DNA of 64,000 bases from Thermomonas sp. Its GTDB lineage: Bacteria > Pseudomonadota > Gammaproteobacteria > Xanthomonadales > Xanthomonadaceae. Location: positions 62,001 to 126,000 of the forward strand of contig NZ_JAMLIW010000004.1 in the NCBI RefSeq assembly GCF_023953935.1. Reading direction: 5' to 3'. Below the pieces are notes generated by a model. The model worked only from the letters and a program-made list of their open reading frames with translations. It ran no database searches and was not told the DNA's origin. Every line of letters starts with the position of its first letter. The stretch's first letter is position 1. This document shows, piece by piece, positions 1 to 64,000 of this stretch. The position numbers and the translations under genes were made by a program.

Positions 1-104
1 CGCAGCAATTGCCACAGACCTTGTTCGGCATCGGTGCCATGCTGGCGCAGGCTGCGCGCGAAGTCGGTGGCTTCCTTGGGTGGGTAGGGTTTGTGCGTGT
101 TCAA
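1..104 (-). CDS. DUF559-type endonuclease, N-terminal fragment (partial at window edge)
   Basis: The reading frame of the MmeI-like gene continues past the left palindromic element into a segment reading NTHKPYPPKEATDFARS and then LRQHGTDAEQGLWQLLR before leaving the window. This resembles the N-terminus of DUF559 proteins, small VSR-like PD-(D/E)XK nucleases that typically begin with an Arg-rich TDAEQ-x-LW-x-LLR helix. A TTG codon at 104-102, about 8 nt after a GAGG, could start a separate gene; otherwise it is fused to the upstream frame. The catalytic part lies outside the window, so the family call rests on about 34 residues and is tentative. Confidence 0.45.
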   Translation of the reverse strand, partial: MNTHKPYPPKEATDFARSLRQHGTDAEQGLWQLL

Positions 105-106
105 GG

Positions 107-313
107 CGCCCTCACCCCAACCCCTCTCCCGGGGGGAGAGGGGCTCACGTGCGCTGCCTGCTTGTCCTTCCCCCTCCATGCGATGGCAACACGTTTTGCC
201 TGCTTGTCCTTCCCCCTCCGGGGGAAGGTGGCGCGCAGCGCCGGATGAGGGCGCTTTGGGCTTGTCGTCAACAGCGCCCTCACCCCAACCCCTCTCCCGA
301 GGGGAGAGGGGCT
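107..313. repeat. Composite GC-rich palindromic elements, truncated plus full-length
   Basis: A full element (about 205-313) matches the copy at 1204-1313 nearly base for base. It has a CCTTCCCCCTCCGGGGGAAGG hairpin-like left end, a middle with CGCGCAGCGCCGGATGAGGG, and a right end CCCCTCTCCCGAGGGGAGAGGGG. A second right-end unit lies at 107-144 and a clipped left-end unit (TGTCCTTCCCCCTCC) near 161-178. Read on the minus strand, the whole block is open in the frame of the MmeI-like gene. It separates the MmeI-like part from the DUF559-like segment. Confidence 0.8.
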
Positions 314-1203
314 CAAGCGCTGGCCAGGGGAAGTTGTTGTAGACGATGTTTACCGAATACTGATAGTCACTTTTTAGGCGGCCACTTGTGTATCGCGTCC
401 ATGCCATGTGCATGGTGGAGGTGAGGATACCGAAGTCGTACAACGTGGCATGCGGAAAGATTCGCAATTTATTGCTTGCTAACGTTTCCGGGGACATGAA
501 GCCAATCGGAATGAAATGGCGCCGCTCGGATGACACTTCCGGAATCACCAGATAATTGTCGTCCGGAATGTTCTCCACATGAAACCGCGTCGGCGTCGCC
601 GCCAGCTTCCGCGTGGGCGCGCTCTTGCTGGTCAGCCGCAGCTGCCGCACCGCTTCCACGCGCTTCAAGCATTCCGGCATCGCCCGCAATTCCGACGGCG
701 GGCAATCGCCCAGCCACAGGCACCAGCGTTCCCAGCCATTGATGAACTCATCCGCGCCGAGCCAGCGCCGGAACCACTTTGCCGAAGCAGGCTCCTTCGC
801 AATGAAGGCATCGCGCTCGTCGGTGGTGAACAGGTAGTGGCCGCCGTCGATCGGCTTGTTGCCGATTCCGATTTCCGGAACCTCGCAAATCGGCGTATTG
901 CGACTGGGCAGCAGCACATCCGCCGCGTCCACCAGATACGGGTTGATGTTCGCAACCGCCAGTTCGTGCGACTGCCCGCGAATGTCCTGATAGTCGAACA
1001 GGCGCTTGGGCGTGAGGTCGCCGCGGGCAAAGCCCACGATCACGCAATGCACCGCCGCCACGCCGCGCGCTTCGTTGTTCCATTGAAAGGTGCGGTGGGC
1101 GAAGAAGATGCGCATGCCCGCGTTCAACATCGCGCCCCACAGCACGCCCACCTGCTCGCCCTGGGTGATGGAGTTGGTGGAGACGAAGGCGCAGCGAATG
1201 GCC

Positions 1204-1313
1204 TTTCCTTCCCCCTCCGGGGGAAGGTGGCGCGCAGCGCCGGATGAGGGCGCTTTGGGCTTGTCGTCAACGGCGCCCTCACCCCAACCCCTCTCCCGGA
1301 GGGAGAGGGGCTT
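1204..1313. repeat. GC-rich palindromic element inserted in frame inside the MmeI-like gene
   Basis: About 110 bp near-identical to 205-313, bounded by the same two palindromes. On the minus strand it adds about 36 codons ([13 protein letters not shown] at the start, HLPPEGEGK at the end) between YLK and AIRCAFVSTNSITQG, two stretches that are normally nearly contiguous in the MmeI family. The frame is kept on both sides and there is no stop inside. Confidence 0.85.
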
Positions 1314-2892
1314 GAGATAGGCGGCTGCCTTCAGATACCAAGCGCATACAAAATCCAGCACGCCTGCGCCTTTCAGTGGGCCGGCAATTGCCAACAAATC
1401 GTCGCGCTGCTGCGCGTTCATCATCTTCGACCCCACGAACGGCGGATTCCCCAGAATGAAATCCAGCTCCGCCGCCGGCACCACGTCGTTCCAGTCGATC
1501 CGCAGGGCATTGCCATAGACAATCGTGGCGGATTTCTTCAGCGGCAGGCGCAGCACGTTTTCGCCGAACTGCTCGGCCACGCGCAGGTTCATCTGGTGGT
1601 CCATCAGCCACAGCGCCACCTGCGCGATCTGCGCGGGGAATTCCTCGATCTCGATGCCGTAGAACTGGTCCACGTCCACCAGCACGTGGTCTTGCACATG
1701 CGCCAGCACCGATTGCTGACGAGCGAACTGGCGCTCAAGCACCTGCAATTCCAGCAGGCGGATTTCGCGATAGGCAATCACCAGAAAATTGCCGCAGCCG
1801 CAGGCCGGGTCGAGGAACTTCAGGGTGGCCAGTTTGCGATGCAGCTGCGCCAGCTTTTTCTCGTCGTGGCCTGCCTTGTCCAGCTCGGCCTTGAGGCCGT
1901 CGAGGAACAGCGGGCCGATGAGCTTGAGGATGTTCTTCTCGCTGGTGTAGTGCGCGCCGAGATTGCGGCGGGCCTTGGCATCCATCACCGACTGGAACAT
2001 CGAGCCGAAGATCGCCGGGCTGATCCGGCTCCAGTCAAGCTGGCTGGCCTCCAGCAGCAGGCCGCGCATGGCGGCGTTGAAATCGGCCAGCGGCAGGAGT
2101 TCATCGAACAATTTGCCGTTGACGTAGGGCAGTTCGGCCAACTGTTCGTCCAGCGTGGTCTGGCGCTTTTCCGGCGCGCTGCTGAGCACCTGGAAGATGC
2201 GCCCGATCCACATGCCGAGGTCGCTGCCGTCTTCGCGGGTGCGCTGGCTGATGAGCTCGTGGAAGCCCTGGCGCGGGAAGATGCCGGTGTCGTCGGCAAA
2301 CAGGCAGAACAGCAGCCGCACCAGCAACACTTCCAGCGCGTGGCCATCGAAACCCGCGCTTTCAGTGCATCGTGCAGACGGCCCATGCGCTCGGCGGCCT
2401 GCACGTTGACGGGGTCTTCTTCCTTGTAGCTGCGGGTCTGGTAGCCGCTGATGAAGCCGAAGCGGCCGATCTCCTTCGGCAACTCCGCCAGCGTGAATTC
2501 CACCCGCTCGCGGGTTTCGAGGTCATGCAATACGAAACGGCGGAAGTCGCTCACCAGCACATGGCGCGGCAATTCCGCATCGCTGAGCCCGGCGAAGTAA
2601 TCGGTGGCCTGCGCGAACGCGGCCTCCAGATCGCGGCCGGCGCTCTTGTGCTCGGCCAAGAGCACACCCGGCCAGAACACGTCGATGCGGCCGTACTGGC
2701 TGCCGGAAAAGCGCGCGGCTTTCTGCTCGAACACCGCCACCCGCCGACGCTGCACGCCGAACACGTGGAAGAACGCGTTCCAGAAACTCTGCGCCTCGGC
2801 GCGCTCGCTGGTCTCGGTGGCCCATTCGCGGGCAAATGCGCGGGCGCGGTCGCGGATTTCGTTGAGGCTCAGGGGCATCGGGTCGCCTCGGT

Positions 2893-3189
2893 TTACGCGG
2901 CCGCCTGCCACGGTTGAATGGAGGCCAGCACATCGCCGATTGCGTCCTTGGCCATGGCGGCATCGAAGTCCAGCTGCAACCCGGTCCAGAACTCGTCCGA
3001 GGTGCCGAAGAAGCGCGACAGCCGCAGGCCGGTATCGACGGTAATGGCACGCGTCCCGGCGACGATTTCCCCGATGCGCCGCTGCGGCACCCCGATGGAC
3101 TTGGCGAGCCGGTACTGGGTGATGCCCATCGGCTCCAGGAACTCGTGCATCAGGATGCTGCCCGGATGCGGATAGGGAATCTTGCGCAT
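2893..3189 (-). CDS. higA: HigA-family antitoxin (addiction module antidote)
   Basis: 98 aa, beginning MRKIPYPHPGSILMHEFLEP and continuing through the HTH stretch ITQYRLAKSIGVPQRRIGEI, the classic HigA-type XRE helix-turn-helix (residues about 22-60). HigA neutralises the HigB RNase and represses its own operon by binding palindromes at the promoter. The gene lies 11 bp downstream of higB, so the toxin gene comes first as is usual for higBA. The MmeI-like gene starts 14 bp after it, which suggests all three are co-transcribed. Longer in-frame starts upstream lie inside the higB end and are less likely. Confidence 0.93.
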   Translation of the reverse strand: MRKIPYPHPGSILMHEFLEPMGITQYRLAKSIGVPQRRIGEIVAGTRAITVDTGLRLSRFFGTSDEFWTGLQLDFDAAMAKDAIGDVLASIQPWQAAA

Positions 3190-3200
3190 GGCCTTGCCTC

Positions 3201-3482
3201 CTAGTGGTAGTCCACGATTTCGACCTTGCCGGGGCCGCTGGCGGCCCAGATGAAGCACAGCCGCCACTGGTCGTTGATGCGGATGCTGCGCTGTCCCTTG
3301 CGGTTGCCTTTCAGGGCTTCCAGGCGATTGTTGGGTGGAATGCGCAAATCGTCCAAGCTGGCCGCCCGATTCAACATGGCCAGTTTGCGCATGGCAACGG
3401 TTTCGATGTTCACGAATCGACGCACGCGCACGCCATCGAACAGGGCTTGCGTTTCCCGACAGCGAAACGACTGGATTGCCAT
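3201..3482 (-). CDS. higB: HigB/RelE-type toxin (plasmid maintenance system killer)
   Basis: 93 aa, close to the usual HigB length. The core LRIPPNNRLEALKGNRKGQRSIRINDQWRLCF is the signature of the killer-protein family, ribosome-dependent mRNA interferases with a RelE fold (stretches LRIPPNNRLEALKG and QRSIRINDQWRLCF). Arg and Trp residues of the C-terminal strand are intact, so the toxin looks functional. Its ATG at 3482 is directly preceded by three copies of a TAGTATCG-type half site (3487-3529), the probable HigA operator. It is first in a higB-higA-R-M operon. Confidence 0.93.
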   Translation of the reverse strand: MAIQSFRCRETQALFDGVRVRRFVNIETVAMRKLAMLNRAASLDDLRIPPNNRLEALKGNRKGQRSIRINDQWRLCFIWAASGPGKVEIVDYH

Positions 3483-3486
3483 GACG

Positions 3487-3529
3487 CGATACTATTGCGT
3501 TCCGTTAGTATCGTCAAGAGATAGTATCG
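3487..3529 (-). promoter_or_regulatory. Probable HigA operator upstream of higB
   Basis: CGATACTA (3487-3494) and TAGTATCG (3506-3513) form an 8-bp perfect inverted repeat with an 11-bp spacer. A third half site TAGTATCG follows at 3522-3529. The block starts 5 bp upstream of the higB start codon, where autoregulation by HigA is expected. Binding is inferred from position and symmetry. Confidence 0.65.
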
Positions 3530-3542
3530 AGCGACGTCACCT

Positions 3543-4223
3543 TCACCGCACCGCCGCCACCGCCTGCTTCATCTGCGCGATTGTTTTCGCGTAATCGGGC
3601 TTGCCGAAGATCGCGCTGCCGGCGACGAAGGTATCGGCGCCGGCCTGGGCAATCTCGGCGATGTTGTCTGGCTTCACGCCACCGTCGATTTCCAGCCGGA
3701 TGTCGCGTCCGCTGGCGTCGATCATGGCGCGCACCTTGTGCAGTTGCGTGAGCGCCGAAGGGATGAACGATTGCCCGCCGAAGCCGGGGTTGACCGACAT
3801 CAGCAGCACGTAGTCGAGCTCGGGCAGCATCACGTCCAGCACGTCCAACGAGCTGGCCGGGTTGAACACCAGCCCGGCCTGGCAGCCGCGCGACTTGATC
3901 AGCTGCACGCTGCGATGGACGTGCTTGCTGGCCTCGGGATGAAAGCTGATGTGGCTGGCGCCGGCGTCGGCGAACATCGGGATCAGGCCATCGACAGGCT
4001 CAACCATCAGGTGCACATCAATGGGCGCGTCCACGCCGTGCTTGCGCAGCGCCGCGCAGACCAGCGGGCCGATGGTGAGGTTGGGCACGTAGTGGTTGTC
4101 CATCACGTCGAAATGCACCCAGTGGGCGCCGGCGGCCAGCACGTTGTCCACTTCCTCACCGAGTTTGGCGAAGTTGGCGGAGAGGATCGAAGGGGCGATC
4201 ACGGTGGGCTGCATGGCGGGCAT
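3543..4223 (-). CDS. rpe: Ribulose-phosphate 3-epimerase
   Basis: 226 aa (223 if started at the second ATG, 4214), matching the family. It interconverts ribulose 5-phosphate and xylulose 5-phosphate in the pentose phosphate pathway. Visible motifs are [16 protein letters not shown] at the N-terminus, [17 protein letters not shown] with metal-binding His and Asp, the phosphate loop [10 protein letters not shown], and [11 protein letters not shown] with the second catalytic Asp. It lies on the minus strand upstream of higB with 60 bp between, so the toxin operon probably uses its own promoter. Start choice between the two ATGs is uncertain. Confidence 0.96.
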
Positions 4224-4360
4224 CCAGGCTGTTCACGACGACACGCCAGGGCGGCGCATCGGCACCAGTTTACAGGCCACGCCGGCCGCGACGGCTGAAG
4301 CCAGCGCCGATTCCGTTCGCAGCGAGCCAGCCGAGCCATGAACAGGATCAATGCGAATCC

Positions 4361-4414
4361 GCTCGTGGTGAGCCCTTCGACAAGCTCAGGACAGGCCCGT
4401 CGAACCACGAACGG
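4361..4414. repeat. REP-like palindromic repeat (GTTCGTGGTGAGCC family)
   Basis: GCTCGTGGTGAGCCCTTCGAC pairs with GTCGAACCACGAACGG around an AAGCTCAGGACAGGCCC centre. Related copies occur at 21123-21255 and 36844-36931. It sits in the gap between divergent rpe and purC. Confidence 0.7.
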
Positions 4415-4447
4415 ATAAAATGCGCTTTCCACCCCGAGCACACGCCG

Positions 4448-5344
4448 ATGGCCACCACCCTGCTGCACTCCGATCTTCCGGGCTTGAACCTGATTCATCG
4501 CGGCAAGGTGCGTGATGTGTTCGATCTTGGCGATGGCCATTTGCTGATGGTGGCCACCGATCGGCTGTCCGCCTTCGATGTGGTGCTGCCCGACCCGATC
4601 CCCGGCAAGGGCGAGATGCTCTGCCAGATCAGCAATTTCTGGTTCGGCCAGACCCGCCATATCCTCGTCAACCACCTCACCGGCATTGACGTTGCCAGCG
4701 TGCTGCCGGCGGGCGTAGATGCCGCGCTGTATGCCAAGCGTGCGGTGGTGACGAAGAAGCTCACGCCCGTTCCGGTGGAATGCATCGCGCGTGGCTACAT
4801 CATCGGCAGCGGCTGGAAGGACTACCAGCGCAGCGGCGCGATCAGCGGGATTGCCTTGCCTGCCGGCTTGCAGCAGGCGCAGCAGTTGCCCGAACCGATT
4901 TTCACGCCGTCGACCAAGGCGGCGGTGGGCGATCACGACGAGAACATCGACTTCGCCGCCGCGGTGAATCTGGTCGGCCGCGAACGCGCCGAACAGGTGC
5001 GCGATGCCACGCTGGCGCTGTATGCGTTCGCCCGTGATTACGCCGCGCAGCGCGGCATTATTCTGGCCGATACCAAGTTCGAATTCGGCACCGATGCCGA
5101 TGGCCATCTGTATGTGATGGATGAAATGCTGACGCCGGATTCCAGCCGCTACTGGCCGGCCGAGCAGTATCAAGTCGGCAGCAGCCCGCCCAGCTACGAC
5201 AAGCAGTTCGTGCGCGACTATCTGGAAACCCTGGACTGGAACAAGACCGCACCGGGGCCGCGTTTGCCGGCCGAGGTGATCGCCAGGACGCGGGCCAAGT
5301 ACGCCGAAGCGCTGGAAAAGCTGGCGGGAATCCGGATCGATTAA
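4448..5344 (+). CDS. purC: Phosphoribosylaminoimidazole-succinocarboxamide synthase (SAICAR synthetase)
   Basis: 298 aa, of the longer bacterial/yeast type. It joins CAIR and aspartate using ATP in de novo purine synthesis. The N-terminus [28 protein letters not shown] is the characteristic PurC nucleotide-binding start (seen as [10 protein letters not shown] and [10 protein letters not shown]). Further motifs are [28 protein letters not shown] and [12 protein letters not shown], all diagnostic of the family. It stands alone; the preceding gap holds a palindromic repeat. No other purine genes are nearby. Confidence 0.97.
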
Positions 5345-5444
5345 GCGCGGCCACAGCGGAGCCGGGGGGCGCCCGCGCGGTCGGCGTGGCGGCGGGTCGG
5401 GCGCGCTATCATCCACGCTTGCCCTGACGACGCGCGAGGCGGTA

Positions 5445-6380
5445 ATGGCTGCACTGATCTGTGGTTCCCTGGCCTACGACACCATCATGGTGTTTCCCGA
5501 CCAGTTCAAGAACCACATCCTGCCGGACAAGGTGCACATCCTGAACGTGTCCTTCCTGGTGCCGCGTATGCGCCGCGAATTCGGCGGCTGCGCCGGCAAC
5601 ATCGCCTACAACCTGAAGTTGCTGGGAGGCGATCCGATCCCGATGGCCACCGTCGGGCAGGACTTCGGCCCGTACCGCGAGTGGTTCAACGAGCAGGAGA
5701 TCCCGCTCGATCACGTCAAGGTGATCGATGAGCTGTTCACCCCGCAGGCCTTCATCACGACCGACCACGACAACAACCAGATCACCGCCTTCCACCCCGG
5801 CGCGATGATGCGCAGCTACGAAAACCACGTGAAGGACGTGGCGGACGTGAGCATCGGCATCGTCAGCCCGGACGGCTACGAGGGCATGCTGCAGAACGCG
5901 AAGGAATTCGCGGAAGGCGGCGTGCCCTTCATCTTCGACCCCGGCCAGGCGATGCCGCTGTTCAACGGCGAGGAGTTGCGCGGCTTCATCGACAAGGCCG
6001 ACTACGTCTGCGTCAACGATTACGAATCCAACCTGCTGCAGGAGCGCACCGGCTGGAGCGCGGCCGCGATCGCCGGCAAGGTCAAGGCCTACATCGTCAC
6101 CCGCGGCCCGCAGGGTGCGGAAATCCATGCGGCTGGCCAGCAGCACCGGATCCCGCCGGCGCACGAGCGCCGCATCACCGACCCGACCGGCTGCGGCGAC
6201 GCCTTCCGCGCCGGGCTGATCTTCGGCATCGAGAAAGGCTACGACTGGATGACCATCGGCCGCATGGGCAACCTGATGGGCGCGCTCAAGGTCGAACACC
6301 CCGGCACCCAGAACCAGCGCTTCGACTACGCCGAATTCTCCGAACAGTTCCGCCAGCAGTTCGGGTATGCGTTGGGGTGA
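5445..6380 (+). CDS. PfkB-family carbohydrate kinase (adenosine-kinase-like)
   Basis: 311 aa. The PfkB/ribokinase fold is shown by the N-terminal ICGSLAYDTIMVF strand, the GGCAGNIAYNLKLLGG substrate motif, and the C-terminal anion-hole motif DPTGCGDAFRAG with the catalytic Asp. This subgroup is commonly annotated as an adenosine kinase or a nucleoside/sugar kinase; the substrate cannot be read from sequence. It follows purC by 100 bp on the same strand, which fits a purine-salvage role but does not prove it. The next gene starts 4 bp after its stop. Confidence 0.88.
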   Translation: MAALICGSLAYDTIMVFPDQFKNHILPDKVHILNVSFLVPRMRREFGGCAGNIAYNLKLLGGDPIPMATVGQDFGPYREWFNEQEIPLDHVKVIDELFTPQAFITTDHDNNQITAFHPGAMMRSYENHVKDVADVSIGIVSPDGYEGMLQNAKEFAEGGVPFIFDPGQAMPLFNGEELRGFIDKADYVCVNDYESNLLQERTGWSAAAIAGKVKAYIVTRGPQGAEIHAAGQQHRIPPAHERRITDPTGCGDAFRAGLIFGIEKGYDWMTIGRMGNLMGALKVEHPGTQNQRFDYAEFSEQFRQQFGYALG

Positions 6381-6384
6381 TGGG

Positions 6385-7488
6385 ATGAAGCCGTTGCTGG
6401 CTCCGGATGTTCTTGCCGATGGCCTGATGAAGGTGTCGATCGAACGCGGCCTGTACAAACAGGTGGATGTCGGGAAGGTCTCCGCCGGCGCGCACTACAC
6501 CGAGGGTGATTGCTGGCTGCAACCGCCGGTGGATGCCTTCATTCGCGCACAGATTCATTCCAAACAGCTGAGACATGTGCTCGACCCCTTCGCCGGCGAT
6601 GGCCACCTGTTGAGGTTGATCGGACAACAACACGGGTTGAGCGCGCACGGGCTGGATCTGCATGCAGGCGACTGGCCGCGCAATGACAGCCTGAGGCGGA
6701 TTCCGGCACAGGCCGATACGCTGATCTGCACCAACCCGCCCTACTTGGCCAAATACAGCGCGCGGCGCAAGGGCGTGTGGCCGCTGGTGGCCGACTACTT
6801 CGATGATTCCGGCTACGACGACCTATATCTTCTGGCCATTGCCCGGATGTTGGCGACCGGCATGCCGGTGGTAGCGATCATTCCGGAAACCTTCATCGCC
6901 AGCGGCCTGTTTCGCGAGCACCTTGAGCGCGTGGTCGTGCTGGAGACATCCAATCCGTTTGTCGCCACCGAAACCCCGGTCTGCGTGGCCTGCTTCGATC
7001 CAGCGGTGACGGCGACCGCCATCCGTTGTTACAAGGACAACCGTTTCATTGGCTTGTTGGGGCAGTTGGAGGCGGGCGCCGAATTGCTGACGAGCGAATC
7101 CTCCAGACGTCAGGTGACCTTCAACGTCGCCAAGGGCATGTTGGCACTGAAAGCGGTGGACGGAACCCGCGCCGATGATCGAATCCGTTTCCTGAAAGGC
7201 GCGGACTTCGGCTACGACACCGGCATGATCAAGGTCTCCAGCCGGTTGATGACCCGCATCCACGTCGACGGCCTGAATCCGCAGGCGCTTGATGCGCTGA
7301 TCGTCGGTGCCAACGCCGAGCTGGAACGCATCCGTGAATCCACGCAGGACATCGTGCTCAGTCCGTTCAAGGGCAACAACAAGAGCGGCACTCGTCGCCG
7401 GAGGCTGGACTATCGTCTGGCGCGTTTGATCATCGCGTCGGTTCTGGAAACACTGCCGAATGACCAGAAACAGCAAACTCTTTTCTGA
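6385..7488 (+). CDS. Type II N6-adenine DNA methyltransferase
   Basis: 367 aa from the ATG at 6385, which has a purine-rich GGGGTGATGGG directly upstream; an earlier in-frame ATG (6367) would overlap the kinase. Motif I is VLDPFAGDGHLL and motif IV is TNPPYLAKYSARRKG, typical of adenine-N6 methyltransferases of the Eco57I-like group. An AHYTEGDCW stretch before motif I is comparable to the HYTP/HFTP pre-motif of these enzymes. The C-terminal half should contain the target-recognition domain. It overlaps the next gene by 29 bp, so methylase and nuclease are co-translated. The recognition sequence is unknown. Confidence 0.88.
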   Translation: MKPLLAPDVLADGLMKVSIERGLYKQVDVGKVSAGAHYTEGDCWLQPPVDAFIRAQIHSKQLRHVLDPFAGDGHLLRLIGQQHGLSAHGLDLHAGDWPRNDSLRRIPAQADTLICTNPPYLAKYSARRKGVWPLVADYFDDSGYDDLYLLAIARMLATGMPVVAIIPETFIASGLFREHLERVVVLETSNPFVATETPVCVACFDPAVTATAIRCYKDNRFIGLLGQLEAGAELLTSESSRRQVTFNVAKGMLALKAVDGTRADDRIRFLKGADFGYDTGMIKVSSRLMTRIHVDGLNPQALDALIVGANAELERIRESTQDIVLSPFKGNNKSGTRRRRLDYRLARLIIASVLETLPNDQKQQTLF

Positions 7489-8422
7489 CTGCCTGCGGCA
7501 CCCGGAGCCGCTGGTCGATCCGTTTTACTGCTCGGAACAGCTGATCATTCCGACTGCGCCGGAAGCGGGGGACAATGCCATCAGTCGACTCTGGCGGGAA
7601 GTGCGCGATCGCCTCACCGCGGCCGATGTCGCCTTGCGGGATGATGATGACAGCGGCTTTGGTCGCCATGTTCGGGAGCTGGATGCGTTGCTGCAGAACG
7701 AAGGTGCGAATTTCCTTGAATTCACCTCGTTTTTCCCGGCACAGGATGTCTCGTATTCGAGTTACCGCAAGCTGGATTTGGCCGAACGACTGGAATTTCT
7801 CGATACTGTCATGCGCCGCTTCATCGCGTTGCGCCACCGGATCTACGCGGCCCACGGCTATACGCCGGTCTCGGTACAAGTTCGCCGGGATTTCGAGAAG
7901 CACAAAAGCGGCGGTGCCTCCGCCAAGCGCAAGCTGGAGGCATTGTTCGAAAAGTACGGCTACGTCAAGGCTGAGTCGCTTGCGCGATTTCAGGACACAC
8001 CGCGCGCGTATCTGCATGCCGAAGGCACACTCTATGCGGAGTGCGAGGCTTGGTTGCGGTCGTGTGGACTGCGCTTTCAGTGGCGACAGAATCACCAGGG
8101 CAAGTTGCCGGATGCGATCTTCCGCAACGGCGATGCGCTCAAGATTGTCGAATGCAAGCACATGAAGGAAACCGGGGGTGGTCAAGACAAGCAGCTATCG
8201 GAACTGATCGATCTGATCGGCCATGACGAGCCTGACTTCAGCGAAGCTGGCGGGCTTCAGGTTGCCTACGTTGCTTTTCTCGATGGCGTGTTGTTCAACG
8301 CCTTGCGATCACCGCGTGCCCGGAAGATGCGTCAACAGCGCGAGGCCATCGAGCGTCACCTGCATGCGCATCCGCACAATCGGTTCGTCAACACCTGGGG
8401 ATTCCGGCAATTACTTGACTGA
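7460..8422 (+). CDS. Probable type II restriction endonuclease partner
   Basis: 320 aa. I do not recognise the family by name. It is assigned from its overlap with the methyltransferase and a PD-(D/E)XK-like core near residues 215-235: LPDAIFRNGDALKIVECKHMKE, where the Asp of PDAIF and the E-C-K of IVECK fit the D-x(n)-E-x-K pattern. The N-terminal two thirds have no motif I can place. The following QLSELIDLIG region could be part of the nuclease fold. It would cut DNA unmodified by the upstream methylase. Alternative: another accessory protein of the R-M pair. Confidence 0.72.
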   Translation: MTRNSKLFSDCLRHPEPLVDPFYCSEQLIIPTAPEAGDNAISRLWREVRDRLTAADVALRDDDDSGFGRHVRELDALLQNEGANFLEFTSFFPAQDVSYSSYRKLDLAERLEFLDTVMRRFIALRHRIYAAHGYTPVSVQVRRDFEKHKSGGASAKRKLEALFEKYGYVKAESLARFQDTPRAYLHAEGTLYAECEAWLRSCGLRFQWRQNHQGKLPDAIFRNGDALKIVECKHMKETGGGQDKQLSELIDLIGHDEPDFSEAGGLQVAYVAFLDGVLFNALRSPRARKMRQQREAIERHLHAHPHNRFVNTWGFRQLLD

Positions 8423-8503
8423 GGGGACCTCGAAAAACCATGTTTGTCTGGCTGGGTCCTACAACGGAGCACGCGCGACTCGCGGACGCGGGGGGCGTTC
8501 AGG

Positions 8504-8872
8504 TCACCCTGCCCCGCGCAGCGCCTTGAGCTTGCTGCTGAACCAGCGCCCACTCTGCACCGGCGGCGCGGTGCCGCAGCGGACGAGATAGGGCTGGCCC
8601 GACAGGCTGCTCTTGCTGGCGGCAAGCTCGATGAAGCCCTCGGCGGAGCTCACCATCCCCTTCTTGAGCAGGTAGTCGTATTTCCGGCGCAGGTGGTCCG
8701 AGGCTTGTTGCGCGGTGTACCAAGTGCCATTGCGCGAGAACGTACATCCTGATGCTTGCAGCGCCGAGAACAGTTGGCCGATCTCGCGGGTCGTCGCGGC
8801 GGAGGGCGTTTGCGCGAGTGCCGCGATTGGCAACGCAAGGGCGAGGACAAGGGTGGTGAGTGCAGTTTTCAT
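8504..8872 (-). CDS. DUF5329 family periplasmic protein
   Basis: 122 aa with a clear signal peptide (MKTALTTLVLALALPIAALA, cleavage after about residue 20). The rest matches the small DUF5329 family: EIGQLFSALQASGCTFSRNG, WYTAQQASDHLRRKYDYLL and EGFIELAASKSSLSGQPY are its conserved blocks, with two Cys that may form a disulfide. Function of the family is unknown. It faces the R-M pair tail to tail. Confidence 0.85.
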   Translation of the reverse strand: MKTALTTLVLALALPIAALAQTPSAATTREIGQLFSALQASGCTFSRNGTWYTAQQASDHLRRKYDYLLKKGMVSSAEGFIELAASKSSLSGQPYLVRCGTAPPVQSGRWFSSKLKALRGAG

Positions 8873-8979
8873 TTCGTGCCGAGTTGACCTTGGTTTGACG
8901 ACGAAAGTTCACCGATGCTTCGGGGCGTTCATCGCGTGACGCCTGTCGCTGGTTGAATTCGCCGGCTGCATTCGCTCAC

Positions 8980-9699
8980 TCAATTCCACTTCGGCAGCTT
9001 TGACGCATCCAGCCCGCCAACTTCAAAGCTGGCGCTGCGTCGACCCATCTGCTTGGTGGGGAATTCGATGGTGAGTTGTTTGCCGGACTTGGCGAGTTTC
9101 CACAGCGCCTTGTTGTCGACGATGAACATGGCGATGGCCTCGTCGGTGTTCGGGCGCGAGCCGGGCAGGGTGTGCTCCTTGCCGTCCACGGTGATCTTGA
9201 GCTTGCAGCCCTTGTAGCAATCGAAGTCGCCGGCCTGCAGGACGAGGTAGGCGCTGCGGCCCCATTCGGGATGGTCGCGGAAGATCAGCCGCACCGGGTG
9301 GGCGCCGGCGCCGTCGGTGTCCACTTCTTCGCTGGAATAGATCGATGCCGAGAGCTGGTGGCCGCCTTTCACCGTTTCATCGCCGTAGGACCACAGCGCT
9401 TCCAGCCGGCGGGTCTCCTTTTGTTCCTCGGCCTTGGCGGCGATTTCTTCGAGCTTGGGTTTCACCCGCGCCGCCGCCGCGCTGGCCGGATAGTCGTGCA
9501 GCAGGACGTCGCCGTAGCCTTTGGCTAGGTGCCAGTTCTGCGCCGCCACGGCGGCTTCGAATTGTTTTTCCATCGCCTCGGCGGCCTGTTCGTCGGCGGC
9601 TTGCTGCGCGGCCGCGGCCTGCGCGGCGGCCTGTGGATCAGCGCGCTGGCAGGCGGGCAGGAGCAGGCACAGGGCGATGGCAAGTGTGGCGATTTTCAT
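8980..9699 (-). CDS. Putative lipoprotein with Ala-rich coiled segment
   Basis: 239 aa from the ATG at 9699. The lipobox is LLPAC with Cys17, so the protein is probably an outer- or inner-membrane lipoprotein. Residues about 20-90 are Ala/Gln/Glu-rich and likely helical. The C-terminal half (SIYSSEEVDTDGAGAHPVRL, then a Cys pair FDCYKGCKLKI) looks like a compact beta domain that I cannot assign to a named family. It lies just downstream of the alpha/beta hydrolase gene on the same strand (32 bp gap), so the two may be co-transcribed. Confidence 0.75.
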   Translation of the reverse strand: MKIATLAIALCLLLPACQRADPQAAAQAAAAQQAADEQAAEAMEKQFEAAVAAQNWHLAKGYGDVLLHDYPASAAAARVKPKLEEIAAKAEEQKETRRLEALWSYGDETVKGGHQLSASIYSSEEVDTDGAGAHPVRLIFRDHPEWGRSAYLVLQAGDFDCYKGCKLKITVDGKEHTLPGSRPNTDEAIAMFIVDNKALWKLAKSGKQLTIEFPTKQMGRRSASFEVGGLDASKLPKWN

Positions 9700-9731
9700 G
9701 CGGGAGGGCTTCGGTGCGGGGAGCCGCAAGT

Positions 9732-10691
9732 CTATTGCGTTGTCGGGTTGGATTCGATCAAGGTGACGACTGCCTCGGCCACGGCATCCACCCGCTCGAT
9801 CAACGACATGTGGCCGCAGCCGTCGAGCAGCAGCTTGCGCGCCTGCGGAATGCGCTGCGCGTACAGCTCCAGCGCACTCGGGTCGATCACCGCATCCTGC
9901 CGCCCCCACAGCAGCAGAGTCGGCTGGCGGATGTGCACGGCTTCCTCGCCTGGCAGCAGGGATTCTTCGCTGCGACCAATCCGGTCCATCACCGCCTGCT
10001 CGAAGTCGGCATCGCGGATGCGCTGCCGGATAAGCCCCCAGGACGCCGGCCACGGGATCCATGGTTTGCTGGGCTCATCGAAAAACACGCTGTCGACGTA
10101 GCGGCGCAGCGAGGCGGCGTCATGGACGGCGAAGGGATTGTTCCCGGACAGCACGTCCAGCCCGAACGGGTTGTCGGCAAAGCGCACGCCGGCGGCATCG
10201 AGCAGGCCGAGTTTGGCAATGCGGCCGGGATGGCGCGCCGCGGCCAGCGCGGCGATGCCGCCGCCCATCGAATGTCCCAGCAGGACGACCGGGACATCCG
10301 GAGACAGCGCGGCGATGAACGCGGCCACGTGCGCCGCCTGTTCCGGAAAGCCATACACCGCGTCGGGCTTGCGCTCGCTTTCACCCCAGCCGGGCAGGTC
10401 CGGAATCAGCAGGCGGTAGCGGCCGCGCAGCGCGCGCGCCAGCGGATACCAGTTTTCCTTGCTGCCGGTGAAGCCGTGGATCATCACCACGACCGGCGCG
10501 TCGGCCTTGAACTGCGCGCTGGTGGCATAGGCCCAGCGATGGCCGGCGGCCTCGATCTGCGCCGGTACCAGCCCGGCGGCGCGGCGCTGGCGCGCATACT
10601 CCAGCCGGATCGGCAGCAGCGGGTCGCGCCACAGGGCGATGGCCGTCGCCAAGGCGACGACCAACACCAGCGCGAGGCCCCACGCCAACAC
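9732..10691 (-). CDS. Alpha/beta hydrolase (membrane-anchored lipase/esterase type)
   Basis: 319 aa beginning with GTG at 10691. An N-terminal hydrophobic segment (residues about 2-22) anchors it or exports it. The hydrolase fold shows MIHGFTGSKENW (oxyanion loop), the nucleophile elbow GHSMGG, WGRQDAVIDP (catalytic Asp) and DGCGHMSLIE (catalytic His). The arrangement resembles small lipases such as the LipH/monoacylglycerol lipase type; the substrate is not readable. It starts 15 bp after the stop of the M1 peptidase gene, so the two may share a transcript. Confidence 0.87.
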   Translation of the reverse strand: MLAWGLALVLVVALATAIALWRDPLLPIRLEYARQRRAAGLVPAQIEAAGHRWAYATSAQFKADAPVVVMIHGFTGSKENWYPLARALRGRYRLLIPDLPGWGESERKPDAVYGFPEQAAHVAAFIAALSPDVPVVLLGHSMGGGIAALAAARHPGRIAKLGLLDAAGVRFADNPFGLDVLSGNNPFAVHDAASLRRYVDSVFFDEPSKPWIPWPASWGLIRQRIRDADFEQAVMDRIGRSEESLLPGEEAVHIRQPTLLLWGRQDAVIDPSALELYAQRIPQARKLLLDGCGHMSLIERVDAVAEAVVTLIESNPTTQ

Positions 10692-10706
10692 GAAGCGTCA
10701 GGTGGC

Positions 10707-12722
10707 TCAGTGCGCCGCGGCGGGGTCCGCCTGCGCAGCCGCCTCGCCTTCCGGCTTGGGCACAGCGGGCGCTGCCGCCGGTGCCGGCGCATTGCCCAGC
10801 TTGGCTTTGCCCTCGGCGATCACCTGCTCGATGGTGCCAGCGGTGATCGGGTGGGTGGCAGGCTTGGCCTTGGCGAACACCTGCTCGGCGAAAGCCAACC
10901 CGCCTGGCGTGGCCACCAGCGCCTTGTAGATCGGGATGATCAGCTTGCGCCGGCCCACCCGTTCCAGGAACTTGCCCATCTCCTCGCGCGCGGCCGCATA
11001 GCCGCTGCGTTCGGCCAGCGGATACCAGCGCATCGCGATCTCGCCGTTGGGGGTGCCGGTGAAGTGGTAGGTCGCGTCAAGCTGCTCCAGCTGCTCGGGC
11101 TTGAGCGTGGCCGGCATGCCTTCCAGGAAGTGCACCCATTCCTGCGTGCTCCATTCCCCCGTCACGCTCTTGTCGGGCAATTTGCCGCTGCCCTGCCAGG
11201 CGATGCGCCCGGCGTTGACGGTGGCAAAGCGTCGCGACTCGATCTTCGGCGCGTCGGCCGGGATGCCCGGCTCGTACAGCCACTCGTCGATTTCCCGCAT
11301 CGTCACCTTGCCGGGATTGTCCTTGAGCAGGGTGGATTCAAGATAGGCGCGGAACTGGCGGGTGGTGATGCTCTGGAACGCGAAGTGGTCGAAATAGCCG
11401 CGCAGCCACGGGTCGAACACCCCGCGGCCGAACTTCTGTTCGAGGTATTCCATGAACCAGGCGCCCTTGGTGTAGACGGTGGCGCTGGACTGGTCATCCG
11501 GGTCGGCCAGGGTGCCGGGCTTGAGCGAGAGCCGCTGCAGATCCGGCGCGAGGGTGGCGAATTCGCCCTTGAGCTCGTCGCGGTCGATCACCTCTTCCAT
11601 GTCGGCCATGTCGCGGCCGTAGAGCTTCTCGGTGATGCGGCTCTGCACGTAGGTGGTGATGCCTTCGTTGAGCCAGGCATCCTTGTCGGTGGCAAACGTC
11701 ACCAGGTTGCCCGACCAGCTGTGCGCCAGCTCGTGGGCGACCAGCGAGACCAGCGACTTGTCGCCGACGATCACGGTGGGGGTGGCGAAGGTCAGGCGCG
11801 GGTTCTCCATGCCGCCGTAGGGGAAGCTCGGCGGCAGCACCAACAGGTCGTAGCGGCCCCAGCGGTAGGGGCCGTAGATCTGCTCGGCGGTTTCGATCAT
11901 CTTCTCGGTGTCTTCGAACTCCTTGGCGGCCTTGTCGACCATGGCCGGCTCGGCCCAGACGCCGCTGCGCGCGCTGATCGGCTTGAACACCAGGTCGCCG
12001 GCGGCGATGGCAAGCAGATAGGACGGGATCTTCTGCGGCATCTTGAAGCTGTAATCGCCGTCACGCGCCGCGTTCGGGTCGTTGTCGGCGCTCATCAGCA
12101 CCATCGCGTCCTTCGGCGCCGTGACATGCGCGCTGTAGGTGAAGCGCACCTGCGGGGTGTCCTGCAGCGGCACCCAGGAGCGGGCGTGGATCTGCTGCGA
12201 CTGGCTGAACATGAAGGGCTGCTTGCCGCCTTCGGTCATCGACGGCGCCAGCCACTGCAGGCCCGAGGCCTCCGGCGAGGTGGCGTAGGTGACGCGTACC
12301 TTGGCCGGGCGCTCCGGGGTCTGGATCGTCAGCGCGCTGCCCAGGGTCTTGTCCGGCGCGGCCAGCTGGAATTGCAGCGGTGCCCAGCTGCCGTCGGCGC
12401 GCTGGCCTTCGGCCTTGTCGATGTGCAGGTCGCGGGTATCCAGGACCAGCGCGGTGGCTTTCTGGTCCACCCAATCCAGGGTGTAGGTGGCGCTGCCGCT
12501 GATTTCCTTCTTGTCGAAGTCGATCGCCAGATCCAGCGCGATGTCGGTGATCCGCACCTTGTCCGGCTGGGCGTAGGAATGTTCGTCCACGACGGTCTCC
12601 GCGGCGACGGTGGGGGCAGCGGCCGGCGTGGCGGTGGCTTGGGGAGCCTGGGACTTGCCGCAGCCGGCGGCGACGAGGGCCACGGCGGCAGCGGCGGCAA
12701 ACGACAGGAACAGCGGGCGCAT
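10707..12722 (-). CDS. M1 family metallopeptidase lipoprotein (aminopeptidase)
   Basis: 671 aa from the ATG at 12722. The signal ends in a lipobox (VAAGC, Cys about 21), so it is lipid-anchored in the envelope. The substrate-binding PYGGMENPRL and the zinc site HELAHSW with NEGITTY 18 residues later (HEXXH-X18-E) show an M1 zinc aminopeptidase. The C-terminal HEAT-like region and overall layout resemble leukotriene-A4-hydrolase-like peptidases. An Ala/Pro/Glu-rich tail of about 30 residues follows. It removes N-terminal residues from peptides; the exact preference is unknown. Confidence 0.93.
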   Translation of the reverse strand: MRPLFLSFAAAAAVALVAAGCGKSQAPQATATPAAAPTVAAETVVDEHSYAQPDKVRITDIALDLAIDFDKKEISGSATYTLDWVDQKATALVLDTRDLHIDKAEGQRADGSWAPLQFQLAAPDKTLGSALTIQTPERPAKVRVTYATSPEASGLQWLAPSMTEGGKQPFMFSQSQQIHARSWVPLQDTPQVRFTYSAHVTAPKDAMVLMSADNDPNAARDGDYSFKMPQKIPSYLLAIAAGDLVFKPISARSGVWAEPAMVDKAAKEFEDTEKMIETAEQIYGPYRWGRYDLLVLPPSFPYGGMENPRLTFATPTVIVGDKSLVSLVAHELAHSWSGNLVTFATDKDAWLNEGITTYVQSRITEKLYGRDMADMEEVIDRDELKGEFATLAPDLQRLSLKPGTLADPDDQSSATVYTKGAWFMEYLEQKFGRGVFDPWLRGYFDHFAFQSITTRQFRAYLESTLLKDNPGKVTMREIDEWLYEPGIPADAPKIESRRFATVNAGRIAWQGSGKLPDKSVTGEWSTQEWVHFLEGMPATLKPEQLEQLDATYHFTGTPNGEIAMRWYPLAERSGYAAAREEMGKFLERVGRRKLIIPIYKALVATPGGLAFAEQVFAKAKPATHPITAGTIEQVIAEGKAKLGNAPAPAAAPAVPKPEGEAAAQADPAAAH

Positions 12723-12997
12723 GGGCACGATCCGTTGACGGAAACCCCGAGTTTATCGCTGTCAGCCGCGTTCCGTCGCATCACATCCCTGAATGCCGGT
12801 TGGCGCGCACAGACTGGCCGTGCTGCCAAGCCCCAAGTGGCGCCGCAATGGACAAAGGAAATCGCCGCCCTCGCCTTGGCTGCAACTGCTGCAACCGCCG
12901 TGAACGGCCCATCTGACAGCGAGCTATGACTTCCGGCACTGAGGTTTCAGGCGCGTGTGGCGGTAATATAGTGATGTAATACACTGAGACATCAACG

Positions 12998-15238
12998 ATG
13001 AAACCCATGCGTGTCTTCTTCCTTGCCGGCCTGCTGCTGCCTGCCTTCGGCGCTGCGGCACAGTCGGCGAGCACAACGCAGGCCAACCCGGCCGCGCGGA
13101 TTCCAAAGCTGCAAGGAACCATCGTGATCGACGGCGTTGCCGACGAAGCCGCCTGGCAGGGTGCGCTGGTGCAGGAGATCGGCTACGAGATCCAGCCTGG
13201 TGACAACATTCCCGCGCCGGTGCAAACCACGGTGCGCGTCGGCTACACCGCCGAGGCGCTGTATCTGACGTTTCATGCGCAAGACCCCGATCCGGCGGCG
13301 ATCCGCGCCCATCTGCGTGACCGTGACACCGCCTTCAACGACGACTGGGTGGGCGTTTTCCTCGACACCTTCAACGACAATCGCCGCGGCTACGAATTGA
13401 TGATCAATCCGCTGGGCGTGCAGTCCGACCTGATCCGCGACGAAACCAACAGCAACAACCAGGAAGATCCGAGCTGGGACGGACTGTGGCAAAGCGAGGG
13501 GCGGCTCACCGCCGACGGCTACGAGGTCGAGGTCCGCATCCCGTTTTCGACCCTGCGCTTCCCGAACGGCGGCGGCGACCAGCGTTGGGGCATGGCGCTG
13601 TTTCGCAATTACCCGCGCGACAAGCGCCACCAGCTGTCCAGCCGACCGGTACCGCGCGCCTCCAACTGCTTCCAGTGCGAATGGGACAAGTACGACGGCA
13701 TGGCCGGGGTGCAGCAGGGCCGCAATCTGGAGGTCGTGCCGACGCTGACCGTGGGCGCCACGCAGACCCGCGTCGCAGCGGGTGCGCCGTGGCACAACGA
13801 CACCAGCATCGAGCCCGGCCTCGATGTGAGCTGGGCGCCGTCACCGGCGATGACCTTGAATGCCACGATCAATCCGGATTTCTCGCAGGTGGAAACCGAC
13901 CAGCTGCAGCTCGACATCAACAGCAGCTTCGCGCTGTTTTATCAGGAGAAGCGGCCGTTCTTCCTCGAGGGCGCGGACTATTTCACCACCCAGTTCGACG
14001 TGCTCTACACCCGCCAGATCGCCGATCCGGATTTCGGTCTGCGCGTGACGGGCCGCACCGGCAGCGGCGCCTACGGCGCGTTCGTGGCGCGCGATGCCAC
14101 CACGTTGCTGCTGGTGCCGGGGGTGCTCGGATCGGGGTTTGCCCAGCTCGACCAGAAGGCCAATGTCGCCGTCGGACGCTATCGGCACGACTTCGGCACC
14201 GATTTCAGCCTCGGCGTGATTGGCACCTTCCGTCGCGGTGACGACTATGCCAACAACGTGACGGGCGTCGACGCGCGCTGGCGCCAAGGCGGACACACCG
14301 TCACGGCGCAATTCCTGCACAGCCAATCCGAGTATCCGGCCAGTATTGTTGTCGAATACAGCGGCGAACTGGGCAACGACCCCACGCCGTCCGGCAATGC
14401 CTGGCGCGCCGAATACACGTTCAGCAACCGCAACTGGTATGTCGATGTCTGGCATGCGGCGATCGATCCCGGTTTCCGCGCCGATCTTGGCTTCATCGGC
14501 CAGGTGGGCTACGACCAATCCCTGATCGGCGGCAGCTACAGCTGGTTTCGCGACGGCAAGGCCTTCAACCGGATCAACCTGTATGCCGATTTCGACATCA
14601 CCCACCGCTACGACGGCCAATTGCTGGAACGCGAGCTGGAGGGCCATGTCAACGTACAGGGGCCGATGCAGAGCAATCTGACCTTGCACGGTCTGACCCG
14701 CGTGCGGTTCTGGCAGGGCACGCTGTTCGATGAACACTATGTGGACATCAGTGCCAACTTCCGGCCCACCGGCAGCCTGCAGCTGGGCGTGTCCGCCAGC
14801 ACCGGCCGCATGCTCGATCTGGGCGCGGCGCGCCTCGGCCGGCGCACCCTGCTGGAGCTGTTTGCCAATGCCAACCTCGGCCGCGGACTGGCGCTGGATT
14901 GGGACATCTACCGCCAGTGGATGCATCGCGACGGCGGCACCGCGTTCACCGCCACCGTGCTCAACGCCGGCGGCAGCTGGCAGTTCGACCCGCGCCAGCG
15001 CCTGCGCTTCACCCTGCAAGGCAGTGCCGTCACGCGCGATCCGACGCTGTATGTCGGTCCTGTCAACCAACGCGCCCGCAACTGGGCCGGGCAGCTGGTG
15101 TACTCGTACAAGCTGAATCCGCGCACCGCCCTGTACGCTGGTGCCTCGTACGGTGCGTTCATGGACGACGCCCACCCGCAGCTGTTCAACGACACCCGCA
15201 GCATCTTCGTGAAACTGAGCTACGGCTGGCAGCCGTAA
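12998..15238 (+). CDS. DUF5916 outer-membrane protein with CBM9-like N-terminal domain
   Basis: 746 aa. A signal peptide covers residues 1-22. Residues about 35-215 form a carbohydrate-binding family-9-like beta domain (GTIVIDGVADEAAW, WVGVFLDTFNDNRRGYE), followed by the DUF5916 region (INPDFSQVETDQLQLDIN, FFLEGADYF). The C-terminal part is an alternating pattern of beta strands ending in an aromatic residue region (KLSYGWQP), consistent with an outer-membrane barrel. The family is widespread in Xanthomonadaceae and Bacteroidetes; ligand and role are not established. A long inverted repeat follows immediately. Confidence 0.88.
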   Translation: MKPMRVFFLAGLLLPAFGAAAQSASTTQANPAARIPKLQGTIVIDGVADEAAWQGALVQEIGYEIQPGDNIPAPVQTTVRVGYTAEALYLTFHAQDPDPAAIRAHLRDRDTAFNDDWVGVFLDTFNDNRRGYELMINPLGVQSDLIRDETNSNNQEDPSWDGLWQSEGRLTADGYEVEVRIPFSTLRFPNGGGDQRWGMALFRNYPRDKRHQLSSRPVPRASNCFQCEWDKYDGMAGVQQGRNLEVVPTLTVGATQTRVAAGAPWHNDTSIEPGLDVSWAPSPAMTLNATINPDFSQVETDQLQLDINSSFALFYQEKRPFFLEGADYFTTQFDVLYTRQIADPDFGLRVTGRTGSGAYGAFVARDATTLLLVPGVLGSGFAQLDQKANVAVGRYRHDFGTDFSLGVIGTFRRGDDYANNVTGVDARWRQGGHTVTAQFLHSQSEYPASIVVEYSGELGNDPTPSGNAWRAEYTFSNRNWYVDVWHAAIDPGFRADLGFIGQVGYDQSLIGGSYSWFRDGKAFNRINLYADFDITHRYDGQLLERELEGHVNVQGPMQSNLTLHGLTRVRFWQGTLFDEHYVDISANFRPTGSLQLGVSASTGRMLDLGAARLGRRTLLELFANANLGRGLALDWDIYRQWMHRDGGTAFTATVLNAGGSWQFDPRQRLRFTLQGSAVTRDPTLYVGPVNQRARNWAGQLVYSYKLNPRTALYAGASYGAFMDDAHPQLFNDTRSIFVKLSYGWQP

Positions 15239-15247
15239 CCTGCCTTA

Positions 15248-15329
15248 TTGTAGGAGCGCACCGCAGGGGCGCGATGCTTCTGCGGGATCCGGGAATAAAG
15301 CATCGCGCCCCTGCGGTGCGCTCCTGCAA
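15248..15329. terminator. Long inverted repeat between convergent genes (GTAGGAGCGCACC type REP)
   Basis: Two 32-bp arms (15248-15279 and 15298-15329) differ at one position and flank an 18-bp loop. The arms contain TAGGAGCGCACCGCAGGGG and CCCCTGCGGTGCGCTCCTG. It lies between the stops of two converging genes, so it could end transcription from both sides, though it has no T-tract. Repeats of this sequence type are common intergenic palindromes in Xanthomonas and Pseudomonas relatives. Confidence 0.75.
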
Positions 15330-15337
15330 GGCCCGTG

Positions 15338-16168
15338 TCAACCCATCTTCGCCAGCCGCAGCTGGAACAGCACCTTGGTGACCAGCAGGCGTTCTTCGAT
15401 CGGTTTCAGCACCAGGTCGTTGGCGCCCTCGCGCAGCAGGGTGGACTGGTTCTCGTGGTTTTCATCGCCGGTCATCATCACCATCGGCAGCTTGCGTTTG
15501 CCGTAGTGGAACGCCGAGCGGATCTGGTTGAGCAGGTCGCGGCCGCTGAGGATGCCCTTCAGGTACACGTCGCTGAGTACGAGGTCGGCGCCGACGTCGC
15601 CGTCGCTGCGGCCGATGAACTTGTGCAGATGCTCGAGCGCGTCTTCAACGCTGAGCACGTGCAGCACCTGCATGCCCTGGCGTTCGAGCATGCGCCGGGT
15701 GGCCACCGCCACCACCTTGCTGTCCTCGACGTAGAGCACCCGGGCACCCTCGACCGGGGCCGGGTGGATGTAGCCGCGGATGAAGGCGGCCAGTGCGGCC
15801 TGGCCGAGGCTCTTGTCGAAGTAGTCGGTGATGTCCTCGGTGAAGACCCGGGTTTCCAGCGCCTCCTGGGCGTTGCCGGAGATCACGATCACCGGCACGT
15901 AGGCCTGCCCGGTGGCGTCGCGCACTACTTTGGCCAGCGCCAGCCCGTCACCGTCGGGAAGCACCAGCGCGGTGGTGACCAGATCGACCGAGCCGTCGGC
16001 CAGCGCGGCGCGCGCCTCGGCCAGGCCGCCGCAGCCGACCACCTGGGCGTTGGGCAATTCCTTGAGCAGGGTGTCGGAAATCAGCCGGCGCACCAGCTTG
16101 CTGCCGTCGACCACCATCACCCGGGGGGCGTCGCTGGCGACGTGGCGCAGGTCGTGTTTGTCGGCCAC
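15338..16168 (-). CDS. Tandem-receiver response regulator coupled to ftsEX
   Basis: 276 aa from a GTG at 16168, one base after the ftsX stop. It has two receiver domains and no output domain. The first (about 15-125) keeps the strand MVVDGSK and a DKS lysine, but at the usual phospho-Asp position the sequence is TTALVLPDGDG, an Ala. The second (about 135-270) has VLYVEDS, the phospho-Asp in LVLSDVYLKG, MMTGD and the KPIEE lysine, so it looks phosphorylatable. It may pass a signal by protein contact. Immediate position after ftsEX suggests a link to division or cell-wall hydrolysis, which is inference. Confidence 0.88.
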   Translation of the reverse strand: MADKHDLRHVASDAPRVMVVDGSKLVRRLISDTLLKELPNAQVVGCGGLAEARAALADGSVDLVTTALVLPDGDGLALAKVVRDATGQAYVPVIVISGNAQEALETRVFTEDITDYFDKSLGQAALAAFIRGYIHPAPVEGARVLYVEDSKVVAVATRRMLERQGMQVLHVLSVEDALEHLHKFIGRSDGDVGADLVLSDVYLKGILSGRDLLNQIRSAFHYGKRKLPMVMMTGDENHENQSTLLREGANDLVLKPIEERLLVTKVLFQLRLAKMG

Positions 16169-16169
16169 G

Positions 16170-17132
16170 TCAGTGCTCCAGCGGCCGGGTCTGGCGCAGG
16201 GTGTGCCCGCTGACCATGGCCGCGCCGACCCAGCCGAGCGCGCCCGCGCCCGCCAGCACGGTGCCGGCCTGCAGCGGGTTCAGGCCGCGCAGGGCGAACG
16301 CGCTGCCGTAGCGCGCGGCCAGTTCCGCCAGCGGCGGCGCCAGCGCCAGCCCGGCCAGCGTCAGCAGGCCCAGTGCCAGCGCACCCGCAAGCAGCCCGTA
16401 CCACGCACCGAGGTACAGGAAGGGTCGCTGCACGAAGCCGTCGCTGGCACCGAGCAATTGCAGCACGCCGATCTCCTCGCGCCGGGACTGGATGTCCAGA
16501 CGCACCGTATTGCCCACCACCAGCAGCGCGCCCAAGCCCAGCAGGGCGGCCAGCACCGCGACGCCGCGCGTGCCGAACCCGAGCCAAGCCTGCAGCCGCT
16601 GCTGCCAGAGCGCATCGTACTGCACGCGCTCGATTTGCGGCAGCGCCGAGAGCGCCTGCGCCAGCGCCGCGTCACTGCCGCGCGGGGTCAACTCCAGCAG
16701 GCTGGGCAGGGCCGCGCGCGCCTGTTCCACTCCCAGGGCGTCGATCGCCTGCGCCAGATCCGGCCGCTGCCGCAGCTGGGCCAGCGATTGTTCGGGGGTG
16801 ACGACGGCCACCGACGCCACATCGGCCCGCTGCCGCAGCACCCCCGCCAGCGCCTGCGCCTGGGCGGCGTCGACATCGAGCTTGAGGAAAGCGGTCAGCG
16901 CGCGCGACGCCTGCACCTGCGTTTCCAGGCGCTGGGCATTGTGGACGACGATCCACAGGCCCAGCGGCAGCGCCAGCGCCAGCGCCAGCACGCCGACCGT
17001 GAGCAGGGTGGCCCACGGCCGACCCAGCAGGCGGCCGAGGCTGGCGATCAGGCTGCGGCCGTGGTGCGCCAGCCAGGTGCTCAGGCGGCCGTGGTGGACG
17101 CGGGTGACGCGGCGTGCGGCCGGGCTAGGCAT
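16170..17132 (-). CDS. ftsX: Cell division ABC permease FtsX
   Basis: 320 aa from the ATG at 17132 (a TTG two codons earlier is possible). It has a cytoplasmic N-terminus, a first membrane segment near residues 38-60 (LLTVGVLALALALPLGLWIVV), a periplasmic loop of about 110 residues and three more membrane helices in the C-terminal half, the FtsX topology. FtsEX at the divisome controls murein hydrolases through the periplasmic loop. It overlaps ftsE by 8 bp, and the response regulator follows without a gap. Confidence 0.93.
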   Translation of the reverse strand: MPSPAARRVTRVHHGRLSTWLAHHGRSLIASLGRLLGRPWATLLTVGVLALALALPLGLWIVVHNAQRLETQVQASRALTAFLKLDVDAAQAQALAGVLRQRADVASVAVVTPEQSLAQLRQRPDLAQAIDALGVEQARAALPSLLELTPRGSDAALAQALSALPQIERVQYDALWQQRLQAWLGFGTRGVAVLAALLGLGALLVVGNTVRLDIQSRREEIGVLQLLGASDGFVQRPFLYLGAWYGLLAGALALGLLTLAGLALAPPLAELAARYGSAFALRGLNPLQAGTVLAGAGALGWVGAAMVSGHTLRQTRPLEH

Positions 17133-17814
17133 CGGCAAGGTCCTCCGGCGCGATGTCGTCCTCGAGCTGGCCGTTGGCCAGCACCAGCACGCGCTTTTTC
17201 ATGCGCTTGACCAAGGCAATGTCGTGGCTGGCCACCAGCACGCTGGTGCCGCGCTCGGGCAGCGCCGCGAACAGCGCCATGATTTCGGTGGACAGGGAGG
17301 GATCGAGGTTGCCGGTGGGCTCGTCGGCAATCAGCAGGGTCGGTTCGGCCACGATGGCGCGGGCGATTCCGACCCGCTGCTGCTCGCCTGCGGACAACTG
17401 CTCGGGCAGCGCCCGCTCGCGCCCGCCCAGCCCCACCCGTTCCAGGATCGAGCGCACCCGCTTGCCGATTTCAGCGCGCTTCATTCCGCGCAGCACCAGC
17501 GGCAGCGCCACGTTGTCGGCCACGCTGCGGTCGGTGAGCAACTGGTGGTTCTGGAACACCACGCCGACGTCGCGCCGGTGCCGGGCGATGGCACTGCCGC
17601 GCACGCTGGCCAGGTTCCGGTCATCGAACAGGACGGTGCCGCGGCTGGGCCGTTCGGCCAGATGGATCAGCCGCAGCAAGGTGCTCTTGCCGGCGCCGGA
17701 ATGTCCGGTGACGAACACCATCTCGCCCGCGTCCATGGCGAAGCTGACCGCTTCGAGCGCCGTGCGCGGGCCGGGATAGACCTTGCTGACGCTGTCGAAT
17801 CGCAGAACCGGCAT
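17125..17814 (-). CDS. ftsE: Cell division ATP-binding protein FtsE
   Basis: 229 aa from the ATG at 17814. ABC ATPase motifs are all present: Walker A GHSGAGKSTLL, Q-loop VFQNHQLL, signature LSAGEQQRVGIA, Walker B LLIADEPTGNLDP and the switch His in ASHDIAL. It powers FtsX at the septum. The first 11 residues MPVLRFDSVSK are the usual FtsE start. It forms a unit with ftsX and the response regulator. The upstream gap to accC is 149 bp. Confidence 0.95.
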   Translation of the reverse strand: MPVLRFDSVSKVYPGPRTALEAVSFAMDAGEMVFVTGHSGAGKSTLLRLIHLAERPSRGTVLFDDRNLASVRGSAIARHRRDVGVVFQNHQLLTDRSVADNVALPLVLRGMKRAEIGKRVRSILERVGLGGRERALPEQLSAGEQQRVGIARAIVAEPTLLIADEPTGNLDPSLSTEIMALFAALPERGTSVLVASHDIALVKRMKKRVLVLANGQLEDDIAPEDLADA

Positions 17815-17963
17815 GCGGCGGGAAAGGTGAGGGACCGGCGCCAAGTATCGCCCGTCGCACGCCATGCGGCCAGCACCGCCTGCGCCAAGGTTCAGGAAGA
17901 AACCCGGACAAACCGGCGGCGAAAAGCGGCCTGGAACGCGCCGGCCCAGCGGTCCTGCCGCGG

Positions 17964-19323
<1,360 letters not shown>

Positions 19324-19331
<8 letters not shown>

Positions 19332-19773
19332 GGGATTGGGGCTGTGATTGGTGATTGGTGATTGGTGATTCGTATGGAGCGGGCTCCTCGCGAACCCGCG
19401 ATGCCCGGCTTTCCATCGACGTGAGCAGTGCGTTGAGGCGGGCAAAGGTGCGGTCGAGGACCTGCATCAACGCCGCGTCCGGTTCGACGAGGCCGAGCCG
19501 TGACGCAATCCGGAGCTGTGTGTCCAGTTCCGACAGGGAGCTGCGTGCAATCAGCAGGAATCGAACCAGTTCTGCCGGGGATCGGCGGGCAGCACCCTCG
19601 GCGATGTTCGACGGCACGCTGACGGCGGCGCGACGCAGTTGCGCCGACAGCCCGTAGCGCTCGGTGTCGGGCAGCCGCGATGCGTGGGCATAGACAAGCA
19701 CGACCAGATCCATGGCGTCGCGCCAGACGTCCAGGCGCGCGTGCGGCCGCTGCTTTTCCGAATCACCAATCAC
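19324..19773 (-). CDS. Four-helix-bundle protein (23S rRNA intervening-sequence protein family)
   Basis: 149 aa. The core [41 protein letters not shown] and [17 protein letters not shown] matches the S23/four-helix-bundle family first found in 23S rRNA intervening sequences; function is unknown. It starts with GTG at 19773 that lies inside a heptamer repeat block, and its C-terminus ([11 protein letters not shown]) is encoded by a second heptamer block. The gene thus fills exactly the space between the two repeat blocks and separates accB from accC, which suggests an inserted cassette. Confidence 0.85.
19344..19373. repeat. Heptamer repeat block, accC-side boundary
   Basis: Four consecutive GTGATTG-type heptamers ending in CGT, just upstream of accC. 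The block encodes the last residues of the four-helix-bundle protein. It is the reverse complement of the block at 19759-19788. Confidence 0.8.
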
Positions 19774-19788
19774 GAATCACCAATCCCG
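19759..19788. repeat. Heptamer repeat block, accB-side boundary
   Basis: Four CGAATCAC/CAATCAC-type heptamers, in the orientation opposite to the block at 19344-19373, so the pair forms inverted boundaries of the inserted gene. The GTG start codon of the four-helix-bundle gene is one of its repeat units. Confidence 0.8.
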
Positions 19789-19793
19789 TTTCC

Positions 19794-20282
19794 TCAGCCG
19801 ATCACGAACAACGGCTGGTCGAACTCGACCGGCTCGCCGCTTTCGCAGCGGATCGCCAGCACGGTGCCGGAGACGTCGGCCTCGATCGGGTTGAACATTT
19901 TCATCGCCTCGATGATGCCGAGGGTGTCGCCGGCCTTGACCGCCTGGCCGACGCTGACAAACGCCGGCTTGTCCGGGGCCGGGCTGGCATAGAAAGTGCC
20001 GACCATCGGCGCGCGCACGACGTGGCCTTCGGGCAGATCGGGCGTCTCCGGCCTGGGGCTGCCACCGGTCGCCGCCTGCACCGGGGATTGCATCGGCATC
20101 GCCGGCGCGGTCGCCGCCGCGACGGGCGCAGGGATGTGCACGGGGACGTGCGCGGCTTGCACGAGGCCGCCCTTGGGCACGCGCGCGAGGCGCACCGATT
20201 CCTCGCCCTCCTTGATCTCGATTTCGGCGAGGTTGGATTCTTCCAGCAGGTCGATCAGTTTCTTGATCTTGCGCAGGTCCAT
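19794..20282 (-). CDS. accB: Biotin carboxyl carrier protein of acetyl-CoA carboxylase
   Basis: 162 aa. The N-terminal helix [20 protein letters not shown] is typical, followed by an Ala/Pro/Met linker (about 45-85) and a biotinyl domain from about 86. The biotinylated Lys is in EAMKMFN, and the AccB thumb-like [13 protein letters not shown] is present. It carries biotin between AccC and the carboxyltransferase. It lies downstream of aroQ, with a tandem repeat block between. Confidence 0.97.
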
Positions 20283-20300
20283 CGTGGTTTCCTTTGTTCA

Positions 20301-20462
20301 TCCTTCTCCCCGAGTCGCAGGGAGAGCTTGCTTGATTTCCTTCTCCCCCGAATCGCAGGGAGAGCTTGTTTGTTTTCCTTCTCCCGGAATCGCGGGGAGA
20401 GCTTGCTTGTTTTCCTTCTCCCCGCGGGCGGGGAGAAGGTGCCCGAAGGGCGGATGAGGGGC
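20301..20462. repeat. Tandem palindromic repeats between aroQ and accB
   Basis: Four units of about 38 bp start with CCTTCTCCC and contain GAATCGCAGGGAGAGCTTG. The last has the perfect palindrome CCTTCTCCCCGCGGGCGGGGAGAAGG (read as two arms) and the tail TGCCCGAAGGGCGGATGAGGGG. Unit variation is in the centre of each palindrome. It may affect the aroQ-accB transcript; no function is demonstrated. Confidence 0.8.
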
Positions 20463-20469
20463 GAGCCGC

Positions 20470-20907
20470 CTAGCCCAGCCGTGCCAGCGCCGCGTCCAGC
20501 GCGTAACGGTAGGAATCCGCGCCGAAGCCGCAGATCACGCCCACCGCCTTGTCGCTGAAGTAGCTGTGCTGGCGGAACGGTTCGCGGGCGTGCGGGTTGG
20601 ACAGGTGGATCTCGATGAAGGGAATGGTCACCGCGGCCAGCGCATCGCGCAGCGCGACCGAGGTATGGGTGAAGGCGGCCGGATTGATCAGGATGAAGGC
20701 GGTGCCGTCGCTGGCCGCCGCCTGCACGCGCTCGACCAGCGCGTGTTCGGCGTTGGACTGGAAGGTCTCCAGCGCGTGACCGGCGGCGCGGGCACGGGCG
20801 GTCAGGTCGGCGTCGATGTCCGCCAGCGTGATGCGGCCATAGACCTCCGGCTCGCGGCTGCCGAGCAGGTTCAGGTTGGGGCCGTGCAGGAGCAGCAAGT
20901 GGGCCAT
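20470..20907 (-). CDS. aroQ: Type II 3-dehydroquinate dehydratase
   Basis: 145 aa from the ATG at 20907. It dehydrates 3-dehydroquinate in the shikimate pathway. Diagnostic parts are [21 protein letters not shown], the catalytic Tyr in that loop, [30 protein letters not shown] and [20 protein letters not shown]. aroQ-accB-accC is a common order in gammaproteobacteria and is kept here apart from the inserted elements. Confidence 0.97.
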
Positions 20908-21035
20908 CGACGCTTCGAAATTTCCCCGGAAATCGGCGCGCAGTGTCCCGCGAATGGTGGATCGTGTCCAGTTCGACGAACTTTTGCACGATAACGGAAT
21001 TTTAATGACGTATTCGAGTGAATGCTCTAAATGCC

Positions 21036-21102
21036 GGGATTCGGGATTCGGGATTCGGGATTCGGGATTCGGGAGACGGGAGATGGGAGATGGGAGATGG
21101 GG
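21036..21102. repeat. Heptamer tandem repeats (GGGATTC x5, then GATGGGA x3)
   Basis: Five perfect GGGATTC units (21036-21070) run into a degenerate set of GATGGGA units. They lie in the 418-bp gap 20908-21325, which otherwise holds only palindromic repeats and no gene that I can see. Confidence 0.85.
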
Positions 21103-21122
21103 GATTGAGGACGGATGACTCA

Positions 21123-21255
21123 CTTCCGTTCGTGGTGAGCCTGTCGAACCATGAACGGAAGTGGTTGGAAAGCGGCTCATGCGATGTCGTGAATCGCCGG
21201 CAGGCCGCTGTGGTTCGACAGGCTCACCAAGAACGGCCCCGCGACCACGAACGGC
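21123..21255. repeat. REP-like palindromes, two copies
   Basis: The first copy (21123-21161) begins CTTCCGTTCGTGGTGAGCC and ends GAACCATGAACGGAAG, an imperfect palindrome. A second, GTGGTTCGACAGGCTCACC with ACCACGAACGGC, lies at 21210-21255. Same family as 4361-4414 and 36844-36931. Confidence 0.7.
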
Positions 21256-21325
21256 AGCGCTGCATTGCGCGTGCCTGTCCTGCGCCGCGTACGGAGTTCC
21301 GTGTTGTGCAGCCACCAGCGACTGT

Positions 21326-21937
21326 TCAGTGCGGCGCGGAAGCCCAGGCGGCAATGGCGGCTTCGTCTTCGAATGGCCCGATTTTTGTCTTGATCAGACG
21401 GCCATCTGCATCGATCAGCGCTGAGAATGGCAGGACGCCGGCGCGGTTGCCCAAGCGCACGCCGGCGTCGGCGGGGCCGGGGGAATCGGTCAGGATGGGG
21501 TAGGTGATGGCGTGCTGGAGGAGGAAGGGGCGCACCGCTTCCGGAGCATCCAGGGCGATCCCGACCACACGCACCCCGGTGGCACCCTGTTGCGCCGAAT
21601 AGGCCTGCAAATCCGGCATTTCCTTCAGGCAGGGCGCGCACCAGGTCGCCCAGAAATTGACCAGCGTCGTGCGCCCGGCCCAAGCGGCAGGCAGTTGGAT
21701 TGCGGCTCCGTCCAGATCAGGCAGGGCTAATGCCGGGACGCGTTCGCCGCGACGGGCCACGATCACCCCGGCCGGCAGTGGCGGCGCCCGCGCCTCCAAG
21801 GTGGCCTGCAGCGCTTCCTGGCCGACTTCGGTGGACGCCAGCCGATAGGCGATGCGGGGCTCGAACAACAGGCTGGCCGCGGCGCCGGCCAGCGCGGCCA
21901 GCGCCGCGATGAGCAGCACGCGGCGGTGGGACGGCAT
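21326..21937 (-). CDS. TlpA-family thiol-disulfide oxidoreductase
   Basis: 203 aa from the ATG at 21937, which overlaps the dsbD stop by one base (TGATG). An N-terminal hydrophobic segment (residues about 6-25) anchors it in the periplasm. The thioredoxin fold is shown by [19 protein letters not shown] with the CAPC active site and a cis-Pro region [10 protein letters not shown]. It probably receives electrons from DsbD for reduction of periplasmic or cytochrome-maturation substrates. Third gene of cutA-dsbD-tlpA. Confidence 0.92.
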
Positions 21938-24306
21938 CAACGCGCGGCCCGGCCCAGCGCCGCTGTCACGGTGCCGGGGGTCAGCAGGGTCGGCAGGATC
22001 TCGCCTTCACCGCCGCCGCGCGGGTACACCACGTACAGCGGCACGCCGACCGCGCGGTGGGCCTGCAGATAGGCCGTGATCGCCGGATCGACGTCGGTGT
22101 AATCGCCAACCATGTAAACCGCGTTGGCAGCGCGCAGGGCGTCGCGGAAGTCGGTGGCGGCAAACACCGCCCGTTCGTTGGCCTTGCAGGTGACGCACCA
22201 GTCGGCGGTCATGTTGACGAACACGATGCGGCCCTGCGCGCGCAGGTCGGCCAGCGCCTGCGGCGACCAGGCCACGGTCGCCAGATCGCCGTCCTGCGCC
22301 GCCGTCGCGACCGGCTGTGGCCGCGGCAGCGCGTGCAGGCGGGCCAGCGGCCAGCCCAGTGCCAGCAGCACCAGCACCGCCACCGGCTGCCACGCCCTCG
22401 CGCCGCCGCTGCGGGCGCGGGTCCAGGCCCAGGCCGCCAGCGCCAGCCCGATCGCCGCGACCAGCCACAGCCCCACCGCGTCGGCGCCGCGCAGCCGCGC
22501 CAGCACCCAGACCAGCCAGGCCGCAGTGGCGTACAGCGGGAAGGCGAGGAACTGCTTGAGCGTCTCCATCCACGCGCCCGGTTTGGGCAGCCGCCGCGCC
22601 AGTGCCGGAATGAAGCCGATCAGCAGGAACGGCAGCGCCAGTCCGAGGCCGAGGGCGAGGAAGACCAGAAGCGCGCCGGCGGTTGGGCCGATGAAGGCAT
22701 AGGCCAGCGCCGCGCCCATGTACGGCGCGGTGCAGGGCGTGGCCAGCACCACCGCCAGCACGCCGGTGAAGAAATCGCCGCCGGCCCCGCTGCGCCCGAG
22801 CAGGGCGGCGCCGCGCCCGCCCAGGGTGACGTTGGCCTGCCACAGCCCGGACAGGTTCAGGCCGAGGCCGAACATCACCAGCGCCAGCAGCGCCAGCACC
22901 AGCGGCTGCTGCAGTTGGAAGCCCCAACCCAGCGCCAGCCCGGCATGCCGCAGCGCCAGCGCCAGCGCACCCAAGGCCAGCATCGACAGCAACACCCCGG
23001 CGGTATAGGCCAGCGCGTGGCGGCGCGCCTTGGCCGTGTTCTCGCCGCTTTGCGCCACGGCCAGCGCCTTGAGCGAGAGCACCGGCAGCACGCAGGGCAT
23101 CAGGTTCAGGATCAGCCCGCCGGCCAGCGCCAGCAGCAGCGCCAGTGCCAGCCCCGGTACCGTGCGCTGCGGCGGCGCGGTGCGCTCGGGCATGGCTGCC
23201 GGCAAGGCCTCGTGCGTGGCGAATACCTCTGGCGCGGGCGCGGCTTCGGGGGCTGAGGCCTGCGCTGCGTCGACGCTCGCGCTGGCGGCTGCCGCCGGTG
23301 GACTGGCCGCCTCAGGCGCGGTTGCCGATGCCGGCGATGGCGCGGGCAGCGCAGCGTTCAGCGCGGTTGCGCCACTGCCGCCATTGCCGTCGTTCACCGC
23401 GCCGGTCGGCAGGGAAACCGCCAGCGTGCGGCGCATCGGCGGGTAGCAGATGCCGTTGTCCTGACAACCCTGCAACCCGACCGTCAGCGTGCCGCTGGCC
23501 GCGCGCGGGCTGGTGCGGGCCACCGGCAGGCGGATTTCGACCTGGTCGAAATACACTGCGACATTGCCGAAGTGCTCGTCGCGGTAGGGCGTGGCCTTGG
23601 GCAACCGGGCGGCGGGCGGCAGCCGCGCCGTCAGGCCGGCGCCGGCGTCAAGCTGCGCCGAAAGCTTGTCGCGATAAATGTAATAGCCGCGGGCCGGGGT
23701 CAGCCGCAGCAGCAGGGTGTTGCCGTCGAGCGCGATGGCTTCACTGGTGAACGCCTGCTCCGGCGGCAGTGGCCCGTCCTGTGGAGTGCCGCGCAGCGCG
23801 GCGAACGGATTGCCGCCCGCGTCGGGCCCGAAGCCGAGGCCGGACGCGTCCGCTTCCGCCGGCAGCGGTACGGTCAGGGTGCGGGTCTGCGGCGGGTAGC
23901 ACACACCGGCATCGGCGCAGCCCTGGTATTTCACGGTCAGGGCGACACCGGTTGCACCCGCGGCGGGCGTTCCGGTCAGAACACCAACCAGGCGCTGGCG
24001 ATAGGTCTGGACTTCGCCGAAAAATTGATCGTGGTGCTTTTCGCCGTCCGGCAGCGCCAGCCGGGCGCCCTCGAAATTCGACCCGGTCTTGACCGAAGTG
24101 CGGTGCCGGTACAGATAGAACCCATCGGCGATCTTCCAGCGCACCTCGATGCGATCGCGCGCAGTGGCCTGCGCCGACAGCACGAACACCTGGTCGACCG
24201 GCGGCAGCTCGAACTCCTGCGCCTGTTGTGCGGCCACCGGCGACAGCGCGGCGAGGAGAAGGGCTGCGGCCAGCCAGTGGCGCAGTCGGGAAAGCAAACC
24301 GGTCAT
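21937..24306 (-). CDS. dsbD: Thiol:disulfide interchange protein DsbD with duplicated N-terminal domain
   Basis: 789 aa, against roughly 565 in E. coli. It moves electrons from cytoplasmic thioredoxin to periplasmic proteins. After a signal peptide there are two alpha-type domains rather than one, each with its own Cys pair: YQGCADAGVCYPP (about 130-145) and LQGCQDNGICYPP (about 280-295). An Ala/Pro linker leads to eight membrane segments (LMPCVLPVLS and ATPCTAPYMG carry the transmembrane Cys) and a C-terminal thioredoxin domain with ADWCVTCK. It is 9 bp downstream of cutA. Confidence 0.94.
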   Translation of the reverse strand: MTGLLSRLRHWLAAALLLAALSPVAAQQAQEFELPPVDQVFVLSAQATARDRIEVRWKIADGFYLYRHRTSVKTGSNFEGARLALPDGEKHHDQFFGEVQTYRQRLVGVLTGTPAAGATGVALTVKYQGCADAGVCYPPQTRTLTVPLPAEADASGLGFGPDAGGNPFAALRGTPQDGPLPPEQAFTSEAIALDGNTLLLRLTPARGYYIYRDKLSAQLDAGAGLTARLPPAARLPKATPYRDEHFGNVAVYFDQVEIRLPVARTSPRAASGTLTVGLQGCQDNGICYPPMRRTLAVSLPTGAVNDGNGGSGATALNAALPAPSPASATAPEAASPPAAAASASVDAAQASAPEAAPAPEVFATHEALPAAMPERTAPPQRTVPGLALALLLALAGGLILNLMPCVLPVLSLKALAVAQSGENTAKARRHALAYTAGVLLSMLALGALALALRHAGLALGWGFQLQQPLVLALLALVMFGLGLNLSGLWQANVTLGGRGAALLGRSGAGGDFFTGVLAVVLATPCTAPYMGAALAYAFIGPTAGALLVFLALGLGLALPFLLIGFIPALARRLPKPGAWMETLKQFLAFPLYATAAWLVWVLARLRGADAVGLWLVAAIGLALAAWAWTRARSGGARAWQPVAVLVLLALGWPLARLHALPRPQPVATAAQDGDLATVAWSPQALADLRAQGRIVFVNMTADWCVTCKANERAVFAATDFRDALRAANAVYMVGDYTDVDPAITAYLQAHRAVGVPLYVVYPRGGGEGEILPTLLTPGTVTAALGRAAR

Positions 24307-24315
24307 CGCGTCATT

Positions 24316-24633
24316 TTACGTCCGCACGGCGCCCGCAACCCATTGCAGGTACGCAGGCAGCCCATCCGCAGGTTCGACTGCCAGCAGCTCGGGAAGTTCG
24401 TAGGGGTGCAATTCCAGCAGCCGCGCTTGCAGGGCCGGCCAGGCGGCGCGGATGGTCTTGATCAACAGCAGCAGCTCGTCGGCGCGTTCGACCGCGCCCT
24501 GCCAGCGGTAGGTCGAACGCAGCCCGGGGAGCACATTGACACAGGCAGCCAGCTGTTCGCCTACCAGCGCTTCGGCGATGCGCTCGGCGCTGGCGGCGTC
24601 CGGGCAGGTGGTCAGGCACAGCAGCAGGTTCAT
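24316..24633 (-). CDS. cutA: Divalent-cation tolerance protein CutA
   Basis: 105 aa from the ATG at 24633, the family's normal size. Conserved blocks are LTTCPDAASAERIAEALV, QLAACVNVLPGLRSTYRWQG and HPYELPELLAVEPADGLPAYLQWV. It forms a ferredoxin-like trimer implicated in copper tolerance; the biochemical role is unclear. It starts the cutA-dsbD-tlpA operon, the usual arrangement in proteobacteria. Longer upstream in-frame starts lack homology. Confidence 0.95.
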   Translation of the reverse strand: MNLLLCLTTCPDAASAERIAEALVGEQLAACVNVLPGLRSTYRWQGAVERADELLLLIKTIRAAWPALQARLLELHPYELPELLAVEPADGLPAYLQWVAGAVRT

Positions 24634-24781
24634 TCGGGCAGGGTAAACGCCACGCGGCGGCAAGGCGAGCGGATGGCGCTCGGGCGCGGCGTGGCCAGGA
24701 TTTGCCGGTGTGCCCTTGAAACCGCCGCCTGCCGCCCCATCTTCAGGGCATCCCGGTTGCGGGCGTTTCTCGTTCCGCATC

Positions 24782-24808
24782 TTGGCAGTCGCTGCCAATG
24801 ACTGCTAA
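24782..24808 (+). promoter_or_regulatory. CIRCE-like HrcA operator upstream of groES
   Basis: TTGGCAGTC-N9-GACTGCTAA matches the CIRCE consensus TTAGCACTC-N9-GAGTGCTAA with the correct 9-bp spacer. The two arms differ from consensus at the symmetrical G/C position and at one outer base. It lies 47 bp upstream of the groES ATG, so groESL is probably repressed by HrcA. Confidence 0.85.
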
Positions 24809-24855
24809 AATAGCCGGGTTTCTCCCAGTCAATCAACCATTTACCGAGGTTGCTC

Positions 24856-25146
24856 ATGTCCAATATCAAGCCCTTGTACGACCGCGTTGTGATCAAGCGC
24901 ATGGAAGAAGAGAAGCTGTCCGCCGGCGGGATCGTGATCCCCGACAGCGCCACCGAGAAGCCGATCAAGGGCGAAGTCGTTGCCGTCGGCACCGGCAAGG
25001 TGTTCGACAACGGCCAGCTGCGCCCGACCCAGGTCAAGGTCGGCGACAAGGTCCTGTTCGGCAAGTATTCCGGCACCGAGGTCAAGCTCGACGGCGTCGA
25101 GTACCTGGTGGTGAAGGAAGACGACCTGTTCGCCGTGCTCGGCTGA
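24856..25146 (+). CDS. groES: Co-chaperonin GroES
   Basis: 96 aa from the ATG at 24856, which has GAGG 6 bp upstream; a TTG two codons before is less likely. [19 protein letters not shown] starts the Cpn10 fold, the mobile loop is [18 protein letters not shown], and [19 protein letters not shown] is the conserved C-terminal part. It caps the GroEL ring. It is controlled by the upstream CIRCE-like site. The gap to groEL holds heptamer repeats. Confidence 0.98.
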
Positions 25147-25154
25147 GCACGGCC

Positions 25155-25279
25155 GTGATTCGTGATTGGTGATTGGTGATTCGTCAGGAGCAAACCCGCT
25201 CCGAATCACGCGCCAGCCCCGAATCCGCCGTTCCTTGCCTCTACAAATCACCAATCACCAATTACCAATTACCAATCAC
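25155..25279. repeat. Inverted heptamer blocks between groES and groEL
   Basis: GTGATTG-type heptamers at 25155-25184 and the complementary AATCACC/AATTACC heptamers at 25246-25279 face each other across about 60 bp. In RNA they could form a long, loosely matched stem between the two cistrons. The same sequence family flanks the inserted gene in the acc cluster. Confidence 0.8.
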
Positions 25280-25282
25280 TGA

Positions 25283-26932
<1,650 letters not shown>

Positions 26933-26962
26933 TCCAGGCCGCGCAAGCGATACTGCAATACG

Positions 26963-26995
26963 AAACCCCCGCAGCGATGCGGGGGTTTTTGTTTG
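26963..26995 (+). terminator. Rho-independent terminator of groESL
   Basis: Stem CCCCCGCA / TGCGGGGG (26966-26973 and 26978-26985), 4-base loop, followed by TTTTTG TTTG. Confidence 0.92.
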
Positions 26996-27145
26996 TCTCG
27001 GGATTTGAGAGCTCGCGATGCAAAACCCATGTGACCCAACGCCGCGTACCCGCCAGAGCTTTCCAGCCGCTAGACTCACCTGCTGCGACAGGTTGCCTGC
27101 ATCCTTGATGAAAGGGGCGGGGGTGGCCCCGATCAGGAGGGTTGG

Positions 27146-27298
27146 ATGTACGTCCGGGAAAGCACCATCGAGCAGGAATTGATCGAGAAGCTCGGCGAGC
27201 TGAAATACGCGCTGCGTCCGGACATCCGCGACCGCGCCGCGATGGAACGCAACTTCCGCGAGAAGTTCGAGGCGCTCAACCGCGTCCGCCCGGGCGCC
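27146..27298 (+). pseudogene. Remnant of type I restriction subunit HsdR (N-terminus only)
   Basis: A strong ribosome site (AGGAGG, 27135-27140) precedes an ATG whose first 48 codons read like the start of HsdR: YVRESTIEQELIEKLGELKY, LRPDIRDRAAMERNFREKFEALNRVR. The similarity stops there (27289) and the frame runs on only to 27424. HsdR proteins are about 1000 aa, so this is a deletion remnant. Its neighbours hsdM and hsdS are absent. Confidence 0.75.
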
Positions 27299-27378
27299 AC
27301 AGGGACTGATAAATTTATCTCCTGCATTGGAGATTTACCTTGGCGGCGAAATGGTGGCCCGATTGATCTTCGTTCAGG

Positions 27379-27501
27379 CGTCGCCTGGCGGATCGCGCGC
27401 TGGTGGAGCCCGAGCATGGCGTGACGCGCGCGGGTGCCAATCGGCCCGCGCAGGTCTATCGGTTGCGCCGCGTTCCGGAACCTCAAGACAACAAGGCATA
27501 A
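27379..27501 (+). pseudogene. C-terminal remnant, winged-helix-like
   Basis: A different frame from the HsdR remnant reads RRLADRALVEPEHGVTRAG and NRPAQVYRLRRVPEPQ to a TAA at 27499. It looks like the last helix and wing of a DNA-binding domain, but has no start nearby. It marks the other side of a deletion that removed the hsdR body. The identity of the parent gene is unclear. Confidence 0.4.
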
Positions 27502-27555
27502 TCCAGGCGCACATCATTCAACATGATGGCGTCCTGAACTATGGAGACGGCCACA

Positions 27556-28170
27556 ATGGGATCATTCCTTGCGTCACTCCGTTGCTGCCGCGGGGCTGCT
27601 GCCGCAGGGCTGCTGCTGGTCATGGGAAGCACGGCCTTGTCGTTCGCCCATGCAGCGGCGGCGGAAACATCCGTCTGCAATCTCTCGGCCTGGTCCACCG
27701 ACCCCGACCCCAACGGTTTGGCCGTCCGTTCCGGGCCGGGCACCGGCCATGCTGTCATCGCCCGGCTGCCGCCGCCGGGAGGTGTCGCAGGCTACGACCA
27801 TGCCGCCGAGGTGACGATCACGGGGTCGCAAAATGGCTGGTTCCGCATCAGCGATGCGATCGTGATGGATTATGAAGGCGACAAGCCGGACAAGGTGCTG
27901 TTCAAGGGAGAGGGCTGGGTGTCGGGGCGTTATCTCGGCCTGTTGCTCAACGCGCCGACGCTTCATCGCGGGCCCTCGCCCGATGCTCCCGTGGTCGCGC
28001 AGCTTTCCTTCATCGCCCCGGACGGGAGTGCAATAGGCCCGGATTCCTACACCGTGCGCCTCCGTGCCTGCAAAGGGGATTGGGTCGAGGTCGATGCTTC
28101 CTTCGAAGACAGGCATGTCCACGGTTGGGCGACGCGGACCTGTTCCAGTCAGGTGACGACCTGCCCATGA
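27556..28170 (+). CDS. SH3-domain-containing exported protein
   Basis: 204 aa from the ATG at 27556 (an ATG five codons earlier also fits). A signal peptide covers about 35 residues ending near AHAAAAE. Two bacterial SH3-like units are seen: GLAVRSGPGTGHAVIARL and, later, LHRGPSPDAPVVAQLSF. Such domains usually bind murein or other proteins in the envelope. Four Cys, two near the ends, could pair. No operon partner is evident; both flanking gaps are about 200 bp. Confidence 0.78.
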   Translation: MGSFLASLRCCRGAAAAGLLLVMGSTALSFAHAAAAETSVCNLSAWSTDPDPNGLAVRSGPGTGHAVIARLPPPGGVAGYDHAAEVTITGSQNGWFRISDAIVMDYEGDKPDKVLFKGEGWVSGRYLGLLLNAPTLHRGPSPDAPVVAQLSFIAPDGSAIGPDSYTVRLRACKGDWVEVDASFEDRHVHGWATRTCSSQVTTCP

Positions 28171-28389
28171 CCTTGCCGGGCCCGCACCGTCGGTCGTGTC
28201 GTGGAGACCATCTGGAGGTCGTGAGGTGCTGGTGCACGGGCGGTCGAAAGGTCGGCATCGCTTGCCGCACGGCATCGGTGGATTTGCGCCCCGCCTGAAA
28301 AGGCGAATCATCCGGACAGATCGGACATCCTGTGCAAGACTGTTGCCACCGGCCGGGCGTGGGGTCTCGGCCCGGAGAGCGCGGCCTGC

Positions 28390-30222
28390 ATGAATCGTTT
28401 TCTCGCCGAGTTGAAGCGACGCAACGTCATCCGCGTGGCGGGGCTGTATCTCGCCGGTGCCTGGCTGCTGGTGCAGGTGACCGGCACCGTGCTGCCGTTC
28501 TTCAACGCATCCCTTTCGATCGCACGCACGCTGACGATTGTCCTGGCCGTGGGCTTCATCCCGGCATTGGTGCTGGCCTGGGTGTTCGAATGGACGGCGA
28601 AAGGCCTGGAGCGCGATTCCAGTCGTGAGGATGTGGTCTCGGGTGAGCCGCGCTCGGGCAAGGGCTTCGACCGCCTGATCATGGTGGTGCTGGCGCTGGC
28701 GATCGGCTATTTCGCCTTCGACAAGTTCGTGCTGGCGCCGCAGCGGCAGGCCGTCGTTGCGCATGAGGCGCGCAGGGAAGGGCGCAGCGATGCGATCAAG
28801 GACAGCTTCGGCGAGCGCTCGATCGCGGTGCTGCCGTTCGTGGACATGAGCGCAGCACATGACCAAGCCTATCTTTCCGATGGCATCGCCGAGGAACTGC
28901 TGAACCTGCTGGCGCGGGTGCCGCAGTTGCGAGTGATTTCACGCTCCTCGGCCTTCGCATTCCGCGAGCGCAAGGACGCCATCCCCGTGATCGCCCGCAA
29001 GCTGGATGTCGGCTACATCCTCGATGGCTCGATCCGCAAGGCCGGCGACCGCGTGCGCATCACCGTGCAATTGATCGACGGGCGCTCGGATACCCTGCTT
29101 TGGAACGGCACCCTTGACCGCCCGTTGGACGACATCTTCGCGGTTCAGGACGAAATCGGCGCGTCGGTGGTGGCGCAGCTGAAGATCAAGCTGCTCGGGA
29201 ATCCCGTTCCGAAGACGCGCCGGACCACGCTCGAGGCCTACACCCTGTATTTGCAGGCGATGGCAATGCCGCTGCAGGACAAGGCGTCCTACGACCGCCA
29301 TATCGAAATGCTGAAGCGGGTGCTGGGCATGGATCGCAATTACGTGCCTGCATTGACAGCGTTGGCGATCGCCTACAGCGCGCAGGCCAATTTTGCGCTC
29401 ATCGATCCCGCGGAAGGCTATCGGCTGGCGTTGGCAACCGCGGATCAGGCGCTCGTTCTGGAGCCTGGCAACAGTCAGGCCCTGGGGGTCAAGGCAGACA
29501 TCGCGCTGCGGCACGATGGCGACCTGGCCGCAGCGGCGCGATTCATCCAGATGGCATTGCAAACCGGCCACCAGGATCTCAACGACATGAATATTGCGGA
29601 AGACGTCGCCAAGGCGTTGGGCCGCATGGATGACGCGGTGGCGATCGATGAATACATCGTCGCCCGGGACCCGATGCAGGCGATCGCGTACTCGCAACTT
29701 GGCATCGCCTACCAGCAAGCCGGTCGGTTGGATGAAAGTATCAAGGCCAGTCGCACGGCGCTGGACATGGAGCCGGGGCAGACGGTGACCCACTTCATCA
29801 TCGGCACCTCGCTGCTGCTCAAAGGCGATGCGAAGGCGGCCTTGGCAGAAGTCCAGCGCGAGCCATTCGAACCGTTCCGCCTGTTCGGCGAGGCCATGGT
29901 CTACCACTCGCTTGGCGACCGGGCGAAGTCGGATGCCGTGCTGGCGCAGATCATCGCCAAGTACGACAAGGATGCGGCCTACAACATTGCCTATGTTGAA
30001 GCCTGGCGCGGCAACATCGACAGCGCATTTGCCTGGCTCGACAAGGCGGTGGAGTACAAGGACACGGGTTTGCCGATGCTGATCGTCGAACCGCTGTTCG
30101 CGCGCCTGCACAACGACCCGCGCTGGCCGGCGCTGCTGCAGCGGCTGGGCAAATCGCCGGAGCAGCTGGCCGCGATTCCGTTCAAGGTGACCCTGCGCGG
30201 TGCCGCCAATCCAGGACCATGA
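28390..30222 (+). CDS. Membrane protein with FlgO/TolB-like domain and TPR repeats (paralog 1)
   Basis: 610 aa. The N-terminus FLAELKRRNVIRVAGLYLAG is followed by two membrane helices (about 15-37 and 46-65) and another near 96-112. A TolB/FlgO-like domain (about 140-270) has SIAVLPFVDMSAAHDQAYLS and GYILDGSIRKAGDRVRITVQ. The C-terminal 330 residues are TPR-like helical repeats. In related genes the N-terminal part replaces a cyclase or CadC-like domain; none is present here. It is about 60-70% identical by eye to the gene at 31637 over the N-terminal half. Role unknown; possibly an envelope sensor or scaffold. Confidence 0.82.
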   Translation: MNRFLAELKRRNVIRVAGLYLAGAWLLVQVTGTVLPFFNASLSIARTLTIVLAVGFIPALVLAWVFEWTAKGLERDSSREDVVSGEPRSGKGFDRLIMVVLALAIGYFAFDKFVLAPQRQAVVAHEARREGRSDAIKDSFGERSIAVLPFVDMSAAHDQAYLSDGIAEELLNLLARVPQLRVISRSSAFAFRERKDAIPVIARKLDVGYILDGSIRKAGDRVRITVQLIDGRSDTLLWNGTLDRPLDDIFAVQDEIGASVVAQLKIKLLGNPVPKTRRTTLEAYTLYLQAMAMPLQDKASYDRHIEMLKRVLGMDRNYVPALTALAIAYSAQANFALIDPAEGYRLALATADQALVLEPGNSQALGVKADIALRHDGDLAAAARFIQMALQTGHQDLNDMNIAEDVAKALGRMDDAVAIDEYIVARDPMQAIAYSQLGIAYQQAGRLDESIKASRTALDMEPGQTVTHFIIGTSLLLKGDAKAALAEVQREPFEPFRLFGEAMVYHSLGDRAKSDAVLAQIIAKYDKDAAYNIAYVEAWRGNIDSAFAWLDKAVEYKDTGLPMLIVEPLFARLHNDPRWPALLQRLGKSPEQLAAIPFKVTLRGAANPGP

Positions 30223-30309
30223 CGGCGATGCCGGCGGCGGCCAGGTCGCGCGGCCATCGGTTCCGGTTTTTGAGCAACATTCTCGAATAGCGGGTCGTAT
30301 CATCGCGGC

Positions 30310-31056
30310 ATGGCGACCGTGCTGATGCTGCTGCCCAACCGCGACTTCGACCCCACCGAGGCCGGCGTTCCCTGGGAAACGCTGACCCGGCTTGGCCACA
30401 CGGTCCGGTTTGCCACGCCGGAAGGCGGGGTGGCGCAGGCCGATGCGCGGATGGTGGAAGGCTTCGGGCTGGGGCCGTGGAAGGTGCTGCTGCGCGCCGA
30501 CGCCAACGGCCGCCGCGCCCATGCGGCGATGACGCAGGACGCGGCGTTTCTGGCGCCGCTGCGCTACGCCCAGGCCGCGCAAGACGGCTTTGACGCCCTG
30601 CTGCTGCCCGGCGGCCACGCCGCGGGAATGCGCGAATACCTGGAATCGGAGGCGGTCCACGCGATCATCGCCCGGGCGTTTGCCCGCAACCAGCCGGTGG
30701 GCGCGATCTGCCACGGCGTGGTGGCCGCGGCCCGCGCGCGCGGCGCGGACGGACGCTCGGTGCTGCACGGCCGCAAGACCACCGCGCTCACCCGCACGCA
30801 GGAGCTGGCCGCCTGGCTGATGACGCCGTGGCTCGGGCGCTATTACCGGACCTATCCGGAAACCGTGCAGGGCGAGGTGACCCGCGCACTGGCCGCCAGA
30901 CGCGACTTCCAGGCCGGGCCGCCGGCGCTGCTGCGCGACGACCCCAAGCACCCGGAGCGCGGCTTCACGGTGCGCGACGGCCGCTACCTTTCCGCGCGCT
31001 GGCCCGGTGACGTGCACCGGTTTGCCGGCGAATTTGCCGAACTGCTGGCGGCTTAG
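30310..31056 (+). CDS. DJ-1/PfpI-like type 1 glutamine amidotransferase domain protein
   Basis: 248 aa. The class-I amidotransferase fold is shown by ATVLMLLPNRDFDPTEAG, DALLLPGGHAAGMREYLE and the nucleophile elbow GAICHGVVAA with the catalytic Cys. Related proteins act as glyoxalase III/chaperones or peptidases; this one is of the longer type-1 group with an extra C-terminal segment. It faces the AhpD-like gene and their ends overlap by 4 bp. Confidence 0.85.
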   Translation: MATVLMLLPNRDFDPTEAGVPWETLTRLGHTVRFATPEGGVAQADARMVEGFGLGPWKVLLRADANGRRAHAAMTQDAAFLAPLRYAQAAQDGFDALLLPGGHAAGMREYLESEAVHAIIARAFARNQPVGAICHGVVAAARARGADGRSVLHGRKTTALTRTQELAAWLMTPWLGRYYRTYPETVQGEVTRALAARRDFQAGPPALLRDDPKHPERGFTVRDGRYLSARWPGDVHRFAGEFAELLAA

Positions 31057-31523
31057 CGCTTGCCGTGGTCGCCCGGCTGGTAGTGGCCCGGCTCGGAGCG
31101 GAACGGAATGGCCAGGCGGTTCCAGCCGTTGATGGCGATGATGGCGTAGGTCAGATCGGTCAGCTCTTTTTCGCTGAACTGCTTGCGCGCCTCTTCATAG
31201 AGCGCGTCACTGACGCCGTGGCTGCCGGCGATCCGGGTGAGGGCCTCGGTCCAGGCCAGCGCGGCGCGCTCGCGGTCGTTGTAGAAGGGCGCCTCGCGCC
31301 AGGCGTCGAGCAGGTACAGCCGCTGTTCGGTTTCACCGGCGGCCCGCGCATCCTTGCTGTGCATGTCCAGGCAGTAGGCGCAGCCGTTGATCTGGGAGGC
31401 GCGCATCTTGACCAGTTCCAGCAGCGGGGGCTCCAAACCGCTGTTTTCGACGTGGCGCTGCAGGGCGATCATCGCCTGCATGGCGGCCGGCGCCAGTGCG
31501 CCGTAGTCGAGACGTTGGGTCAT
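31053..31523 (-). CDS. Carboxymuconolactone decarboxylase / AhpD-like protein
   Basis: 156 aa. The CMD-family signature is LLELVKMRASQINGCAYCLDMHSKDAR, in which the CxxC pair (CAYC) and the following His form the alkylhydroperoxidase active site (key parts INGCAYCLDMH). The rest is helical. It is probably a peroxidase-type or general redox enzyme. It is transcribed toward the DJ-1-like gene and away from paralog 2. Confidence 0.9.
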   Translation of the reverse strand: MTQRLDYGALAPAAMQAMIALQRHVENSGLEPPLLELVKMRASQINGCAYCLDMHSKDARAAGETEQRLYLLDAWREAPFYNDRERAALAWTEALTRIAGSHGVSDALYEEARKQFSEKELTDLTYAIIAINGWNRLAIPFRSEPGHYQPGDHGKR

Positions 31524-31636
31524 GGTCGTATCCTCCGGACGTGGATCCCGTCCACGGTTATACGGACGGGCCCCGTCGCGACCGTGTGATTGCGGCCTCG
31601 GTGCGGCTACGATGTCGGCTTAGGGGCGGGCCGGAA

Positions 31637-33484
31637 ATGCGGGGGCATCGACAGGTGGAGAATCTGCTGGCCGAACTGAAGCGTCGCAACGTGATCCGGG
31701 TCGCGGGCCTGTATCTGGCCGGTGCCTGGCTGCTGGTACAGGTGACCGGCACCGTGCTGCCGTTCTTCGATGCGCCGCTTGCGATTGCACGCACGCTGAC
31801 GATCGTGTTGGTGGTGGGATTCGTCCCGACCCTGGTGCTGGCCTGGGTGTTCGAGTGGACGGCCAAGGGCTTGCAGCGCGAGTCCGGGCGCGCGGACGAC
31901 GCCCCCGGCGCGGCGCGTTCCGGCAAGGGCTTCGACCGCCTGATCATGGTGGTGCTGGCGCTGGCGATCGGGTATTTCGCGTTCGACAAATTCGTGCTGG
32001 CGCCGCAGCGGCAGGCGGCGGTGACGGCCGAAGCGCGGCGGGAAGGGCGCAGCGATGCGATCAAGGACACCTTCGGCGAGCGTTCGGTCGCGGTGCTGCC
32101 GTTCGCCGACATGAGTCAGGCAAAGGACCAGCAGTATTTGTCGGACGGGATCGCCGAAGAATTGCTGAATCTCCTGGCGAAGGTGCCGCAGCTGCGGGTG
32201 ATTTCGCGATCATCGGCATTCATCTTCCGCGATCGCAGCGAGGGGATCCCGGAAATCGCGCGCAAGCTGGACGTGGGCTACATCCTCGATGGCTCGATCC
32301 GCAAGGCCGGCAACCGGGTGCGGATCACCGTGCAGCTGATCGACGGGCGCTCGGATACCCAGCTGTGGAATGACGTCTACGACCGTCCGCTGGATGACAT
32401 CTTCGCGATCCAGGACGAGATCGGCGCCGCAGTGGTCGCACAATTGAAGGTCAAGCTGCTTGGTGGCGCCGCGCCCAAGGTCCGGCGTACCGATCCGCGT
32501 TCGTTCACGCTGTATCTGCAAAGCCTGAGCAGCTACCGCGAACACAAGCCGCAGAGCTACGCACGGGCGCTGGATCTGGTCAAACAGGCGCTGGAGATCG
32601 ATCCTGACAACGTCAATGCCCTGAACATGCTGGTGGTGGTGTACATGCGCCAGGCCGGGCTAGGCCTGATTCCGGAATCGGAAGGGTATGCGAAGGCCGA
32701 AGTCGCAGCGCGCCGGGCGCTGGCGATCGATCCGCAGTCGGCCGAGGCCCATGCCGAGTTGGCCAGCATCGCCTCCCGCAGCGGCGGCGACATCGCGGCT
32801 GCCGCGGCCGGGATGCGGCGGGCATTGGAGATTGCACCGAAAAACGATTACGTGCTGGGGCAGGCTGCGCTGCTGGCCAAGAGCCTGGGCCGCGTTGACC
32901 TGGCAGCGGGCATCCTGCGCAACCAGTTGGCACGCGATCCGCTGATGCCGAACGTGCATTCGGACTTGTGTCAGGCTTACATCGACCTCAACCGCCTCGA
33001 CGAGGCGATCGCCGAATGCAGGAACGCGCTGGTGCTGGCGCCCAACCGGATCATTCCGCATTTCCTCCTGAGTCAGGCGTTCCTGCTCAAGGGCGATGCT
33101 CGACAGGCGTTGGAGGAGGCGAGAAAAGAGCCGTTCGATGTCCTGCAATGGCTCGGCGAAGCCATGGCCCTGCACGCCCTCGGTGACCATGCGGGTTCGG
33201 ACGCCGCGCTGGCGCGGGCGGTGGACAAGTATGCGAAGGAAGCGGCCTACAACATTGCCGGGGTCGAGGCCTGGCGCGGCAATGTCGACAGCGCGTTCAC
33301 CTGGTTGGACAAGGCGGTCGAATACAAGGACGCTGGGCTGAGCGGAATCGCCACCGATCCATTCCTCGCCAGGTTGCGCAGCGACCCCCGCTGGATGCCG
33401 TTCCTGCGCACGCTGGGCAAGGCGCCCGAGCAGCTTGCGGCGATTCCTTTCGATGTCGAACTGCCCGACGCCGAAGCGCGATGA
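31637..33484 (+). CDS. Membrane protein with FlgO/TolB-like domain and TPR repeats (paralog 2)
   Basis: 615 aa from the ATG at 31637; a GTG at 31655 would give the same N-terminal boundary as paralog 1. Same layout: LLAELKRRNVIRVAGLYLAG, membrane helices, SVAVLPFADMSQAKDQQYLS, GYILDGSIRKAGNRVRITVQ, then TPR-like repeats. The N-terminal half is nearly identical to paralog 1, while the TPR part has diverged. Its stop overlaps the start of the next gene (ATGA), so it is co-translated with the oxidoreductase. Confidence 0.82.
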   Translation: MRGHRQVENLLAELKRRNVIRVAGLYLAGAWLLVQVTGTVLPFFDAPLAIARTLTIVLVVGFVPTLVLAWVFEWTAKGLQRESGRADDAPGAARSGKGFDRLIMVVLALAIGYFAFDKFVLAPQRQAAVTAEARREGRSDAIKDTFGERSVAVLPFADMSQAKDQQYLSDGIAEELLNLLAKVPQLRVISRSSAFIFRDRSEGIPEIARKLDVGYILDGSIRKAGNRVRITVQLIDGRSDTQLWNDVYDRPLDDIFAIQDEIGAAVVAQLKVKLLGGAAPKVRRTDPRSFTLYLQSLSSYREHKPQSYARALDLVKQALEIDPDNVNALNMLVVVYMRQAGLGLIPESEGYAKAEVAARRALAIDPQSAEAHAELASIASRSGGDIAAAAAGMRRALEIAPKNDYVLGQAALLAKSLGRVDLAAGILRNQLARDPLMPNVHSDLCQAYIDLNRLDEAIAECRNALVLAPNRIIPHFLLSQAFLLKGDARQALEEARKEPFDVLQWLGEAMALHALGDHAGSDAALARAVDKYAKEAAYNIAGVEAWRGNVDSAFTWLDKAVEYKDAGLSGIATDPFLARLRSDPRWMPFLRTLGKAPEQLAAIPFDVELPDAEAR

Positions 33485-35094
33485 ACATGCACGATGATGC
33501 GATCATCCTTGGCGGCGGCCACAACGGCCTCGTCTGTGCGGCTTATCTGGCCGCGGCGCGGCTGAAGGTGCGGGTGCTGGAACGGCGCCATATCGTTGGC
33601 GGTGCGGCCGTCACCGAGGAATTCCATCCCGGCTTTCGCAATTCGCTGGCGAGTTACACGGTCAGCCTGCTCAATCCGAAGGTGATCGCCGAATTGCGCC
33701 TGCACGAACACGGCCTGCGGATCGTCGAGCGGCCGTATTCCAACTTCCTGCCGCTGCCGGACGGGCGCAGTTTCCGGCTCGGCGGCGAGCACACCCTGCC
33801 GGAAATCAGCCAGTGGTCGAAGCGCGACGCGCAGCGCTTTCCCGAGTACACGGCGATGCTCGATCGGATCGTGGTGGTGTTGCGCGAACTGCTCCAGCGC
33901 ACGCCGCCGAATGTCTCCGATCACTTCGTGCTGGCCGACTGGATCCATTCGATCGCGGTTGGCAAGCAGCTGCAATCACTCGACATGCGCGGCCGCCGCG
34001 ACCTGCTCGATCTGTTCACCAAATCCGCCGGCGAATTGCTCGATGACTGGTTCGAAAGCGAGCCCTTGAAGGCGGTGCTGGGCTGGGATTCGGTGGTCGG
34101 CAATTTCGCCAGCCCGTACACGCCGGGCAGCGCCTATGTGTTGTTGCACCACCTGTTCGGCGAGGTCAATGGCAAGCAGGGCAGCTGGGGCCACGCGATC
34201 GGCGGCATGGGCGCGATTACCCAAGCGATGCGCAAGGAGTGCGAGGCGCGCGGGGTGGTCATCGAGACGAATGCGGAGGTGGCGCGTGTGCTCGTCGAAG
34301 ACGGAAAGGCGGTGGGCGCGGCGCTGGCCGATGGGCGCGAATTCCGCGCCCGCAGCGTGGTCAGCGGCGTCAACCCGAAGCTGCTGTACACGCAGCTGGT
34401 GGAGCCGGGCGCGCTGGATGCCGATACCGCCACCCGGATGCGTCGCTACCGTTGCGGTTCGGGCACCTTCCGGATGAACGTGGCACTGTCGGAGTTGCCG
34501 GATTTCACCGCGCTGCCGGGCAAGAAGCTGCAACCGCATCACCAGAGCGGGATTCTGATCGGGCCGTCGCTCCAGTATTTCGAACAGGCCTATTTCGATG
34601 CCAAATCAAAGGCGTACAACCCCGGCTGGGCACGTGCACCCATCGTCGAAGTGGTGATTTCCTCGACCCTGGATGACACCCTGGCGCCGAAGGGCAAGCA
34701 CGTCGCCAGCCTGTTCTGCCAGCAGGTCAACCCCGAGGTCGACGGCGGCTGGGAGGCGCACCGCGACACGGTCGCCAAGCTGATGATCGCCACCGTGGAT
34801 GCCTATGCGCCGAACTTCAAGGCCAGCGTGCTCGGCTATGAGGCGCTGTCACCGCTGGATCTGGAGCAGCGGCTGGGGCTGATCGGCGGCGACATCTTCC
34901 ACGGGGCACTGGGGCTGGACCAGATGTTCAGCGCCCGCCCCTTGCTCGGCCAGAGCAATTATCGCGGCGCGTTCAAGGGCCTGTACCTGTGCGGCTCCGG
35001 CAGTCATCCCGGCGGCGGTGTGACGGGCCTGCCGGGGCGCAACGCGGCGCGCGAGATCCTGGGTGACCTGCGGCGGCGGCCGCGGCCGGACTGA
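33481..35094 (+). CDS. Phytoene-dehydrogenase-like FAD oxidoreductase (PYROXD2 type)
   Basis: 537 aa. The FAD-binding Rossmann start is AIILGGGHNGLVCAAYLA with GxGxxG, followed by LERRHIVGGAAVTEEF. The C-terminal GLYLCGSGSHPGGGVTGLPGRNAA is the second FAD motif typical of phytoene desaturase and PYROXD2 homologs. No carotenoid genes are nearby, so the PYROXD2-like subgroup is more likely than a carotenoid role. It is translationally coupled to the upstream TPR protein. Confidence 0.9.
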   Translation: MNMHDDAIILGGGHNGLVCAAYLAAARLKVRVLERRHIVGGAAVTEEFHPGFRNSLASYTVSLLNPKVIAELRLHEHGLRIVERPYSNFLPLPDGRSFRLGGEHTLPEISQWSKRDAQRFPEYTAMLDRIVVVLRELLQRTPPNVSDHFVLADWIHSIAVGKQLQSLDMRGRRDLLDLFTKSAGELLDDWFESEPLKAVLGWDSVVGNFASPYTPGSAYVLLHHLFGEVNGKQGSWGHAIGGMGAITQAMRKECEARGVVIETNAEVARVLVEDGKAVGAALADGREFRARSVVSGVNPKLLYTQLVEPGALDADTATRMRRYRCGSGTFRMNVALSELPDFTALPGKKLQPHHQSGILIGPSLQYFEQAYFDAKSKAYNPGWARAPIVEVVISSTLDDTLAPKGKHVASLFCQQVNPEVDGGWEAHRDTVAKLMIATVDAYAPNFKASVLGYEALSPLDLEQRLGLIGGDIFHGALGLDQMFSARPLLGQSNYRGAFKGLYLCGSGSHPGGGVTGLPGRNAAREILGDLRRRPRPD

Positions 35095-35269
35095 GACAAG
35101 GGGAACGGAGCCCGCATGGCCTTGCGCCATCGACCGGAGCGCGGCCCCCCCGATCCTGAAATTCTGGTTCCCATTCCCATACTGCGCGGTATCGTTTTGC
35201 AGTGCAGCGTGAAGCCGGCAGCCGCATCCGGCAGGATGCTCCTGCATCCCGACGTGGGGGAGGGAGCAG

Positions 35270-35302
35270 GCCCGCTGAGACTTCGGTCGATGCGGGCTTT
35301 TT
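35270..35302 (+). terminator. Possible terminator downstream of the oxidoreductase
   Basis: GCCCGC (35270-35275) and GCGGGC (35292-35297) with a 16-base loop are followed by TTTTTA. The short stem makes this moderate. It lies in the 367-bp gap 35095-35461, which otherwise holds only the heptamer block. Confidence 0.55.
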
Positions 35303-35307
35303 ATTGT

Positions 35308-35346
35308 GGTGATTGGTGATTGGTGATTGGTGATTGGTGATTGGGG
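35308..35346. repeat. Heptamer tandem repeat (GATTGGT x5)
   Basis: Five GATTGGT units, the last ending GGGG. Same family as the blocks at 19344, 19759, 25155 and 25246. It lies between the 3-prime ends of the converging oxidoreductase and E2 genes. Confidence 0.88.
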
Positions 35347-35461
35347 TGTTCTTGACGCAGCGTGGGGGCCACGATGCAAGCGCACGCCGATGCCAGCGCC
35401 AGCAGTGGCCTGCCGGCGCCGTGCATTGATGGCAATTTTGGGCCGCCAGTGCGGGTTGTGC

Positions 35462-36826
35462 TTACTGCGGCAGCGCCAGATCGTCCAGCAGCACCTTGAG
35501 GAAGCGCGCCGCTTCGCCGCCGGTGACGCAGCGGTGGTCGAAGGTGAGCGAGATCGGCATGCGGCGGTGTACTTCGACCCCGCCCATCACCGCAACCACA
35601 TCGTGCGACAGCTTGCCGGCACCGATGATCGCCACGCACGGTGGCACGACGACCACGGTGCCGTAGCGGCCGGCGAACACGCCGAAGTTGGACAGCGAGA
35701 TGGTGTAGCCGGACAGCTCCGAGGCCGGGATCGAGCGATCCTCGACCTGCGCGCGCAGGCGGTTGATGCCCTCGCGCAGGCCGCGTCCGTCGAGCAGGTG
35801 GGCATTGCGCAGCGCCGGCACGAACAGGCCGTCCGGGGTGTCCACGGCGATGCCCAGATCGACGTGCGGATGCTTGGTCAGGCTGAGGTTCTCGTCATCG
35901 AACCAGGCGTTGAGGGCCGGCTCGGCGCGGCAGGCGCTGACAATGGCGCGGATCAGGCGCGCGGTGATGTCCTGCTTGCCGGCCCAGCCGTGCAGGTCGG
36001 CGTCGTCCACGATGGTGGTCTGGACCACGCGGTCGCGGGCATCGGCCATTACCCGTGCCATGTTGCGACGCACGCCCTTGAGCTGTTCCGGCTGGCCGCT
36101 GGCGGCCACCGTCGGCGGCTGGGTGCGGATGGGTTTGCCGGCCTGCGACAGGGTGGATCTGCCCCTCTCCCCTTGGGAGAGGGGTTGGGGTGAGGGTGCG
36201 GGTGCCTGTGCGGCAGGCGAGCCCTCACCCCCGGCCCCTCTCCCGGCGGGAGAGGGGAGCAGAGCGGAAGGATTCGCCGCCGCCTGCTTCACATCGTTCA
36301 TGGTGACGGTGCCGTCGGGGCCGGTGGGGCGCACGCGGCTCAGGTCCACGCCCAGCTTGCGGGCGGTGGCGCGCACCGCAGGCACGGCCTTGACGCCGCC
36401 CGAGGCGACGGCGGCTTCGGCCACCACGGCATTGCCGACCTGCATCGCGCCGACCACGGTGCCGGCGTCCTCGCGCCCGGCGGCGGGTGCAGCTTGTGCC
36501 GCCGGTGCGGGCTCGGGTTCCGGTTCGTCGTGGGCGCCGCCGTGGTGGTGGCCGGTGTCCTGGCCTTCGGCGCGCTGCGGCAGGCTGGCGTCGATTTCGA
36601 ATTCCGCCAGCAATTTGCCGGTGATGATCACGTCACCGGCGCCGCCGGCGAGCTTGAGCACCTTGCCGGACACCGGCGAGGGCACCTCGACCACGGCCTT
36701 GGCGGTTTCCATCGACACCAGGTTCTCGTCGAGGCGGATGACGTCGCCCACCTTGACGTGCCATTCGACGATGGTGGCGTCCGGCAGGCCTTCGCCAAGA
36801 TCGGGGAGGAAGAATTTCTTGCTCAT
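35462..36826 (-). CDS. 2-oxoacid dehydrogenase E2 component (dihydrolipoyl acyltransferase)
   Basis: 454 aa from the ATG at 36826. Lipoyl domain: FFLPDLGEGLPDATIVEW with the lipoyl Lys in METAKAVVEV. A His/Pro/Ala linker, then a peripheral-subunit binding domain (VPAVRATARKLGVDLSRVRP, GPDGTVTMNDV). A second linker of about 60 residues contains a palindromic-repeat-encoded stretch. The catalytic domain ends in SLTFDHRCVTGGEAARF, where the usual DHRxxDG has Thr instead of Asp. It is third in the E1alpha-E1beta-E2 operon. Substrate: pyruvate or branched-chain 2-oxoacids. Confidence 0.93.
   Translation of the reverse strand: MSKKFFLPDLGEGLPDATIVEWHVKVGDVIRLDENLVSMETAKAVVEVPSPVSGKVLKLAGGAGDVIITGKLLAEFEIDASLPQRAEGQDTGHHHGGAHDEPEPEPAPAAQAAPAAGREDAGTVVGAMQVGNAVVAEAAVASGGVKAVPAVRATARKLGVDLSRVRPTGPDGTVTMNDVKQAAANPSALLPSPAGRGAGGEGSPAAQAPAPSPQPLSQGERGRSTLSQAGKPIRTQPPTVAASGQPEQLKGVRRNMARVMADARDRVVQTTIVDDADLHGWAGKQDITARLIRAIVSACRAEPALNAWFDDENLSLTKHPHVDLGIAVDTPDGLFVPALRNAHLLDGRGLREGINRLRAQVEDRSIPASELSGYTISLSNFGVFAGRYGTVVVVPPCVAIIGAGKLSHDVVAVMGGVEVHRRMPISLTFDHRCVTGGEAARFLKVLLDDLALPQ
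36160..36262. repeat. GC-rich palindromic elements inside the E2 linker
   Basis: Two inverted copies: GCCCCTCTCCCCTTGGGAGAG... with GGGGTTGGGGTGAGGGTGC (36160-36198) and CCCTCACCCCCGGCCCCTC with CCCGGCGGGAGAGGGG (36221-36257). They share the right-end palindrome of the elements at 107-313 and 1204-1313. On the minus strand both are open in the E2 frame and add LLPSPAGRGAGGEG and PSPQPLSQGERGR between the binding and catalytic domains. Confidence 0.85.
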
Positions 36827-36843
36827 CAGAGAGTCTCGCAGCG

Positions 36844-36931
36844 GTCGTGGTTCGACAGGCTCACCACGAACGGAAGTTCCGTCCGTCGAAACCATGTCCC
36901 GTTCGCCCTGAGCCTGTCGAAGGGTGAACGG
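36844..36931. repeat. REP-like palindromes between E2 and E1beta genes
   Basis: GTCGTGGTTCGACAGGCTCACC with CACGAACGG, and CGTTCGCCCTGAGCCTGTCG with AAGGGTGAACGGG (each read as two parts). They lie in the 117-bp gap within the dehydrogenase operon. Same family as 4361-4414 and 21123-21255. Confidence 0.7.
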
Positions 36932-36943
36932 GAGGAGTTCAGC

Positions 36944-37930
36944 TCACGAATACGCCATCGCCCGCTTGGCCGCGGCGACCACCTTGTCCACGCTCGGCAG
37001 GTATTTCATTTCGAGCCGGAACAGCGGGATGTGGGTGTCGTAGCCGGTCACACGCTCGACCGGCGCCAGCAGGTCGAACAGGCAATCGCTGGCGATCCGC
37101 GCCGCGATCTCGGCGCCGAAGCCGGCGGTGCGCGGGGCTTCGTGGACGATCACGCAGCGGCCGGTCTTCTTCACCGATTCGGCGATGGTCGGGAAGTCCA
37201 GCGGGGTCAGGGTGGCCACGTCGATGACTTCCGCGCTGACGCCTTCCTTCGCCAGGGCGTCGGCGGCTTCCAGGGTTTCCTTGACCTGTGCGCCCCAGGT
37301 GACCAGGGTGATGTCGCTGCCGTCGCGCAGAACGTAGCACACGTCCAGCGGCAGCGCCTCGCCATCATCCGGCACCAGTTCCTTGTACTGCCGGTAGATG
37401 CGCTTGGGCTCCATGTAGATCACCGGATCCGGGTCGCGGATCGCCGCCAGCAGCAGGCCGTAGGCGCGCTGCGGGCTGGACGGCATCACCACCCGCAAGC
37501 CCGGCACGTTGGTGAAAATCGCCTCGTTGGCCTCGCTGTGGTGCTCCGGCGCGCGGATGCCGCCGCCCCACGGCACCCGCAGCACCATCGGGCAGGTCAG
37601 CCGGCCGCGGGTGCGGTAGCGCATGCGCGCGGCGTGGCTGATCAAAAAGTCCACCATCGGATAGACGAAGCCGTCGAACTGGGCCTCGGCCACCGGGCGC
37701 ATGCCCTGCGAGGCCATGCCCACGGTCAATCCGGCGATGCTGGTTTCATCCAGCGGGGTGTCGAGGATGCGCTCGGGGCCGAACTCGGCCGACAGCCCGG
37801 CGGTGGCGCGGAACACGCCGCCGTTGACGCCGACGTCCTCGCCCAGCACGACCACGGAATCGTCGTGGCGCAGCTCCCAGGCCAGCGCCTGGGTGATCGC
37901 CTCGATCAAGGTAATCGGTTGCGCGCTCAT
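36944..37930 (-). CDS. 2-oxoacid dehydrogenase E1 beta subunit
   Basis: 328 aa from the ATG at 37930. Conserved regions are VVVLGEDVGVNGGVFRATAG, the TPP-pocket Glu in this region, AEAQFDGFVYPMVD, VLRVPWGGGIRAPEHHSEAN and the C-terminal LTPLDFPTIAESVKKTGR (HRL/HEAPRTAGFGAEI). It pairs with the alpha subunit as a heterotetramer. The two genes overlap by 4 bp. Confidence 0.95.
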   Translation of the reverse strand: MSAQPITLIEAITQALAWELRHDDSVVVLGEDVGVNGGVFRATAGLSAEFGPERILDTPLDETSIAGLTVGMASQGMRPVAEAQFDGFVYPMVDFLISHAARMRYRTRGRLTCPMVLRVPWGGGIRAPEHHSEANEAIFTNVPGLRVVMPSSPQRAYGLLLAAIRDPDPVIYMEPKRIYRQYKELVPDDGEALPLDVCYVLRDGSDITLVTWGAQVKETLEAADALAKEGVSAEVIDVATLTPLDFPTIAESVKKTGRCVIVHEAPRTAGFGAEIAARIASDCLFDLLAPVERVTGYDTHIPLFRLEMKYLPSVDKVVAAAKRAMAYS

Positions 37931-39006
37931 GCCCGGCCCTCCCGTGCCAACGCTTCCGCACGTTGCCCCTGCAGGTCCTCGGGCAACTCGGCGTACAGAT
38001 AGTCGAACATCGCCTCGACCGGCTGCACCGGGGTGTTCAGATAGGCGTTGATTTCCTCGTCCACCTTCTTCGTGCACTCCTCGATCCAGGCTTTTTCTTC
38101 CTTCTCGCTCCACAGCTTCTTGTCGATCAGGAACTTGCGCAGGCGGATGAAGGGTTCTTTCTTCCAGGCTGCCTTGACCTCGTCCTCGCCGCGATAGCGA
38201 CGGGCGTCGTCGGCGGTGGTGTGGTCGTGCAGGCGGTAGGTCATGAATTCGATCACGCTGCCGCCTTCGCCCTTGCGCGCGCGTTCGGTGGCGCGGCGCA
38301 TCGCTTCGAGTACCGCAATCAGGTCGTTGCCGTCCACCTGCAGGCAATACAGGCCGCCGGCCAGGCCCTTTTGCGCCAGCGTTTCGGCGCCGGTCTGGGC
38401 GCTGCGCGGCACGCTGATCGCCCAGCCGTTGTTGACCACGCACAGCACCAGCGGCGAGGTGTAGGCACCGGCGGTGTTGAGCGCAGCGTAGAAATCGGTC
38501 TTCGAACTGCCGCCGTCACCGCACACCGCCACCGCCACGCGCTTTTGCTTGCGCAGCTTGAACGACAGTGCCGCGCCCGAGGCCATCAGCATCTGGGTGG
38601 AGATCGGCACGCACCAGGGGTAGTCGTTCTTCGGAATTTCATAGTCATTGCCGCGCTCGTCGCCGCCCCAGTACATCAGCACGTCGCGCGGCTTCACCCC
38701 GCGCGCGAACTGCGCGCCGTATTCACGGTAGCTGGGCGCGAACACGTCCTCCGGCCGCATCGCCACGCCGATCCCGACGTGGGTGGCCTCGTGACCGAGG
38801 CAGGCAGCGTAGGTGCCGAGCTTGCCGGTGCGCTGCAGGGCAATCGCCTTGCCGTCGAAAGTGCGCAGGAACAGCATCTGCTTGAAGATCGGCAGCAGCG
38901 CCTTGGCGTCCTTCACCGCCGGCGGCAGCTTGCCGACCAGCTTGCCGTCCGGCTTGAGGTATTGCAGGTATTCGATTTCGAAACTGGCGGCGATGGCCAT
39001 GGGCAT
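37927..39006 (-). CDS. 2-oxoacid dehydrogenase E1 alpha subunit
   Basis: 359 aa. The TPP-binding motif is GDGGSSKTDFYAALN...NNGWAIS (GDG to NN), and the phosphorylation-loop-like stretch YRLHDHTTADDARRYR is present. Together with E1beta and E2 it decarboxylates a 2-oxoacid and passes the acyl group to lipoate. E3 is not in the window. The layout (separate alpha and beta) is that of branched-chain dehydrogenase or of the alphaproteobacterial/Gram-positive pyruvate type. An internal second ATG is 6 bp downstream. Confidence 0.93.
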   Translation of the reverse strand: MPMAIAASFEIEYLQYLKPDGKLVGKLPPAVKDAKALLPIFKQMLFLRTFDGKAIALQRTGKLGTYAACLGHEATHVGIGVAMRPEDVFAPSYREYGAQFARGVKPRDVLMYWGGDERGNDYEIPKNDYPWCVPISTQMLMASGAALSFKLRKQKRVAVAVCGDGGSSKTDFYAALNTAGAYTSPLVLCVVNNGWAISVPRSAQTGAETLAQKGLAGGLYCLQVDGNDLIAVLEAMRRATERARKGEGGSVIEFMTYRLHDHTTADDARRYRGEDEVKAAWKKEPFIRLRKFLIDKKLWSEKEEKAWIEECTKKVDEEINAYLNTPVQPVEAMFDYLYAELPEDLQGQRAEALAREGRA

Positions 39007-39284
39007 CCATCCAGGTGAGCAATTGGAGCAATCCCTCTATTGTAGCCGCTCGCCGGCGCGCGTCTTTTGTTGCGTTGCCGCAATACGCAGGCGTGTGGGC
39101 CGCTTCGACCAGCCGCGACGCCGGCCGCGGCGCCCGTCGCGGCCGCGGGCTGGCCCGCCGCATCCCGCCTGAATGCGCACCGTTTGACGTTGCCGCCCCG
39201 GTTCGGTGATGCTTCGGCGGTTGCGCGCCAGTTATCCCGGCAGCCGCAGCCACACCATCGCAGGCAACGAAGGGACCTAAACGC

Positions 39285-40787
39285 ATGAGCGCAGCCACAC
39301 CATCCACGCCGGAGCTGTTGCCGGAATTCAAGCAGGTCATGGGGCACCCGCGTCCGCTGTGGATGCTGTTCATGACCGAGTTCTGGGAGCGCTTCGCGTT
39401 CTACGGGATGCGCTGGGCGCTGGCGCTGTACATCGTGGCGGAATTCTTCGGCGGCGACAGCTCCGGCGAGGCGCACGCCAGCCGCCTTTACGGCGCCTAT
39501 CTGGCGCTGGTGTACGCGGCCGCGCTGTTCGGTGGCTACGTCGCGGACAAGGTGATCGGCTACCAGCGCTCGATCCTGATTGGCGCGGTGGTGATGGCCG
39601 CAGGCCTGTTCATGGTGGTGATTCCGAACGAGACCGTGTTCCGCATCGGTCTGGCCACCATCATTGCCGGCAATGGCCTGTTCAAGCCGAACATCTCCAC
39701 CATGGTCGGGCAGCTGTACGCGCCCGGCGACGAGCGCCGCGACTCCGGCTTCACCCTGTTCTACATGGGCATCAACGCCGGCGCGTTCATCGCTCCGATC
39801 CTGACCGGCTATCTGGCCGAGCACATGTTCGGCGGGTCCTCGGCGATGCCGGCCTACAAGGCCGTGTTCATTGCCTCCGGCATCGGCATGCTGGTCAGCC
39901 TGGTGTGGTTCTGGTTCGGGCGCGTGCGTCTGCAGGGCATCGGCAAGCCGATCGCCGGCAGCGAGGGGTTTGCCAAACCGCTGATGGTGGCCGCGGGCGT
40001 GGTGGTCGCGATCCCGCTGATTTTCTTCCTGCTGACCATCGATGCCAGCGTGCTGGCGTGGATCCTCGGGATCCTGTTCCTGGCGCTGTGCGTGCTGATC
40101 CTGCGCGAAGGCATCCAGAACGGCGCGGTGGCGCGCGACAAGTCGCTGGCGATGCTGATCATCTTCGCCTTCAACGTGCTGTTCTGGATGTTCTTCGAAC
40201 AGGCCGGCAGCTCGTTCAACTTCCTCGCCCAGAACATCGTGCAGCGTGACCTTGGCGGCTGGACCTTCCCGGTGGGCTGGTTCCAGTCGGTGAACTCGCT
40301 GGCCATCATCACCCTGGCCCCGATCATCGCCTGGATCTGGGTGCGGATGGGCCGCGCCAATCCGTCGATTCCGCGCAAGTTCGGCCTGGGCATCATCTTC
40401 AACGGCCTGGCCTTCCTGCTGCTGATGGTGGCGCTGTCGGGCATGGTCGATCCGCAGACGATGAAGATCCCGTTCTGGACGCTGTTCATGGTCTACGTGA
40501 TCCAGTCGGTGGGCGAGCTGTGCCTGTCGCCGATCGGACTGTCGATGGTGACCAAGCTGGCGCCGGTGCGGCTGGTCGGTTTCGGCATGGGCGGCTGGTT
40601 CCTGTCCACTGCCATCGGCAACAACCTGTCCGGCATCTTCGCCAGCGTGATCAGCGGCGAAGGCGGCATGACCGTCACCTCGGCGCACTCCGGCTACACC
40701 TTCGGCTTCTGGGTGCTGATCGGCGCGGGCGTGCTGTTGTTCCTGATCGCACCCTTGATCAACAAACTGATGCACGGCGTGAAATAA
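39285..40787 (+). CDS. POT-family peptide:proton symporter
   Basis: 500 aa with about 12-14 membrane helices. The POT signature motif TEFWERFAFYGMRWAL (ExxER, proton coupling) is at residues about 26-42 and GLFKPNISTMVGQLY plus FTLFYMGINAGAFIAP is the second family motif. It imports di- and tripeptides. It is divergent from the dehydrogenase operon, with 278 bp of shared upstream DNA in which I see no recognisable operator. Confidence 0.93.
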   Translation: MSAATPSTPELLPEFKQVMGHPRPLWMLFMTEFWERFAFYGMRWALALYIVAEFFGGDSSGEAHASRLYGAYLALVYAAALFGGYVADKVIGYQRSILIGAVVMAAGLFMVVIPNETVFRIGLATIIAGNGLFKPNISTMVGQLYAPGDERRDSGFTLFYMGINAGAFIAPILTGYLAEHMFGGSSAMPAYKAVFIASGIGMLVSLVWFWFGRVRLQGIGKPIAGSEGFAKPLMVAAGVVVAIPLIFFLLTIDASVLAWILGILFLALCVLILREGIQNGAVARDKSLAMLIIFAFNVLFWMFFEQAGSSFNFLAQNIVQRDLGGWTFPVGWFQSVNSLAIITLAPIIAWIWVRMGRANPSIPRKFGLGIIFNGLAFLLLMVALSGMVDPQTMKIPFWTLFMVYVIQSVGELCLSPIGLSMVTKLAPVRLVGFGMGGWFLSTAIGNNLSGIFASVISGEGGMTVTSAHSGYTFGFWVLIGAGVLLFLIAPLINKLMHGVK

Positions 40788-40899
40788 GCCGGCGCGGTAT
40801 CGGCAATGCGAACACGGCGGCTGCGGCTGCCGTGTTCGTTTGCGCCACCGACGGTCGCTTGGACTACCCTGCGAGGGGTCTGTCCTTCGGAGCCACGCC

Positions 40900-42263
40900 A
40901 TGAAGCGCCGCGATTTCCTTGTTTCTTCCGCCGCCGTCGGGGTTGCGACTGCGGCCAGCGCGCTCACACCCTGATTCGCCAAGCCGCGCTCACGGCTGAA
41001 GGTGGCGATGATCGGCACCGGCCTGCGCGGGCAGTCGCAGCTGGGCCGATCCTGAGCCGCGACGACGTCGAGCTGGTGGCGATCTGCGACACCCAGCGGG
41101 TGATGCCGGACATGGCCCGCGCCATCATCGGGAAGTCCGGCCGGCGCCAGCCGAAGGAATACGGCGGCAATGGCGATCCGAATGCCTGGCGGAAACTGCT
41201 GGGGCGCACCGACCTCGATGCGGTGTTCATCGTGACGCCGTGGGAATGGCATGCGCCCATGGCCATCGCGGCGATGGAAGCGAAGATCGCGGTGGGCTGC
41301 GAGGTGGTGGCCGGGATCACCCTGCAAGACCACTGGGACGTGCTGCGCGCCCAGCAGCGCACCGGCACGCCCTACATGCTGCTGGAGAACGTGTGCTATC
41401 GCCGCGACGTGCTGGCGGCGCTGCAGATGGTGCGCGCCGGCCTGTTCGGCGAGCTCATCCACCTGCAGGCCGGCTACGAGCACGACCTGCGCGGGGTGCG
41501 CTTCAATTCCGGCAACCCGGCCGAGCCCTACGGCAGCGGCGTGGAATACGGCGCCAAGGGCTTCTCCGAGGCGCAGTGGCGCACCCAGCATGCGATCGAC
41601 CGCAACGGCGATCTCTATCCCAGCCACGGCATCGGCCCCTGTGCGATGTATGCAAACATCCACCGCGGCAACCGCTTCACCCATATCAACAGTTTCGCCA
41701 GCAAGGCGCGCGGGCTGCACGACTACATCGTGAATCACCCCAAGGGCGGCCCCGACCACCCCAACGCCAAGATCACGTTCAAGCTCGGCGATCTGATCAC
41801 CACCACGCTGCGCTGCGAGAACGGCGAAACGATCATTCTCCAACTCGACACCTGCCTGCCGCGCCCGTATTCGCTCGGCTTCCGGGTGCAGGGCACGGAC
41901 GAGCTGTGGATGGATCTCAACAAATCGGTGCACATCGAAGGCCGCAGCGAAAAGCACCGCTGGCAGGACGCGCAGGCGTATTACGACGAGTATGACCATC
42001 CGCTGTGGCGCAGGTACGCGCAGCAGGCCGCCGGCGCCGGCCACGGCGGCATGGACTGGTTCGTGGTCCACGCTTTCATCGAAGCGCTGAAAGCGGGCGA
42101 GCCGATGCCGATCGACATCCATGATGCGGTGGCCTGGAGTGCGATCACGCCGCTGTCGGAGCAATCCATTGCCGAAGGCTACAAGACCCTGGAGTTCCCG
42201 GATTTCACCGAAGGCACGTGGAAGGACCGCGCGCCGATTTTCGCGCTGAACGACCGCTACTGA
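40900..42263 (+). pseudogene. GH109-like Gfo/Idh/MocA oxidoreductase with N-terminal nonsense codon and frameshift
   Basis: The start MKRRDFLVSSAAVGVATAAS is a Tat signal (RRDFL), ended by a TGA at 40972. The same frame continues with FAKPRSRLKVAMIGTGLRG, the NAD-binding GxGxxG, up to a second TGA at 41053. From about 41040 the remainder is read in the -1 frame: SRDDVELVAICDTQ, then LENVCYRRDVLAALQMVRAGL, RNGDLYPSHGIGP, and a full C-terminus. These motifs are those of GH109 (alpha-N-acetylgalactosaminidase-like, NAD-dependent) proteins. Two lesions within 100 bp inactivate the NAD-binding part. Sequencing error is possible for the frameshift. Confidence 0.82.
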
Positions 42264-42281
42264 GGCGGGCGGACGACCCAG

Positions 42282-42791
42282 CTAAACGCCCTGACCCGCC
42301 ACCTCCGCGTGCAGGTCCAGCGCGTCGAGGCGGTCGAGCAGGCGGAACAGCAGATCGCGTTCACGCGGGCGCAGCGCGGCGAGGATGCGCTGCTCGATCC
42401 CCAGCGCCAGCGGCGCGATGCCGGCGTGGATGCGCCGGCCTTCCGCCGACAGCGCCAGCACCGAGCGCCGGCGGTCGGTGGCGTGCCGGCGGCGGGTGAT
42501 CAGCCCGCGTTCGAGCAGGCGCGCCACCGCGCGGCTGACCGCCACCTTGTCCATCGCGGTGTAGTCGGCCACCTGATTGGCGGAGCTGCCGGGAAACCGC
42601 CCCAGCACGGCGATCACCCGCCACTCGGTGACGCCGATGCCGAAGCGCTGCGCGTACAGGTCGGCGATGGCCTGGCTGACGTGGTTGGTCAGGATCGACA
42701 GCCGGTAGGGCAGGAAGCGTTCGAGCACCAGCACCGCGCCGGAATCCGCGCCGCGGCAGGCTTCACGGGGTCTTTTCGCGCTGGCGGCCAT
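42282..42791 (-). CDS. MarR-family transcriptional regulator
   Basis: 169 aa. The winged helix-turn-helix is GVTEWRVIAVLGRFPGSSAN, ADYTAMDKVAVSRAVARLLE and GLITRRRHATDRRRSVLALS. It is divergent from hppD with only 77 bp between starts, and a perfect 14-bp palindrome lies in that gap. It probably represses hppD-hmgA and responds to an aromatic catabolite, as MarR-type regulators of homogentisate genes do. Confidence 0.9.
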   Translation of the reverse strand: MAASAKRPREACRGADSGAVLVLERFLPYRLSILTNHVSQAIADLYAQRFGIGVTEWRVIAVLGRFPGSSANQVADYTAMDKVAVSRAVARLLERGLITRRRHATDRRRSVLALSAEGRRIHAGIAPLALGIEQRILAALRPRERDLLFRLLDRLDALDLHAEVAGQGV

Positions 42792-42804
42792 GCTGCACTG
42801 TGCC

Positions 42805-42834
42805 TTGAAATTGGTTTCATATGAAACTATAAAG
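42805..42834 (+). promoter_or_regulatory. hppD promoter with MarR-type operator
   Basis: TTGAAA (42805-42810) and TATAAA (42829-42834) with 18 bp between. A perfect palindrome GTTTCATATGAAAC (42814-42827) fills the spacer. The adjacent divergent MarR gene is the likely repressor. Confidence 0.72.
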
Positions 42835-42868
42835 GCCCGTGTTGCAACTTTCCAGCAAGGAGCCCGCC

Positions 42869-43969
42869 ATGGCCGTCCAGCGCGCCAGCACCGACCTCAA
42901 CCTCGGGATGACCCCGACCACCTTCGACAACCCGATGGGGATCGACGGCTTCGAATTCGTCGAATTCGCCGCGCCCAGGGGCGAAGGCGCGGCGATGCGC
43001 GCCTATCTCGAGCGCATGGGCTTTGCCGCCATCGCCCGCCACAAAAGCCGCGCGATCACCCTGCTGCGCCAGGGCAGCGCCAACTTCCTGCTGAACGAAA
43101 CCGAGGAGTCCTTCGCCTCCGATTTTGCGCAGCGGCACGGCCAGTCGGCCTGCGGATTCGCGATCAACTTCAAGCGCGCGCCGGCCGAGGTGCTGGCGCA
43201 CGTGCTGGCCAACGGCGGCGAGAAGATGGAATTCCGCGCCGACACCCGCGCGGTGGACGCGCCGGTAATCAAGGGCATCGGCGATTGCATGCTGTATCTG
43301 GTCGACGCCAACGACGCCAACCTGTACGCCGACTTCGAACCGCTTGAAGGCGCCGACACCCAGCCGTTCGGCTTCGGCCTGACCTTCATCGACCACCTGA
43401 CCCACAACCTGTTCGTGGGCAACATGCAGAAGTGGTCGGAGTACTACGAGAAGCTGTTCAACTTCCGCGAGATCCGCTATTTCGACATCAAGGGCTCCAA
43501 GACCGGCCTGCTGTCCAAGGCGATGACCGCGCCGGACGGGATCGTGCGCATCCCGCTCAATGAATCCTCGGACGAGAAATCGCAGATCAACGAATACCTG
43601 CGCGACTACCACGGCGAAGGCATCCAGCACATCGCGCTGTTCACCAACGACATCTACGCCACGGTGGAGGCGATGCACAAGGCCGGGGTGGCCTTCCTCG
43701 ACACCCCCGACACCTACTACGACGTGGTCGATATCCGCGTGCCCGAGCACGGCGAGGACCTGCCGCGCCTGCGCAAGAACTCGATCCTGATCGACGCCGA
43801 CGTCCAGACCCACAAGCGCAAGCTGCTGCAGATCTTCACCCAGAACGCATTCGGCCCGATCTTCTTCGAGATCATCCAGCGCAAGGGCAATGAAGGCTTC
43901 GGCGAAGGCAACTTCCAGGCCCTGTTCGAGAGCATCGAACGCGACCAGATGAAGCGCGGCGTGCTGTAA
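42869..43969 (+). CDS. hppD: 4-hydroxyphenylpyruvate dioxygenase
   Basis: 366 aa from the ATG at 42869, which has AAGGAG 7 bp upstream. It converts 4-hydroxyphenylpyruvate to homogentisate in tyrosine catabolism. The Fe(II) ligands are seen in [14 protein letters not shown] (His), [14 protein letters not shown] (His) and [20 protein letters not shown] (Glu). Followed 65 bp later by hmgA, the next step of the pathway, so the two form an operon. Confidence 0.97.
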
Positions 43970-43987
43970 GCCCCGCGCGCAAATCCC

Positions 43988-44016
43988 TTGACCCCTTTCC
44001 CGCAGGGAGAGGGGCT
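43988..44016. repeat. Solo right-end fragment of the GC-rich palindromic element
   Basis: CCCCTTTCCCGCAGGGAGAGGGG (as CCCCTTTCCC and GGGAGAGGGG) lies between hppD and hmgA. It matches the right-end palindrome of the elements inside the MmeI-like and E2 genes. Confidence 0.7.
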
Positions 44017-44034
44017 GACAGCGGAGCAAAAAAC

Positions 44035-45333
44035 ATGACGATCCAATCCACCGGCTACCAGTCCGGGTTCGGCAACTGGTTTGAAACCGAGGCGGTACCC
44101 GGCACCGTGCCGCAGGGCCGCAACTCGCCGCAGAAGGTGGCGCACGGGTTGTACGCCGAACAGCTCACCGGCACCGCGTTCACCGCGCCGCGCCACGCCA
44201 ACCGCCACGCCTGGCTGTACCGGATCCGCCCCGGCGCGGTCCATGGCCGTTTCGAGGCGTTCGAGCAGCCCACCTTCCACAACGATTTCGGCGGCCGCGC
44301 CACCCCGGAGAAGCTGCGCTGGAACGCGCTGCCGCTGCCGGCCGCGCCCGCCGATTTCCTCGAAGGCCTGTTCACCATGGGCGGCTACGGCGGCGCCGAG
44401 GCCGGCACCGGCGTGGGCGTGCACCTGTACGCCGCCAACCGCGACATGCAGGGGCGCTACTTCTACAACGCCGACGGCGAGCTGCTGATCGTGCCGCAGC
44501 TGGGCCGGCTGCACATCGAAACCGACATGGGCGTGGTTGACGTGGAGCCGCAGGAAATCGCGGTGATTCCGCGCGGCGTGCGTTTCCGCGTCGCCCTGCC
44601 CGACGGCCAGGCGCGCGGCTATGTGTGCGAGAACTTCGGCGCCCTGCTGCGACTGCCCGACCTCGGGCCGATCGGCAGCAACGGGCTGGCCAATACCCGC
44701 GATTTCCTCACTCCCAACGCGGCCTATGAAGACATCGACGGCGACTTCGAGCTGATCGCCAAATTCCAGGGTCACCTGTGGCGCGCGCCGATCGGCCACT
44801 CACCGCTGGACGTGGTGGGCTGGCACGGCAATTACGCGCCGTACAAGTACGACCTGCGCCGCTTCAACGTGCTTGGCTCGATCAGCTTCGACCATCCCGA
44901 TCCGTCGATCTTCCTGGTGCTGCATTCGCCCAGCGACACGCCCGGCACCAGCAATATCGATTTCGCCATCTTCCCGCCGCGCATCCTCGCCATGCAGGAC
45001 ACCTTCCGCCCGGCCTGGTTCCACCGCAACGTCGCCAGCGAATTCATGGGCTTGGTCCACGGCATCTACGACGCCAAGGCCGAAGGCTTCGTGCCGGGCG
45101 GCTGCTCGCTGCACAACTGCATGACCGGCCACGGCCCGGACGCGGCGACCTTCGAGAAAGCCAGCGCGATCGATACCAGCAAGCCCGACTACGTCACCGA
45201 CACCATGGCGATCATGTTCGAAACCCGTGGCGTGATCCGCCCGGTGGCGCAGGCGATGGCCGCGGCGCATCGGCAGATGGACTATCCCGACGTGTGGATG
45301 GGGCTGCGGCGGCAGTTCAATCCTGAAGGCTGA
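44035..45333 (+). CDS. hmgA: Homogentisate 1,2-dioxygenase
   Basis: 432 aa, the normal length. It opens the homogentisate ring to maleylacetoacetate. Family blocks are [31 protein letters not shown], and the iron site: [16 protein letters not shown] (His and Glu) and [14 protein letters not shown] (His). It is the second gene of the tyrosine operon. Maleylacetoacetate isomerase and fumarylacetoacetase are not in the window. Confidence 0.98.
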
Positions 45334-45420
45334 GCCGACCGGCGCAGCCGGGCCGGGCAACATGCCGGTGCCGCGCCGCGCAACGGCCGGTGCCGGCGCA
45401 CGCTTCCTTATACTGGCGCA

Positions 45421-46653
45421 ATGAATGCCTTTCCAACCGTCATCGCGCGTGCCCAGCACATGCTGGGCGAATTCTTCCGTCTTGAATCCTCCGCCGGCAT
45501 CGTGCTGGTGCTGGCGGCCGCGCTGGCGCTGGCTTGTGCCAACACGCCGCTGGCCGAAGGCTATCTGTTGATCCGCGACGCCCCGCTGGGCAGCGGTGGC
45601 TTGGCGCACTCGCTGCACTGGTGGACGAATGACGCCTTGATGGCGGTGTTCTTCCTGCTGGTCTCACTGGAGATCAAGCGCGAAGTGGTCTCCGGCCAAC
45701 TCTCCAGCCGCGCCCAGCTGCTGCAGCCGGTGATTTGCGCCTGTGCCGGCGTGGCCGCGCCGGCGCTGATTTTCTACGGCTTCAACCACGGCAACGGCGA
45801 AACCCTGCGCGGCTGGGCGATCCCCACCGCCACCGACATCGCCTTCAGCCTCGGCGTGCTGGCCCTGCTCGGCAAGCGCGTGCCGCTGGGCATGAAAGTG
45901 CTGCTGTCGACAATTGCGGTGGCCGACGACCTGATCGCGATCGTGATCATTGCCGTGTTCTATTCGCATGAGCTGCGCGCCGGGATGCTGCTGGCGGCGC
46001 TGGGAGTTGCGCTGCTGATGTACGGCTTGAATCGGAGCAAGGTCCGCGCACTCACGCCCTATCTGCTGCTGGGATTGCTGCTGTGGGCACTGGTGCTGCG
46101 CTCGGGCGTGCACGCCACCCTGGCCGGCGTTGTCACCGGGATGATGATCCCGCACGTCGATCCGCACGACGTCATCGACGATGCCGTCGAGCACTCACCG
46201 CTGGAAACCCTGGAACACGCGCTGCACCCCTGGGTGGCCTGGGGCATCCTGCCGCTGTTCGCCTTCCTCAACGCCGGCCTGGCGCTGGACGGGATCCGCA
46301 TGGCCGACCTCACCGCCGCACTGCCGGCCGGGATCGCGCTGGGGCTGATCCTCGGCAAGCCGGTCGGCATCGTCGGCGCGGCGCTGCTGCTGCGCACCTT
46401 CAAGATCGCCCGCTTTCCCGACGGTATGGACCTGCGGGCAATGCTGGGGCTGGGGCTGCTGTGCGGCATCGGTTTCACCATGAGCCTGTTCGTCGGCTCG
46501 CTGGCCTATGCGCGGCTGCCGCTGGACTACACCGAAAGCGTGCTCGGCGTGCTCGGCGGCTCCATGGTCTCGGCCGTGTTGGGGCTGGTGTGGCTGCATT
46601 TGGTGCTGCCGCAGCCGAAACGCTGCGGAAGGGATGCAGGGGCACCTGGTTAG
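45421..46653 (+). CDS. nhaA: Na+/H+ antiporter NhaA
   Basis: 410 aa with about 12 membrane helices. The ion-binding Asp pair is in IAVADDLIAIVIIAVF, the assembly helix region ATDIAFSLGVLALLGKRVP and LFAFLNAGLALDG are conserved, and the start FFRLESSAGIVLVLAAALAL is typical. It exports Na+ in exchange for protons. It is monocistronic as far as can be seen. Confidence 0.97.
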   Translation: MNAFPTVIARAQHMLGEFFRLESSAGIVLVLAAALALACANTPLAEGYLLIRDAPLGSGGLAHSLHWWTNDALMAVFFLLVSLEIKREVVSGQLSSRAQLLQPVICACAGVAAPALIFYGFNHGNGETLRGWAIPTATDIAFSLGVLALLGKRVPLGMKVLLSTIAVADDLIAIVIIAVFYSHELRAGMLLAALGVALLMYGLNRSKVRALTPYLLLGLLLWALVLRSGVHATLAGVVTGMMIPHVDPHDVIDDAVEHSPLETLEHALHPWVAWGILPLFAFLNAGLALDGIRMADLTAALPAGIALGLILGKPVGIVGAALLLRTFKIARFPDGMDLRAMLGLGLLCGIGFTMSLFVGSLAYARLPLDYTESVLGVLGGSMVSAVLGLVWLHLVLPQPKRCGRDAGAPG

Positions 46654-46711
46654 ACAAGGATGTTTAGCCAAGGACGCCGGTTTGAAGGCAAGGCGCCGCA
46701 TGGGCGCATGA

Positions 46712-47869
<1,158 letters not shown>

Positions 47870-48045
47870 GCGGTATCCGGGTTCGGCCTGCCACGACCGG
47901 CCCCGGCTCCGCACGGTGAGGCAAGTGGCATGTCCGCCGGGTTGCGCAAATTCCCGTGCCTTTTGCGTTGACCCTTCCATGCGCCAAACTGTCGCCACGC
48001 TTGCTTCCCAAGCCGCCTTCAAGCCACCTCCGTTGATGCCCTGAC

Positions 48046-48951
48046 GTGCCCAGCTCTGCCAGCTCTTCCGCTGCCCGTCCCGGTGAAGCCGCCGGCGTCC
48101 TGCGGCTGCTGGCGTTTCTGATCCTGGCCACGGCGCTGATGGTGTTCGACCATCGCGGCGGCTGGCTGCACGCGGTGCGCACGCGGGCGGAGGTCATGGT
48201 GCAGCCGTTGTGGTGGCTGGCCGGCATGCCCGCACGGATCGGCAGCAGCCTGAGCGAGAATGCGGCCACCCTCGGTCAGTTGACCGAGGACAATGCGCGG
48301 CTGCGGCGCGAACTGCTGCTGGCCTCGGCGCGCAATGCCCGCCTGCGCACCGCCGCGGCTGAAAACGCCCGCCTGCGCGGGCTGCTGGATACCGCCGAAC
48401 GCCGTCGGCTGGATGTCCAGCTGGCCAGCGTGATCGACATCGACCAGGATCCATCGCGCCAGCGCCTGTTGCTGGACGTGGGCAGCCGTGCCGGCGTGCA
48501 TCCCGGACAAACCGTGATCGATGCCGGCGGGCTGATGGGGCAGGTGATTTCCACCACGCCGGGTACCGCCACCGTGCTGCTGCTGTCCGATTCCGATCAC
48601 GCGGTGCCGGTGCTGGTGGCGCGCAGCGGGGTGCGGCTGGTCGTGTACGGCACCGGGGACAGCCACCAGCTGAAGTTGGGGGATATTCCGCAATCGGCCG
48701 ACGTGCGCGTCGGCGATGAATTGCTGACCTCGGGGCTGGGCGGTCGCTTCCCGCCGGGGCTGACCGTGGGCCGGGTCGAGGCACTGCACGCGGGCGATGC
48801 GCGGGCCTTTCTCGAAGGCGACGTGATTCCTGCCGCACAGCTCGATCGCGGTCGCGACGTGCTGCTGCTGCGCGGCTATCGGCCGCAATCCGCGACGACG
48901 CAGGGCGCTTCCGGCGTCGTCGCCGCCGCGGCGCAGGAGCGGCAACCATGA
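48046..48951 (+). CDS. mreC: Rod shape-determining protein MreC
   Basis: 301 aa from a GTG at 48046. One membrane helix at about residues 17-35 (VLRLLAFLILATALMVFDHR region), a coiled coil at about 75-115 (LTEDNARLRRELLLASARNARLR), and a beta-rich domain with VIDIDQDPSRQRLLLDVGSRAGVH. It connects MreB to PBP2 in the periplasm. It overlaps mreD by 4 bp. Confidence 0.95.
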   Translation: MPSSASSSAARPGEAAGVLRLLAFLILATALMVFDHRGGWLHAVRTRAEVMVQPLWWLAGMPARIGSSLSENAATLGQLTEDNARLRRELLLASARNARLRTAAAENARLRGLLDTAERRRLDVQLASVIDIDQDPSRQRLLLDVGSRAGVHPGQTVIDAGGLMGQVISTTPGTATVLLLSDSDHAVPVLVARSGVRLVVYGTGDSHQLKLGDIPQSADVRVGDELLTSGLGGRFPPGLTVGRVEALHAGDARAFLEGDVIPAAQLDRGRDVLLLRGYRPQSATTQGASGVVAAAAQERQP

Positions 48952-49427
48952 CCCGGGCCCGCAACAACTGGGTGCTGCCGATCAGCCTGCTGCTGGCGAT
49001 CCTGCTGGAACTGCTGCCGCTTCCCGGCCTGCTGCAGCCGCTGCGGCCCTACTGGCCGGCGCTGGTGCTGGCGTACTGGCTGCTGGAACTTCCGGAGCGG
49101 GTCGGGCCCGGCCTCGCTTTCATCTTCGGGGTGCTGGGCGATCTGGCCTACGGCAGCCTGCTGGGTGAGCAGGCGCTGCGGTTGGTGGTGCTGGCCTTCA
49201 TCATCGAACGCTTCCGCGCGCGTCTGCGTTTCTTCCCGATGTCGCAACAGGCACTCTCGGTTGGCGTCCTGCTGCTCAACGACCAGATCATCGTGTCGGT
49301 GGTCCAGACCGTGGCGGGGCTGCCGGCGCGGCCGTGGAGCGTGTGGCTCGGACCGCTGGTCGGCCTGGCGCTGTGGCCGCCGCTGCATCTGGCCCTGGAC
49401 CTGGCGCGCGCGCGCCGGAAAGGCTGA
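48948..49427 (+). CDS. mreD: Rod shape-determining protein MreD
   Basis: 159 aa, about five hydrophobic helices, the MreD pattern. Motifs WPALVLAYWLLELPERVG and FIFGVLGDLAYGSLLGEQAL (in parts) are typical. It completes the MreBCD complex in the inner membrane. ATGA overlap with mreC; mrdA begins 3 bp after the stop. Confidence 0.94.
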   Translation: MTRARNNWVLPISLLLAILLELLPLPGLLQPLRPYWPALVLAYWLLELPERVGPGLAFIFGVLGDLAYGSLLGEQALRLVVLAFIIERFRARLRFFPMSQQALSVGVLLLNDQIIVSVVQTVAGLPARPWSVWLGPLVGLALWPPLHLALDLARARRKG

Positions 49428-49430
49428 GCC

Positions 49431-51392
49431 ATGCGGGGTGGTTCGCGTCCGATGCGAGACCAGGCCGCCGAGGCGGCGTTGTTCCAGCGCCGCGCGCTGG
49501 TGGGTTTCCTGCTGGCCGCGCTCGGGCTGCTGGCGCTGGGAGGCTGGTATTTCCGTCTGCAGGTGCTTCAGCACGACACCTACGCCGCCCGCTCCGAGGC
49601 CAACCGCGTGCGGCTGGTGCCGGTGGCGCCGGCGCGCGGCCTGATTTACGACCGCAACGGCAAGATCCTTGCCGACAACGTCGCGGCGTGGCGGCTGGAG
49701 GCCATTCCCGAGCGCGCCGGCGATGGCGCGGTGCTGCTGGGCAAGCTGCGCGGCATCATCGCGCTCGACCCCGACCAGCAGCAGCGGTTCCTGCGCGAGT
49801 ACCGCAGCAGCCGGCCGTTTCGTCCGGTGACCTTGAAGCTGCGGATCACCGAGGCGGAGGCGGCGCGCTTCGTGGTCGATCGCTGGCGCCTGCCCGGGGT
49901 CGAACTGGTGCCCTATCTCGAACGCGTCTATCCGTACGGCGCGCTGCTGGCGCACGTGGTCGGCTATGTCGGCCGGGTTGACGAGCGCGACCAGGCCGAG
50001 ATGGGCGACGTTGCCGGTGTCTATACCCACGCCGGCAAGACCGGGATCGAGCGCTATTACGAATCCCGGCTGCGCGGACGGCCCGGCTACCGGCGGATGG
50101 AAACCAACGTCGCCGGGCGCACCGTGCGCACGCTGGATACGGTCCCGGCCACCGCGGGCACCGACCTGAAGCTGTCGATCGACATCGACCTGCAGCGGGC
50201 GATGACCGACGCCTTCGGTGAGCTTGAAGGTTCGGCGGTGGCGCTGGATCCGCGCACGGGTGAAATCCTGGCCATGGTCAGCCTGCCCAGCTTCGACCCC
50301 AACCTGTTCGTCAACGGCATCAGCCATGCCGCCTTCAAGGCGCTGAACGAAAACCCCTCGCGCCCGCAGTTCAACCGCATCGTGCTGGGCGGGGTGGCAC
50401 CGGGATCCACGGTCAAGCCCTTCCTCGGCCTGGCCGGGCTCGACAGCGGCGTGCGCCGGGCGGAGGACAAGATCCTGTCCACCGGCATGTTCTACCTGCC
50501 GGGGCAACGCCGCGGCTATGGGGACTCCCACCGCGGTGGCCACGGCTGGACCGACCTGCGCAAGTCGATCGCGCAGTCGGTCAATACCTACTACTACAAG
50601 CTGGCCCTGGACATGGGCATCGACCGGCTCGACGAGTACATGGGGCATTACGGCTTCGGTCGGCCCACCGGCATCGATCTGGCGGGCGAGATCGGCGGCA
50701 TCCTGCCATCGCCGGCGTGGAAGGCGAAAAATGCGCCCAAGCAGGGCCGGTGGTATCCCGGCGATACCGTCATCACCGGGATCGGGCAGGGGTTCTGGAA
50801 CGTCACCCCGCTGCAGTTGGCCAAGGCCACCGGCGGCATCGCGACCGGCTGGCTGCACGTGCCGCATCTGGTGATGGATACCCGCGCCCGCTTCGATGCG
50901 CCGTGGACGCCGGTGCCGGCCAAGCCGGCCGAGCGCATGAGCAACAGCCCGGCGCATCTGCAGGCGGTGCGCGAAGGCATGATCGAAACCATCCACGGCT
51001 ATGGCACCGCCACCAACATCCGCCCCGGCCTGACCTACCTGATGGCCGGCAAAACCGGTACGGCGCAGGTGGTCAGCCGTCGCAGCGCGGCGGCGCTCAA
51101 TCCGCGCAGCCTGCCCATGCACCTGCGCCACCGGGCGCTGTTCATCGCCTTCGCGCCGGCCGACGCGCCGCGGATCGCGATTGCAGTCGCGATCGAAGGC
51201 GGCGGCTACGGCGCATCGACGGCGGCGCCGATTGCACGCAAGGTGGCCGATGCCTGGCTGGTGGGCCGGAAGATCGAACCCGCCGCCGCAGCGCTGCCGA
51301 CCGCGGTGACGGAAACGCCGCGCCCGGATTTTTCCAACGTCGTCGGCAGTGCGGATGCCCAGCGCGATGCGGCGGGGGCGAGCCGGCCATGA
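49431..51392 (+). CDS. mrdA: Penicillin-binding protein 2 (elongation transpeptidase)
   Basis: 653 aa. One membrane helix near residues 24-44, a dimerisation domain with APARGLIYDRNGKILADN, then the transpeptidase domain: nucleophile Ser326 in PGSTVKP, SVN motif in SIAQSVNTYYYKLA, and KTGTAQVV. It cross-links lateral-wall murein together with RodA. An in-frame ATG seven codons later is also possible. It overlaps rodA (ATGA). Confidence 0.97.
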   Translation: MRGGSRPMRDQAAEAALFQRRALVGFLLAALGLLALGGWYFRLQVLQHDTYAARSEANRVRLVPVAPARGLIYDRNGKILADNVAAWRLEAIPERAGDGAVLLGKLRGIIALDPDQQQRFLREYRSSRPFRPVTLKLRITEAEAARFVVDRWRLPGVELVPYLERVYPYGALLAHVVGYVGRVDERDQAEMGDVAGVYTHAGKTGIERYYESRLRGRPGYRRMETNVAGRTVRTLDTVPATAGTDLKLSIDIDLQRAMTDAFGELEGSAVALDPRTGEILAMVSLPSFDPNLFVNGISHAAFKALNENPSRPQFNRIVLGGVAPGSTVKPFLGLAGLDSGVRRAEDKILSTGMFYLPGQRRGYGDSHRGGHGWTDLRKSIAQSVNTYYYKLALDMGIDRLDEYMGHYGFGRPTGIDLAGEIGGILPSPAWKAKNAPKQGRWYPGDTVITGIGQGFWNVTPLQLAKATGGIATGWLHVPHLVMDTRARFDAPWTPVPAKPAERMSNSPAHLQAVREGMIETIHGYGTATNIRPGLTYLMAGKTGTAQVVSRRSAAALNPRSLPMHLRHRALFIAFAPADAPRIAIAVAIEGGGYGASTAAPIARKVADAWLVGRKIEPAAAALPTAVTETPRPDFSNVVGSADAQRDAAGASRP

Positions 51393-52519
51393 AATACCTG
51401 CTCCGTTTTTTGCGGGATCTGCTCGAGCGCTTCGCCCGCAGCCTCGACCTGCCGCTGCTGGCGGCATTGGCGGTGCTGATGGGGGTTGGTTTGGCCACCC
51501 AGTACAGTGCCAGCGGTGAGTCACTGCGCGGGGTGGCGATGCAGGGCGCCTTCTTCGGCGTCGGCCTGGTGGCGCTGTGGGCGGCCTCGCGGGCACCGGC
51601 GCGGCTGCTCAAGCAGGCCACCCCGGCACTGTTCCTGCTCTCGCTCATTCCGATGGTGCTGGTGCTGTTCATCGGCGGCGGCAAGTACGGCAACCATTGG
51701 ATCAAGCTCGGTTTCTTCAACGTGCAGCCGTCGGAACTGTGCAAACTCAGCCTGCCGATGATGCTGGCCTGGCAGTTCGATCGGCATGCCCTGCCGCCGC
51801 GCTTCGGCGTGCTGCTCAAGGCGCTGGTGATCATTTCGGTCCCGGTCGGGCTGACCCTGCTCCAGCATGACCTGGGCACTGCGGTGCTGGTGCTGGCCAC
51901 CGGCATCTTCGTGCTGTTTCTGGCCGGCACCTCGTGGTGGTGGTGGGGCGCGGCCGGCGCGCTGGGCGGCGGTGGTTTCGCGCTGGCGATGTTCGCGCCG
52001 ATCACGTGGTTCTCGTTCCTGCGCCCGTATCAGGTCAACCGGATCCTGACCTTCCGCAATCCCGAGAACGATCCGATGGGCGCGGGCTGGAACATCCTGC
52101 AATCGCAGATTGCCATTGGCGGCGGCGGCCTGACTGGCAAGGGCTGGGGGCAGGGCACGCAGTCGCATTTGAACTACCTGCCCGAACACACCACCGATTT
52201 CGCGTTTTCGGTGCTGGCGGAGGATTTCGGCTGGCTGGGCGTTGCCGGTGTGCTGGCGCTGTACCTGTTCCTGATCGCCCGCTGCCTGTGGATCGCCGCC
52301 GATGCCCGGGACCCGTTCTCGCGTCTGGTTGCAGGCACGGTGGGCCTGTCCTTGTTCGCCTACGTGCTGGTCAACGGCGCCATGATCTCCGGCCTGCTGC
52401 CGGTGGTGGGCGTGCCGATGCCGCTGCTCAGCTACGGCGGCACCTCGGCCGTCACCCTGTTGCTGGGCTTTGGCGTGGTGATGGCGCTCAAGCAAAAACG
52501 GCATGGCCAGCGCGGCTGA
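51389..52519 (+). CDS. rodA: Peptidoglycan glycosyltransferase RodA
   Basis: 376 aa from the ATG at 51389, with 10 predicted helices. SEDS-family motifs are KYGNHWIKLGFFNVQPSELCK, QHDLGTAVLVLATGIFVLF, QSQIAIGGGGLTGKGWGQGT and LLSYGGTSAVTLLLGFGVVM. It polymerises lipid II as partner of PBP2. Followed by a 107-bp gap and a diguanylate-cyclase gene. Confidence 0.97.
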   Translation: MKYLLRFLRDLLERFARSLDLPLLAALAVLMGVGLATQYSASGESLRGVAMQGAFFGVGLVALWAASRAPARLLKQATPALFLLSLIPMVLVLFIGGGKYGNHWIKLGFFNVQPSELCKLSLPMMLAWQFDRHALPPRFGVLLKALVIISVPVGLTLLQHDLGTAVLVLATGIFVLFLAGTSWWWWGAAGALGGGGFALAMFAPITWFSFLRPYQVNRILTFRNPENDPMGAGWNILQSQIAIGGGGLTGKGWGQGTQSHLNYLPEHTTDFAFSVLAEDFGWLGVAGVLALYLFLIARCLWIAADARDPFSRLVAGTVGLSLFAYVLVNGAMISGLLPVVGVPMPLLSYGGTSAVTLLLGFGVVMALKQKRHGQRG

Positions 52520-52626
52520 GGCAGGGAGGGTCGGTCCGCGCCGCTTCCGCCACGGCAACTTGTGGTAGCGTCCGAAGGTTCAGGGCGACCGCAGTGGCCG
52601 AGGGTGGGTTCGGGAGCAGCAAGGCC

Positions 52627-53904
52627 ATGCAGTCGGAAGCATCCATCATCACGACGACCCTGACCCAGGTGGTGGCGCTGGCCGGTGGTCTGGGCTGCCT
52701 GGGCTGGCTCCTGCTCGGCTTCCCCGGCAAGTTGTCGCACGCGACGGCGCTGCGCTTTGCGCTTGCCAATCTGCTGCTGGTGGTGGGCGTTCTGCTGGTC
52801 CTGCGGCGCAGCGACGACGTCACGCCGTTGGCGTTCTGGATGGACTACTGGGCGGCGGACGTGCTGCTGATCGTCGGGATCGCGTGTTTTCGCGACGGCG
52901 TCAACGGCCTGCTGCGGCTGCCGTCGAGCCGCCGCGAGACCCTGCTGGTCGTGGCAGCCTTCGCGCTGGTCTTGGCCCTGATTCCGTATCCGGATGTCAC
53001 GATCCGCAAGCGCGGGATCCTGTTCTCGATCACCCTGGCCTTGCTGGTGTTCCGTATCGCCGGCGACTGCCTGCGTCAGGGCGATGGCCAGATCGCGCGG
53101 CTGCCGCTGCGGATCGTGGCGACGGTGTTTGCGGCGCTGGGACTGGCGCTGAGCGTGCGCGGCCTGGGGCTGGCGTTCTGGCCGGAAACGGCGGTGCAGC
53201 TGGAATCGACCTCGGTCGGCGGCTCGATCCCGTTCCTGTGGACGGCGGTGACGGCGTTGCTGGCCACCAACAATGCGCTGGCGGGCCTGGTCGTTGCCGG
53301 GCTGCTGCAGAAGATCCAGCACCTGGCGACCCATGACACCCTGACCGGCTGCCTCAATCGCCGCGCTCTGGATGAGCGTCTGCGTGGCGCGGAGGAGCGC
53401 AGCCGGCGCGGCGGCGGGACGTTCGGTGTGGTGATGTTCGACATCGACCACTTCAAGCGCATCAACGATCGCCATGGCCATCTGGCCGGGGATGCGGTCC
53501 TGCAATGCGTTGCCGGGATCATGCGCGACCAGCTGCGCGACCGGGGCGTGATCGGGCGCTGGGGCGGCGAAGAGTTCCTGATCCTGCTGGACGGCGCCGA
53601 CGCCGAATCGGCGCTGGCGACGGCGCAGCGGCTGCAATCGGCGCTGGCGACGACCGTGTGGCAGTGGAAGGGAGAATCGGTGCCCCTGGCCGCCAGTTTT
53701 GCCTCGGATGCGGCGGTGGCGGGGCGCATCGACCTGCAGGCGCTGGACCGCGCCTTGTATCGCGCCAAGGCCGCGGGCCGGAATTGCGTGGTGGCGGTCG
53801 AACGCGCAGCGCCGGCGGTCGCCGCCATGTCGCCCGCGCCGGCGGTCACGGAGTGCTGCATCGAAGTCCCGCCTCCGGCGGAAGGCCCGAAAACGGCATC
53901 CTGA
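52627..53904 (+). CDS. Membrane diguanylate cyclase (GGDEF)
   Basis: 425 aa from the ATG at 52627. The first 235 residues are hydrophobic, about 7 helices. The GGDEF domain follows: THDTLTGCLNRRALDERL, MFDIDHFKRINDRHGHLAGD and the active site RWGGEEFLILL. The four residues at the I-site position are RDRG, not RxxD, so product inhibition there is unlikely. It makes cyclic di-GMP. It lies between rodA and mltB, in the murein cluster. C-terminal 40 residues are Pro/Ala-rich. Confidence 0.93.
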   Translation: MQSEASIITTTLTQVVALAGGLGCLGWLLLGFPGKLSHATALRFALANLLLVVGVLLVLRRSDDVTPLAFWMDYWAADVLLIVGIACFRDGVNGLLRLPSSRRETLLVVAAFALVLALIPYPDVTIRKRGILFSITLALLVFRIAGDCLRQGDGQIARLPLRIVATVFAALGLALSVRGLGLAFWPETAVQLESTSVGGSIPFLWTAVTALLATNNALAGLVVAGLLQKIQHLATHDTLTGCLNRRALDERLRGAEERSRRGGGTFGVVMFDIDHFKRINDRHGHLAGDAVLQCVAGIMRDQLRDRGVIGRWGGEEFLILLDGADAESALATAQRLQSALATTVWQWKGESVPLAASFASDAAVAGRIDLQALDRALYRAKAAGRNCVVAVERAAPAVAAMSPAPAVTECCIEVPPPAEGPKTAS

Positions 53905-53990
53905 GCGGAGCGCCTGGGTGCGGGCGGTCAGCGCGCGATGGTTGTGCGGCCACGGGCACTTGCGCGCGCTGCGTGCTACCCTGCGCGCGG

Positions 53991-55121
53991 ATGATCCGCC
54001 GCGTCCTGCCCTGTGTCGTCGTGTTCGCCCTGGCGGCGTGCGCGGCGCCCTCACCCAAGCCGGCTCCCGAGGTCGCGGCAGGGGTCGCTGCACCTGCACC
54101 CGCCGTGCCGGCACCGCCTGCGGCAACGCCGGAACCCGTCAGCGCGGCGCATGTCCGCGGGTTGGACGCCGCCCGCGCCGACTTCGTGCGCACGACGGCG
54201 CAGCGCTTTGGCATACCCGCGGCCGAGATCGAGGCGGTGCTGGCGCGGGCGCAGATCCGCGAACCCATCATCAAGGCGATGTCGCGGCCCGCGGAAGCCA
54301 AGCCGTGGCGCGATTACCGCCCGATCTTCATCCAGCCGGCACGGATCGACGGCGGGCGCGCCTTCCTGGCGGCACACCGCGATGCCCTGCAACGCGCCGA
54401 GCGCCAGTATGGCGTGCCGGCGGAAATCATCACTGCCATTCTCGGCGTGGAAACCGGCTACGGCGCCAACAAGGGCAGCTGGCCGGTGGTGGACGCGCTG
54501 TATACGCTGGCGTTTGCCTACCCGCGCAGCGGCGACCCGGCGCGGGTGGCCTACGAAGACAGGCGCGAGGCGTTTTTCCGCGATGAACTGGCCCAGTTGT
54601 TTGCGCTGGGCAAGGAAGAACACCTCGACATCACCACGCTGAAAGGCAGCTATGCCGGGGCGATGGGCTGGGGCCAGTTCATGCCGTCGAGCTACCGCCA
54701 GTACGCGGTCGATGGCGATGGCGATGGCCGTCGCGATTTGTTCAATGATCTCGATGACGTGATCGCTTCGGTGGCCAACTACTTTGCTCTGAAGGGGCAA
54801 TGGCAGCGCGGCGGGCCGGTGATGGTGCGGGCCGTGCGCGGTCCCGGGGCGCAGGATTTCGCCAATCCGGGCAATGCCGTCACCCTCGACCAGACCCTGG
54901 CCGCGCTGGCCGCGCTCGATTACCGACCGGCGATGGCGCTGACCTTGCCGGCCACGACGCCGCTGACCCTGATCACCCTCGACGGTGCCGCCGGCCCCGA
55001 ATACTGGATCGTCTTCAACGACTTCAAGGCGATCACCACCTACAACATCTCGCGGCACTACGCGACCGCGGTCTACCAGCTGTCCGAATTGATCGCCGGA
55101 CGCGGTGGAGACGCCGGGTGA
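53991..55121 (+). CDS. mltB: Membrane-bound lytic murein transglycosylase B
   Basis: 376 aa from the ATG at 53991. Lipobox LAAC near residues 14-17 makes it a lipoprotein; a Pro/Ala linker follows. The SLT-type domain has the catalytic Glu in ILGVETGYGANKG, with AMGWGQFMPSSYRQYAVDGD and DAIASVANYF-like ASVANYFALKGQW. It cleaves glycan strands to 1,6-anhydro ends. It overlaps rlpA by 4 bp. Confidence 0.95.
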   Translation: MIRRVLPCVVVFALAACAAPSPKPAPEVAAGVAAPAPAVPAPPAATPEPVSAAHVRGLDAARADFVRTTAQRFGIPAAEIEAVLARAQIREPIIKAMSRPAEAKPWRDYRPIFIQPARIDGGRAFLAAHRDALQRAERQYGVPAEIITAILGVETGYGANKGSWPVVDALYTLAFAYPRSGDPARVAYEDRREAFFRDELAQLFALGKEEHLDITTLKGSYAGAMGWGQFMPSSYRQYAVDGDGDGRRDLFNDLDDVIASVANYFALKGQWQRGGPVMVRAVRGPGAQDFANPGNAVTLDQTLAALAALDYRPAMALTLPATTPLTLITLDGAAGPEYWIVFNDFKAITTYNISRHYATAVYQLSELIAGRGGDAG

Positions 55122-56533
55122 GCGGCCGCCGGCTGCTGCTGGCCACGCTGCCGCTGGTGCTGGCGGCCTGCGCCACGACCGGCAACCGGACGGCATCCAC
55201 CCCGGCTCCCGCACCGGCCCCGAACCTGCCGGCCGCCGCGGCGACAGCGCCGCCAGAGGCGCTCCGGACATCGCCGTATGCCCCGGCCCAGGAAGACCCG
55301 AGCAAGCGCGGGGACTATGTTGCCGGTGGCCTGTTCCGTCCCGGCGAGGCGGATACGGTGCCGGCCGAAATCCCCGACGTCGATGCGATCCCGGAACCGG
55401 AAGTGCGCGAGGAGCCGCGCGCGCGCACCGGCAACCGCGACTACGTGGTGCTCGGTCGCCGTTATCGGGTAATGGACGATGCCGAAGGCTATGTCGAAGA
55501 GGGCAATGCTTCGTATTACGGCAGGAAATTCCACGGTCGCCGGACCTCCAGTTCGGAGGTGTACGACATGTACGCCTTCACCGCCGCGCACCGCACCCTG
55601 CCGCTGCCCAGCTTCGCGCGCGTCACCAATCTCGCCAACGGCCGTTCGATCATCGTCCGCGTCAACGACCGCGGGCCGTTCCATTCCGATCGGATCATCG
55701 ACCTGAGCTATGCCGCCGCGGTCAAACTCGGCTATCGCGAGCGCGGCACCGCCCGGGTGCGGGTGGAGGCGTTGACGCCCGACGACATGGCTGCGGACGT
55801 GGCCGCACGCCGGTCGACTGCACCACCGGCACCGCCCCCCGCACCCGCGCCTGCGCCTGCGCCCGCGCCAACCGCGCTGGATCGACTGGTGTCCGACCTG
55901 CCGCCGGTGGCGGCAACGGACGCCGCGCCGCGGCCACCGGAACCGGCAGCAGCTTCGGCGGCGGCCCAAGTGACGCCGTCGCCGGCTGCGGGGAGTGCGA
56001 CGCCCAACGGCAACCGCTTCTACATGCAGCAAGGGGGGCGCAACATGACGGCCGCCGAGTTCGAGGCCTGGATGCACGCCCGCGGCATCCATGTGGCCAC
56101 GGGCCGGCCGAAGCCCGCACCGGCGGCGCCGGACGCAGCGCCGGCAACACCTGCGCTTGTTGCTGCTGCCTCGCCGCCGGCACCGGCACCGGCACCGGCA
56201 CCGGCACCGGCACCGGCACCGGCACCGGCAAACCTGGCCCCTGCGGCTGCGGAAGTCGCGGCTGCCGCCGCCCCGGCGGCCAGCGCGGTGGCCACCGATC
56301 CGGATGCCGTCGTGCTGCAAGTCGCCAGCTTCAGCAGTGAGGAAAACGCCAAGCACGCGCTTTCGGTCCTGCTGCGCGCCGCCGTCACCCGGGCCCGGAT
56401 CCTGGTTGCCACGGTCGGCGGCCGTCAGGTGTGGCGGCTGCGGGTGGGGCCGGTCGATCCCGAAACCGCTCCGGAACTTGCGTCCCGGATCGAAGGTCTG
56501 GGATTGGGTCGGCCGCAGCGTGTCAGCGACTGA
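55118..56533 (+). CDS. rlpA: RlpA septal-ring lipoprotein, DPBB plus SPOR
   Basis: 471 aa from GTG at 55118 (GTGA overlap with the mltB stop). Lipobox LVLAACATTG. The double-psi beta-barrel domain covers about residues 125-215: GNASYYGRKFHGRRTSSSEVY, VTNLANGRSIIVRVNDRGPF, IIDLSYAAAVKLG. A long Ala/Pro linker (about 230-395) holds a hexanucleotide repeat. The C-terminal SPOR domain (about 400-470) starts VVLQVASFSSEENAKHAL and binds denuded murein at the septum. RlpA is a lytic transglycosylase in Pseudomonas. Confidence 0.93.
   Translation: MSGRRLLLATLPLVLAACATTGNRTASTPAPAPAPNLPAAAATAPPEALRTSPYAPAQEDPSKRGDYVAGGLFRPGEADTVPAEIPDVDAIPEPEVREEPRARTGNRDYVVLGRRYRVMDDAEGYVEEGNASYYGRKFHGRRTSSSEVYDMYAFTAAHRTLPLPSFARVTNLANGRSIIVRVNDRGPFHSDRIIDLSYAAAVKLGYRERGTARVRVEALTPDDMAADVAARRSTAPPAPPPAPAPAPAPAPTALDRLVSDLPPVAATDAAPRPPEPAAASAAAQVTPSPAAGSATPNGNRFYMQQGGRNMTAAEFEAWMHARGIHVATGRPKPAPAAPDAAPATPALVAAASPPAPAPAPAPAPAPAPAPANLAPAAAEVAAAAAPAASAVATDPDAVVLQVASFSSEENAKHALSVLLRAAVTRARILVATVGGRQVWRLRVGPVDPETAPELASRIEGLGLGRPQRVSD
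56179..56230 (+). repeat. Hexanucleotide GGCACC repeat in the rlpA linker
   Basis: About nine perfect GGCACC units encode a Pro-Ala run in the linker between the barrel and SPOR domains. Unit number changes would keep the frame and change the linker length. Confidence 0.9.
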
Positions 56534-56574
56534 AGGCCTTGCCGCAAGTCCGGGCACGTGCCGGGCTTGGCGGT

Positions 56575-56604
56575 GCTGAAAAGTCCGGGCTGGACTTTTT
56601 CAGC
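56575..56604 (+). terminator. Hairpin between rlpA and dacC
   Basis: GCTGAAAAGTCC (56575-56586) pairs with GGACTTTTTCAGC (56592-56604) around GGGCT, with the T-run inside the right arm. It lies just upstream of dacC and may end or attenuate transcription. Confidence 0.6.
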
Positions 56605-56669
56605 CTTGTCCTAGAATAGATCCCTGTCCTGCCGGTTCAGGCCCGGCGATCCCGAAGGAGAGTATCCGG

Positions 56670-57899
56670 ATGCGGTTGCGTTCGCTGTCGTTCATCGTGC
56701 TGGCCAGCGCCAGTCTTGCGTTCGGTGCGGGGCTCGCGCCCGGCGCCGGTTTCGCCCAGACCCCGCCCCCGGCGGCGCCCGCGGCGCCCGCGGCGCTCAG
56801 CGACAGCCTGCCGATTCCCGATGCGCCCGCGCCCAAGACCAGCAAGGCCTGGCTGGTCATGGACTACGCGACCGGGCAGATCCTCGCCGGCGAAAACGTC
56901 GACGCTCTGGTCGAGCCGGCCAGCATCACCAAGGTGATGACCAGCTACGTGATCGCCGCCGAAATCGCGGCGGGCAAGATCCACCGCAACGATCCGGTGA
57001 GGATGACCGAACACGCCTGGCGTGAGGGCGGCGCCGGCACCGATGGCAGCTACAGCGGTTTCGAAGTCAACCAGACCGCGCCGCTGGAGCAGATGGAAAT
57101 CGGCATGGTGGTGCAGTCCGGCAACGATGCCGCGATCGCGCTGGCCGAACACGTCGCCGGCAGCGAAGCCGCCTTCGCCCAGCTTATGAACGCCTACGCG
57201 AAGAAGATCGGGATGACCCGCTCCCACTTCGTCAATCCGCACGGGCTGCATGCCGAAGGCCATGTCACCACCGCCCACGACCTGGCCCTGCTCGGGCGGG
57301 CGCTGATCCGCGATTTCCCCGACGCCTACGCCTACAACAGGATCAAGGAATTCACGGTCGGACCGATCACCCAGCCCAACCGCAACCTGCTGCTGTGGCG
57401 CGATCCTTCCGTGGACGGCATCAAGACCGGGCACACCAGCGCCGCCGGCTATTGCCTGATGACGTCGGCCAAGCGCGGCGACCAGCGCCTGATCACGGTG
57501 GTGATGGGCGATGTCAGCGAGAACCAGCGCGCGGTGGATTCGCAGGCCCTGCTCAACTGGGGCTTCCGGTTCTACGAAACCCACCGTCTCTACGAAGCCA
57601 ATCGCGTGCTGGCCTCGCCGAAGGTGTGGAAGGGCGCGGCCGACCTGGTGCGGGTCGGCGTGGCCAGCCCGCTGCTGGTCACCGCACAGCGCGGCAAGTA
57701 TTCGCGGATGAAAGCCAGCATGGAATTGCCGCGTTCGCTCACCGCTCCGATCGCCAAGGGTCAGCGGATCGGGACGGTGAAGGTGACGCTGGACGGCAAG
57801 GTGGTGGCGCAGGCCCCGCTGGTGGCGCTGGACGCGGTCGAGGAGGGCGGCTTCTTCAAGCGCCTCTGGCATGACTTGCTGATGTGGTGGGAGAGTTGA
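56670..57899 (+). CDS. dacC: D-alanyl-D-alanine carboxypeptidase (PBP5/6 type)
   Basis: 409 aa. Signal peptide to about residue 29, then a Pro/Ala linker. Active site: Ser85 in PASITK, Ser150 in QSGNDAA, Lys252 in IKTGHTSAAG. A C-terminal beta domain and an amphipathic end (FFKRLWHDLLMWWES) for membrane attachment are as in PBP5. It trims pentapeptides. Followed by ybeD and lipB as in many gammaproteobacteria. Confidence 0.95.
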   Translation: MRLRSLSFIVLASASLAFGAGLAPGAGFAQTPPPAAPAAPAALSDSLPIPDAPAPKTSKAWLVMDYATGQILAGENVDALVEPASITKVMTSYVIAAEIAAGKIHRNDPVRMTEHAWREGGAGTDGSYSGFEVNQTAPLEQMEIGMVVQSGNDAAIALAEHVAGSEAAFAQLMNAYAKKIGMTRSHFVNPHGLHAEGHVTTAHDLALLGRALIRDFPDAYAYNRIKEFTVGPITQPNRNLLLWRDPSVDGIKTGHTSAAGYCLMTSAKRGDQRLITVVMGDVSENQRAVDSQALLNWGFRFYETHRLYEANRVLASPKVWKGAADLVRVGVASPLLVTAQRGKYSRMKASMELPRSLTAPIAKGQRIGTVKVTLDGKVVAQAPLVALDAVEEGGFFKRLWHDLLMWWES

Positions 57900-57951
57900 G
57901 CGGCACGGCGTGCGGCTTGCGCTGCATGCGATCCGCCCCCATCTGGATGCA

Positions 57952-58233
57952 ATGAACAACCTCCATTCCGACAATCCCGAGCACGGCTTCCAGTTTCCCG
58001 GCGTCTTTCAGCTGGCGGCCATGGGCAGCGCCGACAAACATCTGGAATTCGAACTGCCGCAGCATCTGCAGGCGGCGGGAATCGAAGTCCTGCACGAAAC
58101 CGTGAACTGGCGCCATTCGGCCAACGGCAAGTTCGTGTCGGTGCGGATTTCGTTCCGCGCCGCCACGCGGGGCGACTACGAGCGCGCGCATCAGGCGCTG
58201 CGCGATCATCCGGAAGTGAAGTGGACGCTGTAA
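57952..58233 (+). CDS. ybeD: YbeD/DUF493 family protein
   Basis: 93 aa from the ATG at 57952. Conserved [15 protein letters not shown] and [15 protein letters not shown]; ferredoxin-like regulatory fold of the ACT/DUF493 type. It is the conserved small gene between dacA/C and lipB. Function unknown. Overlaps lipB by 13 bp. Confidence 0.93.
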
Positions 58234-58976
58234 GCGCCGCGTCGGCCTGCCCCGCGCTGGCACCGGGCGCCGGTTCTCGCCCGGACGCGGGTGGCCGGCC
58301 CGCGGCCTGCTTCGATCTCGGCCGCCAGCCCTACCTGCCGGTCTGGCGGGCGATGCAGGCCTTCACCGACGCGCGCGGCGAAACCACGGACGACGAATTG
58401 TGGCTGGTCGAACATGAGCCGGTCTTCACCCTCGGCCAGGCCGGCAAGCCCGAGCATGTGCTGATGCCGGGCGGGATTCCGGTCATCCACGTCGATCGCG
58501 GTGGCCAGGTGACCTACCACGGGCCCGGCCAGATCGTTGCCTATCCGCTGCTTGACCTGAAGCGGCTGAAGATCGGCGTGCGCGAGTACGTGTGCCGGAT
58601 CGAGCAGGCCGTCATAGACACGCTGGACGCATGGAACATCGGTGCCACCCGTCGCGCCGGGGCGCCCGGCGTGTACGTCAATGGCGCCAAGATCGCGGCC
58701 TTGGGCATCCGGGTGCGCCACGGCCGCGCCTTCCACGGGCTGGCGTTCAACATCGCCGGCGAAAGCACGGCCGCGTTCGCGCGCATCAACCCCTGCGGAT
58801 ATGCCGGGTTGCAGGTGGTGGCCATGCAGGACCTGGGCGGGCCGTCTTCACTTGCCGCGGTCAAGCCGGTGCTCAGCGACCATCTGGCACGCCAGTTCGG
58901 CTTCACCCTGCAGCCGCGCGCGGGTCTGCCCGCGGCGCTGGACGCGCTGCGGCACGCGGAGTCGGGGGCCGCCTGA
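58221..58976 (+). CDS. lipB: Octanoyl-[ACP]:protein N-octanoyltransferase
   Basis: 251 aa from GTG at 58221, inside the end of ybeD. It transfers octanoate from ACP to lipoyl domains. Visible are [40 protein letters not shown], the Lys in [15 protein letters not shown] and catalytic Cys in [11 protein letters not shown]. lipA, often next, is not here. Its substrates would include the E2 protein at 35462-36826. Confidence 0.96.
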
Positions 58977-59192
58977 AATGGCGTGGATCGTCGCGGGTCG
59001 TGGCCTTTGCGCGGACGCCGCTGCGTTGACCTTGGCTGTCAGGCGCACGTTCACATTTGCCCACGCGTGCCGGATAAAGTGAGAACCGGCGATCGGCGCG
59101 GACTTCCGGCACTGGGCAGGCATCCGGCCGCTCGCCAATCTGGCATTCCAACAAGAACTCCTTGCAGCGGCGCGCCACGCCGCGGAGACACG

Positions 59193-61394
59193 ATGATCCA
59201 GCTCTTTCCCCGTCCCTTGCGCGCCCTGCTCCTCGGCCTGGCGCTGGTCCTGCCGCTGGCGCTGTCGACCGCCGGGTTTGCCGCCGACCAGAATCCCGGT
59301 ATCGGCAGCGGGCCGACCACGGCGCAGATGACCACCTCGCGCATGGTCTACGGCCTGCTGTCCGACAGCCGCTATGCCTATCGCCCGCGCGCGCTCGATG
59401 CGGCGTTGTCCCGGCAGATCCTCGACGAGTACCTGAAGGGGCTGGACCCGAACAGGTTCTTCCTCACCGCGCAGGACGTGGCCGGGTTCCAGCCCTATGC
59501 CGGCACGCTCGGAAATGCGATCCGCAGCGGCCAGGTGACGCCGGCCTGGGCGATCTTCACCGTCTACCGCGAGCGGGTGCGCCAGCGCGTGGCCTATGCG
59601 CGTGGCTTGCTCAAGGGCGATTTCGATTTCACCGGCAATGAACGCTATTACTACGACCGCGAGGATGCGCCTTGGGCCGATGCGGCCGCCCTCGACGCGC
59701 TGTGGCGGCAGTCGGTGATGAACGACTGGCTGCGGCTGAAGCTGGCCGGCAAGAAGCCCGAGGAGATCCGCAAGACGCTGGACAAGCGCTACGCCAACAT
59801 GCTCGACAGCATCGATGCGCTCAAGGGCGACGACGTCTTCCAGAGTTTCATGAATGCCTATGCGGAGACCATCGATCCGCACACCGAGTACATGAACCCG
59901 CGCAGTGCGGAAAATTTCGCCATCACCATGTCCAACTCGCTGGAAGGCATCGGCGCGGTGCTGTTTCGCCAGGACGACGCGATCGTGGTGCGCGAGCTGG
60001 TGCCGGGTGGGCCGGCGGAGCGCAGCGGCGGGCTCAAGAGCGGCGACCGCATCGTCGGCGTGGCGCAGGGCGCGGCCGGCGACATGAAGGACGTGATCGG
60101 CTGGCGCACGGATGACGTGGTGCAGCTGATCCGCGGCAAGGCCGGCACCCTGGTCCGGCTCGACGTGGTGCCGGCCGAGGCGCCGCTGGACAGCAAGCCG
60201 CAGGAGCTGCGGCTGACCCGCGCCAAGGTGCGGATCGAAGACGCGCGCGCGCGCGCCGAAACCATCGTGGTTCCCGCCAGCGGTGACGGCCCGGCGCGGC
60301 GAATCGGCGTGATCCGCCTGCCCGGCTTCTACCAGGATTTCGAGGCGCGCCGGCGCGGCGATCCCAACTATGCCTCGGCCACCCGTGACATCGCCAAGAT
60401 GCTCACCTCCTTCCGCGCCCAGAAGGTCGATGGGGTGGTGCTCGACCTGCGTGGCAATGGCGGCGGCTCGCTGGCCGAAGCGGTCGAGCTGACCGGGCTG
60501 TTCATCGACAAGGGCCCGGTGGTGCAGGTGCGCGAATCCGGCGGCAAGGTGACGGTGAACCATGACCAGGACGCCGGCGTGGCCTGGGACGGACCGCTGG
60601 CGGTGCTGGTCAATCGCGCCTCGGCGTCGGCGTCGGAAATCGTTGCTGGCGCGATCCAGGACTACGGGCGCGGGCTGATCATCGGCGAGACCACGTTCGG
60701 CAAGGGCACGGTGCAGACCATGCTCGACCTCGATCGCTGGCCGTCCAAGGAAGACGCGCGCTACGGTGAGCTCAAGCTGACCGTTGCCCAGTTCTTCCGC
60801 CCGGGCGGCAGCAGCACCCAGAACAAGGGCGTGGTGCCGGACGTGACCTTCCCGACCAGCGTGGACGCCAGCGAATACGGCGAGAGCACGTATCCGAACG
60901 CGCTGCCGTGGACCCGGATCGTGGCCGCCCCGCACGTGCAGTACGGCAATTTCGCGCCGCTGCTGGCGCCGCTGCAATCACGGCACGAGGCGCGTGCGGC
61001 GCGCGATGTCGAATACCAGTGGTGGGTCGAGGACGTGCGCCAGTTCCGCGAAGAGCAGGCCAAGAAGTGGATTTCGCTCAACGAGGTCGATCGCCGCGCC
61101 GAACGCGACCGCTTCGACGCCCAGCGCAAGCAGCGCGCCGAGACCCGCGCCCGGCTTGGCATCAACCGCGATCCGCTGCTGGAGAGCCGGGCCGACGACG
61201 GACTGACCGCCGACGAGCGCAACGCAGCCGACGACGTGGCCCGGGCGGAGGCGGCGCGCAAGGCCACCGACCCGCTGCTGCGCGAGTCGGCGGCGATCCT
61301 GGGTGATGCCATCGGGCTGCTCGGCCGCGATGGCCGTCTGGCCGCCCAGGTGCTGCCGCAGACGCGCAATGCAGCCGGACACTGGGCCGACTGA
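59193..61394 (+). CDS. prc: Carboxy-terminal processing protease (Prc/S41)
   Basis: 733 aa. Signal peptide to about residue 30. An N-terminal helical domain, a PDZ domain (LEGIGAVLFRQDDAIVVREL, SGGLKSGDRIVGV), then the S41 catalytic core VDGVVLDLRGNGGGSLAEAV, catalytic Ser in NRASASASEIVAGA and Lys in TTFGKGTVQTM. C-terminal DUF3340-like helical domain. It degrades or trims periplasmic proteins with nonpolar C-termini. Confidence 0.95.
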   Translation: MIQLFPRPLRALLLGLALVLPLALSTAGFAADQNPGIGSGPTTAQMTTSRMVYGLLSDSRYAYRPRALDAALSRQILDEYLKGLDPNRFFLTAQDVAGFQPYAGTLGNAIRSGQVTPAWAIFTVYRERVRQRVAYARGLLKGDFDFTGNERYYYDREDAPWADAAALDALWRQSVMNDWLRLKLAGKKPEEIRKTLDKRYANMLDSIDALKGDDVFQSFMNAYAETIDPHTEYMNPRSAENFAITMSNSLEGIGAVLFRQDDAIVVRELVPGGPAERSGGLKSGDRIVGVAQGAAGDMKDVIGWRTDDVVQLIRGKAGTLVRLDVVPAEAPLDSKPQELRLTRAKVRIEDARARAETIVVPASGDGPARRIGVIRLPGFYQDFEARRRGDPNYASATRDIAKMLTSFRAQKVDGVVLDLRGNGGGSLAEAVELTGLFIDKGPVVQVRESGGKVTVNHDQDAGVAWDGPLAVLVNRASASASEIVAGAIQDYGRGLIIGETTFGKGTVQTMLDLDRWPSKEDARYGELKLTVAQFFRPGGSSTQNKGVVPDVTFPTSVDASEYGESTYPNALPWTRIVAAPHVQYGNFAPLLAPLQSRHEARAARDVEYQWWVEDVRQFREEQAKKWISLNEVDRRAERDRFDAQRKQRAETRARLGINRDPLLESRADDGLTADERNAADDVARAEAARKATDPLLRESAAILGDAIGLLGRDGRLAAQVLPQTRNAAGHWAD

Positions 61395-61471
61395 GCGCGC
61401 CCGTCGGTTGCAGCCACTTGCCTTGCCCACGCGGGTGCCTTCCGGCGCCCGCGGTCGCTGATGGATTCCCG

Positions 61472-62401
61472 ATGGCGTCTTCCACCGTTTCCCCTGCGTC
61501 TGTCGCCACGGCGCCCGCTTCCGGCGTCGCGCTGGCGCTGGCGGCGCTGTACCTGATCTGGGGGTCGACCTATCTGGCGATCCGGTTCGCGCTGGAGGGG
61601 GGCTTCCCGCCGTTCCTGCTGGGCGGGATCCGCTTTCTGGTCGCTGGTGGCCTGTTCTACGCCTTCCTGCGCTGGCGCGGGGTGCCGGCGCCGCGCCGTG
61701 CGCAGTGGCGCAATCTGCTGCCGATGGGCTTTTTCATGCTGTTGCTGGGCAACGGCATGGTGAATCTGGCCGAGACCACGGTGTCCTCGGGCCTGACCGC
61801 AGTGGCGGTGGCCTCTTCGGCGCTGTGGTTGGCGATCTTCGCGGCGATCCGCGGCGACCGCCCGACCCGGCTGGAATGGCTGGGACTGGGGATCGGCTTC
61901 CTGGGCGTGCTCTGGCTCAACGCCGGCAGCAGCCTCGCCGGTTCGCCGCTGGGGCTGGTCGCCCTGCTGGTGGCCTGCCTCGGCTGGGCCTACGGCTCGA
62001 TCTGGAGCCGCGACCGTGATCTGCCGGCGCCGTTCATGTCGGCGGCCGGGCAGATGCTGTGCGGCGGAGCCTTGATGGTCGGGGTCGGGTTGGCTTTGGG
62101 CGAGCGGTTTGCGCAAGTGCCCGATGCGCGCGCACTGGCCGCTTTCTGGTATCTGGTGGTGCTGGGCTCGCTGGGCGGGTTCACCGCCTACATCTGGCTG
62201 CTGAGCCACGTGCGGCCGGCGCTGGCGGGCAGCTATGCCTACGTCAATCCGGCGATCGCGGTGCTGCTGGGCGCGTGGCTGGCGCACGAGCGCTTCGGCG
62301 GCAGCGAGCTGGCCGCCATGGGCGTGATCCTGCTGGGCGTGGTCGTGATCACCTTCGGCAAGGCGCTGCGCAAGCTGGTGGCCGGGAGCGATGCGGCATG
62401 A
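61472..62401 (+). CDS. EamA-family drug/metabolite exporter (YedA type)
   Basis: 309 aa from the ATG at 61472. Ten membrane helices in two EamA repeats. ALYLIWGSTYLAIRFALEGG and PPFLLGGIRFLVAGG are the typical YedA N-terminal signature. It overlaps rarD by 4 bp, so both EamA transporters are made together. Substrate unknown. Confidence 0.9.
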   Translation: MASSTVSPASVATAPASGVALALAALYLIWGSTYLAIRFALEGGFPPFLLGGIRFLVAGGLFYAFLRWRGVPAPRRAQWRNLLPMGFFMLLLGNGMVNLAETTVSSGLTAVAVASSALWLAIFAAIRGDRPTRLEWLGLGIGFLGVLWLNAGSSLAGSPLGLVALLVACLGWAYGSIWSRDRDLPAPFMSAAGQMLCGGALMVGVGLALGERFAQVPDARALAAFWYLVVLGSLGGFTAYIWLLSHVRPALAGSYAYVNPAIAVLLGAWLAHERFGGSELAAMGVILLGVVVITFGKALRKLVAGSDAA

Positions 62402-63324
62402 GCGACAATGCACACGCCGATGCCGTGCGCGGCGTCTGGGCGGCGGTGGCGGCGTTCGTCACCTGGGGTTTTTCGCCGCTGTACTGGCACTTGCTCAATG
62501 CCGTGCCTTCGCTGCAGATCGTGCTGCACCGGGTGGTGTGGAGCGCGCTGTTCGTCGCGGTCGTATTGCTGTGGCGCAGCGGGCGCGGCTGGCTGCGGCA
62601 GACCCTGGCCGGGCAGCCGAAGCTGGGCTGGACGCTGGCGGCGTCGAGCCTGCTGATCGCCGGCAACTGGGGGCTGTACATCTGGGCGGTGAATGCCGGT
62701 CACGTGGTGGAAGCCGCGCTCGGCTATTTCATCAACCCGCTGTGCAACGTGGTGATCGGGGTGCTGTTCCTGCGCGAGCGGCTGCGCGCCCTGCAATGGG
62801 CCTCGGTGCTGGTGGCGCTGGCCGGCGTGGTCTGGCTGACCGTGCAGTACGGCGGGCTGCCGTGGATCGCGCTGACGCTGGCGGTCTCGTTCAGCCTGTA
62901 CGGCCTGCTGCGCAAGCAGGCGCACGTGGACCCGGTGGCGGGGCTGGGCGTGGAGAGCGCGTTCCTGTTCCTGCCCGGGCTGCTCTGGCTGCTGTGGATC
63001 GAAGGCCACGGCGGCGGTGGTTTCGGCCACGGCTACGGCGTCCTCAACGCGCTGCTACTGGCGCTGTCGGGGGTGCTGACCGCGCTGCCGCTGATCGGGT
63101 TCGCCTACGCGGTGCGGCGGATCCCGCTGAGCGTGGCCGGGTTGCTGCAATACATCTCGCCGACGCTGCAATTCCTGATCGGCGTGTACCTGCTGGGCGA
63201 GCCTTTCGACCAGGCGCGGCTGGTGGGCTTTGTCTGCATCTGGATCGCCCTGGCCTTGTTCGTGGTCGATGGCCTGCGCGGCGGTCGCCCGCCGCGGGAA
63301 GCGGAGTTGGCCGAGGTGGTCTGA
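62398..63324 (+). CDS. rarD: EamA-family transporter RarD
   Basis: 308 aa from the ATG at 62398. Ten helices. FVTWGFSPLYWHLLNAVP, LQIVLHRVVWSALFVA, GNWGLYIWAVNAGHVVEAALGYFINPL (in parts) identify the RarD group. A substrate is not established for this group. It ends the transporter pair; the next gene is on the opposite strand. Confidence 0.93.
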   Translation: MSDNAHADAVRGVWAAVAAFVTWGFSPLYWHLLNAVPSLQIVLHRVVWSALFVAVVLLWRSGRGWLRQTLAGQPKLGWTLAASSLLIAGNWGLYIWAVNAGHVVEAALGYFINPLCNVVIGVLFLRERLRALQWASVLVALAGVVWLTVQYGGLPWIALTLAVSFSLYGLLRKQAHVDPVAGLGVESAFLFLPGLLWLLWIEGHGGGGFGHGYGVLNALLLALSGVLTALPLIGFAYAVRRIPLSVAGLLQYISPTLQFLIGVYLLGEPFDQARLVGFVCIWIALALFVVDGLRGGRPPREAELAEVV

Positions 63325-63334
63325 GGCGGCCGGC

Positions 63335-64000
63335 TCAGCCCGCCCGCAGTGCCTCGGTGACCGGCAGCCGCGCCGCCCGCAGCGCCGGGAACAGACCACC
63401 CACCAAGCCAATCCCCAGCGCCCATTTCAGGCCGGTCCAGGCCAGCGCCGGAGTGACCTTGAACTGGAACACCACCTGGCTGAAGTTGTTGCCCAGGGTA
63501 CTGACGGTATAGCCATTGAAACCCGCCCAAGCGATGGCGGCGCCCACCAGGCCACCCAGCAGCGCCAGCAGCAGGGTTTCCAGCATCACGGCGGTGACGA
63601 CCGGCAGCCCGCGGAAGCCGATCGCGCGCAGGGTCGCGATCTCCCGCGCGCGGCCGGCGACCGCCGCGAACATGCTGTTGAGCGCGCCAAACGCCGCACC
63701 GATCGCCATGATCGCGCCGATCACCGTCCCGAGGATCGAGATCAGCTTGGTCAGCCCTTCCGACTGCTTGCCGAAATAGTCGCGGGTGGTGGCAGCGTCC
63801 AGCTTCAGCCGCGGGTCGGCGGCCAGGGCGGCCTTGAGCTGGCGGAATCCCTGCTTGCCGTCCAGCTTCAGGGTCACCGACTGGAACGCCGGGCGTTGGT
63901 AGGCCGGGCCGAGCACGTCGGCATCGGTCCACAATTCCGAATCATGCGAATCGTGGGACTCGAACACGCCGACGATGGTCCATTGCTGATTCGCCAGCTC
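63335..64000 (-). CDS. ABC transporter permease, MacB/FtsX type (5-prime end outside window)
   Basis: The C-terminal 221 residues are in the window; the frame is open to base 64000. A periplasmic part (DYFGKQSEGLTKLISILG) leads into the first of three helices (VIGAIMAIGAAFGALNSMFA), followed by AGRAREIATLRAIGFRGLPV, the coupling-helix motif of MacB-like permeases, and two more helices. The ATPase partner is expected beyond the edge. Substrate unknown. Confidence 0.9.
   Translation of the reverse strand, partial: ELANQQWTIVGVFESHDSHDSELWTDADVLGPAYQRPAFQSVTLKLDGKQGFRQLKAALAADPRLKLDAATTRDYFGKQSEGLTKLISILGTVIGAIMAIGAAFGALNSMFAAVAGRAREIATLRAIGFRGLPVVTAVMLETLLLALLGGLVGAAIAWAGFNGYTVSTLGNNFSQVVFQFKVTPALAWTGLKWALGIGLVGGLFPALRAARLPVTEALRAG

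Follow-up and report, generated by a model that had tools for sequence, protein, structure and literature searches.

In-frame palindromic repeats in an MmeI-like restriction-modification gene of Thermomonas sp. and their association with DUF559 endonuclease genes

The palindromic element in the MmeI-like gene

The question raised by this locus is how a palindromic repeat comes to be translated within a conserved enzyme, and from what such repeats might originate. The window, i.e., the whole stretch of 64,000 nucleotides analyzed (62001-126000 of contig C11 in a genome of 2.59 Mb), begins within a gene coding for an MmeI-like type IIL/IIG restriction-modification protein. Its main frame (3..2330, minus strand; 776 aa in the window, continuing beyond it) contains the helicase-spacer, methylase, and TRD parts, and a further frame (1985..2911, minus strand) contains the MmeI_N domain and departs from the main frame near 2365. 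Pfam matches place MmeI_hel, MmeI_Mtase, and MmeI_TRD in one frame and MmeI_N in another, and the MmeI-like type IIL/IIG domain set (MmeI_N, helicase spacer, methylase, TRD) is complete when this second frame is included. The frame break near 2365, overlooked in the initial annotation, separates MmeI_N from the remaining gene and could be either real or a sequencing error; because the frame is broken near the N-terminal domain, the activity of this gene copy is uncertain. A relative in genome G021 (locus L047) has an uninterrupted frame of 1047 aa (1042 aa in the fetched stretch) with both insertion sites filled, site 1 by two repeat copies. Between the window gene and the G021 gene, dN/dS was 0.11 before the insert and 0.21 after it (dS 0.33 and 0.26, respectively), and by this comparison the MmeI-like gene is under constraint. 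Beside the restriction gene, two small ORFs at 2893-3482 on the minus strand resemble a HigBA-type toxin-antitoxin pair, as read from their translations.

The element at site 1 (1204..1313, minus strand) is read in frame and yields a peptide ending in ...LPPEGEG. It is 110 bp in total and consists of two hairpins, A (1207..1227) and B (1288..1310), with the inward tails GGATGAGGGCGC and GCGCCCTCACCCC between them (1242..1285), paired across a 19-nt spacer (1254-1272); strand does not apply to the hairpins and tails. The fold of 1204-1320 gave z scores of -5.6 (DNA) and -5.7 (RNA) against 200 shuffles, none of which folded as well. The element is both palindromic and multi-copy, as are the Rickettsia palindromic elements (RPEs). 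The near-identical neighbor described in the initial annotation is present, as a 112-bp copy at 202-313 that is 96% identical and starts 999 bp apart from the first, and the frame, which was said to stay open through the element, is open on the minus strand across both copies, over 1043 aa from stop to stop, and extends past the window. Openness as a striking feature in its own right was rejected, since four of the six frames of the element are stop-free; across 13 long copies 50 of 78 frames are stop-free, against about 51% expected in random DNA of the same GC content, so openness alone is weak evidence. The informative point is rather that the frame is kept within conserved genes.

The element was also thought to split two conserved segments that are normally adjacent, and this holds: it is flanked by the Pfam domains MmeI_Mtase and MmeI_TRD, and 36 residues stand where MmeI (PDB 5hr4) has 3, the alignment to 5hr4 covering residues 2-340 and 377-674 of the window protein. 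Comparison with homologs lacking the element, which had been proposed as a check, gave a net gain of 33-34 residues in the window protein, the segment from NPPF to STNSI being 95 aa long in the window gene and 61-62 aa in six element-free orthologs of the Thermomonas group. In an AlphaFold2 model (26 aligned sequences, mean pLDDT 69.9), the insert (residues 343-375, pLDDT below 50) was placed in a loop of the methylase domain between helix 329-339 and strand 379-385, with very low confidence and without regular structure. The best structure match of the model was MmeI (PDB 5hr4) at 53% identity, with a TM-score of about 0.5 and an rmsd of 12.6; how the model arranges the domains overall is therefore not to be trusted. 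The original observation of an in-frame palindromic element in an MmeI-like gene is confirmed, and the finding is larger than first noted.

The second copy (202..313, minus strand) is also in frame, at site 2 of the same gene between NNFPWP and KHRAAIE, and site 2 lies between the TRD and the C-terminal part of the protein. Alongside it are a degenerate partial repeat (155..186, minus strand) and, beyond this, a half-element made of hairpin B and its tail (106..152, minus strand), which forms the 5' inverted repeat of a DUF559 unit with the tail toward DUF559. The window start cuts through an in-frame DUF559 (PF04480) nuclease domain (C11:61754-62074), whose first part occupies 1..74 (minus strand). 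Site 2 is composed, all in frame, of the 96% identical copy, the half copy, a whole DUF559 domain, a 3' palindrome, and the MmeI C-terminal part. Both the in-frame position of the second copy and the DUF559 domain had been overlooked in the initial annotation. According to translation reading only, L092 (Pseudoxanthomonas spadix) also has an in-frame DUF559 at site 2, and L137 has a DUF559-like stretch there that is out of frame.

In-frame copies in other genes and recurrently filled loops

A search of the same genome scored 40 of 89 candidate regions and gave 47 element matches, which may be an undercount given the share of regions scored, and these merged into 36 clusters. As many as 15 of the 36 clusters are stop-free and in frame within 13 conserved genes of unrelated function. 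Twelve of these genes code for Mfd, IcmF (a fused isobutyryl-CoA mutase), an NDP-sugar dehydrogenase, MurL, Mpl, HrpB, PriA, MiaA (IPPT), a dihydrolipoamide acyltransferase, an RND permease, an ABC-F ATPase, and a lipoyl-bearing dihydrolipoamide dehydrogenase; the thirteenth is the MmeI-like gene, which holds three of the 15 clusters. Mfd, IcmF, MurL, Mpl, HrpB, PriA, and ABC-F passed NCBIfam equivalog cut-offs, the sugar dehydrogenase passed a subfamily cut-off, the dihydrolipoamide dehydrogenase and MiaA passed Pfam cut-offs, and the acyltransferase (E2) and RND matches fall under the cut-offs of their best models. For the NDP-sugar dehydrogenase, MurL, E2, and ABC-F, codon scoring favored the antisense frame, and their identity is taken from the family matches. 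The in-frame copies add about 14-40 residues to the proteins. The frame is kept in all 13 genes, for which the chance would be (1/3)^13 if insertion were indifferent to frame, with stops uncounted and on the assumption that no broken gene was missed.

The remaining 21 clusters were assigned provisionally by a crude gene call, with 15 intergenic, 5 across gene ends, and 1 (L026) inside a predicted ORF. Codon-score gene calling is ambiguous in GC-rich DNA, and out-of-frame intragenic copies could have escaped because the call was crude. The initial annotation had called for a count of copies in coding frames and had read the element as Rickettsia-like, i.e., as a palindromic repeat translated in frame in a protein loop; the count bears this reading out, and the opposite pattern, in which copies avoid coding regions and are random in frame, was not seen as far as the data allow it to be judged.

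Orthologs were fetched for 5 of the 12 non-MmeI genes, namely Mpl, MiaA, PriA, HrpB, and Mfd. The Mpl segment occurs in this genome and in G021 and is missing in the other 8 of 9 relatives, while the MiaA and PriA segments were found in 4 and 3 of 12 relatives, respectively. The HrpB loop is empty in 3 of 13 relatives, nearly empty in 1, and filled by longer segments of several kinds in 9, and the Mfd loop is empty in 3 of 14 and holds segments of several kinds in 11, with the HSREG type in G018 and G011. Since the loops of relatives are empty or differently filled in these five genes, it is the loop that is constant and the filling that varies.

The same pattern is observed within the MmeI family. 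From 161 relatives the best 80 were taken, of which the 75 with one long frame were aligned and 5 were dropped. Among these 75 homologs, site 1 had 17 insertions of at least 12 aa and site 2 had 9; elsewhere there were 3 at residue 142, 4 at 862, and 1 each at 864, 876, and 896, and 7 insertion entries fell at residues 484-485 within a variable region. At site 1, at least six repeat types were distinguished by reading the peptides, with type names coined in this analysis: HSREGGNP...PRLRGDD in several Lysobacteraceae, the type of the window element in L080 (G021) and something close to it in L137, R[AP]ELVE[AG] in L098 and L133, AGAHEP in L099 and L118, GASPARE in L108, and PPLTRGGWEG in L131. 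At least 5 of 10 site loops checked (L083, L085, L087, L098, and L131) have copies of the same family elsewhere in their own genome; the L135 loop had no further same-family copies in its own genome among the matches listed. Many MmeI-like homologs carry no insert at all. It had been stated that a similar-length segment in other genera would speak against an inserted repeat; such segments do exist, but at least five of the ten loops checked are members of repeat families within their own genomes, so the objection holds in wording but not in substance. The MmeI-like gene has two tolerant loops, which are filled by other repeat families in other species. In addition, AGEG-type segments near residue 142 in L133, L149, and L108 (Gallionellaceae, Gallionella, and Nitrosomonadales records) mark a third tolerant loop.

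The age of the site-1 insert can be viewed against that of its flanks. The inserts of this genome and of G021 show no differences over 37 aligned codons, whereas the flanking dS is 0.26-0.33; the identity refers to the aligned codons only, and a search of the G021 locus for the exact 110-bp string did not find it. By this codon comparison, the insert is younger than the split of the two genomes, homogenized, or placed twice. With 37 identical codons between such flanks, it may be too recent for a dN/dS test of tolerance, and the dN/dS values against G021 (0.11 and 0.21) were rejected as proof of tolerance after insertion, since the insert is possibly a later arrival or homogenized.

Palindromes around DUF559 genes

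Both DUF559 domains of this genome, the second of which is an intact copy at C9:106675-106989, have element copies on both sides. In a search of 200 genomes of the order, 76 had a DUF559 match, and the DUF559 and Y1_Tnp loci examined were the best-scoring matches rather than a random sample. At 32 order-level DUF559 loci, 101 of the 166 core-motif matches within 1.5 kb lie no more than 100 bp from the domain. The core motif was present within 150 bp at 23 of 31 order-level loci (one short locus dropped), on both sides in 16, and at 17 of 28 phylum-level loci, on both sides in 9; 8 of the 31 and 11 of the 28 have no core within that distance. The same search around Y1_Tnp found the motif at none of 27 loci (31, with four short ones dropped), on either or both sides. 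The nearest tail points inward at every order-level DUF559 locus having one (17/17 upstream and 18/18 downstream, 32 loci examined), the exact motif being missing upstream in 15 and downstream in 14 of the 32, and motifs farther out that point the opposite way numbered 7 upstream and 3 downstream.

The cleanest unit is L169, in which inverted ends of about 40 bp surround one gene. Exact inverted matches of at least 14 nt flank DUF559 at 11 of 31 order-level and 7 of 28 phylum-level loci and reach 66 nt (L281), and shuffled flanks reached 14 nt once. The flanks of different DUF559 loci also match each other, by up to 39 nt, and several of the own matches are no longer than these; the test is therefore better evidence of a common repeat family than of matched pairs. 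At L182, L178, L160, and L167, DUF559 lies beside other repeat-like peptides of the ACRGG or LQGEAG type, and the inverted matches of L182 and L178 are 36 and 28 nt long; these neighbors suggest matched pairs of DUF559 and palindrome. The 66-nt perfect inverted repeat around DUF559 at L281 (region G404:C31:46107-46412) singles it out as a promising candidate for recent movement.

A comparison of occupied and unoccupied sites was possible in the G117 genus, where 14 of 20 genomes gave a single match spanning almost the entire query and six genomes were aligned. G117 and G178 have the arrangement palindrome-tail-DUF559-tail-palindrome upstream of a gene that, by reading, is a putative homogentisate dioxygenase gene, G235 has one solo palindrome at this place, and G236, G222, and G230 have neither. 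A target-site duplication was sought in this six-genome alignment and no clear one was found; excision was likewise not seen in it. Such a pattern would be expected if the unit had inserted into a palindrome or had been lost with one palindrome left behind. An element also lies just upstream of a putative homogentisate dioxygenase gene in both the present genome (L026:3091-3116) and the G117 genus (L169).

Co-occurrence across genomes was assessed by counting as DUF559-positive the 67 of 200 genomes with a match at E 1e-15 or better and by searching for a 22-nt core, allowing at most one mismatch, on the assumption that the DUF559, core, and Y1_Tnp searches covered the same 200 genomes. With kinship ignored throughout, at least one core copy was found in 49 of 67 DUF559-positive vs. 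10 of 133 negative genomes, and at least five copies in 32 of 67 vs. 1 of 133. A reversed-pattern control gave matches too in some of the genomes, 7 of them among the 19 with at least 20 copies; for the threshold of five copies, and again ignoring kinship, the counts are 31 of 67 vs. 1 of 133 after subtraction of the control, and 22 of 67 vs. 0 of 133 when only control-free genomes are considered. The core pattern is absent in 18 of the 67 DUF559-positive genomes. In genus g16, copies number 123 and 53 in the two DUF559-positive genomes, and 14 of 15 negatives have none, the exception being G172 with 10. G172 is the sole genome without a strong DUF559 match to have at least five core copies, which may be relics or the work of a different mover. 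The presence of Y1_Tnp does not predict the core significantly in the 200 genomes (48/150 vs. 11/50 genomes, P 0.21; for at least five copies 29/150 vs. 4/50, P 0.08). Many near-identical Y1_Tnp copies (18 matches) are present in G081.

A DUF559 profile built from 19 sequences matched the endonuclease-like protein 3hrl in the PDB (1.4e-40) and, weakly, 3r3p ("mobile intron protein", E 0.0015), which we take to be I-Bth0305I, a Vsr-like homing endonuclease. The core ExDGxQH has invariant E, D, G, Q, and H. Matches of the profile to toxin B-subunits (16 rows, E of 0.03 or above) were taken as chance. The DUF559 protein VsrA of Caulobacter is described as Vsr-like and a likely repair enzyme (PMC12907096).

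Origin of the palindromes and comparison with known systems

The ends of the short element are shared with a longer gene-bearing form, as in MITEs, in that the DUF559 units have the same inward palindromes. The element probably derives, as a non-autonomous MITE-like copy, from a small mobile unit whose parent form encloses one DUF559 gene. The parent unit would consist of two palindromes with tails inward around a single gene for a DUF559 (Vsr-like PD-(D/E)XK) endonuclease, and the short form would have the same architecture with a 19-bp spacer replacing the gene. Copies would enter sites throughout the genome, and those within genes would persist only if they preserve the frame and place the added residues on a flexible loop or linker, with frame-breaking insertions presumably removed by selection. 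DUF559 may drive the spread by nicking or cutting at the palindrome, followed by copying, like homing endonucleases; that it moves the palindromes at all we infer with a confidence somewhat short of even. The full reading is that minimal mobile elements of about 0.5 kb, whose sole gene is DUF559 between inward palindromes, are the source of a widespread palindrome family in Xanthomonadales and of comparable palindromes in other members of the phylum. They would spread by nuclease-primed copying without a transposase, repeatedly enter protein loops in frame, and occasionally bring the nuclease domain into a host protein, as in the MmeI-like gene and, by reading, in Pseudoxanthomonas spadix. We put this reading forward tentatively, as nearly but not quite an even proposition.

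Several other explanations were weighed against this one. The repeats might be selfish in-frame palindromes moved by another enzyme, either a tyrosine transposase of the RAYT/TIRYT type or an unknown one, with DUF559 a passenger or a homing gene lodged between them; we regard this as rather unlikely, though deserving serious consideration. The TIRs of some tyrosine transposases are reported to have GGGGWSAS in common (PMC3733652), and a transposase origin is possible because the tail GGGGTGAG matches this motif of TIRYT repeats. There is also one Y1_Tnp gene in this genome, and many DUF559 genes lack such palindromes, but none of the 27 Y1_Tnp loci has a core within 150 bp, Y1_Tnp presence does not predict the core at either threshold, and no core motif lies closer than about 1.5 kb to the Y1_Tnp locus of this genome. 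On these grounds the tyrosine transposase was rejected as a partner, in a sample of best-scoring loci in which weaker RAYT-like loci are under-represented.

It might be argued instead that the insert has been exapted by the restriction enzyme, for instance to tune its activity or make it conditional, with loops selected to vary, as two loops of one defense gene are repeatedly filled by different segments and a nuclease domain lies in frame at site 2 in the window gene and, by reading, in L092. However, inserts of the same kind occur in housekeeping genes of unrelated function, many homologs are insert-free, and the modeled insert is placed with very low confidence and lacks regular structure, which makes exaptation very unlikely. 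Slightly less probable again is that the MmeI-like gene is a decaying pseudogene, in which an open frame through the element would be meaningless. The frame break near 2365 would fit such decay, but the uninterrupted G021 gene with inserts at both sites, the low dN/dS on both sides of the insert, and the in-frame copies in twelve other conserved genes speak against it. Finally, the similar-length loops in other genera could mean that an ordinary loop, variable across the family, or an assembly artifact has been mistaken for a repeat; this is hardly credible in view of the 47 genome matches, the fold score, and the own-genome repeat families represented in at least 5 of the 10 loops checked.

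The proposed DUF559-bearing units and their short derivatives share features with several known systems. MITEs are similar in having a short gene-free form with inverted ends beside a longer one-gene form with like ends, but the gene of the present family codes for a member of an endonuclease family and no transposase, and a target-site duplication was not found at the sites in the G117 genus. By profile, the structure 3r3p is related to DUF559 distantly and weakly in sequence (E 0.0015); it is titled a mobile intron protein, whereas inverted palindromic ends and short derivatives characterize the DUF559 units. MmeI itself (PDB 5hr4), the top structure match at 53% identity and a TM-score of about 0.5, differs in having 3 residues at site 1 where the window protein has 36.

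Among repeats found within genes, RPEs are palindromic repeats of about 150 bp that lie in frame in unrelated protein genes and are apparently tolerated (PMC10969869; PMC3733652), and the intragenic CGTC repeats of R. conorii are equated with RPE-4 and RPE-6 in the latter (PMC3733652). The window element is likewise a palindrome in frame in unrelated protein genes, but the host of RPEs is Rickettsia and the likeness rests on description rather than on sequence comparison. No nuclease partner of RPEs is mentioned in the available parts of PMC3733652 and PMC10969869, whereas the window repeats adjoin DUF559. Intragenic GTAG/CGTC REPs have in-frame copies in repair and RNA-modification genes and form dimers in opposite orientation, and the recB genes of Xanthomonas are struck at about one site by different REPs (Di Nocera et al., 2013, PMC3733652). 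The initial annotation had stated that no equivalent was known in this lineage; this cannot be upheld, and the lineage is not without precedent, because the same source describes in-frame REPs for Xanthomonas and Stenotrophomonas (PMC3733652). The window repeats resemble these REPs in their in-frame copies in conserved genes and their dimers in opposite orientation; they differ in having other tags and in that their associated gene is DUF559. By eye, no GTAG or CGTC tag lies at the stem foot beside hairpin A or B within 1204-1313, where CGTC occurs in the spacer only. RAYT transposases are the partners of GTAG REPs, and CGTC REPs, one of the two large groups in the 2013 survey, are stated there to be without a dedicated transposase (PMC3733652); a position of the window repeats flanking a Y1 transposase was seen at 0 of 27 Y1_Tnp loci and was not seen at the locus in this genome.

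The tolerance of the proteins is a fresh case of a known phenomenon for which the comparative evidence is unusually rich. Recurrent in-frame filling of loops amounts to a natural insertion scan of proteins, showing at which points Mfd, PriA, HrpB, MiaA, and a type IIL restriction enzyme can take up tens of additional residues. In the open-licence literature, searched by title and the start of the abstract, no paper linking DUF559 to palindromic repeats was found; two papers that mention both DUF559 and palindromes were judged to be unrelated on the same basis. The association of DUF559 with palindromes is new and testable, and DUF559 genes lying between palindromes, and co-occurring with them across 200 genomes, offer a candidate mechanism for the spread of such repeats that can be put to the test.
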